Assembly (NCBI GenBank): GCA_905234695.1 | Contig: CAJOHZ010000015.1 | Location: forward strand, 1-41,766 | DNA from: an uncultured Bacteroidales bacterium | GTDB lineage: Bacteria > Bacteroidota > Bacteroidia > Bacteroidales > P3 | Length of the DNA: 41,766 bases | Direction of reading: 5' to 3' | Part shown: piece by piece, positions 1-41,766 of the stretch | Numbering within the stretch: the first letter of the stretch is position 1 | How the letters are laid out: each line of letters starts with the position of its first letter | Made by a program: the position numbers and the translations under genes | The notes under the pieces: model-generated | Seen by the model: the letters and a program-made list of their open reading frames with translations, nothing else | Told to the model about the DNA's origin: nothing | Database searches by the model: none

Positions 1-99
1 CGAAAACAAGTTTTCGGGCGCTCGCTTACGCCTGTTCGCTGGCGCAGACATGGCTTGTGCTCGGCCTCGAAAACAAGTTTTCGGGCGCTCGCTTACGCC
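1..99. repeat. Direct repeat bordering the yebC stop codon
   Basis: A 32-bp sequence at 1-32 recurs exactly at 68-99, giving a 67-bp period that is cut by the window edge. Each copy contains the palindrome CGAAAAC-AA-GTTTTCG followed by GGCG...CGCC, so each could fold into two small hairpins. The right-hand copy includes the stop codon of yebC, which reads leftward. The last family-like residues of that protein (HNM) are followed at once by repeat-derived sequence. This looks like a Bacteroidales intergenic repeat; its identity is not known to me. Confidence 0.75.
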
Positions 100-803
100 A
101 TGTTATGGAACACATTGACGACGTCGTCGTCGTTTTCCAAGCGCTCCAGCAGGCCATTGACATCCTCCTGCTCCTCGGGCGAAAGTTCGCGTAAAGTGAG
201 GGGAATGCGCTCGAATTTGAAACTTTTAATCTCCAGTCCTTTATCCTCAAGGAATTTGGAAATGGGGCCATAGTTTTTGAAGTCGGCATAGATTAGGATT
301 TCGTCTTCATCGCGGAAGACTTCATCAATGTCGCAGTCGATGAGTTCGAGCTCCAGTTCGTCCATGTCGATGTCGTCGCGCCAGGCCACGACAAAGGAGC
401 ATTTACGTTCGAAGAGGAAGTCGTTCATGCCCATAGTGCCCAATTCGCCCTTTCCACGCACGAAAGCTGCGCGGAGGTTGGCAACGGTGCGGGTGGGGTT
501 GTCGGTGGCGGTCTCCACCACGATGGCGGTGCCGTGAGGACCTTTCCCATCGTAGACGACCTCTTTGTAGGCGGATTTGTCCTTTTCTGTGGCACGCTTG
601 ATGGCACGTTCCACATTCTCTTTGGGCATGGACTCGCTCTTGGCGGTCTGCATCAGCAGACGGAGACGGAGGTTGCTCGAAGGGTCAGGACCGCCGGCGA
701 TGACGGCGAGTTCGATTTCTTTTCCAATTTTGGTGAAGGTGCGGGCCATGTGCCCCCACCGTTTCAGTTTTCTTGCTTTGCGATATTCAAAAGCTCTTCC
801 CAT
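93..803 (-). CDS. yebC: YebC/PmpR-family (TACO1-like) regulator
   Basis: This 236-aa protein belongs to the YebC/TACO1 family. Members are cytosolic and have been described both as DNA-binding regulators and as ribosome-associated factors that help translation of difficult peptides. The start MGRAFEYRKARKLKRWG is the characteristic N terminus. It is followed by FTKIGKEI and by the GGPDPSSN segment ahead of the helical region, then the VVYDGKGPHGTA and LGTMGMNDFLF stretches typical of the central domain. Length matches the family. The C terminus ends HNMA, with the last codons contributed by the repeat at the window edge. The upstream gap to the four-helix pseudogene is filled with ACTAAAA-type repeats, and no clear promoter box is visible there. 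Family assignment is secure; the exact role in this organism is not. Confidence 0.93.
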   Translation of the reverse strand: MGRAFEYRKARKLKRWGHMARTFTKIGKEIELAVIAGGPDPSSNLRLRLLMQTAKSESMPKENVERAIKRATEKDKSAYKEVVYDGKGPHGTAIVVETATDNPTRTVANLRAAFVRGKGELGTMGMNDFLFERKCSFVVAWRDDIDMDELELELIDCDIDEVFRDEDEILIYADFKNYGPISKFLEDKGLEIKSFKFERIPLTLRELSPEEQEDVNGLLERLENDDDVVNVFHNMA

Positions 804-811
804 AATGTTAA

Positions 812-832
812 ACTAAAAGGTAAAAACTAAAA
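812..832. repeat. ACTAAAA-type degenerate tandem repeat
   Basis: Immediately upstream of yebC the plus strand reads as repeated AACTAAAA/GTAAAAACTAAAA units of 7-8 bp. A similar run lies at about 1235-1265, at the other side of the four-helix pseudogene, where it supplies the last codons and stop of the SulP gene. The two runs bracket the pseudogene. Confidence 0.5.
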
Positions 833-868
833 ACTAAAAGTTTTTTGATGGGTTTTTACGGGTTAATA

Positions 869-1224
869 CTATTGTTGATTGTTTCTATACGTTTTAAGAG
901 TGGATAATAGCAGTGCCACCATCTCACTTGAGTCGTTGTATATTGATTGATATTCATGCTCCGATATAAGTTCGGAATGGAACATGAGTTCTATCCAATA
1001 TTGCGTCTCTTCCGCTTCCTTTAGCGCGATACATAATTTATTTCAAAATCAGCTGGACTTTGAGCAAACCGACTCTCCCGTAGATTGGCACCAATGCTTG
1101 TTCCACTACGCAATAGTTGTTTGCTCAGAATATATACACCCTTTTCCTCCTTCAAGTATTTGTAAAATTTCACACAGCGGATTGCAAATGTCAAACTTTT
1201 GTCATATAAAAGGCTCTCTTTCAT
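869..1224 (-). pseudogene. Four-helix-bundle protein, frameshifted
   Basis: The N-terminal 67 codons (MKESLLYDKS... SKQLLRSGTSIGANLRES... AQSPADFEI) match the four-helix-bundle family. This family is also called 23S rRNA intervening-sequence protein, of about 115-120 aa. The frame stops after about 67 residues. Adding one A in the ATAAA run near 1045 restores IKLCIALKEAEETQYWIELM and continues to a stop at 869-871, ending SALLL-type helices and TYRNNQQ. The full family length is then recovered. So the gene carries a one-base deletion in a short A run, or the base is missing from the assembly. Function of the family is unclear; some members are encoded inside rRNA genes, which is not the case here. 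It lies between yebC and the SulP gene, flanked by AT-rich repeats. Confidence 0.8.
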
Positions 1225-1250
1225 GTGAACAATTGTTTTAGTTTTACATT

Positions 1251-2972
1251 TTAGTTTTTAGTTTCCAATTTCTCGGAGAGAAATTTTGTGCAGTCTTCGA
1301 AGGTCTTGAAGGTGTGTTCCGTGGGAATGACCTCGGGGATGACTTTGTGGGTGGTCAACATATACATCGGCTGGGGCTGGATGATGGTCATGAGCACCAT
1401 TGTGCCGTGCGACTGAATCTCTTTGATGGCCTCTTCCATGGCATATAGTCCGCTTTGGTCCATGAAACTCACCAAACGCATACGGATGATGGCTATCTTG
1501 GCATCGGCAGGAACATCTTGCATGACCTCTTTGAACTTGTTGATGGTTCCGAAGAAGATGGGTCCGTTGAGGCGCTGGATGTAGATGCTGTGTTTGGCGG
1601 TGTCGGGCATTCCACCTTCGTCGCTCCATGGACTCTCCTTGTCGAAGTTGGTCATCTCTTGGCTGCTGTAGCCTCCTTCCACAAGGTCGCTGGCGCGTTT
1701 CATGAAGAGCACGCAGGCGATGACCATGCCGATACCCACGGCGGTCAGGAGGTCGACAAAGACGGTGACGAGGAAGACAACGATGAGCACCACGGCATCG
1801 GCACGGGGAATCTTGAGGAGGTCTTTGAACCCCTTGACATCGATGATGCCGATACCCACGGTGATGAGGATGCCGGCAAGGACCGACAACGGCACATACT
1901 GCACTACAGAACCTAGGCCGAGCATGATGGCCAACAACAGCAGGGCATGGACCATGCCGCTGATTTGGGTGCGGCCGCCACTCTTGACATTGACCACGGT
2001 GCGCATGGTAGCACCTGCGCCGGGCAGTCCGCAGAAGAGACCGGCGATAGCGTTGCCGATGCCTTGGCCGATAAGTTCACGGTTGCTGTTGTGCTTGGTT
2101 TTTGTGATGTTGTCGGCTACCACGGAGGTCAGCAGCGTGTCGATGCTTCCGAGGCCCGCGAGGGTGAGACCGGGGATGATGGCGGCAACGATAATCTCCT
2201 TCCAAGGCAGGCCAGAGAGACTGATGGCGCTGTTGGCGAAGAACGGCACGGGCAGACCTGAGCCAATCTCGCCAATGGTCAGTTCCTTCGGTATATTGCA
2301 GAAGAGCGATACCACCGTCATAACGATAAGGGCCACGAGAGTGGAAGGCACTTTCTTTGTAATCAAAGGGAAGAGATAGATGATGGCCACGGTGCCGAGG
2401 CCGAGGAGCAGGGCGGTGAGGTTGGTCTGCATCGCTTCGGCAGGCAGGCTGGTGAGGAGTTCAATCATCGAGCCTCCTTTGCTGCGTCCCAGCAGAGGGA
2501 ATATCTGCTGCAGGATGATGATGACACCGATACCGCTCATAAATCCCGACAGAACAGGGTAGGGGATGTAGCGGATGTATTTGCCCAACTTGATGAGCCC
2601 GAAGAGAATCTGAAACAGACCGCAGAAGATGGCGGCCAACGCCATGCTGACGAGCACTGCCGACAAGCTGTTGCTGTACGAAGCCCATGCCCCTGACACG
2701 AGGGTGGCTGTGATGACCGTCATCGGGCCCGTAGGGCCGCTGATTTGGCTGTGAGTACCGCCGAAGAGGGCGGCAAAGAAACCGAGTAGCATGGCACCGG
2801 TGAGGCCCACAAGGGCTCCTGTGGCTGCGGGATTGATGTCAGAACCTTCGGGAACGGTAATGCCGCCGAAGGCTTGGATGCCGAAGGCGAGGGCGAGGGG
2901 TAGGGCTACGATGCCGGCGGTGATGCCGCCGAAGATGTCGCCTTTGAGATTGTTGGTTTTGAGGAAAGCCAT
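1251..2972 (-). CDS. SulP-family inorganic anion transporter
   Basis: This 573-aa inner-membrane protein is a SLC26/SulP transporter. The first roughly 430 residues are hydrophobic membrane helices. They begin with a typical GDIFGGITAGIVALPLALAFGI helix 1 and continue with the conserved GPTGPMTVI stretch and the GLPGAGATMRTVVNVKSGGRT loop. The last 110 or so residues form a cytoplasmic STAS domain (HSIYIQRLNGPIFFGTI, then RMRLVSFMDQSGLYAMEEAI). Substrates of the family include sulfate and bicarbonate, and the sequence alone does not decide between them. The stop codon lies within an ACTAAAA-type repeat. Upstream, 2973-3036 is filled with GAATTAAT-like repeats, separating it from prmA, which is transcribed in the same direction. 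Confidence 0.93.
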   Translation of the reverse strand: MAFLKTNNLKGDIFGGITAGIVALPLALAFGIQAFGGITVPEGSDINPAATGALVGLTGAMLLGFFAALFGGTHSQISGPTGPMTVITATLVSGAWASYSNSLSAVLVSMALAAIFCGLFQILFGLIKLGKYIRYIPYPVLSGFMSGIGVIIILQQIFPLLGRSKGGSMIELLTSLPAEAMQTNLTALLLGLGTVAIIYLFPLITKKVPSTLVALIVMTVVSLFCNIPKELTIGEIGSGLPVPFFANSAISLSGLPWKEIIVAAIIPGLTLAGLGSIDTLLTSVVADNITKTKHNSNRELIGQGIGNAIAGLFCGLPGAGATMRTVVNVKSGGRTQISGMVHALLLLAIMLGLGSVVQYVPLSVLAGILITVGIGIIDVKGFKDLLKIPRADAVVLIVVFLVTVFVDLLTAVGIGMVIACVLFMKRASDLVEGGYSSQEMTNFDKESPWSDEGGMPDTAKHSIYIQRLNGPIFFGTINKFKEVMQDVPADAKIAIIRMRLVSFMDQSGLYAMEEAIKEIQSHGTMVLMTIIQPQPMYMLTTHKVIPEVIPTEHTFKTFEDCTKFLSEKLETKN

Positions 2973-3020
2973 ATTGATGGAATTAATTGAATTAATGGAA
3001 TAAATTAAAATAATTGAATG
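2973..3020. repeat. GAATTAAT-type degenerate tandem repeat
   Basis: The gap between prmA and the SulP gene consists of repeated 7-9 bp units such as TTGATGGAATTAATTGAATTAATGGAA. The units are imperfect and very AT-rich compared with the flanking genes. No promoter box or terminator is clear inside it. Confidence 0.5.
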
Positions 3021-3036
3021 GATTGTTTTTTTCTTC

Positions 3037-3990
3037 TTAGCTCTTACTTCTTACTTCAATCGCGGCCCAGCCGTCGCGCTCTCGGGTGTTGGCTAGAATA
3101 AGGCCGAGGGATTCGGCTTTGGCAGCGAGGGCGGGGATGTCGGCGGTGTAGAATCCGCTGAAGAGGATGATGCCGCCAGGCTGGCGATGAGAAAGGACCG
3201 AGACGTATGCCTCCATGTCGCGCAGGAGTATATTGCGGTTGATGTTGGCGATAACCAAATCGAATTGTAGGGGCGTACTCCCGTGTACCCCCTTGAGATA
3301 AGAGGCGTCGCCGAGGGCGCAGTGGATATTCTTACAATGGTTTCGGTCTATATTTTCCAGTGCATTGCGGTAGGCCCATTCGTCGATGTCGATGGCCTCC
3401 ACCTGTTCCGCTCCCCTCATACTGGCGAGGATGGCGAGGATAGCTGTGCCGCAGCCCATATCGAGCACTCTCAACCCCTCCAGCGGCAGTTCTGCCAGGT
3501 AGGAGAGCATCATGTAGGTGGTGGGGTGGTGGGCGGTGCCGAACGACATCTTAGGTTCTATCTCAATCTCGTAGTCGACATTCGCCCGATGCTCGTGGAA
3601 AGGGGCTCTGACCCAGATTCGTTTCCCGTTGCCGGCCTCCACCAGCACAGGCTGGTGTTGCTTCTCCCATTCTTCGTTCCAGTCCTTGTCGGGCAATTCT
3701 TGAATTGAGAATTGAGAGTTAACTTCGTTGACGTTTCTTTGGCTTGGCAGCGTGAACGGGTTAACGCTGCGCTCGCTTTGCGAAACGACGAGAGTCGAGA
3801 GTTGAGAGAGTTCCTCAAGTTGGTTTTTCAGCCACGGCGGGTCGTATTGGTCGGTGGGGACGTATGCCTTCAATCCGTTGGGGGTCTCGACGAAACTGTC
3901 GTAGGGGCCTTCGTTGCCTAGGGCATCGATGAGCAGGTCTCGGTAGGGTTCGAGTTGGCTTAATGTAATATTGACTTCAGTATATTTCAT
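3037..3990 (-). CDS. prmA: Ribosomal protein L11 methyltransferase PrmA
   Basis: PrmA trimethylates ribosomal protein L11 using S-adenosylmethionine. I chose the ATG at 3990 (MKYTEVNI), giving 317 aa; a GGAGATA stretch lies about 10 nt upstream, and a TTG three codons earlier is less likely. Around residue 103 is the family signature DKDWNEEWEK. The SAM-binding site LDMGCGTAILAI and the catalytic-domain motif VIANINRNIL follow. The protein is about 20-25 residues longer than the Bacteroides versions I remember. The excess lies just before DWNEEWE, where residues about 61-98 are encoded by low-complexity repeat DNA (see the repeat at 3699-3812). The gene follows truA closely and is probably in the same transcription unit. 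Confidence 0.92.
   Translation of the reverse strand: MKYTEVNITLSQLEPYRDLLIDALGNEGPYDSFVETPNGLKAYVPTDQYDPPWLKNQLEELSQLSTLVVSQSERSVNPFTLPSQRNVNEVNSQFSIQELPDKDWNEEWEKQHQPVLVEAGNGKRIWVRAPFHEHRANVDYEIEIEPKMSFGTAHHPTTYMMLSYLAELPLEGLRVLDMGCGTAILAILASMRGAEQVEAIDIDEWAYRNALENIDRNHCKNIHCALGDASYLKGVHGSTPLQFDLVIANINRNILLRDMEAYVSVLSHRQPGGIILFSGFYTADIPALAAKAESLGLILANTRERDGWAAIEVRSKS
3699..3812. repeat. Repeat element inserted in-frame within prmA
   Basis: Inside prmA the plus strand reads GAATTGAGAATTGAGAGTT at one end and GAGAGTCGAGAGTTGAGAG at the other. Between them is GCGCTCGCTTTGCG. The ten bases GCGCTCGCTT are shared with the direct repeat beside yebC. The segment keeps the reading frame and codes a Ser/Asn/Val/Gln-rich linker between the N-terminal domain and the methyltransferase domain. 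It looks like a short mobile or expanding repeat accepted in a linker. Confidence 0.6.
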
Positions 3991-4029
3991 GATGTTCAAT
4001 TATCTCCACGAGGTTGCCGACTTTGGACC

Positions 4030-4782
4030 TCAACTTTCATTAATCAATTCGTTTGGGTATTCCACTTTGGTGAGGAAAAGCCCTTGGGGAGGCATGGATA
4101 CTCCCGCGGCACAGCGGTCTTTTCGTTCAATAATCTCACGGAGTCCGTCGAGGGTGAGTTTGCCGCGCCCAACATCGAGGAGTGTCCCTGTGACGGAACG
4201 TACCATGTTGCGCAGGAATCTATTGCTGCGGATGGTGAAGACCCACTCGTCGTTCAGCCACTCCCAACGGGCGTGGCTGAGATGACAGATATTGGTCTTG
4301 ACCTGCGTGTGAAGTTTTGCAAAGCTGGTGAAGTCATCGTACTCCATGAGGATTTCCGCTCCACGGTTCATCAAATCCATATCGGGTTCGAAGTATATGC
4401 GGCTGTAGAGTCCTTGCCGGAAGGGAAGTCGGCGGTTACTGGCATGGTACTGGTAGGTGCGCGCCGTGGCATCGAAGCGGGCGTGGGCGTTGTCCGCCAC
4501 GGGGAAGATATTGAAGATGGCAATATCGTCAGGCAGGAAACTGTTCAGTTTAAAGATAAGAGTGGATAGCGGAGAGATGGGAGAGAGGGCGTCAAAGTGG
4601 GCGTAGAAATCCGAGGCGTGGACACCGGTGTCGGTGCGGCCACATCCCACCACTGCGATGGGTTGCCGAAGCAAGGTCGAGAGCGCCTGCTCGAGGGTCT
4701 GCTGCACGGTGGGCAGGTCAGGTTGGGTCTGCCAGCCGCAGTAGTTCGTGCCGTTGTATGCCAGATGGATGAAGTAGCGCAT
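4030..4782 (-). CDS. truA: tRNA pseudouridine(38-40) synthase TruA
   Basis: TruA converts U38-U40 of the tRNA anticodon arm to pseudouridine. With the ATG at 4782 the protein starts MRYFIHLAYNGTNYCGWQ and is 250 aa, the normal size. A longer reading from 4857 would overlap topB by over 60 bp and add residues unlike the family, so it is rejected. The catalytic aspartate is D51 in GCGRTDTGVHA. Further family motifs are FDATARTYQYH, then the second-domain TIRSNRFLRNMVRS stretch. The gene starts 11 nt after the topB stop and is followed by prmA, consistent with an sppA-topB-truA-prmA unit. Confidence 0.94.
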   Translation of the reverse strand: MRYFIHLAYNGTNYCGWQTQPDLPTVQQTLEQALSTLLRQPIAVVGCGRTDTGVHASDFYAHFDALSPISPLSTLIFKLNSFLPDDIAIFNIFPVADNAHARFDATARTYQYHASNRRLPFRQGLYSRIYFEPDMDLMNRGAEILMEYDDFTSFAKLHTQVKTNICHLSHARWEWLNDEWVFTIRSNRFLRNMVRSVTGTLLDVGRGKLTLDGLREIIERKDRCAAGVSMPPQGLFLTKVEYPNELINES

Positions 4783-4793
4783 GGTTCTCTCGT

Positions 4794-6956
4794 TTATGAT
4801 GCTGTGGGGGTGGGTAATGGTGCGCGGAACGAGCAGCCTGAACGCCATTCCGAACATCCTAGGGAGGTATGCCCTTGGATGACATGTCCTTTTCCGCAGA
4901 GCGGGCAGATGTCGCCCACTTTCACTGTGGTGGTCTCGCCTTTGGCGGATTTCTTGCGGGGTTTGGTGGCGGCTTTTGTCCCTTTGGCACGTGGGGCAGA
5001 CTTGCCAGCTTGTGGGGGTGGTGGCAGGGGTGCGGTGGCGATGCGGCGGTTACTGGCATCGGCCTTGACCTCTTGCACAATCTGCATCACCATCTGCTTC
5101 AATTCGTCAATAAACTGCTTGGCATCGTATTGGTGGTGTTCTATCTCACGCAGTTTTTTCTCCCATTGGCCTGTCAGTTCGGCGCTTTTCAGCAACTCCT
5201 CGCGGATAATGCCAATGAGATCCATGCCCGTCTCAGTTGCGACAAGGGTTTTGTGGTCCTTGCGTATATAGTTGCGTTTGAAGAGGGTTTCGATGATAGC
5301 GGCCCGTGTCGAGGGACGGCCGATGCCGTTTTCTTTCAGCGCATCGCGCAACTCCTCGTCGGCCACCGACTTCCCGGCGGTCTCCATGGCGCGTAACAGG
5401 GTGGCCTCGGTATAAGGTTTCGGCGGCTGTGTCCATTTCTCGGTGAGGGTAGGGGTGTGGGGGCCCTGTTCTCCCTTTTTGAAATCGGGGAGGGTCTTCT
5501 CTTCGGAGGCCGTCTCCGATTTGTCCGACGAGTCGGAGGGGTCGGACTTGCTTTGGTGACCCCAGGCAAACACATCGCGCCAGCCCTGCTCCAAGATTTG
5601 TTTTCCCGATGTGCGGAACTCTAGTTTTCCCTTCTTCGTCTTGCCGTCGGGGGAAGTTTCTTCGGTATCCACCTTGCCGGTGACCGTAGTGGTGGCAAAT
5701 TTGCAATCGGGATAGAATATGGCAATAAAACGGCGGGCAATGAGGTCGAAGACCTTCTTCTCGTTCAGCGTCATGTCGCCGTTGGAGGGATTGGTGCCCG
5801 TGGGGATGATTGCGTGGTGGTCGGTGACTTTGGAGGAGTCGAACACCTTCTTGCTTTTCTTCAACGTGCTCCCCATTAACGGTTGTACCAGAGGGGCGTA
5901 TGGCGTCAGTCCTTGCAGGATGCCAGGGCATTTGGGGTAGATGTCGTCGCTGAGGAAGGTGGTGTCGACACGGGGGTAGGTGGTGAATTTCTTTTCGTAC
6001 AGGCTTTGGATGTAGCGTAGTGTCTCGTCGGCCGAGAAGGAGAATTTCTTGTTGCACTCCACCTGCAAGCTGGTGAGGTCAAAGAGGCGAGGCGGCGCCT
6101 CCGAGCCGTTCTTCTTGCTCACGCTGGTGACCTCGAAGTCGCGGTCTTGGATGCGCTCAAACGCCTTTCGGCCCTCCTCTTCAGAAGTGATGCGGCCGCG
6201 GCTGTCGGCAGTGTCGGACGAGTCCGATTGGTCAGACGGGTCGGAGGTGTCTGACCCCTTCTTGTCCAAGGTAAAGAGGGTGTCCCGATAGAGGGTGGCA
6301 AGCACCCAATACTGTTCGGGTTTGAAATTCTGTATTTCCAGCTGGCGGTTTACAATCATGGCCAGCGTGGGGGTCTGTACTCGTCCGATGGAGAGTACCT
6401 GCCGCTGCAGTTGTCTGTATTTAAGTGTGTAGAGCCGTGTGGCGTTCATGCCGAGCAGCCAGTCGCCGATGGCGCGGCAGAGGCCGGCCTCGTAGAGCGA
6501 CTGATAGTCCTCCTGTGGTTTCAGGTTGGCAAATCCCTCGCGGATGGCTTGGTCGGTCATGGAGTTTATCCACAGCCGCTGGACGGGGCAGTGAACTTGG
6601 GCTTTCTGCATCACCCAACGTTGGATAAGTTCACCCTCTTGGCCGGCATCACCGCAGTTGATGATGCTGTCGGCCTGTTGCATCAGTCGCTCGATGGTGT
6701 GGAATTGCTTTTCGTACCCTTCGTTCTGGATGAGTTTGATGCCAAACCGTTCAGGAATCATGGGCAGATAGGCCAGCTCCCACGCCTTCCAATAGGGGGT
6801 GTAGTCGTGGGGCTCCTTGAGGGTGCAGAGGTGGCCGAAGGTCCAGGTGACTTGATAGCCGTTACCCTCCATATAGCCGTCGTGGCTTACGGTGGCTCCC
6901 AGAATGCGGGCGATATCCCTGCCTACGGAAGGCTTTTCGGCAATACAGACAATCAC
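4794..6956 (-). CDS. topB: DNA topoisomerase III (type IA)
   Basis: This 720-aa type IA topoisomerase breaks and rejoins one DNA strand to resolve recombination and replication intermediates. It starts at a GTG with MIVCIAEKPSVGRDIA, the Toprim opening; CGDAGQEGEL at 101-110 carries the acidic metal-binding residues. SIGRVQTPTLAM is at about 189-200. The catalytic tyrosine is Y327 in FTTYPRVDT. GIGRPSTRA lies in the C-terminal third. A zinc finger ends the protein (C684, C687, C701, C708). Two insertions interrupt the usual layout: residues about 233-252 and 469-487 are Ser/Asp repeats encoded by 9-bp DNA repeats. Neither touches a catalytic motif, so the enzyme is probably active. It lies 13 nt after sppA. 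Confidence 0.95.
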   Translation of the reverse strand: MIVCIAEKPSVGRDIARILGATVSHDGYMEGNGYQVTWTFGHLCTLKEPHDYTPYWKAWELAYLPMIPERFGIKLIQNEGYEKQFHTIERLMQQADSIINCGDAGQEGELIQRWVMQKAQVHCPVQRLWINSMTDQAIREGFANLKPQEDYQSLYEAGLCRAIGDWLLGMNATRLYTLKYRQLQRQVLSIGRVQTPTLAMIVNRQLEIQNFKPEQYWVLATLYRDTLFTLDKKGSDTSDPSDQSDSSDTADSRGRITSEEEGRKAFERIQDRDFEVTSVSKKNGSEAPPRLFDLTSLQVECNKKFSFSADETLRYIQSLYEKKFTTYPRVDTTFLSDDIYPKCPGILQGLTPYAPLVQPLMGSTLKKSKKVFDSSKVTDHHAIIPTGTNPSNGDMTLNEKKVFDLIARRFIAIFYPDCKFATTTVTGKVDTEETSPDGKTKKGKLEFRTSGKQILEQGWRDVFAWGHQSKSDPSDSSDKSETASEEKTLPDFKKGEQGPHTPTLTEKWTQPPKPYTEATLLRAMETAGKSVADEELRDALKENGIGRPSTRAAIIETLFKRNYIRKDHKTLVATETGMDLIGIIREELLKSAELTGQWEKKLREIEHHQYDAKQFIDELKQMVMQIVQEVKADASNRRIATAPLPPPPQAGKSAPRAKGTKAATKPRKKSAKGETTTVKVGDICPLCGKGHVIQGHTSLGCSEWRSGCSFRAPLPTPTAS
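5496..5552. repeat. Ser/Asp-coding 9-bp repeat inside topB (copy 2)
   Basis: Nine-base units of the form TCCGAC/GAG/TCGGAG run in frame through topB and encode SDPSDSSDKSE. The core TCCGAC-GA-GTCGGA is palindromic. It is the same repeat type as that at 6201-6260, 0.65 kb away in the same gene, and sits in a charged loop region before the C-terminal core segment. Confidence 0.65.
6201..6260. repeat. Ser/Asp-coding 9-bp repeat inside topB (copy 1)
   Basis: Units of nine bases related to TCGGACGAG, TCCGATTGG and TCAGACGGG encode SDTSDPSDQSDSSDTAD at residues about 235-251 of topoisomerase III. TCGGAC-GA-GTCCGA is a near-perfect inverted repeat. The unit length preserves the reading frame. Confidence 0.65.
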
Positions 6957-6969
6957 TGGAGTGTAGGGG

Positions 6970-8769
6970 TTAGTTCAATTTCAGGATAAACGGCAGGCGG
7001 GCTTGCAGGGGTTCCATGGTGGCCCAGTCCTCCAGTTCGGAATAGTAGGGGATGAATTTGCTCATGCGGGAGCGAAGCTCCACCTCGTCTTTGCCTTTCT
7101 TGTACTCCAACAGTTGTTCCCACAGGCTCTTCTCGGCGGGATAAGCCACCACGGTGCAGTCGTCATACTCCACTCCGGCCTTCTCGGCGGCGATATGCAG
7201 GGCCAACGTCAGTCCGCCGAGGGTGTCCACCAGGCCCAGTCGCTGGGCCTGTATGCCGGTCCATACCCGTCCGCGGGCAATGCTGTCGACATATTCCGGT
7301 GTCAGGCTGCGGCCGTCGGCCACGCGTTGGCAGAAGGTGACGTAGAATTCCTCGACATTCCGTTGCAGCATGGCTTTGGCGGTGGGGGAGAGGGGTCGCA
7401 TCGTGGAGAGCCCGGTGCTGTTCTTGTTGGTGGACACCGTGTCGGTGGTGATACCCAGTTTCTGGCGCAGCATACCGCCCAGTTCGGGGATGGTGGCGAA
7501 TACGCCGATGCTGCCGGTGAGGGTAGTGGGGTGTGCCACAATGCAAGAGGCGTTGCTTGAAATCTCATAGCCTGCGCTGGCGGCCACACCGCTCATCGAC
7601 ACCACCACAGGTTTCTTCTCCTTGGCGGCGATGACGGCGCGGGTCATGGTTTCCGAGGCGGTCACGGCTCCTCCGGGCGAGTTGACGCGCAGCACGATGG
7701 CTTTCACTTTCTTGTCTTTGGCGGCATCGGTCAGGGCCTTGGCGATGTCGTCGCCATAGACGGCGGTGCGGGTGCCATTGCTCGTGCCCGACACCACATT
7801 GCCTTCGGCATAGATGACTGCAATGCGGCTGTTGTTGGGCTTGTCGGTGATGTCTTTGGCATAGCGGTTGGTGCGGATAATCTTGGTGGCTTCGCATTTT
7901 TCCTTGAGCAGGGTCTTGATATCTTCGGCAAAGCAGAGGGTATCGACCAGTCCGTTACGGAGTGCATCTTGGGGCAGGTAGCCGTCCAGGTTATCGGCAA
8001 TGCTGTTGAGTTTCTCGACCTCGATGCCGCGGCTGGCGGCGATGGACTCTACCGTGTAGTTCCATATGTCGCAGATATAGGTGCGCACCTGCTCGCGGTT
8101 GTCGTCGCTCATGTTGGTGCGGGTATAGCTCTCGCCGGCGCTCTTGTAGGCGTTGCTCTTGGGACGAATCAACTCCATGTGGATGCCCAGTTTGTCAAGC
8201 AGCCCCTTGTAGAACATCACCTCGCCTCCGATGCCGCGGAAGTCGATGACACCCGACGGATGGACTGCCACCATGTCGGCGGCGGAGGCCAGATAGTATT
8301 CCGGCTGTGTCATGATTTCGCCGTAGGCGATGACGGGCTTTTCGCACAACTCGTGGAAGTCTGCGATGGCGTTGCGCAGCTCCTCGGCCTGAGCCCAACT
8401 CAGGCTGCCGCCTCCTACATGCAGGTAGAGGGCGTTCACGCGGTCGTCGTCGATGGCGGCGTCGATGGCGCGCAGCAACTGTTCGATGCTGGTACCGGAC
8501 TCATCGCTGAAGAGAGTCTGCAGGTCGCTGGCCGGACTTTCGGTTACCATGCCGTCAACCGACAGCTCCACTACAAAGTTGTCCCCGATAAGGGGCTCTT
8601 TATCCTCAACGCCATCCATGATGGCCGAAATCAACATTCCGGTGACAAGGGTGAGGGAAATCACATAAAGTGCCGCCATGGCCAGCAGCATACCCACTGC
8701 CGAGGCAAGCATGGTTTTCCCGAATCCCATCGGTTTCGGGTTTTTCTTGGTGTCGTTTTCAGTACTCAT
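6970..8769 (-). CDS. sppA: Signal peptide peptidase SppA, 67K type (S49)
   Basis: This membrane-bound serine protease degrades cleaved signal peptides in the periplasm. I set the start at the ATG at 8769 ([13 protein letters not shown]), giving 599 aa. An upstream reading to 8907 would run through the promoter region and is not family-like. One membrane helix lies at about residues 18-50. It has the tandem S49 layout of the long form. The general base is K209 in AYKSAGESY. The nucleophile is S398 in [10 protein letters not shown], within a second domain that begins [13 protein letters not shown] and carries [12 protein letters not shown]. The gene shares a 158-bp divergent promoter region with the S41 protease and is followed by topB after 13 nt. 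Confidence 0.94.
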
Positions 8770-8828
8770 AATTGTATCTGTATAATTTTTAATATTTAAT
8801 TGTTTCGTGTGCGCGAAAACGCATCTTG

Positions 8829-8836
8829 CAAAGATA
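8829..8836 (-). promoter_or_regulatory. Bacteroidota -7 box for sppA operon
   Basis: On the minus strand the sequence reads TATCTTTG, a match to the TAnnTTTG consensus, about 60 nt upstream of the sppA ATG. No convincing -33 TTTG element is present at the expected distance. Confidence 0.6.
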
Positions 8837-8896
8837 CGATTTTTTTTTGATTTTTCGGTTGTGGGATTTTTTTCTCTTTTATTGCCAAAAAAGTTG

Positions 8897-8904
8897 TACC
8901 TTTG
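8897..8904 (+). promoter_or_regulatory. Bacteroidota -7 box for the S41 protease
   Basis: TACCTTTG matches the TAnnTTTG consensus and lies 23 nt upstream of the chosen ATG at 8928. The -33 region is T-rich without a clear TTTG. It supports the downstream start rather than the longer reading from 8826, which would begin upstream of this promoter. Confidence 0.65.
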
Positions 8905-8927
8905 CATCTCTTTTCATACCCCCATTC

Positions 8928-10547
8928 ATGAAACGGATATTTTTGCTTACCCTTCTGTTGACGGTCGCTATTGCACCCTCCAATGCTCAGTTATTTAAGA
9001 AGATATTTCATCGAAACCAAACTGAAGACACCATCCCGGGCTTGGTACGCCTGCAAGAGGTGATGGGGTTGGTTCACAACAATTATGTTGAAACACCCAA
9101 CACCGACCGCATCAGTGAGGCTGCCGTGCGCCAGATGTTGCGCACCCTCGACCCCCACAGCATATATATTGCCGCCAAGGATGTGGAGCGTACCAACGAG
9201 AGCCTGCAGGGCAATTTCGAAGGGGTCGGCATCTCCTTTGGCATCTACAACGACACCATTGTGGTGGCCGAGGTGGTGCCTGGCGGAGCCTCTGAGAAGG
9301 TGGGGGTGTTGCGGGGCGACAAGATACTTCGTATCGATGGCGGTCCGGCAACGGGCGACAGCATCAACAATGCATTTGTGTTCAAGCATCTTCGGGGGAA
9401 GAAAGGCACCCTTGTGGTGGTGGACGTCCTGCGCGGCCGCAACACAATATCTTTCCATATCATCCGCGACAAGGTGCCCATCAATTCTGTCGACACCTAT
9501 TTCATGGCCGACGACACCATTGGCTATATCCGTCTGCTTCGTTTTGCCCGCACCTCTGTCGATGAGTTCCGCCGTGCGGTGAACGATTTACAGAAGCAAG
9601 GAATGAAGGCTTTGGTGCTTGATTTAAGGGGAAATACGGGCGGTTACCTCGACATCGCCTGCGGGTTGGCTAACGAATTTCTTCCCACGGGAAGCCTGAT
9701 TGTCTATACTGAGGGGCGTACCCAGAAACGGCAAGACTTCCGCGCCAACCGTTACGGCAGGTTCCGTAAGGGCAGTCTCGTGGTGCTGATTGACGAGAAC
9801 AGCGCTTCGGCCTCCGAGATTGTCAGCGGCGCCGTCCAGGATTGGGACCGTGGTGTGGTGGTAGGCCGTCGCAGTTTCGGCAAAGGACTGGTGCAGCGGA
9901 TGTACACGCTTTCTGACGGTGCGCAAGTGCGCATCACCACAGCGCGCTACTATACCCCTTCGGGGCGGTGCATACAGAAGCCCTATGAGAGCGGCACCGA
10001 CGACTACAATGCCGATTTGGCCCGTCGTTACAACCATGGAGAGATGGTGAGTTCCGACTCCATCCATTTTGCAGACTCGCTGAAGTATAAAACGGTCGGT
10101 GGCCGCACTGTTTACGGAGGGGGCGGTATCATGCCCGATATCTTTGTGCCGATGGACACCATGCGGCTCAGCGACTATTTCATTGCCTGCCGCAGCAAAG
10201 GTCTCCAGCGTCAGTTTGCGCATCAGTGGGCGGACGGACATAAGACACAGTCCATGGTGAAGGATTTCGACACCTATCTGCTCCACTACGACAGTCTGGG
10301 CATCGACTCACTTTTCGAGGCCTATGCCGCCGAGCATGCGGTGGTACGCGACACCGCCAAGGAGCAGGCCGAGCCCATACGGGTGAAGCACAGCGATGAC
10401 TACCAGCATGTCCTGCTCAAAGGGCTGGTGGCCGAACAGCTGTTCGGCATGAAATACTACTATCTTGTGATGAAAGAGGTGGACAACGGCTATCAGTCCG
10501 CAATCACTACCCTGCGGGTTTCGCCGTTGTCGATGCGCACCAAGTAA
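8928..10547 (+). CDS. S41 carboxy-terminal processing protease (CtpA-like)
   Basis: This 539-aa exported protease is of the tail-specific/C-terminal processing type and would act in the periplasm. The start at 8928 gives a signal peptide (MKRIFLLTLLLTVAIAPSNAQ). The longer reading from 8826 begins upstream of the promoter. A PDZ domain covers about residues 95-165 (GVGISFGI, VPGGASEKVGVLRGDKILRIDG). The S41 domain follows with ALVLDLRGNTGG. The catalytic residues line up as S294 (NSASASEIV), D305 and K319 (RRSFGKGLVQ), with the same 25-residue Ser-Lys spacing as in E. coli Prc. About 10 residues beyond the usual end (DNGYQSAITTL) read into the convergent BspA-like gene, giving a 55-bp tail overlap. 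Confidence 0.93.
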   Translation: MKRIFLLTLLLTVAIAPSNAQLFKKIFHRNQTEDTIPGLVRLQEVMGLVHNNYVETPNTDRISEAAVRQMLRTLDPHSIYIAAKDVERTNESLQGNFEGVGISFGIYNDTIVVAEVVPGGASEKVGVLRGDKILRIDGGPATGDSINNAFVFKHLRGKKGTLVVVDVLRGRNTISFHIIRDKVPINSVDTYFMADDTIGYIRLLRFARTSVDEFRRAVNDLQKQGMKALVLDLRGNTGGYLDIACGLANEFLPTGSLIVYTEGRTQKRQDFRANRYGRFRKGSLVVLIDENSASASEIVSGAVQDWDRGVVVGRRSFGKGLVQRMYTLSDGAQVRITTARYYTPSGRCIQKPYESGTDDYNADLARRYNHGEMVSSDSIHFADSLKYKTVGGRTVYGGGGIMPDIFVPMDTMRLSDYFIACRSKGLQRQFAHQWADGHKTQSMVKDFDTYLLHYDSLGIDSLFEAYAAEHAVVRDTAKEQAEPIRVKHSDDYQHVLLKGLVAEQLFGMKYYYLVMKEVDNGYQSAITTLRVSPLSMRTK

Positions 10548-12916
10548 TTACCCGGAGTCTTCGTGCGGTAGCGGAAGGTGGCGGGGCAGTCGTCTCGGTG
10601 CTCCACCTGACGGCCATAGTCGTCATAGACGGTGACGCTGTGTCCCTTGGTATGTTCGATGGTGATGGTGTTGCCTTCCACCTTCATGGGAAATGTCTGA
10701 TCGAGCGTTTCCGCGCTGGTTTCGGTCTGCTGCCCGTCAGTCTGCGGATTGACAAACAGGGCGGTGTAGCGTACATTGTTGTTCACCGTCACCTCGCGGG
10801 GGTTCTCCTTGTTGCCGTCGCTCCAGCCCAGGAAGGTGGCACCCGCCTGAGGCGCCGCCACGATGGTGGCCTTGTCGCCCGGCTCGAACTCACTGCCGCC
10901 CAGCACCAGCGCGGTGCCCAAAGTTCCGTTGCTGCTGGTCACGGAAATCGTCACCAGATAACTTGTGTCGAAACGGGCGATGAGGGTGGTGTCATGGTCC
11001 ACCACTAGGGTGCGGGGGTTGTCGCGTGAGCCATCGTTCCAGCCAACAAACATATATCCCGCTGCGGGGATGGCCTGCACGATGGCTTGGGCGAAACTGC
11101 AGGTATTGTTCTGGATAATGCGTACCGTCCCCAGGGTGTCGTTGCTGCTGCGCACCTGCAGGCGGTTCTCGCTACTATTGCCCTCGATACGGGTGAAGTA
11201 ACGCCAGTTCTCGTTGTTCTGGTAGGCGTTGAGCGACTTGCAGGGCACATACACGGGTAGGATATTGCTGATGCCTTGGAACGTGTTGTTTCCGATATGC
11301 GGGGGGAATCCCTCCAGTTGCAGAGAGGCAATACTGATGCAGTTCTCGAAGGCGTTGTTGCCGATGGTGCTGACGCTACCGGGAATCACCAATTGCCCGT
11401 CGAGGCGGGTGCAACCGCGGAAGGCGCCGCTTCCGATGGTGGTGATGTCGTCAGGCAGTTCGATGGCAGTGATTTGGGTGCATCCGCTGAAAGCGTTGCT
11501 TCCGATAACCGCCACTCCTGCGGGGATTTTCAAAGTGCCGGAGAGGTTGGTGCAATTGCTGAACGCATTGGCGGGAATCTGCTTGACGCCGTTGAAGATG
11601 GTCACGCTGCGAATACCGGAGCAACCGTGGAAAGCGGCATGTCCTACCGCTCCCATCGACTTGCAGTCTTCGGCGCCATACTCGATGGAAGAGATACGTC
11701 TGCAATCGGCAAAGGCGCTGTTGCCGATGCTGGTCATGCCGATAGGAATGGTCAGCGTGCCGGTAAGGCGGTCGCAGCCCATAAAGGCTTCGTTGCCGAT
11801 ATAGGTCATGCCGGCCGGCAGGTCGAGGGCGCCGGTGAGGCTGCTGCACCCCTTGAAGGCGGAATTGCCTATCGAGGTGATGCTTTCGGGCAGTACCAGC
11901 TTGCCTTCCATACCGCTGCATTGATAAAAGGCGAAATTGGACACCGAGGTCATTTGGCTGCTGAGCCGCAGGGACGACAGCGAGCTGCATCCGTAGAACG
12001 CCGAGCCTCCGATGGTGGTGACGGTGTTGGGTATCACCAAATCACCCTCCAAGTTGGAACACTGGTAGAATGCCGAATGACCGATGGCGGTGAGCCGTTG
12101 GGGCAGGGACATCTCACGTAGGCTGGAGCAGCCCTTGAAAGCATTGTCGGGAATGACCCGCACATTGTCTCCGATGGTGACGGATGTGATGCCGATGCAG
12201 CCGGCAAACACGGGGGCCGAGCTGCTGCCCATGGTCAGGTTGTCGCTGCCATAGAAGATGACGGACGCCAGTCGTGTGCATTCGGCGAAGGCGCTGTTGC
12301 CTATGGCGGTGACGGAAGGGGTAATGGTGATGCTGCCACGGATGCCGTTGCAGCCCTTGAATGCCGAACTTCCAATCTCGGTAATCTGGTCCGGGAGTTG
12401 CAGCGAAGTGAGCGACTGGCAACCTGAGAAGGCGAAACTGCCGATGCGGGTGACCTTGGAAGGTATCGTCAGCGGGCCGGCCAGCTCCTGGCAGTTGGAA
12501 AACGCCGAACTGCCAATCTCCTCGAGGTTTTGCGGGAGGGTTGCCGACACGAGTCGTTGGCAGCCCGAGAAGGCGTATGCACCGATAAATCTCAGATTGG
12601 AAGGCAACTTCACCACCGACAGCTCTTTGCAGCCCATGAACGCCTTTTCGCCGATTTCGGTCACCACATAGCGATGACCCTCAAATTCAGCGGTGGCAGG
12701 AATATCAATCATCCCTTTGGGGACTTGGTCGTAGCGTGGGGTGCGGTTGTATTGCGACACCACAGCCACGTGGGCCGAGTTCTCGTCGGTAATCTTGAAG
12801 AAGAGCACCTGCCCGTCTGGCAGGGTTTGCATGAAATCGTATGTCGGCTTCTGCGCACACAGGGGTGCGTGTAAGTATAAAATCAAAGTGATAATCAGTG
12901 CTATGGATTTTCTCAT
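10493..12916 (-). CDS. BspA-like leucine-rich-repeat surface protein
   Basis: This is an 807-aa secreted protein. A signal peptide (residues 1 to about 22, ending LHAPLCAQ) is followed by many LRR_5/BspA repeats at about 65-560, with the unit pattern IGxxAFxxCxxLxxxLxLP. Two Listeria-Bacteroides/InlB-type repeats follow (ending YMFVGWNDGSRDNPRTL and ATFLGWSDGNKENPREV). The tail, at about 750-807, has the pattern VYDDYGRQV...PGNYLVRIDNGETRRVVI and resembles a type IX secretion sorting domain. Such proteins are exported to the cell surface and often bind host or bacterial ligands; the ligand here is unknown. The 3' end overlaps the S41 protease gene by 55 bp, and both tails look genuine. Transcription starts from its own promoter at 12947-12976. 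Confidence 0.92.
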   Translation of the reverse strand: MRKSIALIITLILYLHAPLCAQKPTYDFMQTLPDGQVLFFKITDENSAHVAVVSQYNRTPRYDQVPKGMIDIPATAEFEGHRYVVTEIGEKAFMGCKELSVVKLPSNLRFIGAYAFSGCQRLVSATLPQNLEEIGSSAFSNCQELAGPLTIPSKVTRIGSFAFSGCQSLTSLQLPDQITEIGSSAFKGCNGIRGSITITPSVTAIGNSAFAECTRLASVIFYGSDNLTMGSSSAPVFAGCIGITSVTIGDNVRVIPDNAFKGCSSLREMSLPQRLTAIGHSAFYQCSNLEGDLVIPNTVTTIGGSAFYGCSSLSSLRLSSQMTSVSNFAFYQCSGMEGKLVLPESITSIGNSAFKGCSSLTGALDLPAGMTYIGNEAFMGCDRLTGTLTIPIGMTSIGNSAFADCRRISSIEYGAEDCKSMGAVGHAAFHGCSGIRSVTIFNGVKQIPANAFSNCTNLSGTLKIPAGVAVIGSNAFSGCTQITAIELPDDITTIGSGAFRGCTRLDGQLVIPGSVSTIGNNAFENCISIASLQLEGFPPHIGNNTFQGISNILPVYVPCKSLNAYQNNENWRYFTRIEGNSSENRLQVRSSNDTLGTVRIIQNNTCSFAQAIVQAIPAAGYMFVGWNDGSRDNPRTLVVDHDTTLIARFDTSYLVTISVTSSNGTLGTALVLGGSEFEPGDKATIVAAPQAGATFLGWSDGNKENPREVTVNNNVRYTALFVNPQTDGQQTETSAETLDQTFPMKVEGNTITIEHTKGHSVTVYDDYGRQVEHRDDCPATFRYRTKTPGNYLVRIDNGETRRVVIAD

Positions 12917-12946
12917 AGGTGCGGAAGGCTATATTAAAAGCAAATG

Positions 12947-12976
12947 CAAAGATAGGCTTTTTTTTTGATTTAACAA
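12947..12976 (-). promoter_or_regulatory. Bacteroidota promoter for the BspA-like gene
   Basis: On the minus strand TTG at 12976-12974 is followed by 19 nt and then TATCTTTG at 12954-12947. This is a good fit to the TTTG-N19-21-TAnnTTTG consensus. It lies about 30 nt upstream of the ATG at 12916. Confidence 0.75.
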
Positions 12977-13077
12977 TTTTACGTCGCAAAAAAACATGCT
13001 TTTCCGAGTCGGCTGGCACCTGTCATTGGAAGTCAACCGGCGAGAGGTGAACTGGGAGTGGCCTCGGTGTAGTCCCA

Positions 13078-13168
13078 GTGATCCTTCGGTGATCTTTCGG
13101 TGATCTTTCGGTGTTCCTTCGGTTGTTCTCCAACAGTTCTCCTACAGTTCTCCAACAGTTCTCCAACG
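13078..13168. repeat. Two adjacent 11-bp tandem repeat families
   Basis: Four units of GTGATCYTTCG-like sequence start at 13078, 13089, 13100 and 13111. Four units of GTTCTCCWACA start at 13125, 13136, 13147 and 13158. The two families differ in sequence but share the period of 11 bp. The array lies between divergent genes and does not encode protein. Confidence 0.85.
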
Positions 13169-13309
13169 TAAGAAGGGGAGAACAGAGGAAGAAGTGTTGG
13201 ATATGTGTAAGATAAGGGTAAAGAGATTACCGAAGGATCATAAAAGGAACACCGAGACTACTCTGGGGGAGCGTGGTTGATAAAAACCGACAAAAAATCA
13301 TTCTTTTCG

Positions 13310-13339
13310 TTGATGTTTTGCAAAAAAATCGTATATTTG
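13310..13339 (+). promoter_or_regulatory. Bacteroidota promoter for arginine deiminase
   Basis: TTG at 13310-13312, a 19-nt spacer and TATATTTG at 13332-13339 match the phylum consensus. The box is about 70 nt upstream of the ATG at 13412, leaving a moderate 5' leader. Confidence 0.75.
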
Positions 13340-13411
13340 CATATTCTGCAATCTTCGTGGTTGCGGGATAAAGACGTTGTTATCAGCGTCTAACGTACTA
13401 TTTATTCGTGT

Positions 13412-14665
13412 ATGAGAGCTAAAAAAGACAAGGAAAAGACAACAGTTCACGTGGCGAGTGAGTACGGCCGCTTGAATGCCGTGCTGCTGCATCGTCCCGG
13501 GATAGAGATAGAGCAGATGACTCCTGCCACCGCTGCAGAGGCTTTGTATAGCGACATATTAAGCAAGCATATCGTCGACAAAGAGTATGCCGCATTCTGT
13601 GGGGTGTTGGAGAAGTGGACCCGAGTGTATTATGTGGAGGATGTGCTGACAGAGATATTGGACAACGACGACGTGCGCCAGCGGCTGGTGTCGTGTTGCT
13701 GTCAACAGGACAACTGCGAATACTTGGCTGACATCTTGATGCAGCATAGCAGTCGCCAGTTGGCGAAGGAGTTGGTGGAAGGGGTGAGATACCATGCCGA
13801 TACCGACCTGTCACGTTTCAAGGATTCGCGGTTTGTGCTGAAACCGCTCTACAACCTCTTTTTCACCCGCGACGCTTCATCGTCGGTCTACGACGAGGTG
13901 CTTGTCAACACCATGTCTTTCCCCGTTCGTCAGCGCGAGACGCTGATATACAAGGCCATCTTTGAGTACTATTTCGGTGCCAATACCTTCTGTGCTTCCG
14001 ACAGCAACCGCCGCGCCCGTACCGAGGGCGGCGATGTGCAGGTGGCCGGCCCCGATTTGCTGTGCATCGGACAGGGTATCCGTACCAACCAATTGGGCAT
14101 TATGGCGCTGGCGCGTAAGTTCGCCAACGAGCGCAAGCATTTCCGCATTCTGGTGCAGGAACTTCCCCGCAAGCCCGAATCGTTCATCCACCTGGACATG
14201 GTCTTCACCTTCCTCGGGGCGCACAACTGCATGGTCTATGAGCCGATGTTGAGCAAGAGTGGCCTCTTTGCAGGGAAAGCCACCACGCTGGTGGAATGCG
14301 ACGGCGGGAAGATTACGACCAAAGAGTTCCCCAATATTTTGAAAGGGTTGAAACATTGTGGTATGGAATTGGACCCCGTCTTCTGTGGCCAAGGCGAGAT
14401 GTGGTATCAGGACCGCGAGCAGTGGCATAGCGGTGCCAACTTCTTCGCCCTCGGCGACGGGAAGGTGATTGGCTATGAGCGCAACCGTTTCACCATCGAG
14501 GCCCTCGACCATGCAGGATTTTCCGTGCTGGATGCCGACGAGGTATGTGCCGGCAAGGTGTCGATGGATGACTATGACCGCTTCGTGGTGGCCTTCAAAG
14601 CCTCTGAATTGCCCCGCGCCGGCGGCGGCGCACGTTGCATGACGATGCCCATCAACCGTTCTTGA
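13412..14665 (+). CDS. arcA: Arginine deiminase
   Basis: This 417-aa enzyme hydrolyses L-arginine to citrulline and ammonia in the cytosol. It starts with the family opening SEYGRLNAVLLHRPGIEIEQMTP. It also has LFFTRDASSSV, the substrate-binding TEGGDV, the catalytic-base segment FIHLDMVFTFL and the nucleophile C409 in GGGARCMTMPI. All key residues appear intact, and length is normal. It has its own promoter. No ornithine carbamoyltransferase or carbamate kinase lies next to it. The gene directly downstream is a DUF2723 membrane protein, so the rest of an arginine deiminase pathway, if present, is elsewhere. A DcuC/YfcC-type transporter, a family that includes suspected basic amino acid exchangers, is 6 kb downstream. 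Confidence 0.93.
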   Translation: MRAKKDKEKTTVHVASEYGRLNAVLLHRPGIEIEQMTPATAAEALYSDILSKHIVDKEYAAFCGVLEKWTRVYYVEDVLTEILDNDDVRQRLVSCCCQQDNCEYLADILMQHSSRQLAKELVEGVRYHADTDLSRFKDSRFVLKPLYNLFFTRDASSSVYDEVLVNTMSFPVRQRETLIYKAIFEYYFGANTFCASDSNRRARTEGGDVQVAGPDLLCIGQGIRTNQLGIMALARKFANERKHFRILVQELPRKPESFIHLDMVFTFLGAHNCMVYEPMLSKSGLFAGKATTLVECDGGKITTKEFPNILKGLKHCGMELDPVFCGQGEMWYQDREQWHSGANFFALGDGKVIGYERNRFTIEALDHAGFSVLDADEVCAGKVSMDDYDRFVVAFKASELPRAGGGARCMTMPINRS

Positions 14666-14699
14666 AATTCAAACAAAACTAACAAAACTCAATAAACGC

Positions 14700-17600
14700 A
14701 TGAAAAGATACCATTTGGTGAACAACATTACAGGCTGGCTGATATGCTTGGTGGCCTGTACTGTCTACATCATGACGGCCGAAGCCACGGCCTCATGGTG
14801 GGATTGCGGTGAGTATATCGCCACCGCATTCAAGCTGCAAGTAGGACATCCTCCTGGAGCCCCCTCGTTCCAGTTGATAGGACGAATGTTTTCGATGTTC
14901 TCCACGCCCGAGAATGTGGCCCATGCGGTCAACGTGATGTCGGCCGTGTGCAGTGGCTTCACCATTCTCTTCCTCTTCTGGGGCATCACCCTGTTGGGCA
15001 AGCACCTGCTTCCCGACCCGAAGAATCCCGACATCAAGGATCCCCGTACCTGGGGTGTGTTCGCCGCCGGTATTGTGGGCGCATTGGCCTATACGTTCAG
15101 CGACACCTTCTGGTTCTCCGCCGTCGAGGGCGAGGTCTATGCCATGTCATCGCTCTTCACCGCCATTGTGTTCTGGGCTATCCTGAAATGGGAGGAACAG
15201 GCCGACGACCCGCGCTCGCTGCGCTGGCTGGTGTTGATATGCCTGCTGGTGGGTATCGCCATCGGCGTCCACCTGTTGAACCTCTTGACGTTGCCCGCCA
15301 TCGTCTATGTGGTTTATTTCCGCAAGTGGAAGAAGACCACCGTGAAGGGATTCATCCTCAGCGGCGTGATTTCGCTTGTGCTGCTGGCGTTGATTCTGTG
15401 GGGCATCATCCCGGGCATCGTCAATGTGGATTCGGCGTTCGATGTCTTCTTCGTCAACACGCTGGGACTTCCCTTCAACTCGGGTACGATATTCTTTTTC
15501 ACGGCACTGGCCGCGCTGGTGGTGTGGGGATTGTGGTTTACCTCTCCCAAAAAGAAGAGCCATCCCGTACTGAACGCCGCGATATTGGGATTCACGATGC
15601 TGGTAATTGGCTATTCCACCTTCTTCCTGCTGGTGATTCGTGCCAATACCAATACCCCACTGAACGAGAACGCCCCCAAGGATGCTGTGGCAATGCGCGC
15701 CTACCTGGGCCGCGAGCAGTATGGCGACACGCCGCTGTTGACAGGCCAGTACTATACGGCAGGCGACCCCATTGATGCCAAGCGTGGTTACACGAAGTAT
15801 ATCCGCGGCACCAACAGCAAGGGCAAGGACTGCTATGTGCCTGCCTCGTACCAGCAGAAGTTCATCTACCGCAAGGAGCATACGGGTGTCTTCCCCCGTA
15901 TGTACAGCAACGATAACAGCCGCAGCCACCCCCAGTTCTACGAGTACTGGGCCGGCAAGGTGCGCGGCAACCGCAAGCCGTCGGCATCGCAGAATATCAC
16001 GTACCTCAACGGCTATCAGCTGGGCTGGATGTACTGGCGTTATTTCATGTGGAATTTCGCTGGCCGCCAGAACGATATCCAAGGCCATCACTTCAATAGC
16101 GACGGCACCCGCGACTACATGAACGGCAACTGGATTTGCGGCATCAAGGCCATCGACGAGGCCCGTCTGGGACCGCAGAGCAACCTGCCCGACCACATGA
16201 AACAGAACAAGGCGCGCAACGTATATTACTTGCTGCCGCTGCTGCTGGGTCTGGCGGGTCTGGTGTATCATGTCATTCGGAACAAGAAGGATGCCTTCAT
16301 TGTCTTCATCATGTTCTTCATGACGGGTCTGGCCATCGCCATCTACCTGAACATGCCGCCGCGTCAGCCGCGTGAGCGTGACTATGCCTTCGTGGGTTCC
16401 TTCAGCTTCTACGCCATCTGGATTGGACTTGGCGTGATGGCGCTGTCGGAGTGGCTCACCAAGCTCTTCAAGAAAGAACGCGCATACAAGGTGATCATGC
16501 CGGTGGTGTTTGTGTTGTGCATGTGGGGCGTGCCGGTGTTGATGGCAGCCCAGAACTGGGACGACCACGACCGCTCGCAGAAATATGCCGCCCGCGATTT
16601 CGCCAAGAACTATCTGGCTTCCGTCGACGAGAACGGCGTGCTGATTACCTTCGGCGACAACGATACCTTCCCGCTTTGGTACGCCCAGGAGGTCGAAGGG
16701 TTCCGCACCGATGTGCGTATCCTTAATTACACCCTCTCGGGTATGTACTGGTATGTCGAACAGCTGTTCAACCGCTTGTATGAGTCGGATGCGCTGGAGT
16801 TCACCCTGCCGAAGGAGTATTACGGCTTGGGCAACGACGTAGTGTATATCCAGGAGCGCACCACAGAGTATATCGAGGTGACCGACCTGTTGACCATGCT
16901 GCGCGATAACCCCGGCCGCTTCAAGGCCCGCGACGGACGTGGCGAAGAGGTGATCCTGCTTCCCACCAGTCGCTTCAAAATCACCCTCGACATTCCCGAT
17001 CTGGTGAAACGGGGTGTGATTCCCGCCGACAAGGCCGACCAGGTGGATCCCGTCATCCGTTGGCAGATAAAGAAAGGCTCTCTGTTCCGCCACGAGTTGA
17101 TGATGCTGGATATCATCGGGACGAACAAATTCAAACGGGATATCAACATCATGAATCCGAGTTATATCCAGAATGTGTTCACCCCCATCCGCGAATACTG
17201 CGTGCAGGACGGCATGAATTACAAACTGACCCCCTACAAGGCCAAAGTGGTGCAACCCGTGCTGTTCGACGTCCGCGACAACCGCTATGTGCTGCAGACG
17301 TTCACCGATGAGTCGTACGACTTCTTCCTTGAAGGCTACAAAGATGCCGAGGGCAACCGCCACCCGCTGGAGTGGGGCAACCTCTGCGCCGACATCTATA
17401 TCGATCCCGTCAGCGTCAACATGGGTACCGTGCAGCGCCAGACCTTTTCGATGGCAGCCAAGGAGTTGCTGCTGAAGGGCGACACGGTGCGTGCCCGTCG
17501 GATGCTGGACACCAGCGAGCGCTTCTTCCCCCCGTCGAACTTCATGTACGACAAGTACAGCATGCTTCTTGTGGACATCTACTATCAGGTCTATGGTGCT

Positions 17601-17837
17601 GAACGCTCCACCCAGATTTGGGATGCCGTGTACAACTACTATAGCCAGGAAGTTGCCTACCTCCATCAGTACTTGAGCACCAAGAAGGCTGACGGCGTGA
17701 GGGCCAACCTCAACGAGGCGGTGCAGATTCTCTACGGTCTTGAGCAGTTTGCTGCCGACCCGAGTGTGTTGAACGACCATGCGCGCGCCAATCAGGTGTC
17801 GGATCTGCTGAACTCTTACGGGTATCAAATCAACTAA
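14700..17837 (+). CDS. DUF2723 membrane protein (TMEM260-like, GT-C type)
   Basis: This is a 1045-aa protein of the DUF2723 family. The N-terminal half has about ten membrane helices, and the C-terminal half (from about residue 560) is largely soluble. Near the N terminus is the family motif EATASWWDCGEYIATAFKL, with D35 and E38, followed by VGHPPGAPSF. This placement of an acidic motif in the first loop is like GT-C glycosyltransferases. The eukaryotic relative TMEM260 is a protein O-mannosyltransferase. By analogy the bacterial protein may glycosylate exported proteins, but that is inference. It is 34 nt downstream of arginine deiminase and 4 nt upstream of a small ribbon-helix-helix gene. 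Confidence 0.88.
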   Translation: MKRYHLVNNITGWLICLVACTVYIMTAEATASWWDCGEYIATAFKLQVGHPPGAPSFQLIGRMFSMFSTPENVAHAVNVMSAVCSGFTILFLFWGITLLGKHLLPDPKNPDIKDPRTWGVFAAGIVGALAYTFSDTFWFSAVEGEVYAMSSLFTAIVFWAILKWEEQADDPRSLRWLVLICLLVGIAIGVHLLNLLTLPAIVYVVYFRKWKKTTVKGFILSGVISLVLLALILWGIIPGIVNVDSAFDVFFVNTLGLPFNSGTIFFFTALAALVVWGLWFTSPKKKSHPVLNAAILGFTMLVIGYSTFFLLVIRANTNTPLNENAPKDAVAMRAYLGREQYGDTPLLTGQYYTAGDPIDAKRGYTKYIRGTNSKGKDCYVPASYQQKFIYRKEHTGVFPRMYSNDNSRSHPQFYEYWAGKVRGNRKPSASQNITYLNGYQLGWMYWRYFMWNFAGRQNDIQGHHFNSDGTRDYMNGNWICGIKAIDEARLGPQSNLPDHMKQNKARNVYYLLPLLLGLAGLVYHVIRNKKDAFIVFIMFFMTGLAIAIYLNMPPRQPRERDYAFVGSFSFYAIWIGLGVMALSEWLTKLFKKERAYKVIMPVVFVLCMWGVPVLMAAQNWDDHDRSQKYAARDFAKNYLASVDENGVLITFGDNDTFPLWYAQEVEGFRTDVRILNYTLSGMYWYVEQLFNRLYESDALEFTLPKEYYGLGNDVVYIQERTTEYIEVTDLLTMLRDNPGRFKARDGRGEEVILLPTSRFKITLDIPDLVKRGVIPADKADQVDPVIRWQIKKGSLFRHELMMLDIIGTNKFKRDINIMNPSYIQNVFTPIREYCVQDGMNYKLTPYKAKVVQPVLFDVRDNRYVLQTFTDESYDFFLEGYKDAEGNRHPLEWGNLCADIYIDPVSVNMGTVQRQTFSMAAKELLLKGDTVRARRMLDTSERFFPPSNFMYDKYSMLLVDIYYQVYGAERSTQIWDAVYNYYSQEVAYLHQYLSTKKADGVRANLNEAVQILYGLEQFAADPSVLNDHARANQVSDLLNSYGYQIN

Positions 17838-17841
17838 CAGA

Positions 17842-18099
17842 ATGGGAATCCGAACTACATCGAAATCCAAGAAAGCCAAACGCATCAGCATCTCCCTCTC
17901 GGAACGGGAGGGAGAGTTGCTGGCGCGCTACGCCAAGGAGATGGGCACTACACGTCCGGCGGCAGTGAGACGCTTTGTGCGCGAATGCCTGCGGCAGTAC
18001 AAGTCCCAGTCCCGCAACGTCGAGCCCCAAAACCAGCTTGGGCTTTTTGATTCCATGCAGATAGATATCTTTAACATCACATCGAAAACAAACGATTGA
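17842..18099 (+). CDS. Small ribbon-helix-helix-type protein
   Basis: This 85-aa basic protein follows the DUF2723 gene after 4 nt and precedes atpB by 13 nt, so it is probably co-transcribed. Residues about 12-52 read KRISISLSEREGELLARYAK, then TTRPAAVRRFVRECL. A beta strand of alternating residues followed by two helices is the layout of a ribbon-helix-helix DNA-binding fold. The remaining 30 residues are polar. I know of no specific family name. It could be a regulator of the neighbouring genes or a stand-alone antitoxin-like protein; no toxin partner is adjacent. Confidence 0.65.
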   Translation: MGIRTTSKSKKAKRISISLSEREGELLARYAKEMGTTRPAAVRRFVRECLRQYKSQSRNVEPQNQLGLFDSMQIDIFNITSKTND

Positions 18100-18112
18100 A
18101 ACAACAAATACC

Positions 18113-19324
18113 ATGAAACTCAAATCTGTATTATTGTTTGCCTTGGTGCTCGGTTTCGGCACGGCAACCTATGCCCAGAAGTCTGTCGAATTGGCGACTG
18201 ACGAGAATTTCCCTCGCGAGAATGTGGCGGTTGACAGCCTCGGGTTTGACGAATACTATGCAGCGGAAGCCGCTGTGGAGGATGTCGACGAGGCAGAGGC
18301 GGAGGGCGACTTCAATCCCGGTTCCACGATTATCGGCCACGTGACCGACGCCCATTCGTGGCACATGTTCGATTATTACAGCAAGGATGGTTCGGAACAT
18401 GCCGTGGCCATCCCGCTGCCCATTATCCTTGTCAACGACGGACATCTGGATATCTTCATGTCGTCGAAGTTCCACCACGGCCATGCCGATTACAAAGGCT
18501 ATCGGCTGATTGGCGGCGGCATCGAGAAGGAAGAGATTATCTGTGTTGACGAAGATGGCCAGCCGATACTGGACGACGAAGGCAATGTCAAGAAACCGCT
18601 GGACCTCTCCATCACCAAGGTGCCGGCCGCTATCATGATTGCCGTCGTGCTGCTGATTGTCCTCATCATGGTGGCCAAGAATGGATACAAGAAACGTGTC
18701 AATCAGGCACCCAAAGGTGTGCAGTCGCTCGTGGAGATGCTCGTGGTGTTTGTCCGCGACAGCATCGTGCGGCCCATGATAGGGGAGAAGCACTATGAGA
18801 AGTATCTGCCTTATTTGCTGACGCTTTTCTTCTTTATCTTCTTCTGCAACTGCTTGGGATTGATACCTTTCTTCCCTGCCGGTGCCAATGTTACGGGTAA
18901 CTTGGCGGTGACGGCCACCCTGGCGGTCATCACCTTCTTGATTACCAACCTCAGCGGCAACCGCCACTATTGGGTGGATATCTTCAACACCCCCGGCGTG
19001 CCGGCATGGCTCAAGATATTCCCCTTGATGCCGATCGTGGAGTTGGTGGGTGTTTTCACCAAGCCTATCGTGCTGATGATTCGTCTATTTGCCAACATGA
19101 CTGCAGGCCATATCGTGATTCTCGGTTTCGTGGTGATTATCTTCATCATCAGCAACACACTTTCGATGGGTGTGGGTGGCGGTGTGGCTGTCATCTCGGT
19201 TATCTTCAGCGTCTTCATCAGCGTGCTGGAGTGTCTGGTAGCCTACATCCAGGCGTTCGTATTCACCATGCTCAGCGCCCTTTATATCGGCATGGCTGTC
19301 TCTGAACCGGCCCACGAACACTAA
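18113..19324 (+). CDS. atpB: ATP synthase F0 subunit a
   Basis: Subunit a forms the proton or sodium half-channels of the F0 rotor-stator interface. The 403-aa protein has the long Bacteroidota-type N terminus. It begins with a signal peptide (MKLKSVLLFALVLGFGTATYAQ), followed by an acidic exported region and the HAVAIPLPII segment. The membrane part starts at about residue 170. The essential arginine is R324 in KPIVLMIRLFANMTAGH. GANVTGNLAVT and the final AYIQAFVFTMLSALYIG helix are typical. Unusually, no atpE, atpF, atpH or other ATP synthase gene is next to it. It sits between a ribbon-helix-helix gene and pgk. No promoter box was seen just upstream, so it may be read with the DUF2723 gene. 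Confidence 0.94.
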   Translation: MKLKSVLLFALVLGFGTATYAQKSVELATDENFPRENVAVDSLGFDEYYAAEAAVEDVDEAEAEGDFNPGSTIIGHVTDAHSWHMFDYYSKDGSEHAVAIPLPIILVNDGHLDIFMSSKFHHGHADYKGYRLIGGGIEKEEIICVDEDGQPILDDEGNVKKPLDLSITKVPAAIMIAVVLLIVLIMVAKNGYKKRVNQAPKGVQSLVEMLVVFVRDSIVRPMIGEKHYEKYLPYLLTLFFFIFFCNCLGLIPFFPAGANVTGNLAVTATLAVITFLITNLSGNRHYWVDIFNTPGVPAWLKIFPLMPIVELVGVFTKPIVLMIRLFANMTAGHIVILGFVVIIFIISNTLSMGVGGGVAVISVIFSVFISVLECLVAYIQAFVFTMLSALYIGMAVSEPAHEH

Positions 19325-19357
19325 TTCTTATTGTCAACACTCAATTCCCCATATCCT

Positions 19358-20554
19358 ATGAAAAGTATAAAAGATATAAATTTTGCAGGCAAGAAAGTCC
19401 TGCTCCGCGTGGACTTCAACGTTCCGATGGACGAGAATAAGCACATCACCGACGACACCCGTATGCGCGAGTCGATGCCCACCATCGAGAAACTGATGCG
19501 CGACGGTGCCGCCATCATCATCATGGCCCACTTCGGCCGTCCCAAGAAAGGCGGTTTCGAGCCCGAGCTCACCCTTGAGCCTGTGGCCAAGTATCTGGAG
19601 ACCCTTGTGAAGCGTCCGGTGAAGTTCACCCAGGAACTTCTTGGAAGCGGCAAGCCCGAGGCGATGGCCAAAGAACTGAAAGGCGGCGAGGTGATGCTCC
19701 TTGAGAACATCCGTTTCTATCCCGAAGAGACCAAAGGCGGCGAGGACCTTGCCCGCCAGCTGGCCGCCCTCGGCGACTGCTACATCAATGACGCTTTCGG
19801 CGCCGCCCACCGTGAGCACAGCTCCACGGCGGTTATCGCCAAGTTCTTCCCCAACGCCAAGTACTTCGGCTTCCTCATGGAGAACGAGGTGCGCAATCTG
19901 GAGAAACTGATGCAGAATCCTCCGCGTCCCTTCACCGCCATCATCGGTGGCAGCAAGGTGAGCAGCAAGATTGGCATTTTGGAGAACCTGCTCGACAAGG
20001 TGGACAACATGATTATCATCGGCGGTATGCGCTATACCTTCACCAAGGCCCTCGGTGGCAAGATTGGCAACAGCATCTGCGAGGACGATAAACTTGACCT
20101 TGCCCGCGAGTTGATGCGCCGTATGGACGAGAAGGGCGTGAAGTATTACCTGCCCGTCGATAGCGTTATCGGCGACAAGTTTGGCAACGATGCCAACACG
20201 CAGATTGTCCCCAGTGGCGAAGTTCCCGACGGTTGGGAGAGCATGGACTGCGGTCCCGAGAGCTGCAAGGCCATCCGCGACATCATCATGGCCAGCAAGA
20301 CCATTCTCTGGAACGGTCCTGCGGGAGTCTTTGAACTCAGCACCTTTGCCAAGGGTACCAACGAGATTGCCAAGAGTGTGGCCGAAGCCTGCAAACAGGG
20401 CTGCTTCGCCGCCGTGGGTGGTGGCGACAGCGTGGCCGCTGTCAAGCAGATGGGCCTCGCCGACCAGATGAGCTACGTCTCCACCGGTGGCGGCGCCATG
20501 CTGGAATACCTCGAAGGCAAGACCCTCCCCGGCATCAAGGCCATCCAAGACTAA
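19358..20554 (+). CDS. pgk: Phosphoglycerate kinase
   Basis: Pgk transfers a phosphate from 1,3-bisphosphoglycerate to ADP in glycolysis. The ATG at 19358 gives a 398-aa protein starting MKSIKDINFAGKKVLLRVDFNVPMD, with the conserved substrate-binding RVDFNVP. A TTG at 19331 would add nine atypical residues. Further signatures are MAHFGRPK, NDAFGAAHREHSST, GGSKVSSKIGIL, WNGPAGVFE and, near the end, GGGDSVAAVKQ and STGGGAMLEYLEG. All are intact and the length is standard. The gene is followed by a strong hairpin terminator at 20587-20617, so it ends a transcription unit. Confidence 0.97.
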   Translation: MKSIKDINFAGKKVLLRVDFNVPMDENKHITDDTRMRESMPTIEKLMRDGAAIIIMAHFGRPKKGGFEPELTLEPVAKYLETLVKRPVKFTQELLGSGKPEAMAKELKGGEVMLLENIRFYPEETKGGEDLARQLAALGDCYINDAFGAAHREHSSTAVIAKFFPNAKYFGFLMENEVRNLEKLMQNPPRPFTAIIGGSKVSSKIGILENLLDKVDNMIIIGGMRYTFTKALGGKIGNSICEDDKLDLARELMRRMDEKGVKYYLPVDSVIGDKFGNDANTQIVPSGEVPDGWESMDCGPESCKAIRDIIMASKTILWNGPAGVFELSTFAKGTNEIAKSVAEACKQGCFAAVGGGDSVAAVKQMGLADQMSYVSTGGGAMLEYLEGKTLPGIKAIQD

Positions 20555-20586
20555 GAAACAGTTTCGATTGTTTGGCAATAACATCG

Positions 20587-20617
20587 AGAGAGGCTTCTCC
20601 ATGAAGCCTCTCTTTTT
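20587..20617 (+). terminator. Rho-independent terminator after pgk
   Basis: An 11-bp perfect stem (AGAGAGGCTTC paired with GAAGCCTCTCT) with a 5-nt loop (TCCAT) is followed by TTTT and a T-rich tract. It lies 32 nt downstream of the pgk stop. Confidence 0.92.
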
Positions 20618-20627
20618 ATTTTTTTCG

Positions 20628-20655
20628 TTTGTACCGAAAGATTTTCGTATATTTG
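20628..20655 (+). promoter_or_regulatory. Bacteroidota promoter for the YfcC-like gene
   Basis: TTTG at 20628-20631, a 16-nt spacer and TATATTTG at 20648-20655. The -7 box is a full match to the consensus; the spacing is a little short. It lies about 50 nt upstream of the ATG at 20708, just after the pgk terminator. Confidence 0.65.
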
Positions 20656-20707
20656 CACCGGAAAAATCGGTTTGCTGAGATGTATAACCGCAGGAAAGAC
20701 TGATTAT

Positions 20708-22303
<1,596 letters not shown>

Positions 22304-22313
22304 CCTCTTTTTT

Positions 22314-23471
22314 ATGCGAAAGAAACTCATATATCTTGCCTTTTTCTGCGGGCTGTCGTTTGTGACGGTAGCACAGGATACTGCATACGCCCGCGGTATC
22401 ATCAAACAACTTACGTCGCCTGCAATGTATGGCCGCGGTGTCAGCCATGGTGGCGATTCCTTGGCCGCCGACTTTCTGGCTGGCGAGATGCGTCGGTTGG
22501 GGGTGTTGCCTCTGGCGGTGAATTACCGTCAATATTATACCTACAACACCTATGGTATCGAAGGCGATGTGTCGTTGACCATCAACGGTAAGGAGTTGGA
22601 ACCCTATCGTGAGTTCCGGGTCTGTCCGACGGCGCGAGCCGCCACGCCGGCACGGCTGGAGAAGGCCACCTGGAAGAAACAACTGAAAGACGGCACCTGG
22701 CTTGTCGGTGTGCCGCAGCTGTCGACCTATGGGCCGCTGATGAGCGGGGAACGTCCCGACCCCGTATGTGTGGAAGTGTTGGACACGGCGGTGGCCAAGA
22801 AGGTGAAGAAGGTGTCGTTGGAGTTGCCGTTGCGCTATTACCGCAACCACCGTTCGCAGAATGTGGTGGGGTATGTTCGTGGGACAGTGGACACCATGGT
22901 GGTTTTTACCGCCCATTACGACCATTGCGGCACGATGGGCGACAATGTGCTTTTCCCCGGTGCCCACGACAATGCCAGTGGTGTGGCGGCAGTGCTCGAC
23001 CTGGCCCGTATGGCCACGCAGCGCAAGCCCTATTACACGCAGGTGTTCATGCTTTTCAGTGGTGAGGAAAGCGGTCTTCTAGGTTCGAAGTATGCTGCTG
23101 AAAATCCGCTTATAGACTTTAGTAAAGTAAAGCTTTTGTGTAACATCGATATGTTCTGCGGGGGCGATGAGGGAATGATGGTTTTCAACGCCAACAGCCC
23201 ACAGACAAAACCCTTTGTCGACCGCTTGCGGGCACGCAATGCAGAGACCCATGCGGCGGCGGAAATCCGCGGTCGCGACAACTCTCCCAACAGCGACCAC
23301 TACTGGTTCTCGAACTACTGCCCGGTGCTGTTTCTCTTGACCATGGGACAGCCCTACGGTGGCTATCACGACCCTGCCGATACCTGTGAGGCTTGCGGAT
23401 TGGGACACTATAACTCCTTTATGGACTTGATACAGCAACTGTCGAAAGGCCCTTATGATGAAGAGTGGTAG
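22314..23471 (+). CDS. Exported M28-family metallopeptidase
   Basis: This 385-aa protein has a signal peptide (residues 1-20, ending FVTVAQ) and an M28 zinc aminopeptidase domain. Metal and catalytic residues can be placed: H201 in FTAHYDHCG, the bridging D219 in GAHDNASG, the catalytic pair E251/E252 in FSGEESGLLGSKY, D279 in NIDMF, and H329 in NSDHYWF. It would trim peptides in the periplasm or outside the cell. It begins 10 nt after the transporter gene and its end overlaps the next lipoprotein gene by 17 bp, so these three genes are probably co-transcribed. A peptide or amino acid scavenging role for the set is an inference. Confidence 0.92.
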   Translation: MRKKLIYLAFFCGLSFVTVAQDTAYARGIIKQLTSPAMYGRGVSHGGDSLAADFLAGEMRRLGVLPLAVNYRQYYTYNTYGIEGDVSLTINGKELEPYREFRVCPTARAATPARLEKATWKKQLKDGTWLVGVPQLSTYGPLMSGERPDPVCVEVLDTAVAKKVKKVSLELPLRYYRNHRSQNVVGYVRGTVDTMVVFTAHYDHCGTMGDNVLFPGAHDNASGVAAVLDLARMATQRKPYYTQVFMLFSGEESGLLGSKYAAENPLIDFSKVKLLCNIDMFCGGDEGMMVFNANSPQTKPFVDRLRARNAETHAAAEIRGRDNSPNSDHYWFSNYCPVLFLLTMGQPYGGYHDPADTCEACGLGHYNSFMDLIQQLSKGPYDEEW

Positions 23472-24117
23472 ATGCCTGCTATGGCTGCTCTGTCTGTGGC
23501 TGACGACAAGTTGCAATGTGCTGCCCGAGAAACCCAACTGGTGCAGCGATGAGGGCCTTTGCTCTGGCAATTTGCTCTTTGTGCGTGCCGTGGACACGGT
23601 GGGGATGGAGGCTGCCATTGCCGCCTCGACGGGGACATACACCCATGTGGCGGTATTGGAATATGCCGATAGCCAGTATTATGTGATAGAGGCCACCCCG
23701 CGGCTGGGGGTTGTGCGCCGTCCACTGGACCAGTTCTTTGAGGAGATTTGGTTGCAGGACAGCTCCGTGTCGCCGCTGTCGTATGTGGATTTTTACTATT
23801 TGGTGGAAGAAACAGATATACCCGCCTTGATGGAGCGGCTGCACAGCCACCTGGGAGAACCCTACGATGATGCATTCCTGCCCGACAATGGCCGGATGTA
23901 TTGTAGCGAACTGGTCTATGAATGTGTCAAGGATAGGGAAGGCCGTCCCGTTTTCGAGGCCAATCCGATGAATTTCAAGGGCGCCGACGAGCGCATCCAT
24001 CCTTATTGGCAAGCCCATTTCGACAGTCTGGGAGTCGCCGTGCCGCAAGGGGTGCCGGGAACCAATCCCACCGACATGTCGCGCTCGGAACGGCTGCACC
24101 GTTTCAAGATAGAGTAG
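23455..24117 (+). CDS. YiiX-like NlpC/P60-type lipoprotein
   Basis: This 220-aa protein has a lipoprotein signal ending LTTSC, with C20 as the lipid-attachment residue. The rest matches the YiiX/YebB-like permuted papain-fold hydrolases. A histidine comes before the catalytic cysteine: H64 in TYTHVAVLE and C150 in GRMYCSELVYE. Members are thought to cleave amide bonds in cell-wall peptides or lipids; the substrate here is unknown. The start overlaps the M28 peptidase gene by 17 bp; the ATG at 23458 is an equally good start. It appears to close the operon, since a new promoter box lies before the next gene. Confidence 0.8.
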   Translation: MMKSGRCLLWLLCLWLTTSCNVLPEKPNWCSDEGLCSGNLLFVRAVDTVGMEAAIAASTGTYTHVAVLEYADSQYYVIEATPRLGVVRRPLDQFFEEIWLQDSSVSPLSYVDFYYLVEETDIPALMERLHSHLGEPYDDAFLPDNGRMYCSELVYECVKDREGRPVFEANPMNFKGADERIHPYWQAHFDSLGVAVPQGVPGTNPTDMSRSERLHRFKIE

Positions 24118-24199
24118 GGGGAACTGCCGCTTATGTTGGTGTGAGTAACTCTGTTTATAACTATTCGCGGACAGAGGGTGTTAATCGTGAAATAATGTG

Positions 24200-24207
24200 T
24201 ATTTTTG
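24200..24207 (+). promoter_or_regulatory. Bacteroidota -7 box for parC
   Basis: TATTTTTG fits TAnnTTTG and lies 17 nt upstream of the ATG at 24225. No strong -33 TTTG is seen. Confidence 0.5.
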
Positions 24208-24224
24208 CATTCTAAATCACAGTT

Positions 24225-26927
24225 ATGGACGAAGAGCATCTGATACCCGAAGAAAATGACGGTCTGGGAGAGGAAACTCCCATGAACGACAGTGAGATAC
24301 TTGATGAGGAAACCGCCCTCCCTCCGACGGAAGAAGGCCCGACAGGCGAAGGTTCGACCCTGTCGTTGACAGGCATGTTCCGCGATTATTGGATTGATTA
24401 TGCCTCCGATGTTATCCTGGACCGCTCGGTTCCCGACATCGACGACGGCCTCAAACCGGTGCAGCGTCGCATCCTGCACGCCATGAAAGAGACCGACGAC
24501 GGCCGTTTCACCAAAGTGGCCAATATCGTGGGTACCACCATGCTCTACCATCCCCATGGCGACGCCTCCATCAACGATGCGTTGGTCAACATGGGGCAGA
24601 AGAACCTGCTGATTGACTGTCAGGGTAACTGGGGCAACATCCTCACGGGTGATGGGGCGGCTGCCGGCCGTTATATCGAGGCCCGTCTGTCGAAATTCGC
24701 CAAGGAGGTGGTGTTCAACGCCAAGACCACCCAATGGAAACCCAGCTATGACGGCCGCAAGCAGGAGCCTGTGTCGCTGCCCATCAAGTTCCCGTTGCTG
24801 CTGGCGCAGGGCACCAAGGGCATCGCCGTCACGCTCACCTCGGTGATTCTTCCGTACAACTTCTGCGAGCTGTTGGAAGCCTCCATCAGCATCCTGCGCG
24901 ACGAGCCTTTTGTCATCTATCCCGACTTCCCCACGGGAGGGTTGATAGATGTCTCCAAATACAACGATGCCGCCTTGGGCGGCCGCTTGCGCATCCGCGC
25001 CAAAATGCACTACGACGAGAAACGCAAGGCCATCGTCATCACCGAGATACCTTACAGCGTCACCACCGACGTGTTGATTGAGAGTATACTGAAAGCCAAC
25101 GAGAAGGGGAAAATCAAAATCAAGAAGGTGGACGACAACACCGCTGCCGAAGTGGAGATTGTGTGCTACCTCCCGGCCGGTATTTCGCCCGACCAGATGA
25201 TCGATGCCCTCTACGCCTTCACCAGTTGCCAGATAAGCTTCTCGCCGCAGACCTGTGTCATCGTGGACAACAAACCCGTCTTCATGACCGCCAGCGAGAT
25301 TCTGCGCCACTCGACCCTCCGCACCCGCGACCTGCTGCGGCAGGAACTGGAAATCCAGTTGGCAGAACTGGAAGACCGTTGGCACTGGGTGTCGTTGGAA
25401 AAGATATTCTTCGAGAAGGGCATCTACAAGATACTTGAAAAGAAAAACTTCGCCACGTGGGATGACCAGGTGACCGGCATCGAGCGAGGGTTTGATCCTT
25501 ACCGCGAGCTTTTCCGCAAGGAGATTACCCGCGAGCATGTGCTGAAACTGTGTGAGAAGCCCGTGCGCAAGATTTCCGTCTTCGACATCAAGAAAGCCGA
25601 AGAGGAGATTGCCAACATCGACATGGACATCGAGGAGACCAAGAACCACTTGGCCCACCTCACCGAATATGCCATCCATTACTTCCAGCATATCCTGGAG
25701 ACCTACGGCAAAGGCCGTGAGCGCAAGACCGAGATACGCAATTTCGAGGACATCCAGGCCGCCAACGTGGCCGTGGCCAACGAGAAGCTGTATGTCAACC
25801 GCGCCACAGGCTTTGCCGGCTACGGACTGAAGAAAGACGACGGGGCCGAGTTGGTATGCGACTGCTCCAAGATGGACGATGTCATTGTGTTCCGCACCGA
25901 CGGCACGATGCTCGTCACCAAAGTGCAGGAGAAAGCTTTTGTGGGCTCGCCGGCCTGCAAGGAGATTGAGTATATCGGCCTGTTCCGCAAGCGCGACGAC
26001 CGCACGGTATACAACATGGTCTATCGCGATGGCGCGTTTGGATATGTCTTCGTCAAGCGCTTCTCGGTCATCGGGGTGACCCGCGACACGGAGTACAACC
26101 TCACCAAAGGCACCAAAGGTACCAAGATACTCTATTTCACCGCCAACCAAAACGGCGAGGCGGAAGTCATCACCATCCACCACGCCACCAAGGCCAAGCT
26201 GAAGAAGGTGAGCTTCGACTTCGACTTTGCCAAATTGGCCATCAAAGGCCGTCAGGCCATGGGCAATATCTTGACCCGTAACGCGGTGCGCAATATCACC
26301 AAGAAAGGGGAGGGGGTCTCGACCCTCGAAGCCCGCGAGATATGGTTCGATTCCACGGTGAATCGACTGAATGTCAACGGTGCAGGTGTCTCGCTTGGCC
26401 GCTTCAAGGGCAAGGACAAGGTCTTCGCCCTCACCCGCTCGGGCGCCATGCGCCTTTCGGGCCACGACTTGGGCACCCATTTCGACGACGACCTCATAGA
26501 GATACGCAAATACAACCCGCACGACATCGTCACCGCCATCTACCGCGACGGCGAAAGCGGAAGTTTCTATATCAAACGCTTCCAAGCCGAGAAAGACAAC
26601 GACAAGAAACTGACCTTCCTGGAGGAGGGCGACACGCTTCTGGACTACACCATGGCCACGTTCCCCCATCTGCAGGTCAACTACGACGAGACCAGCGGCA
26701 AGAAGGTACTGGTGGAGGAAATCAACGTGGACGAGTTCATCGCGGTCAAAGGCTACAAGGCCAAAGGCAAACGCATCACCACCAGCACGGTGAAGGAGTT
26801 TGTATGGCTGGCACCCGACCCGGAACCCGTGTACGAGGAATCCGATACCGACGACACCGACAATGTCGACGCGCTGCCCGACGACCGTGAAGGATTCGCC
26901 GAAGGCATCCAGACAGAAATGTTCTAA
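24225..26927 (+). CDS. parC: DNA topoisomerase IV subunit A
   Basis: This 900-aa type IIA topoisomerase A subunit decatenates daughter chromosomes together with ParE. An acidic stretch of about 45 residues precedes the core. The core then shows SVPDIDDGLKPVQRRIL, YHPHGDASINDALV and GDGAAAGRYIEARLS, with the catalytic tyrosine Y150. The C-terminal half, from about 530, holds beta-pinwheel repeats. It lacks a clear gyrase GyrA box, which with the close resemblance to Bacteroidota ParC supports topoisomerase IV over gyrase. No parE is adjacent, which is unusual. The acidic N-terminal extension is of unknown role. Confidence 0.9.
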   Translation: MDEEHLIPEENDGLGEETPMNDSEILDEETALPPTEEGPTGEGSTLSLTGMFRDYWIDYASDVILDRSVPDIDDGLKPVQRRILHAMKETDDGRFTKVANIVGTTMLYHPHGDASINDALVNMGQKNLLIDCQGNWGNILTGDGAAAGRYIEARLSKFAKEVVFNAKTTQWKPSYDGRKQEPVSLPIKFPLLLAQGTKGIAVTLTSVILPYNFCELLEASISILRDEPFVIYPDFPTGGLIDVSKYNDAALGGRLRIRAKMHYDEKRKAIVITEIPYSVTTDVLIESILKANEKGKIKIKKVDDNTAAEVEIVCYLPAGISPDQMIDALYAFTSCQISFSPQTCVIVDNKPVFMTASEILRHSTLRTRDLLRQELEIQLAELEDRWHWVSLEKIFFEKGIYKILEKKNFATWDDQVTGIERGFDPYRELFRKEITREHVLKLCEKPVRKISVFDIKKAEEEIANIDMDIEETKNHLAHLTEYAIHYFQHILETYGKGRERKTEIRNFEDIQAANVAVANEKLYVNRATGFAGYGLKKDDGAELVCDCSKMDDVIVFRTDGTMLVTKVQEKAFVGSPACKEIEYIGLFRKRDDRTVYNMVYRDGAFGYVFVKRFSVIGVTRDTEYNLTKGTKGTKILYFTANQNGEAEVITIHHATKAKLKKVSFDFDFAKLAIKGRQAMGNILTRNAVRNITKKGEGVSTLEAREIWFDSTVNRLNVNGAGVSLGRFKGKDKVFALTRSGAMRLSGHDLGTHFDDDLIEIRKYNPHDIVTAIYRDGESGSFYIKRFQAEKDNDKKLTFLEEGDTLLDYTMATFPHLQVNYDETSGKKVLVEEINVDEFIAVKGYKAKGKRITTSTVKEFVWLAPDPEPVYEESDTDDTDNVDALPDDREGFAEGIQTEMF

Positions 26928-26968
26928 CACAACCATCCCCAATCAAACTGACACAGCAAACCTCTGTA

Positions 26969-28147
26969 ATGAAAATATTAGTAGTACTCCCACGATTTCC
27001 ATACCCACTGGAGAAAGGCGACAAACTGCGCGCCTTCAACCAAGTCAAGGAACTCTCAAAACACAATGACGTATACCTCTTCTGTGTTTCGCACATTAAA
27101 GTCAATCCCCAGCATATCGAGGCGGTGAAGCCGTTCTGCAAAGAAATCTGCCTGGTGCGGTCGCCCCGGCTGGTGAACTATAAGAATGTCCTCCGCAATT
27201 ACATATATGTCAAGTCGCTTCAAATCGGCTACTGGGATTCCCGCAAGGCCCGTCGGGCCTACAAGGCGTTCGAGCGCAAGGTGAACCCCGATGTCATCTA
27301 CAGCCAGATGGTGCGCACGATGACCCTTGTGAGCCGTTCGCCGAAGCCCAAGGTAATGGACTTCCAAGACGCCCTCTCGATGAATACAGAACGGCGCATG
27401 GACCAGACGCGCGGCCTATGGCATTATATCCTGCATTTCGAGTTCAAGATGCTGCGTTCGAGCGAGTACAACTCGTTCCGCATCTTTGATGCCCTCACCA
27501 TCATCTCCGAGCCCGACAGCGACGCCATCCCGCACCAGAAAAACGGCGACATCCACATTATCCCCAATGGGGTGGATTTTGACTATTTCAAGCCGAGAGA
27601 ATGCGAGCGCAAATACGATGTGGTATTCTGTGGCAATATGCGGTATGAGCCCAATGTGCGGGCCGCCCGCTACCTCGCCCAGGAGGTGATGCCGCTGGTA
27701 TGGGAGAAACGCCCCGAGGCAACGTTGCTGCTGGCGGGGGCATACCCCAAGCGCAACATCACCCGACTTGCCGACGACCGTATTATCGTGACGGGCACGG
27801 TGGATGACATCCGCGAAAGCTACTCTTCGGCCAAGGTCTTTGCCGCCCCGATGCAGACGGGCTCCGGTTTGCAGAACAAACTGCTGGAAGCCATGGCCAT
27901 GCAGATGCCTTGTGTCACCACCGCCATCGCCAACGACTCGCTCCATGCCGACCCGGAGAAGGAAATCCTCGTGGGCAACACGCCGCAGGCGTTCGCCGAC
28001 CATATTGTGAAACTGTTGGAGTCGGAGGAACTTCGCGACACCATCGCACGCAACGGGAACCAGTTCGTGCACCAGCACTTCAGCTGGGAGCAGTCGTGCG
28101 AGAAACTCTCGGAAGTCCTGCGTGGAGTATGTGAAAATAAACGCTGA
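26969..28147 (+). CDS. Glycosyltransferase, GT4-like
   Basis: This 392-aa protein has the two-domain GT-B layout. The N terminus, MKILVVLPRFPYPLEKGDKLRAF, resembles the group of PEP-CTERM/exopolysaccharide-associated sugar transferases (TIGR03087-like). The C-terminal domain has IIPNGVDFDYF, then DVVFCGNMRYEPNVRAARYL and the sugar-nucleotide-binding region APMQTGSGLQNKLLEAMAM. It would transfer a sugar from a nucleotide donor onto an envelope glycan or lipid precursor; donor and acceptor are not predictable. It is 41 nt after parC and 3 nt before hflX, an unexpected pairing with a ribosome GTPase. Confidence 0.88.
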   Translation: MKILVVLPRFPYPLEKGDKLRAFNQVKELSKHNDVYLFCVSHIKVNPQHIEAVKPFCKEICLVRSPRLVNYKNVLRNYIYVKSLQIGYWDSRKARRAYKAFERKVNPDVIYSQMVRTMTLVSRSPKPKVMDFQDALSMNTERRMDQTRGLWHYILHFEFKMLRSSEYNSFRIFDALTIISEPDSDAIPHQKNGDIHIIPNGVDFDYFKPRECERKYDVVFCGNMRYEPNVRAARYLAQEVMPLVWEKRPEATLLLAGAYPKRNITRLADDRIIVTGTVDDIRESYSSAKVFAAPMQTGSGLQNKLLEAMAMQMPCVTTAIANDSLHADPEKEILVGNTPQAFADHIVKLLESEELRDTIARNGNQFVHQHFSWEQSCEKLSEVLRGVCENKR

Positions 28148-28150
28148 CGG

Positions 28151-29461
28151 ATGGGCAAAGGCTGGAAAGCAAACAATCAAGGGAAATGGAAAAGCCCTGT
28201 AGGCGAATGGGAGGCGGAGAATCTGCCGGCCAAGCGGCCTACACCGCAGCAGCGCAACACTTTCAGCACCGACATCGAGCCCGAGAAGGCTATCCTGGTG
28301 AGTGTCTGTGCCGGCAACACCACCATGGAACGCACGGAGGAATGCCTCAACGAACTGGCTTTCCTGCTTGACACTGCCGGCGGCATCGCCGTGAAGCAGG
28401 TGGTGCAGAAACTGGAGCGCCCCGACCCGCGTACCTACGTGGGCAGCGGAAAGTTGGAAGAGATAAAGGAATACAAGAACGCACTGGATGCGGACATCAT
28501 GGTGTTCGACGATGAACTCTCGCCCGCGCAGCTGCGCAATCTGGAGCGTGAGTTGGGTTGCCGTATTCTGGACCGAACCACGTTGATACTGGACATCTTC
28601 GCCAAGCGGGCGCGCACCAGCATCGCCAAGACACAGGTGGAACTGGCACAGTTGCAGTACATGTTGCCGAGGCTCACCCGCATGTGGACGCACTTGGAGC
28701 GTCAGCGGGGGGGTATCGGTATGCGTGGTCCGGGTGAGACGCAGATTGAGACCGACCGCCGGCTCATCACCGAGAAAATCACCCTCCTCAAAGAGAAACT
28801 GCAATCCATCGACAAGCAGAAATCGCTGCAGCGCAAGAATCGCGAGAGCCTGGTGCGTGTGGCGTTGGTGGGCTACACCAACGTGGGCAAGTCCACCCTG
28901 ATGAATCTGCTCAGCAAGAGCAACGTCTTTGCCGAGAACAAACTCTTCGCCACCCTCGACACCACGGTGCGTAAGGTGGTGCTGGGCAACCTCCCTTTCC
29001 TGCTGACCGACACGGTGGGATTCATCCGCAAGCTGCCCCACGGTTTGGTGGAGTCTTTCAAATCGACCCTCGACGAAGTGAGTGAGGCCGACCTGCTGAT
29101 GCATGTCGTGGACATCTCGCACCCCGACTACGAGGAGCAAATCAATGCAGTGACGCGGACGCTGGAGGAGATTGGCGCCAGCGACATCCCCACGATTCTA
29201 GTCTTCAATAAGATTGACGCCTATACCTATATCGAGAAAGAAGAGGACGACCTCACGCCGGTGACCAAAGCCAACTGGTCGCTGGAGATGCTGAAAGAGT
29301 CATGGATGTCCAAGTTCCATTCGGGCCAGATGGGCGAGCGGCATGTGATATTCATCAGTGCCGCCGACCGCCAGAACATCGACGAACTGCGTGATATCAT
29401 GTACGAGGAAATCAAGAAAATCCACGCGGTAAGGTATCCCTACAACAACTTCCTGTATTAA
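28151..29461 (+). CDS. hflX: Ribosome-associated GTPase HflX
   Basis: HflX is a GTPase that splits stalled or stressed 70S ribosomes. The 436-aa protein has an N-terminal HflX domain with TYVGSGKLEEIKEY and FDDELSPAQLRNLE. A helical linker follows with GGIGMRGPGETQIETDRR. The G domain carries G1 at 241-248 (GYTNVGKST), G3 at DTVGF (287-291) and G4 at NKID (near 355). A polar stretch of about 40 residues comes before the core. It is the last clearly housekeeping gene before the repeat-rich junction and the AT-rich island, so the island boundary lies downstream of hflX. Confidence 0.96.
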   Translation: MGKGWKANNQGKWKSPVGEWEAENLPAKRPTPQQRNTFSTDIEPEKAILVSVCAGNTTMERTEECLNELAFLLDTAGGIAVKQVVQKLERPDPRTYVGSGKLEEIKEYKNALDADIMVFDDELSPAQLRNLERELGCRILDRTTLILDIFAKRARTSIAKTQVELAQLQYMLPRLTRMWTHLERQRGGIGMRGPGETQIETDRRLITEKITLLKEKLQSIDKQKSLQRKNRESLVRVALVGYTNVGKSTLMNLLSKSNVFAENKLFATLDTTVRKVVLGNLPFLLTDTVGFIRKLPHGLVESFKSTLDEVSEADLLMHVVDISHPDYEEQINAVTRTLEEIGASDIPTILVFNKIDAYTYIEKEEDDLTPVTKANWSLEMLKESWMSKFHSGQMGERHVIFISAADRQNIDELRDIMYEEIKKIHAVRYPYNNFLY

Positions 29462-29670
29462 AAGACAATGCGGCCTGTCGAAATAAACGGCAGGCTGCTG
29501 GAGTTGCACACAATTCCCATCTTATCTATATAGTTTCTTAGTTCAGCAAGAAGGTATGCGTAATATCGCGGTGGCTTCGCTGTCCCTTTTTCGATGTGTC
29601 GGAGTGGTCTCGGAGTTGTAGCCAAATTCCACCCGAATTCTTCCCATGTTCCTCCCATTATCGATGGGAA
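29462..29670. other. Non-coding stretch downstream of hflX
   Basis: An 8-bp imperfect hairpin (GCCTGTCG with CGGCAGGC, loop AAATAAA) starts 11 nt after the hflX stop but is not followed by a T tract. A minus-strand reading frame crosses this stretch, yet it overlaps hflX and resembles no family I know. Nothing else was recognised. Confidence 0.4.
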
Positions 29671-29720
29671 GATCATGGGAGGATCATGGGAAGATCATGG
29701 GAAGATCATGGGAAGATCAC
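29671..29720. repeat. 11-bp tandem repeat, GATCATGGGAR
   Basis: Four units start at 29671, 29682, 29693 and 29704, followed by a partial unit (GATCAC). Degenerate TCGATGGGAA and CCCAT-rich sequence lies just upstream and could pair with the units. The 11-bp period is the same as in the unrelated array at 13078-13168. Confidence 0.85.
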
Positions 29721-29747
29721 AAAAATCACACCGAAGTTAAACTGGGA

Positions 29748-29836
29748 CTTCACCGAAGCATCGCCGAAGTTACAGCCTACAATATTTGAGCCATCTGTGA
29801 GTCAAAAAGTAAGTGAGACAACCTTCATGACAGCAT
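29748..29836 (+). repeat. 89-bp direct repeat, copy A
   Basis: This 89-bp segment, starting CTTCACCGAAGCATCGCCGA, recurs at 30194-30282 with no gaps; I count about 78 identical positions. Its right end carries the beginning of the YhcG-like remnant (DNLHDSIQLAV). Confidence 0.85.
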
Positions 29837-30263
29837 ACAACTGGCGGTATATTTCGGCATCGGAAAATATGTGTCGCAACACTCACGCAAAGGCACATGG
29901 GGTACAGGAGCATTGGAGACCATCAGCAGCCAGCTGCGCAGGGAACTGCCGGGATTGAGAGGTTATTCGGCCTCGGCCTTAAAGAATATGCGTAAGTTCT
30001 ATGAGGCATGGATGTTATTGGATGCCAATTCGTCGGTTGCAACTGACGAATTCACAACTACACAGACACTTTTTGAAGAAGCAGATAAATCGACAATTGC
30101 AAATGTCGAAATTGGAAAAAACAAATCGACAATTGCAAATGTCGAATTCCCCTATCTCTCCACAATCGATATCTACGACCCAGCTCAGGTTATCTTCACC
30201 GAAGCATCGCCGAAGCTACAGTCTTCAATATTTGAGCCATCTGTATGTCAAAAAGTAAGATGA
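29817..30263 (+). pseudogene. YhcG/DUF1016-type nuclease remnant (N-terminal part)
   Basis: The frame reads DNLHDSIQLAVYFGIGKYVS, then QHSRKGTWGTGALETISSQL, RRELPGLRGYSASALKNMRKFYEAW. This matches the N-terminal DUF1016 domain of YhcG-like proteins, which are PD-(D/E)XK nuclease-family proteins often found in defence and mobile regions. There is no start codon at the expected place: a TGA precedes the D. The C-terminal nuclease domain is missing, because after about residue 75 the frame enters repeats (two copies of KSTIANVE) and stops at 30263. It is therefore a dead fragment. It lies between the two 89-bp repeats at the edge of the AT-rich island. Confidence 0.65.
30087..30146 (+). repeat. 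Two 24-bp direct repeats inside the YhcG remnant
   Basis: AAATCGACAATTGCAAATGT plus CGAA occurs at 30087-30110 and again, identically, at 30123-30146, a 36-bp period. The repeat contains ACAATTGCAAATGTCGA with TCGACAATTG/CAAATGTCGA inverted symmetry. It encodes KSTIANVE twice. Confidence 0.8.
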
Positions 30264-30282
30264 ACGACCTTCATAACAGCAT
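30194..30282 (+). repeat. 89-bp direct repeat, copy B
   Basis: Second copy of the 29748-29836 segment. Here the right end has an intact start, ATGAACGACCTTCATAACAG (MNDLHNSIV), that copy A lacks. The similarity ends abruptly at 30282, and the following DNA is AT-rich. This marks the likely left edge of the acquired island. Confidence 0.85.
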
Positions 30283-30396
30283 TGTTGCGTGGCTTGCACT
30301 AAGTTCAAGATACAAAATTTCAGTTGCAATTTGTTGATTTATATTATTTTTAGAATAATAATATTCTTGTATAGTATCCGTTTCAGAAAAAATGCG

Positions 30397-30404
30397 TATA
30401 TTTG
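30397..30404 (+). promoter_or_regulatory. Bacteroidota -7 box upstream of the island genes
   Basis: TATATTTG, a full match to the -7 consensus, lies 63 nt upstream of the first small ORF. A TTG with suitable spacing is not obvious. It is the only promoter-like box seen ahead of the co-directional island genes. Confidence 0.55.
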
Positions 30405-30467
30405 TACCCTTATTGAAAGGAACAAATCAGTGATTGTCACGAAGTATAATATAAGAGAACACTAGAA

Positions 30468-30602
30468 ATGATTACCGCATGTGTGCAATACAGCCTCCAT
30501 GCTCCGGAGTTCTGCCAAGCGGAAGACTACCGTACTATAATTTATCGCAAAGAAAAAGTGTTAGACCTTGACGAAAAATGTCAGATTTTGGTGAAAAAGT
30601 AA
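30468..30602 (+). CDS. Small ORF, 44 aa, unknown
   Basis: The frame runs from ATG at 30468 to TAA at 30602 and starts MITACVQYSLHAPEFCQAED. It is Cys-containing (three cysteines) and charged toward the C terminus. I do not recognise it. It follows the promoter box and overlaps the next small ORF by 25 bp, which suggests translation in series, but chance openness in AT-rich DNA cannot be excluded. Confidence 0.35.
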   Translation: MITACVQYSLHAPEFCQAEDYRTIIYRKEKVLDLDEKCQILVKK

Positions 30603-30730
30603 CCATTCTGGACGAAAAAGAACAAAAATCGATGAAAATAGTAATAAAACAGAGCAGAAAAGTTATAGAGTACGTGACGGCTAACCCCAACGACCCCAAT
30701 CGCAGATACATCACAGCACACGGGGAATAA
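30578..30730 (+). CDS. Small ORF, 50 aa, upstream of radical SAM gene
   Basis: The frame runs from ATG at 30578 to TAA at 30730, 14 nt before the radical SAM gene. It reads MSDFGEKVTILDEKEQKS, then MKIVIKQSRKVIEYV and TANPNDPNRRYITAHGE. An internal ATG at 30632 would give 32 aa. The C-terminal part is Asn/Pro/Arg/Tyr-rich and looks non-random. No family is recognised. Because small genes beside radical SAM enzymes can encode peptide substrates, this is a possible substrate or accessory peptide. It could also be the tail of a decayed gene. Confidence 0.45.
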   Translation: MSDFGEKVTILDEKEQKSMKIVIKQSRKVIEYVTANPNDPNRRYITAHGE

Positions 30731-30744
30731 CAAATGAAGAAACT

Positions 30745-32157
30745 ATGGCGAAACGGAAAATCAAAATTGGACTTGTGGATGCCGACCTGCTATGTAACGG
30801 GACTCGGCACCCAAACCTTGTTTTGATGAAGCTCGCTGGATTTCTCAACGACAATGGCATTAATTTTAAACTAATTATCGACCAAGACGAAGATGTCACA
30901 CCCTATAAGCTCATCTACATCTCTCGTGTTTTTACCTTTACACAGATGCCCGCGTTCTACGAGAATGCAACTGCTGCTCAAAAAAGAAAGTTTCGGGAAG
31001 GCGGCACTGGGTTTTACGCCAACGAATTGAATGTAAACAAATATCGGTACGAGCGTGAGAAGGATATGAATCAGTTGGAAAACGATAAGTTCCTTAATCA
31101 ATATCCAAATTATCGTGGAGGTCCTCGCACTCATGGCATTGACTTGGCTCGCCAGATGCCGTATTATCACTTATATGACGAGTTCGTAGACCGAAAAGTA
31201 GCTGAGGGTTTCAAACGCGAGAAATATAAAGACTATCAGAAATACAGCATTGGCTTTCTTACCCGTGGATGTATTCGCCATTGCCCATTCTGCATCAACA
31301 AATTGGAGGATAAGATCTTCCCTTATTCCGACCTTGAATGGTTCCTTGACGAAGAACGTGATAAACATGGTCGTTTAGTGCGTCCTTTTATCTATCTGTG
31401 GGACGATAACTTCCTTGCCGCAGACCCTATTGTCTGGCGAGCAAGGCTTCAGCAACTAATAGATTCTGGCCGCCCATTCCAATTCCGTCAGGGCCTAGAC
31501 GAACGTATGTTGGCAGAAAGCCCTTATGGAGATGAAATGGCCAAAATGCTCTCCCAAACCAAATACCATGGAGACTTTATCTTTGCGTTTGACAATTGGA
31601 AAGACCGTCTATTGATAGAACGAGCTCTAAAGATTTGGAAGCACTATAATCCCGATAAGGGCACAAAATTTTACCTTTTCTGTGGATTTAAGCAAAGTGA
31701 GAAAAATCATGACAAGTTCTATAAAGACATTTGGGAAATATTCCAACGTATAAAGGTGTTGATGTCTTATGGATGCGTGGGATATCTTATGCGTCATGAA
31801 GATTATAAAAAAGCGCCTGTCGCAAATCTGTATATTCAAATAGCGCGTTGGTGCAACCAGCAAGCTTTCTATAAAAAAATGTCGTTTTGGGAATACACTT
31901 ATCGTAACCAAACCTACTGGGAGCAGAAGTCCGGGTTTGAAGTGTTGAAAGAAATCAAGTCCTTCGATGAATTTCAGAGGGATTTTGAGACTGGTTATTA
32001 CGAAAGAGAGGACTCTCGTGGGAAAGTGCGTAAGATATGCAAAACTTTACAGACCTTGCTAGATATGCTGGAAATGTTCCCCGAGCATCAATACGAATTA
32101 TTAGAAATGTTTGACTATAAAATGTCTGACCTTAAAAACCCCACACTCTGGGAATAA
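30745..32157 (+). CDS. Radical SAM enzyme, substrate unknown
   Basis: This 470-aa protein carries the radical SAM iron-sulfur motif CX3CX2C at C176, C180 and C183 in FLTRGCIRHCPFCINK. The preceding 170 residues begin KRKIKIGLVDADLL, then KLIYISRVFTFT. They resemble a Rossmann-like, B12-binding-type N-terminal domain, but I see no cobalamin-binding DxHxxG motif. After the cluster come PFIYLWDDNFLAADPIVW and FQFRQGLDERML, beta-strand segments typical of the TIM barrel. The C-terminal part, with QQAFYKKMSFWEYTY, is of unknown role. It heads the AT-rich island, 12 nt before the NERD helicase gene, in the same direction as DrmA/DrmB. Similar proteins occur on phages and mobile elements. A role in nucleic-acid or peptide modification is speculation. 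Confidence 0.85.
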   Translation: MAKRKIKIGLVDADLLCNGTRHPNLVLMKLAGFLNDNGINFKLIIDQDEDVTPYKLIYISRVFTFTQMPAFYENATAAQKRKFREGGTGFYANELNVNKYRYEREKDMNQLENDKFLNQYPNYRGGPRTHGIDLARQMPYYHLYDEFVDRKVAEGFKREKYKDYQKYSIGFLTRGCIRHCPFCINKLEDKIFPYSDLEWFLDEERDKHGRLVRPFIYLWDDNFLAADPIVWRARLQQLIDSGRPFQFRQGLDERMLAESPYGDEMAKMLSQTKYHGDFIFAFDNWKDRLLIERALKIWKHYNPDKGTKFYLFCGFKQSEKNHDKFYKDIWEIFQRIKVLMSYGCVGYLMRHEDYKKAPVANLYIQIARWCNQQAFYKKMSFWEYTYRNQTYWEQKSGFEVLKEIKSFDEFQRDFETGYYEREDSRGKVRKICKTLQTLLDMLEMFPEHQYELLEMFDYKMSDLKNPTLWE

Positions 32158-32168
32158 AAACAAAGATA

Positions 32169-33923
32169 ATGCCAATTATTAGCCATGACTATAAGGACCT
32201 GAACAGTTTAGAAACCATCATAAAACACAATGATGGCACACCACTGTATGGTGAAATAGACATGTATCGAAGAATCTGGATGGATTGTGAAAAGAGCAAT
32301 CTAACATGGCATTTTTGGCATGATTTGCGGTTGCCGATTGGTAATAATAAGCAATCAGAAATCCAGATTGATTTCTTTTTAGTTTGTAAAAAGGGTGCGC
32401 TTGTTGTTGAGGTAAAAGGCGGGAATGTGGGGATTCAAAATGGCCAATTTTTCTTTACCAAAGGTGACGGGATAGTTATGGACAGGTCTCCTTTCCAACA
32501 AGCAGACGACTATAAATATGCTTTGATGAATAATAAAATCATCAATAGCAATCAGATTTTCATCGATACCGTGTGCGCATTTCCCCATACAAAGATGGCA
32601 CATACACATTACCTGTCCAATTTGGATATGGGCTATAAACTATGGTCTGCTCTCCAACAAGAAAACCAAGAACATTCTTTTGCGGACTTTTGTCTTTCTG
32701 TACTTAGCAAGGATAAAGATAAAAAACACTGGGTTGGTGAAGATTTAAAAGTTGGTGAGGTAGAAATTGCGATTCATCATTTAGTCGCAAACATACAACC
32801 AGATTTTAATTATTCGGAAACGAGTTACCAAAGTATCGTTGAGTGGCTAAATATTCAGAACCTAGACACATTCCGAAGCTTGGAGAAAAACAACAGAATT
32901 ATCATAGAGGGAGGGCCAGGTACTGGAAAAACCACAATAGCAAAAGCATTCATACGTAGATACAAAACATTAAGAGGGGTTTATCTTTGTTGGAACAATT
33001 TACTGGCGGCCACAATACGCAACCAACTTCTAAAAGTTGGCTTGGTGAATTGTGAAGTGTACCAATTCATCTCTTTTGCCTTAAAACTTGATCCGAATCA
33101 TAAGTTCGTCTCATACGATGATTTTCAGCAGGAGTCGTCATTGGTTGTTGAAAAATTGACGAAGTTATTTACCAAGCTTCGAGAATCGGATGATTTCATA
33201 CCCTACGATTATATTGTGATAGATGAAGCCCAAGATATTTTTGACAAAGGTGCTGCTGAAGTTCTCAATTTACTAACATCAATAAACGGGAACGGATTGG
33301 GAACAGGAAGATACCTTGTGTTTTTCGACACCGAGCAAGGATACCGAAAGGACATTAGGGAACTAGATGGCTATGCTGAAGATATTTCCCGTTTTGGAAC
33401 TCATTTTGTTTTGAATGAGAATAAACGAGTGCCAAACAACAAACAGATAGTCGATGAAGCAAATAAATTATTGCAAAGCGATAATGAAGTTCAGGCTTCT
33501 GAAATAATTAAGAGTATCGAAGGAAGGAACGACCCAGCAATTAAAGTGTTTCGCTTTCAGGGTTCAAATGAGTTAGTCAAACACATCAAGCCACTTCTGT
33601 CTGACTTAAAAGACGGAAAAAAGAAGTGGACGGATTATGTGGTTTTGACCGACTCACATAACAAGCAACTATATGAACGGCTATCAGATATTGAACTAAT
33701 AAAGGAGCTTAAGCTTGAGAATGTCAAATACGAAGAGAACAGGCTTGGGCTTACGACTATTTTGTCTTATAAAGGATTAGAAACGAAACACGTTATCTTG
33801 ATCTTAAATAACAGAGAAACAATAGACAAGTTTGAACTCTATGTAGGAATGACTCGTGCAATGTATGACCTTGAAATACTACTCCTCGATAACCCCAACA
33901 TCTCCAATTGTTATGACTACTGA
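32169..33923 (+). CDS. NERD nuclease domain - SF1 helicase fusion
   Basis: This 584-aa protein has two parts. Residues about 25-140 form a nuclease-related domain (NERD), with E29 in YGEIDMYRR, D68 in EIQIDFFLV and the E81-x-K83 pair in LVVEVKGG. From about 215 onward is a UvrD/Pif1-like superfamily I helicase. It has Walker A at 248-255 (GGPGTGKT), Walker B D352/E353 in YIVIDEAQD, and late motifs TILSYKGLETKHVIL and LYVGMTRAMYDLEIL. It is compact and lacks large insertions. It should unwind and perhaps cut DNA in an ATP-dependent way. Its stop overlaps the next gene by 11 bp. In the context of DrmA/DrmB it may be the second helicase of a DISARM-like system, in place of DrmD; this is inference. 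Confidence 0.88.
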   Translation: MPIISHDYKDLNSLETIIKHNDGTPLYGEIDMYRRIWMDCEKSNLTWHFWHDLRLPIGNNKQSEIQIDFFLVCKKGALVVEVKGGNVGIQNGQFFFTKGDGIVMDRSPFQQADDYKYALMNNKIINSNQIFIDTVCAFPHTKMAHTHYLSNLDMGYKLWSALQQENQEHSFADFCLSVLSKDKDKKHWVGEDLKVGEVEIAIHHLVANIQPDFNYSETSYQSIVEWLNIQNLDTFRSLEKNNRIIIEGGPGTGKTTIAKAFIRRYKTLRGVYLCWNNLLAATIRNQLLKVGLVNCEVYQFISFALKLDPNHKFVSYDDFQQESSLVVEKLTKLFTKLRESDDFIPYDYIVIDEAQDIFDKGAAEVLNLLTSINGNGLGTGRYLVFFDTEQGYRKDIRELDGYAEDISRFGTHFVLNENKRVPNNKQIVDEANKLLQSDNEVQASEIIKSIEGRNDPAIKVFRFQGSNELVKHIKPLLSDLKDGKKKWTDYVVLTDSHNKQLYERLSDIELIKELKLENVKYEENRLGLTTILSYKGLETKHVILILNNRETIDKFELYVGMTRAMYDLEILLLDNPNISNCYDY

Positions 33924-36294
33924 ATTTGAAAATATTGCAAACCAATCATCAGCAGAGGTTAACTCAATCATCAATGCTATGATTCATTCAAAAAAAGAAC
34001 AAGCTCGACGTTTCCTTAATGTGATGAACAGCATTGTGGATTACTATCTAAACCGTAAGGCAAAAGATGATGAGATATGTTTCCCCATAATATATATTCC
34101 CCATGCTCCAGAATGGGCTCGTGAGGTCTGGCTTAAGTATCTAATACTAAAACTGTCTTTGTATTATAACGAGGACAGTCGTTTTTCGCTAAAAGGTTTT
34201 GTCGAAAAGAATAAGAGCATTGTTCTAAGCACACCCGAAGACGAGAAGGTTTATAAAAAATACACTTATCCTTGCAGGCAATACATGATAAAAATATTAC
34301 GTGAGGCTACCGATAATTATATCGGTAACAATGGTCACAAGAACATGATTTTCTGCACGGAGAATGACATTCGGGTTCCGCGAGAAGACAAGAATAAGTT
34401 CATTACAGAGTTTTACGGCGATGTGGACGATGTGTTTACTGAGAAAAACCTGATAATGGCTCACAATCTTGATGCTGATGACGTTCGTTCGCAATTGAGG
34501 GAGCATCGGAATGAAGAGAGTGTTTGCATCGATAATCTATTTGTTTTTTATACTAACAATGACAAGGTTAATTCATTAGAGACCTCTGCATTGGAGCGAT
34601 GGAATAGTGCTTATCATGTTGGCATGAGAAATTGTTTCGTGTTTTATTTTTCAGAACGACCATTTAGACTAAATCATATCTGGCGTAAAGGGGTGTCATT
34701 GTCTAAGAGGTTTCCCATGATATCTGAGAAAGAGTTCTCAAACTACGAGCATTTTATCACTTTTGATGAATCAGAAACAAATTATTTGTTTGATTTGAAG
34801 AACTCGTATGAGCACATGTTTTTTCCAGATGAAGATGATCAGTTGATGTTCACGGATGTGCTGGGGAGTTTGTTGGACGAATCTGAATACAAAATACAAG
34901 AGCGCAACCGCTTTGCATTATGTCTAAGTCCTGAGATTGAGACCATATTCAAGAAGTATTTGAAAGAATCGTATAGCGATTTTGATGTAGAAAAATACCA
35001 ACTATCATTTGATTGGCAGTTAGGCACAAAGGCTGCTGAAGTAAACACTGTTCTTTGTAAAAGCATATCATCAATCAATGACTATAAGAAAGAAATTGCC
35101 GTTGTCGTTGATAAAAACACAGGCAAAGAAACGAAGCGAGCCCTGTCCATTCTGTTTCAATCGTTTAATCCAGATATTCGGGTCAAGTATTATGATTATT
35201 CAGCATTAAAACCAACCAAAGGAGCATGTAATGGTATAAAGGAGAACATGGTTGTCGTTTTGCAATACAGACCACATTATCTACGACAGATATTTGCCAA
35301 ATACCCTAATTCATTCGACCCCTTACCTGTTCGACAAGGTCAGTACATTTACGATTTTATTCAAGGTTTTGTTTTCAACGATATGTATATGTGGGATAAG
35401 TATGATTATGATAAAATCATGTATGAATTACTGGATGGGGAAGTTCGGAAAAAATTATTTGGAAACATAAAACAACCTGTGAAACCAAATGTAAGAAGAG
35501 TAAATGGCGAAACAGAGTTTTCTGATGAACGGGGTGCTTCCAGGGGTATTGTTTATGTTCGTGGCCTATACGAAAATGGACAAACATTTAGCATACCAGA
35601 ATCAAACTATGTAATTTGCGAGATTGAAGGAGAAACCTTGATATCTCGCCTGAGTGATTTGAAGCGACAAGGTATATTGAATTCAGTCGTCAAAATGCAA
35701 GAACTTGATGAGATTGCAGATGCACTTAAGACAATTATTGAGAAAAAGAATCTGGATGAAGATGACAGAGAAAAATTTGTTAGGCAGACTCAGTTTAATT
35801 TGGGGAAAATAACAGAGCAAGAACGTGATTCAGATACGGCATTATGGAAGATTTTGTTGGCAAAAAAAATAGAAGCCGAAGGGTTTGAGCAGACATACAA
35901 TGCCGTGATGGAGGGATTGCAGGATAATATGCGTATTCAGATTTATCAGTTTAAGAGATGGGCTGATTATGGAAACAATATGATATTACCACTTTCAAAA
36001 GTATGTCAAAGGAAACTATTTGAGTATCTTGGATTTGGCGTGACATCCCCGTATCTATCCATTATGAGAAGAAAGAAATTGGCTGCTACGAATGGCACGA
36101 GGCAATACAATAGCATGACCACCTATTTCTTACTACAAACTCTTTTGACAGAAATAGACGATGATGTTTATGATTCATTCAAAGGCAGTGAAATTAAAGA
36201 ACTGTTGATGCTTCAGAAAAAAGGAGATTTAATCGCACTGGTTTCACTGCTTAGAGAAAAAATCAAATTGCAAACTATCAAAACCATTGAATGA
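33913..36294 (+). CDS. Island protein of unknown function, 793 aa
   Basis: I set the start at ATG 33913 (MTTEFENIANQSS), which overlaps the NERD helicase stop by 11 bp. A longer reading from 33856 would run 68 bp into that gene. No Walker motif, metal site or membrane segment is evident. The N-terminal third has FPIIYIPHAPEWAREVWLKY, and the middle has IAVVVDKNTGKETKRALSIL and MVVVLQYRPHYLRQIFAKYP. Later come RGIVYVRGLYENGQTFSIPE and YVICEIEGETLISRLSDL. The last 150 residues are helical and basic (RWADYGNNMILPLSKVCQ, SIMRRKKLAA). Its size and place beside drmA make it a positional counterpart of DrmE, the unknown component of class 2 DISARM, but I cannot show homology. The next gene starts 1 nt after its stop. 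Confidence 0.8.
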   Translation: MTTEFENIANQSSAEVNSIINAMIHSKKEQARRFLNVMNSIVDYYLNRKAKDDEICFPIIYIPHAPEWAREVWLKYLILKLSLYYNEDSRFSLKGFVEKNKSIVLSTPEDEKVYKKYTYPCRQYMIKILREATDNYIGNNGHKNMIFCTENDIRVPREDKNKFITEFYGDVDDVFTEKNLIMAHNLDADDVRSQLREHRNEESVCIDNLFVFYTNNDKVNSLETSALERWNSAYHVGMRNCFVFYFSERPFRLNHIWRKGVSLSKRFPMISEKEFSNYEHFITFDESETNYLFDLKNSYEHMFFPDEDDQLMFTDVLGSLLDESEYKIQERNRFALCLSPEIETIFKKYLKESYSDFDVEKYQLSFDWQLGTKAAEVNTVLCKSISSINDYKKEIAVVVDKNTGKETKRALSILFQSFNPDIRVKYYDYSALKPTKGACNGIKENMVVVLQYRPHYLRQIFAKYPNSFDPLPVRQGQYIYDFIQGFVFNDMYMWDKYDYDKIMYELLDGEVRKKLFGNIKQPVKPNVRRVNGETEFSDERGASRGIVYVRGLYENGQTFSIPESNYVICEIEGETLISRLSDLKRQGILNSVVKMQELDEIADALKTIIEKKNLDEDDREKFVRQTQFNLGKITEQERDSDTALWKILLAKKIEAEGFEQTYNAVMEGLQDNMRIQIYQFKRWADYGNNMILPLSKVCQRKLFEYLGFGVTSPYLSIMRRKKLAATNGTRQYNSMTTYFLLQTLLTEIDDDVYDSFKGSEIKELLMLQKKGDLIALVSLLREKIKLQTIKTIE

Positions 36295-36295
36295 T

Positions 36296-39200
36296 ATGAA
36301 AAACTTAATACAAGAAAAAAGGGATTCTTTGGAGTTGTTCATTCGTGAACAGATGGTTGGCCCCAATGGGTGCAGGGGACGGTTCTCTCTTGAAATGGAA
36401 GAAGGCAATCTCTTTGATGGCGAAATAATAAACACCACGCCTGGTTCGATTTATAGTACAGCAGTATTGTTTCCTCGCAAAGCGATAGGATTGTTTGATG
36501 ATAGAGAAGCAACTGACAACCCTGATTCCGAAGAAAGTGAAAACATTTCAACAAATGGCGAGATTGAAGACGAACAGTTGAGGTCAGATAGCAATGAGCA
36601 AAATGGAGCACTCGGGAATGATGTTGATGACGAGGACGTTTATTCATTGAGCCGTAGATTTCCAAATACTGTTGGCATATCTTGTTGTCTCATACCTGAA
36701 GCAGATATTTCCAAGGATGTAAAAATAACGGTTTCTGGGAGATATTATACGAAGATTGTTCACGGTGACAAGCAAAGAGTACAGGTAATAATAAAAGAGA
36801 ATTTGCAAGAGTTTGAACAATTCTTTTCAGAGCATCCTGTATTGCATCAATACTTTTTCTATGATTCTGGCGTGCTTAAAATCAAGGCAATACCTGTCAA
36901 AGAGGTTACGAAAATAAGAGAAATGCTCCGCACAATCAATATGGATTGTGCATCTCAGGTTGCAATGATTGATGGAAACGCCGACCCTATATTCCTCAAA
37001 ATACAAGAAGGCTATAGGTTTTTGCTTTCATATCGCGAAGTATTATTTAATAAATGGCTCAATCGCATTCATTTTGAAGAGGATGGCCAAGGCAATGAAA
37101 CAGCATCGTATCTTGATGAAGAAGAGAAAAAACAGATAGAGAACCAACTTAAGAAAGTTGAGGTTTATGAGACTATTATGTCATATTTTGACAGCCTTAC
37201 TGAGCTCTATGACTATAAAGGATTCGGTTTTTGGCAGTCTCATGATTTTAATACAACGATTGATTTGGCTGGACTCAAGAAGGATAGCGGCTTTTCAGCC
37301 AAAAAGATATATAAGCCTTCAGACCATGATTGCTTAAATCATTTCTTTTCTGTACAGGTGGCAGACAAAGTTAATTTGGCACTATCTGCCTGGCTTCAGA
37401 TTACAAGAAACAGTAAAGACAAGACCGACAAAAACCTTTACTTAAAGGTTCTTATTGTTAACGACTCTACTCCTTTCCGAGAGTCCAATAAAAACTATTT
37501 TTCTATTGTTAATGAGGAAGTAAACAAACTTTGCTTTTTTGGAATAAGAATTGACTTGGAAAGCGACGCATTGAACTCATACCATGCAGAAAACACATAC
37601 AATGATGTCAATAAAGACGAGGATAAACTAAACTTTCTATATCGCAGCATTCATGATTACGGCGTGGGGCATCTTTGCTCTGTCGACTGGAAAAAAAATT
37701 CAGATGACAAAGTTAATCACATTTGGTCAGAGTTTCTTCCTTCATTTGAGACACCAGACATCGAGCCGGTACCAAGGAAGAAATATGCAGATTATATAGG
37801 AGAAGGCGATAAATGTGTACCCCAACCCTATTTAACCGACGACAAGTGTCTTCAATTTAAGTATCTGTCAACTTTTTCAGATGCTTCAGATGCAGATATT
37901 ATTTCCGGACTCAATGAATTTATCGATTTATATGAAGAGTGGATATCAGAAAACAAGTCGCGGATAACAGAAGCGAGGGACAAGGAATTTGCTTCGGAAA
38001 ATCTTTCCAAATGCGAAAACGACATGCAGCGCATGAGAGCGAATGTCGAGAGTATTCTGATGGGCAATAAAGAGAACATGCATTGTTTCCGCTTGATGAA
38101 TTCCGCCATGTTTATGCAACTTTGGCACAACAAGAAGGATAATCAGAGAATTGTAGTTACAGAAGACCCTGATTTGGACGAGGTTTTTTATAAAGATGCA
38201 AAAGACGATATATTCCCTTCCGCTCCACATGCGGCCTGGCGTCCATTCCAATTGGCATTTATTTTACTTAACTTGGATGGTATCATACAACATCCTGAAG
38301 ATACTGGGTGGACAAAACGCAATGATTTGGTTGATTTAGTCTGGTTTCCCACTGGTGGCGGGAAGACGGAAGCTTATCTCGGAATTATTGCACTTTGTAT
38401 TATCTATCGCAGAAGGAAGTTTAAAGATCAAGGCTCGGGTGTGGCTGCTATTATGAGGTATACGCTTCGCTTATTGACAACACAGCAATTCCAAAGGGCT
38501 TTGCGTTTGATTTTGGCATTGGAGCAGATTCGAAGATGGGGAAAACAACAGCAAGAATTCAATCTCGGCAAAGAAGCAATTTCAATTGGTTTGTATGTTG
38601 GTGCTAATTCTTTACCCAACAATGAAAAAGACTTGGATGAGGAGTCTATCAAGTGGAATAATAGAGAAGATGGGGAGAACAAGACCAAGATTCCGTTGGA
38701 CAGATGTCCATGGTGCGGTTCAAAGTTGAAGTATTCATCTAGTAAGAAAAAATACTTTTGTTCGAATGAAAACGATTCTTGCACTTTTTCCGATGAATTA
38801 CCAGTTCGCTTATGTGATGAGCACATTTACAAAAACCCGCCAACTTTGTTGTTTGGCACAGTTGATAAATTTGCGTCGATAGCTCATCGAGTTTCTACCA
38901 AATCTGCTGAAGAAAACAAAGATTCGCGCCGTATTTTTGGACAAGGCATCAATTGTCTTCCTCCAGATCTCATTATTCAAGACGAATTGCATCTGCTTCT
39001 AGGACCGTTAGGCTCAGCTGTTAGCTTATTTGAATGTGCTATCGACCAGTTATGTTCGCGGGACGATGGTACAAGACCAAAGATTATTTCTTCTACAGCA
39101 ACTACACGTAATACCGAATTGCAGATTCGGGCATTATATGATAGAGGTCTTAACATATTCCCGCACAATTGCCTTCTATAAACGAGAAATGTTAGACGGA

Positions 39201-40370
39201 CATGAGGAATATGTGTCAAAACGTAAGTATATTGGCATCATGCCTACTGGAAGAACACAGATGACCACACAAATGCGTTTGGCAGCGATTCTGTTGGTTC
39301 ACAGGGCTATCTTTGAGGCTGAGCATTCAAAGGATTCGGGGTTTGAGTTTGTGGCAAACAACTATTACTCAATCATTTCATATTTTAATAGCCTAAAAGA
39401 AGTTGGCAAGACGGATGCCATGTTCTATACAGAATATTCGAAGTATGTGCGCAGATTGTTCAAACGAGTTATGCACTATGGAAATCTTTTGGAGTGTTTC
39501 TATTCCATGAACGAGTTGAAGGAGGCCGAACTATCTGGACGATTGACAGGCGCTGAAGTAAACGAAAAGTTTGCAGAGGTCGGACAAGATTGGAGCATAG
39601 AGAAACGTCTGCCGCATAAAGAGAAAGGATTATGGGTAAAGGGAACCACTCCTCCAGATTATATCTTGGCAACCAATATGATTTCTGTAGGCTTGGATGT
39701 GGGGCGTTTCAACACTATCATAATGAATTCTATGCCAAGAAATATTGCCGAGTACATTCAGGCAAGTTCTCGAGTAGCAAGAGAACAGAAAGGTTTAGTG
39801 TTAACTTTGCATAATCCATATCGTTCAAGGGACGTGTCGCATTATGAGAAATACAGGGAGTTTCACGAGAAGCTATATTATTATGTGGAACCTATTTCCA
39901 TAACGCCATTTTCGATGAAATCTATCGAGAAATACCTTGCCTTGTATCTTGCCGCCATTGTTCGCCACTCTTTCAACAAACTTGCTGACCGAAAAAGTGC
40001 AAGCCGAATCAATGAAGGTGATTTGAGTAGACAGATAAAAGAAATGGTTGTTGAGTACTTCGACAAGAGGTATGAGAGGATGCAAAGACCAGATATTAGC
40101 CTATTGGAGAAAGGGCTACTCACGTCGGAATTAAAGGATAACATTATTGAGTTTGTTGATAAGGCTTTGAAGCAGTGGGAAGAAAAGGCGAATGAAACGG
40201 AAGGATTGGTGTATTATAACACACAGCATCAAAACACATTGGCATTGTTTAGTGTTCCGGCAGACTATGATGATTCAAAAGGAGAAAACCTGTGGACAGT
40301 TCCACAGTCCCTCCGTATTGTTGAACCAGAAGCAGTGCTTCATGTAAAAGTAGGAAACGATGGAGATTAA
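36296..40370 (+). pseudogene. drmA: DrmA-type DISARM helicase, frameshifted
   Basis: Two frames make up one DrmA-like helicase of about 1,350 aa. The first runs from ATG 36296 to TAA 39181; the second is open from about 39160 to 40370. The first half has an acidic stretch, then Walker A at 685-691 (PTGGGKT), MRYTLRLLTTQQFQRA, a zinc site starting CPWC (C804, C807), GTVDKFASIAH, the DELH box at 896-899 and SSTAT. The second half has RKYIGIMPTGRTQMTTQMRL, MISVGLDVGRF and AEYIQASSRVAREQ. The break falls just after LNIFP: a +1 shift near 39165 is needed, and a few residues seem missing. It could be a true mutation, an assembly error or, less likely, programmed frameshifting. The end overlaps drmB by 11 bp. 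Confidence 0.88.
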
Positions 40371-41766
40371 GACAGCAAAACAATTCAATCAAGGCATCGG
40401 GAAATACAAGGTGCTTTCATCAAATGCAGGTGTAGGTTCCATAGTGGCAACAAAATGGGGCGGGTTTGTGATGCCTCTAACGTCTTCAAAATGGGGCAGT
40501 GTGTTTGCTGTCAATGATTATCTGAGAAGAAATAACACCGAATTGCTTAATGCAGCAAAAATAATGGAAGAAACTGGGGTTGAGATTGTTGACGACAACA
40601 GGTTCGTGAGCTTTCTTAAAACAACCGAAGGGATGACTTCTCTTCGTTGTCTGGTAGCCATTCCGCACATAACTCTTAATGCCTATAACGAATGTAATGT
40701 GGAAGAGCATCCTGTTAATAAAAGGTATAGGGAATTGCATCCCAATAGTAGAGGGTGGGAAGAAAGTACATTTACCATTCCTGCGATTGTATTTCCACGT
40801 TGGTTCTTTTCTCGTTCATCGAACAGATTTCTTAAACCTTTAGAAGAATGGATTAAAATATGGAAAGGAAAGGATTGTAATAGAGGAGACCTTAAATATT
40901 TCGCTCCACCACGTGATCCATATCTTAAGACGGGTCGTAAACAGTTTGGTCATCTTCCCGAAGGAAAAGATAGAGTCCATGAATTACTGGAACAGGTGTC
41001 GATGGTGCTAATATGCCCTAATGGCCACATCTCCGATATTCCATGGCAACAATATTTCTCGGCAAAGCTTGATATGCGTAATAATGGTAATAAGGTGACG
41101 GAAAAAGGCTTCGACCTTTTTCATTATGAAGGTCAGCCTTGCCCAAACAGCAAAACGGGTGAACATGAGTTGCAATGGCTTGAAAACCGTAGTCACGCAG
41201 AAAGCTTTGGTACTCTTAAATGCAAGCACTGTGGCCAATCTGTTAGTTTGGAAGGTATTATGAACTTGCAACCACTGTGCCCGGGCGATAAGCCTTGGGA
41301 GGGGGTTGGCAAGCAAGACCATGCTGCTTGTATGCAAAAGACTGAGCATACAACAATGAAGTGGACTCTGGTGACGAGTAATAGCGTTTATTATGCCGAG
41401 AGTTTCAGTAGTCTTTATATCCCAGATGATTATAGAAAAGGAGTAAACTTCTTGGATGAAAAGCAGCAAAGGGTGCTATCACTAATGATTGAGAAGTGGT
41501 TTGATAAGTATGCCAAGAAACATCCAGGAGCAACACGCAGGGAGTATTCTGAACAATGCTTTGTTGAGGATGCCAATAGTTTTGTCGAATACGTCATTTC
41601 AAAAGCTGATGATAGCGCATACGAGCTAACATCTGAAGAAGCACAGAATGTAATATGCGCTTTTCTTGCAGAAGGGTTAGAGGAGATAGACGGTGATGTG
41701 CGAGAACAGTACAGGTATGAAGAATTTGAAGTGTTTCAAAAAAACAGCAAATCTTTAGGAACGAAC
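40360..41766 (+). CDS. drmB: DrmB-type DISARM protein (partial, runs off window)
   Basis: The frame is open from ATG 40360 to the last base (469 codons) with no stop, so the gene is cut by the window. The start overlaps the drmA end by 11 bp. The N-terminal segment KYKVLSSNAGVGSIVATKWG is the usual DrmB opening. FTIPAIVFPRWFF, then HELLEQVSMVLICPNGHISD and the zinc-like CKHCGQ (C288, C291) follow in the expected order. The DUF1998 domain, which defines the family, would lie beyond the window. DrmB acts with DrmA as a DNA-binding complex in DISARM phage defence. DNA is AT-rich like the rest of the island. Confidence 0.88.
   Translation, partial: MEIKTAKQFNQGIGKYKVLSSNAGVGSIVATKWGGFVMPLTSSKWGSVFAVNDYLRRNNTELLNAAKIMEETGVEIVDDNRFVSFLKTTEGMTSLRCLVAIPHITLNAYNECNVEEHPVNKRYRELHPNSRGWEESTFTIPAIVFPRWFFSRSSNRFLKPLEEWIKIWKGKDCNRGDLKYFAPPRDPYLKTGRKQFGHLPEGKDRVHELLEQVSMVLICPNGHISDIPWQQYFSAKLDMRNNGNKVTEKGFDLFHYEGQPCPNSKTGEHELQWLENRSHAESFGTLKCKHCGQSVSLEGIMNLQPLCPGDKPWEGVGKQDHAACMQKTEHTTMKWTLVTSNSVYYAESFSSLYIPDDYRKGVNFLDEKQQRVLSLMIEKWFDKYAKKHPGATRREYSEQCFVEDANSFVEYVISKADDSAYELTSEEAQNVICAFLAEGLEEIDGDVREQYRYEEFEVFQKNSKSLGTN

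Follow-up and report, generated by a model that had tools for sequence, protein, structure and literature searches.

How would a DISARM-related locus tell its own DNA from foreign DNA when a radical SAM enzyme stands at the head of the operon? DISARM usually carries a DNA methyltransferase (DrmMI or DrmMII), and the PLD nuclease DrmC is typical, yet often missing. At the end of the window, by which we mean the whole stretch of DNA analysed, 41,766 nucleotides of contig CAJOHZ010000015.1, five co-directional genes encode a radical SAM enzyme, a NERD helicase, a 793-aa protein, DrmA and a DrmB that the contig end cuts short:

30745..32157, forward strand: 470-aa radical SAM enzyme with a Rossmann-type domain at the N-terminus and a radical SAM barrel
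32169..33923, forward strand: NERD nuclease-SF1 helicase fusion, 584 aa
33913..36294, forward strand: 793-aa protein of an unnamed family, predicted SF2-like pseudo-helicase without Walker A
36287..39181, forward strand: drmA, first part, N-terminal region with Walker A PTGGGKT and DELH
39030..40370, forward strand: drmA, second part, encoding the C-terminal helicase region, out of frame with the first part
40360..41766, forward strand: drmB, first 469 codons, truncated at the contig end

With drmA counted as one span, the genes are separated by 11, -11, -8 and -11 bases, confirming the co-directional, abutting arrangement described in an earlier note made from the sequence. Every gene named there is present; the split of drmA into two frames had been overlooked, and the left edge drawn at 30468 is merely the start of a 44-aa ORF for which we found no support. 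The contig ends where the window ends, and the assembly holds no sequence downstream of drmB. As the window is the whole contig, relatives were used to look for a standard DISARM gene set.

The identification of DrmA and DrmB is borne out by PADLOC matches to both. The two parts of drmA match DrmA at 8.1e-109 and 1.6e-61 (8.5e-178 for the DrmA of a related locus, L003), and the first part matches NCBIfam DISARM_DrmAS at 2.9e-144, under the curated cut-off. E-values against the DISARM DrmA models are strong, whereas matches to the DpdJ and DruE models are weak. DrmB is encoded separately, directly after drmA; the cut window copy matches PADLOC DrmB at 1.5e-07 and the full L003 copy at 2.6e-55. 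The window DrmB is 90% identical to the corresponding part of the latter and matches NCBIfam DrmB_fam at 2.7e-15, under its cut-off. In L003, DrmA is a single protein of 1387 aa; the first part of the window's drmA aligns with its residues 19-979 and the second with 952-1387, placing the frame break between residues about 952 and 979 (L003 numbering), and in 12/12 full-length relatives of its clade DrmA is one frame. Is the window copy then a decaying or misassembled operon rather than a working one? We take this as a real possibility, somewhat less probable than its opposite and compatible with all other readings. The broken drmA speaks for it, as does the one-contig genome G259, where all that is left of a related locus is the radical SAM gene, the NERD gene and a fragment of the 793-aa gene, 207 aa long; against it, the remaining complete genes of the window are open and their motifs intact. 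Assembly error and decay are indistinguishable here, and the break has no bearing on the system in relatives.

The NERD-SF1 protein matches Pfam NERD (1.6e-12) and the PADLOC family C3a187 'NERD+UvrD' (1.7e-13), and its D...EVK and DEAQD motifs are kept in all 12 copies compared. One locus, L069, is missing the gene, which is therefore not strictly obligatory. Compared with Pfam, NCBIfam, PADLOC and PHROGs, the 793-aa protein has no match at E <= 0.001, and its family was not found in the viral contigs or plasmids searched. Its predicted fold is probably helicase-like, without a Walker A motif; a P-loop-like string in the L017 homolog lies in a different region of the protein and was taken as chance. 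A sequence search of solved structures gave just weak matches to unrelated names, and three Foldseek matches to the model fell below 0.001, with TM-scores of 0.09-0.19. That the protein is DrmE finds no support in direct sequence comparison: despite like position and size, it has no significant similarity to the L. plantarum protein. A lead in that direction is the weak collinear profile match that hhalign finds between the 793-aa family and the E-type proteins of related DrmAB loci (probability 25%, E 7.6e-4 for a single comparison).

The radical SAM enzyme carries its CX3CX2C cluster motif as RGCIRHCPFC, with all three cysteines invariant in a 46-row alignment that includes the window, and the motif sits on a radical SAM barrel, placing the protein in the superfamily. 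The fold is of the B12/MiaB type, a class that also includes enzymes acting on RNA, protein and small molecules. The protein belongs to no PADLOC family, a sequence search of solved structures gave no match, and Foldseek returned nothing below 0.001 for the model. At E <= 0.001, 4483 homologs were found among 7568 candidates. The family is rare in the genomes sampled from the phylum: a search at 1e-25 matched the window's genome alone among 395.

The five genes recur together. Among 12 loci collected via the 793-aa gene, ten hold all five in order and the remaining two are cut by contig ends; the order persists in loci whose DrmA identity falls to about 50%, and the gaps in nine loci, the window among them, range from -62 to 35 bases. 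Of 393 genomes from the taxonomic order, two match the 793-aa gene, and these same two are the ones with a full-length match to the radical SAM enzyme. A comparison with 21 reference proteins, namely 19 methyltransferases, one PLD protein and the Paracoccus DrmD, found no relative in the window or in 14 related loci, a result to be read knowing that divergent methyltransferases could escape such a comparison and that the downstream side of the window is absent. The flanking genes that were scanned with Pfam or PADLOC included no PLD (DrmC). No standard class 1 or 2 set is seen in the relatives, and they keep radical SAM and NERD genes next to drmAB, so the outcome that the earlier note named as refuting its reading did not occur. 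Because the DrmA proteins of the system form a single clade with full support (100/100), we regard it as a distinct DISARM-related subtype; gene order and clade together sustain the suggestion in the earlier note that it is an undescribed one. One locus, L014, carries a Firmicutes label, but with a DrmA sharing 82% identity with the one in a Prevotella MAG it may be a misbinned record, and it was left out as evidence for spread across phyla. Other putative defence genes, PDC-S02 for example, flank some loci.

Within this conserved operon the radical SAM gene follows a history of its own. Pairwise identities of NERD, the 793-aa protein, DrmA and DrmB intercorrelate at 0.95-0.99, whereas those of the radical SAM enzyme correlate with the other four at just 0.40-0.55. 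Loci L010 and L011 are 94% identical in DrmB and 65% in the radical SAM enzyme; L010 pairs with L011 in the DrmA tree (99/99) and with L004 in the radical SAM tree (100/99). Judging from these comparisons of sequences, operons exchange the radical SAM gene, whereas their remaining genes evolve together. The exchange extends beyond DrmAB. The same lineage is found before PbeA-PbeC in two Pbe loci, L041 (PbeA 4.3e-218, PbeC 1.1e-101) and L070, from the window's genus, which is homologous to the L041 PbeA and PbeC at 47% and 31%. The L070 radical SAM enzyme groups with those of the DrmAB loci L013 and L014 at 100/100 and is fused to a C-terminal domain that is a separate gene in these two loci (BLAST 1e-14). 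A gene with the SGGKDS motif (PP-loop, DndC-like), called by motif and position, lies upstream in 9/9 PbeA-like loci that lack a radical SAM gene, and the two loci that have one are without it; five of the eight comparison PbeA-like loci of the bacterial family match over the helicase part only, at 29-33% identity. The window's genome itself has no match to the L070 PbeA at E 1e-30. PbeABCD defence requires a DNA modification, and 165 of 553 PbeAC pairs have no known modification gene nearby (PMC6459918).

Relatives of the radical SAM enzyme in viral contigs and plasmids point in the same direction. A methyltransferase-like gene adjoins the radical SAM gene in 12 of 19 non-redundant viral loci, against 1.37 expected, a count in which the references come partly from the same loci and hence match themselves; with ten outside references the figure is 11 of 19 against 1.19 expected, L042 dropping out. 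Seven or eight of the 19 are without such a neighbour, the neighbours in L042 and L048 score under the Pfam cut-offs, and in the set L048/L049/L058 only L048 has one. On an archaeal plasmid the radical SAM gene is followed by three annotated DNA methyltransferase genes.

What, then, would the system do? The reading we favour, and hold to be fairly probable, is a DISARM-related, restriction-modification-like defence system of the order radical SAM - NERD helicase-nuclease - pseudo-helicase - DrmA - DrmB. The radical SAM enzyme would mark host DNA, standing in for the DISARM methyltransferase. DrmA-DrmB would load onto unmarked DNA with single-stranded 5' ends, for which Serratia DISARM offers a precedent, DrmAB recognising 5' overhangs (PMC9142583). 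An adaptor or recognition function may fall to the fast-evolving pseudo-helicase. The NERD helicase-nuclease would be the effector that destroys DNA, standing in for the PLD nuclease DrmC. We infer the DNA substrate, the nature of the mark, the tasks given to the pseudo-helicase and NERD, and the antiphage activity itself. The earlier note had offered self-DNA marking or peptide modification as the task of the radical SAM enzyme; the first gains from genomic context, that is from the gene swapping, the Pbe loci and the methyltransferase neighbours in viruses, and this context suggests that the enzyme modifies DNA. At close to even confidence, leaning slightly against, we extend this to the family as a whole, as a portable DNA-modification module other than a methyltransferase that would mark self for both DrmAB and PbeABCD, its phage and plasmid relatives serving for counter-modification among methyltransferases.

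Peptide modification is less likely, because a small upstream family (90-116 aa), the sole recurrent one besides a regulator, is present in only 5 of 15 loci, the window not among them. This family is also what could favour a wider proposal, in which the product of the radical SAM enzyme would be an antiviral small molecule or a matured small peptide (viperin- or RiPP-like), with DrmAB and NERD as a separate restriction branch; prokaryotic viperins are indeed antiviral radical SAM enzymes that produce chain-terminating nucleotides (PMC12926258). We consider it unlikely. Of the 15 upstream stretches, some of them short, 10 showed no copy of the small gene, the best structural matches are N-Rossmann B12/MiaB-type enzymes, and neither the viral methyltransferase neighbours nor the Pbe loci are predicted by it. 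Viperin did not appear in the VIA-align output for the model; as this program lists Foldseek's own candidates only, that absence carries no weight against a viperin. A little less likely still is that the enzyme modifies tRNA, rRNA or protein, like its structural relatives MiaB, RimO and MgmA, and acts as a growth-arrest effector or regulator: the gene is swapped between operons instead of co-evolving with the other four, and it recurrently adjoins DNA-modifying genes. Finally, that the locus is an ordinary class II DISARM relative, with the radical SAM and NERD genes as defence-island passengers, would fit the position and size of the 793-aa gene, which are those of the class II-type gene preceding drmA, the existence of DrmAB loci without a recognised methyltransferase and the putative defence genes beside some loci, but is highly improbable given the tight five-gene order kept across divergent loci and a 793-aa protein dissimilar to its L. 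plantarum counterpart.

If self-DNA marking by the radical SAM enzyme is correct, bacteria would shield their DNA against a DISARM-type sensor with a mark made by radical chemistry, which methylation searches would miss, and unrelated restriction modules would trade the same enzyme, as they do methyltransferases. The portable module proposed above would amount to a new restriction-modification chemistry and a new DNA mark. The system offers a directly testable case for what DrmAB reads in telling self from non-self, and the radical SAM family is a place to seek a new DNA modification in Bacteroidales bacteria and in phages.

How does the system compare with those already known? DISARM class I (Paracoccus pMARC5, L112), ordered DrmD - DNA methyltransferase - DrmA - DrmB, shares DrmA and DrmB, whereas its DrmD, methyltransferase and PLD protein are without relatives in the window and the 14 loci. 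The class II type, represented by the L. plantarum plasmid CP096856 (L019), reads methyltransferase - about 800-aa gene - DrmA - DrmB; the about 800-aa gene, by position, we take to be DrmE, and its protein itself matched no PADLOC model. Common to this type and the window are adjacent DrmA and DrmB in the same order and a gene of about 800 aa directly before drmA; unlike it, the window system has radical SAM and NERD genes upstream, no methyltransferase or PLD relative found, and a DrmA clade separate from the class II-type DrmA. Nearest in the DrmA tree are the E-type Bacteroidota DrmAB loci (L018, L109, L110 and L115), with a similar-sized gene before drmA in L018, L110 and L115 and two shorter genes in L109, and with neither a radical SAM nor a NERD gene recognised or annotated. 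L109 and L110, both of the other DrmA loci of the bacterial family, have no radical SAM gene and no recognised methyltransferase, so that drmAB does not strictly need a marker gene at its side, which counts against the self-marking reading; in L018 no methyltransferase is annotated. TALON, one of the YprA-family systems with ARMADA, BRIGADE and Dpd, combines a YprA-type helicase with a NERD nuclease (PMC12458937), both kinds being present in the window too; the partner genes of these four systems were not recognised among the window's five genes, which hold none of the TPR, CSD and TBP domains of the TALON partners. In the titles and abstracts searched, which covered few subscription papers and preprints, no radical SAM enzyme was tied to DrmAB or PbeA, and passages of PMC10250203, PMC13356809 and PMC12926258 mention radical SAM proteins with no link to DrmAB. 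PbeABCD (CxC ABC-ATPase), linked to phosphorothioation, is a restriction module unrelated to DrmAB, and yet L070 and L041 share with the window the radical SAM family upstream, at the place where the comparison loci have DndC-like PP-loop genes.

On the plus strand of the window, one complete contig of 41,766 bases in a genome of 2.47 Mb in 70 contigs, the five genes follow one another in the same direction. Gene calls agree with the earlier note, and family scans confirm NERD, DrmA and DrmB.

Genes of the operon in the window
30745-32157, plus strand: radical SAM enzyme; PHROG 9298 match, Pfam Radical_SAM far below cut-off
32169-33923, plus strand: NERD-SF1 helicase; Pfam NERD 1.6e-12
33913-36294, plus strand: 793-aa protein, no assigned family
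36287-40370, plus strand: drmA, in two overlapping frames (36287-39181 and 39030-40370); PADLOC DrmA 8.1e-109 and 1.6e-61
40360 to contig end, plus strand: drmB, first 469 codons; PADLOC DrmB 1.5e-07, NCBIfam 2.7e-15, below cut-off

The radical SAM protein matched no family beyond the two listed, and the 793-aa protein none at E <= 0.001 in family scans. DrmA, recognised by motif order in the earlier note, has PADLOC matches for both parts, but a frame break escaped that reading: set against the single DrmA of a close relative, the first part covers residues 19-979 and the second 952-1387, and drmA, split in the window, is unbroken in all 12 full-length relatives of the clade. The break may reflect decay or an assembly error. 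At 29871-30263, plus strand, stands what is left of a putative defence gene of the DUF1016/PDC-S02 type (Pfam 4.5e-08, PADLOC 3.3e-13); of two other loci, L004 has a PDC-S02 gene of 390 aa upstream of its operon and L011 one of 379 aa downstream.

The same five-gene order is found in other genomes. A search of 5.8 billion proteins returned 193 homologs of the 793-aa protein, and a profile built from 24 sequences of this family and run on a collection of 84,980 genomes detected 12 loci, 10 of them with the complete set in the window's order, including two (L013, L014) where an extra gene separates the radical SAM gene from the NERD gene. The two incomplete loci are cut by record ends, L006 stopping inside drmA and L007 starting inside the NERD gene. 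Adjacent genes are spaced by -62 to 35 bases (nine loci measured, window included). Record MT837356.1, labelled 'Bacteriophage sp.', carries the radical SAM, NERD and 793-aa genes and is probably a bacterial fragment.

Some match to the radical SAM enzyme occurs in 14 of 393 genomes of the order, full length in just two, the window's and G259, which are also the two that match the 793-aa family; what remains in G259 is the radical SAM gene, the NERD gene and a 207-aa fragment of the 793-aa gene. Among 190 genomes of the family, five match the radical SAM enzyme at 1e-30 (the window's, G401, G533, G469, G570): G533 has radical SAM, 793-aa, DrmA and DrmB genes in that order and no NERD gene, G469 has its radical SAM gene in a Pbe locus, and the G570 enzyme is a phage-type copy. 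In a phylum sample of 395 genomes, the window's genome alone matched at 1e-25, so the radical SAM family is rare in that sample. DrmA likewise marks five of the 190 family genomes, three of them through radical SAM loci; the others, G558 and G568, hold DrmA and DrmB with neither a radical SAM gene nor a recognised methyltransferase, which counts against a marker gene being needed beside every DrmAB.

Pairwise identities across the ten complete loci reveal that the radical SAM gene has a history of its own. Those of the NERD, 793-aa, DrmA and DrmB proteins co-vary closely (Pearson 0.95-0.99), whereas the radical SAM enzyme follows the other four at Pearson 0.40-0.55 (rank correlations 0.66-0.78). 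L010 and L011 share 94% identity in DrmB and 65% in the radical SAM enzyme, L003 and L009 51% and 87%; L010 groups with L011 in the DrmA tree (99/99) and with L004 in the radical SAM tree (100/99). An enzyme acting on DNA, with no partner protein to match, could plausibly be exchanged in this way, and the exchange would then point to DNA as the substrate.

We find an enzyme of the same family before a different restriction module. In L070 (genome G469, of the window's genus) and L041 (a viral-collection contig) it bears an extra C-terminal domain and is followed by PbeABCD-system proteins, PbeA being 47% and PbeC 31% identical between the two; in L013 and L014 a homolog of this domain is encoded by a gene of its own, X1 (BLAST 1e-14).

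Pbe-type systems and X1 genes
L070 4680-11507, reverse strand: Pbe-type system after the fused radical SAM enzyme
L041 4732-11346: the same arrangement; PADLOC PbeA 4.3e-218, PbeC 1.1e-101, weak PbeD 0.005
L013 7530-8246 and L014 2115-2792: X1 encoded on its own, after the radical SAM gene and before the NERD gene

Lamassu-like LmuA and LmuB genes lie just upstream of the L041 system. The L070 enzyme groups with its L013 and L014 counterparts (100/100) which, together with the shared X1 domain, indicates that DrmAB and Pbe modules draw on one enzyme lineage; the L041 enzyme is placed elsewhere in the tree, so the pairing with Pbe is seen at two distinct points. X1 might be a domain that reads modified DNA, like MTaX1, mentioned in PMC10853773. 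PbeABCD defence is described as dependent on DndCDEA phosphorothioation (PMC6459918 and PMC10853773), and a count given in PMC6459918 places dndCD near 233 of 553 PbeAC pairs, a methyltransferase only near 155 and no modification gene near 165. An SGGKDS (PP-loop, DndC-like) gene, called by motif and position, stands upstream in all eight other family PbeA-like loci and in L093, a phage-labelled scaffold (9/9), either adjoining PbeA or separated from it by a few genes; in five of the eight the PbeA match covers the helicase part only, at 29-33% identity, and seven of the eight come from one genus. No such gene was present in the stretch examined of L070 or L041.

Mobile elements give a further association. 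From 25 phage or viral loci, 24 scorable, we obtained 19 non-redundant sets, each represented by its lowest-numbered locus. A methyltransferase-like gene directly adjoins the radical SAM gene in 12 sets, with 1.37 expected from 13/241 control genes of the same loci (0/10,000 draws as high); when ten references not taken from these loci are used, the figure is 11 of 19 (1.19 expected; 11/244 control genes). In the set L048/L049/L058 only L048 has this neighbour. Pfam confirms two neighbours in L015 (N6_N4_Mtase 1e-25, C5 DNA_methylase 1.7e-39); matches in L042 and L048 are below cut-offs. In L016, unscored, the gene adjoins a ParB-like gene, and in L054 (SspD-like, 1.6e-25), L055 and L061 a PAPS-reductase-type gene.

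Neighbours of the radical SAM gene in mobile elements
L054 7139-8026 and L061 7181-8026: gene of PAPS-reductase type that overlaps the radical SAM gene of the phage
L091 5995-11568, archaeal plasmid LC711081.1: intein-bearing radical SAM gene, then three genes annotated as DNA methyltransferases, with a PAPS-reductase gene close by

Five other plasmid contexts showed no neighbour of these kinds directly beside the radical SAM gene or had no gene table; one has a cytosine methyltransferase gene ~3 kb away. Five homologs reach 624 aa (P0231, P0232, P0235, P0236, P0239), P0231 through an N-terminal extension.

Upstream of the radical SAM gene, 5 of 15 loci encode a small family of 90-116 aa ending ...WS...LL(V)CL.

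Small upstream family
L004 3092-3442; L005 6541-6813; L010 6465-6773; L013 5738-6073; L014 320-640

Six of the 15 have a small helix-turn-helix gene at most 700 bases upstream, which would fit, by analogy, the controller proteins that restriction-modification operons carry.

How might the operon work? The radical SAM enzyme would mark host DNA, DrmAB would bind unmarked DNA with 5' overhangs, a binding shown for Serratia DISARM (PMC9142583), the 793-aa protein, a predicted pseudo-helicase, would adapt recognition, and the NERD helicase-nuclease would destroy the DNA, a component that may be dispensable since L069, the G533 locus, has no NERD gene. Nothing else in the operon was recognised as a candidate for marking; this, the exchange between operons, the Pbe loci and the mobile elements all argue for DNA modification by the radical SAM enzyme. 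That it is a portable modification module making a new DNA mark, we hold tentatively, as quite possible while short of probable.

None of 21 reference proteins (19 methyltransferases, one PLD protein, one DrmD) has a relative in the window and 14 related loci. The earlier note's proposal of an undescribed subtype finds support in the relatives, where no standard class 1 or 2 gene set stands beside drmAB and the radical SAM and NERD genes are conserved there. Among 24 DrmA proteins placed in a tree, those of the 12 radical SAM-type loci form one clade (100/100), with one change of label, as low in 0 of 500 shuffles. Nearest are E-type DrmAB loci of Bacteroidota, the exact sister being unsure given several long branches. 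E-type loci are another little-described arrangement (L109 2248-9211; L110 4354-12111, reverse strand; L018 5790-13748), and in these three neither recognition nor annotation places a methyltransferase or a radical SAM gene beside DrmAB. A NERD protein follows drmB on a Rhizobium plasmid and a GajB/NERD-helicase-like protein on a Photobacterium plasmid, thus NERD/UvrD-type helicases accompany DrmAB also outside this clade. No account of DrmAB or PbeA paired with a radical SAM enzyme came up in the literature searched. Judged from its genes and trees, the operon is a distinct DISARM-related subtype. Set against DISARM itself, it has the core, DrmA and DrmB, and no recognised methyltransferase or DrmC, a partial membership; the nearest publication, PMC12458937, counts many uncharacterised classes within its own DISARM-like clade.
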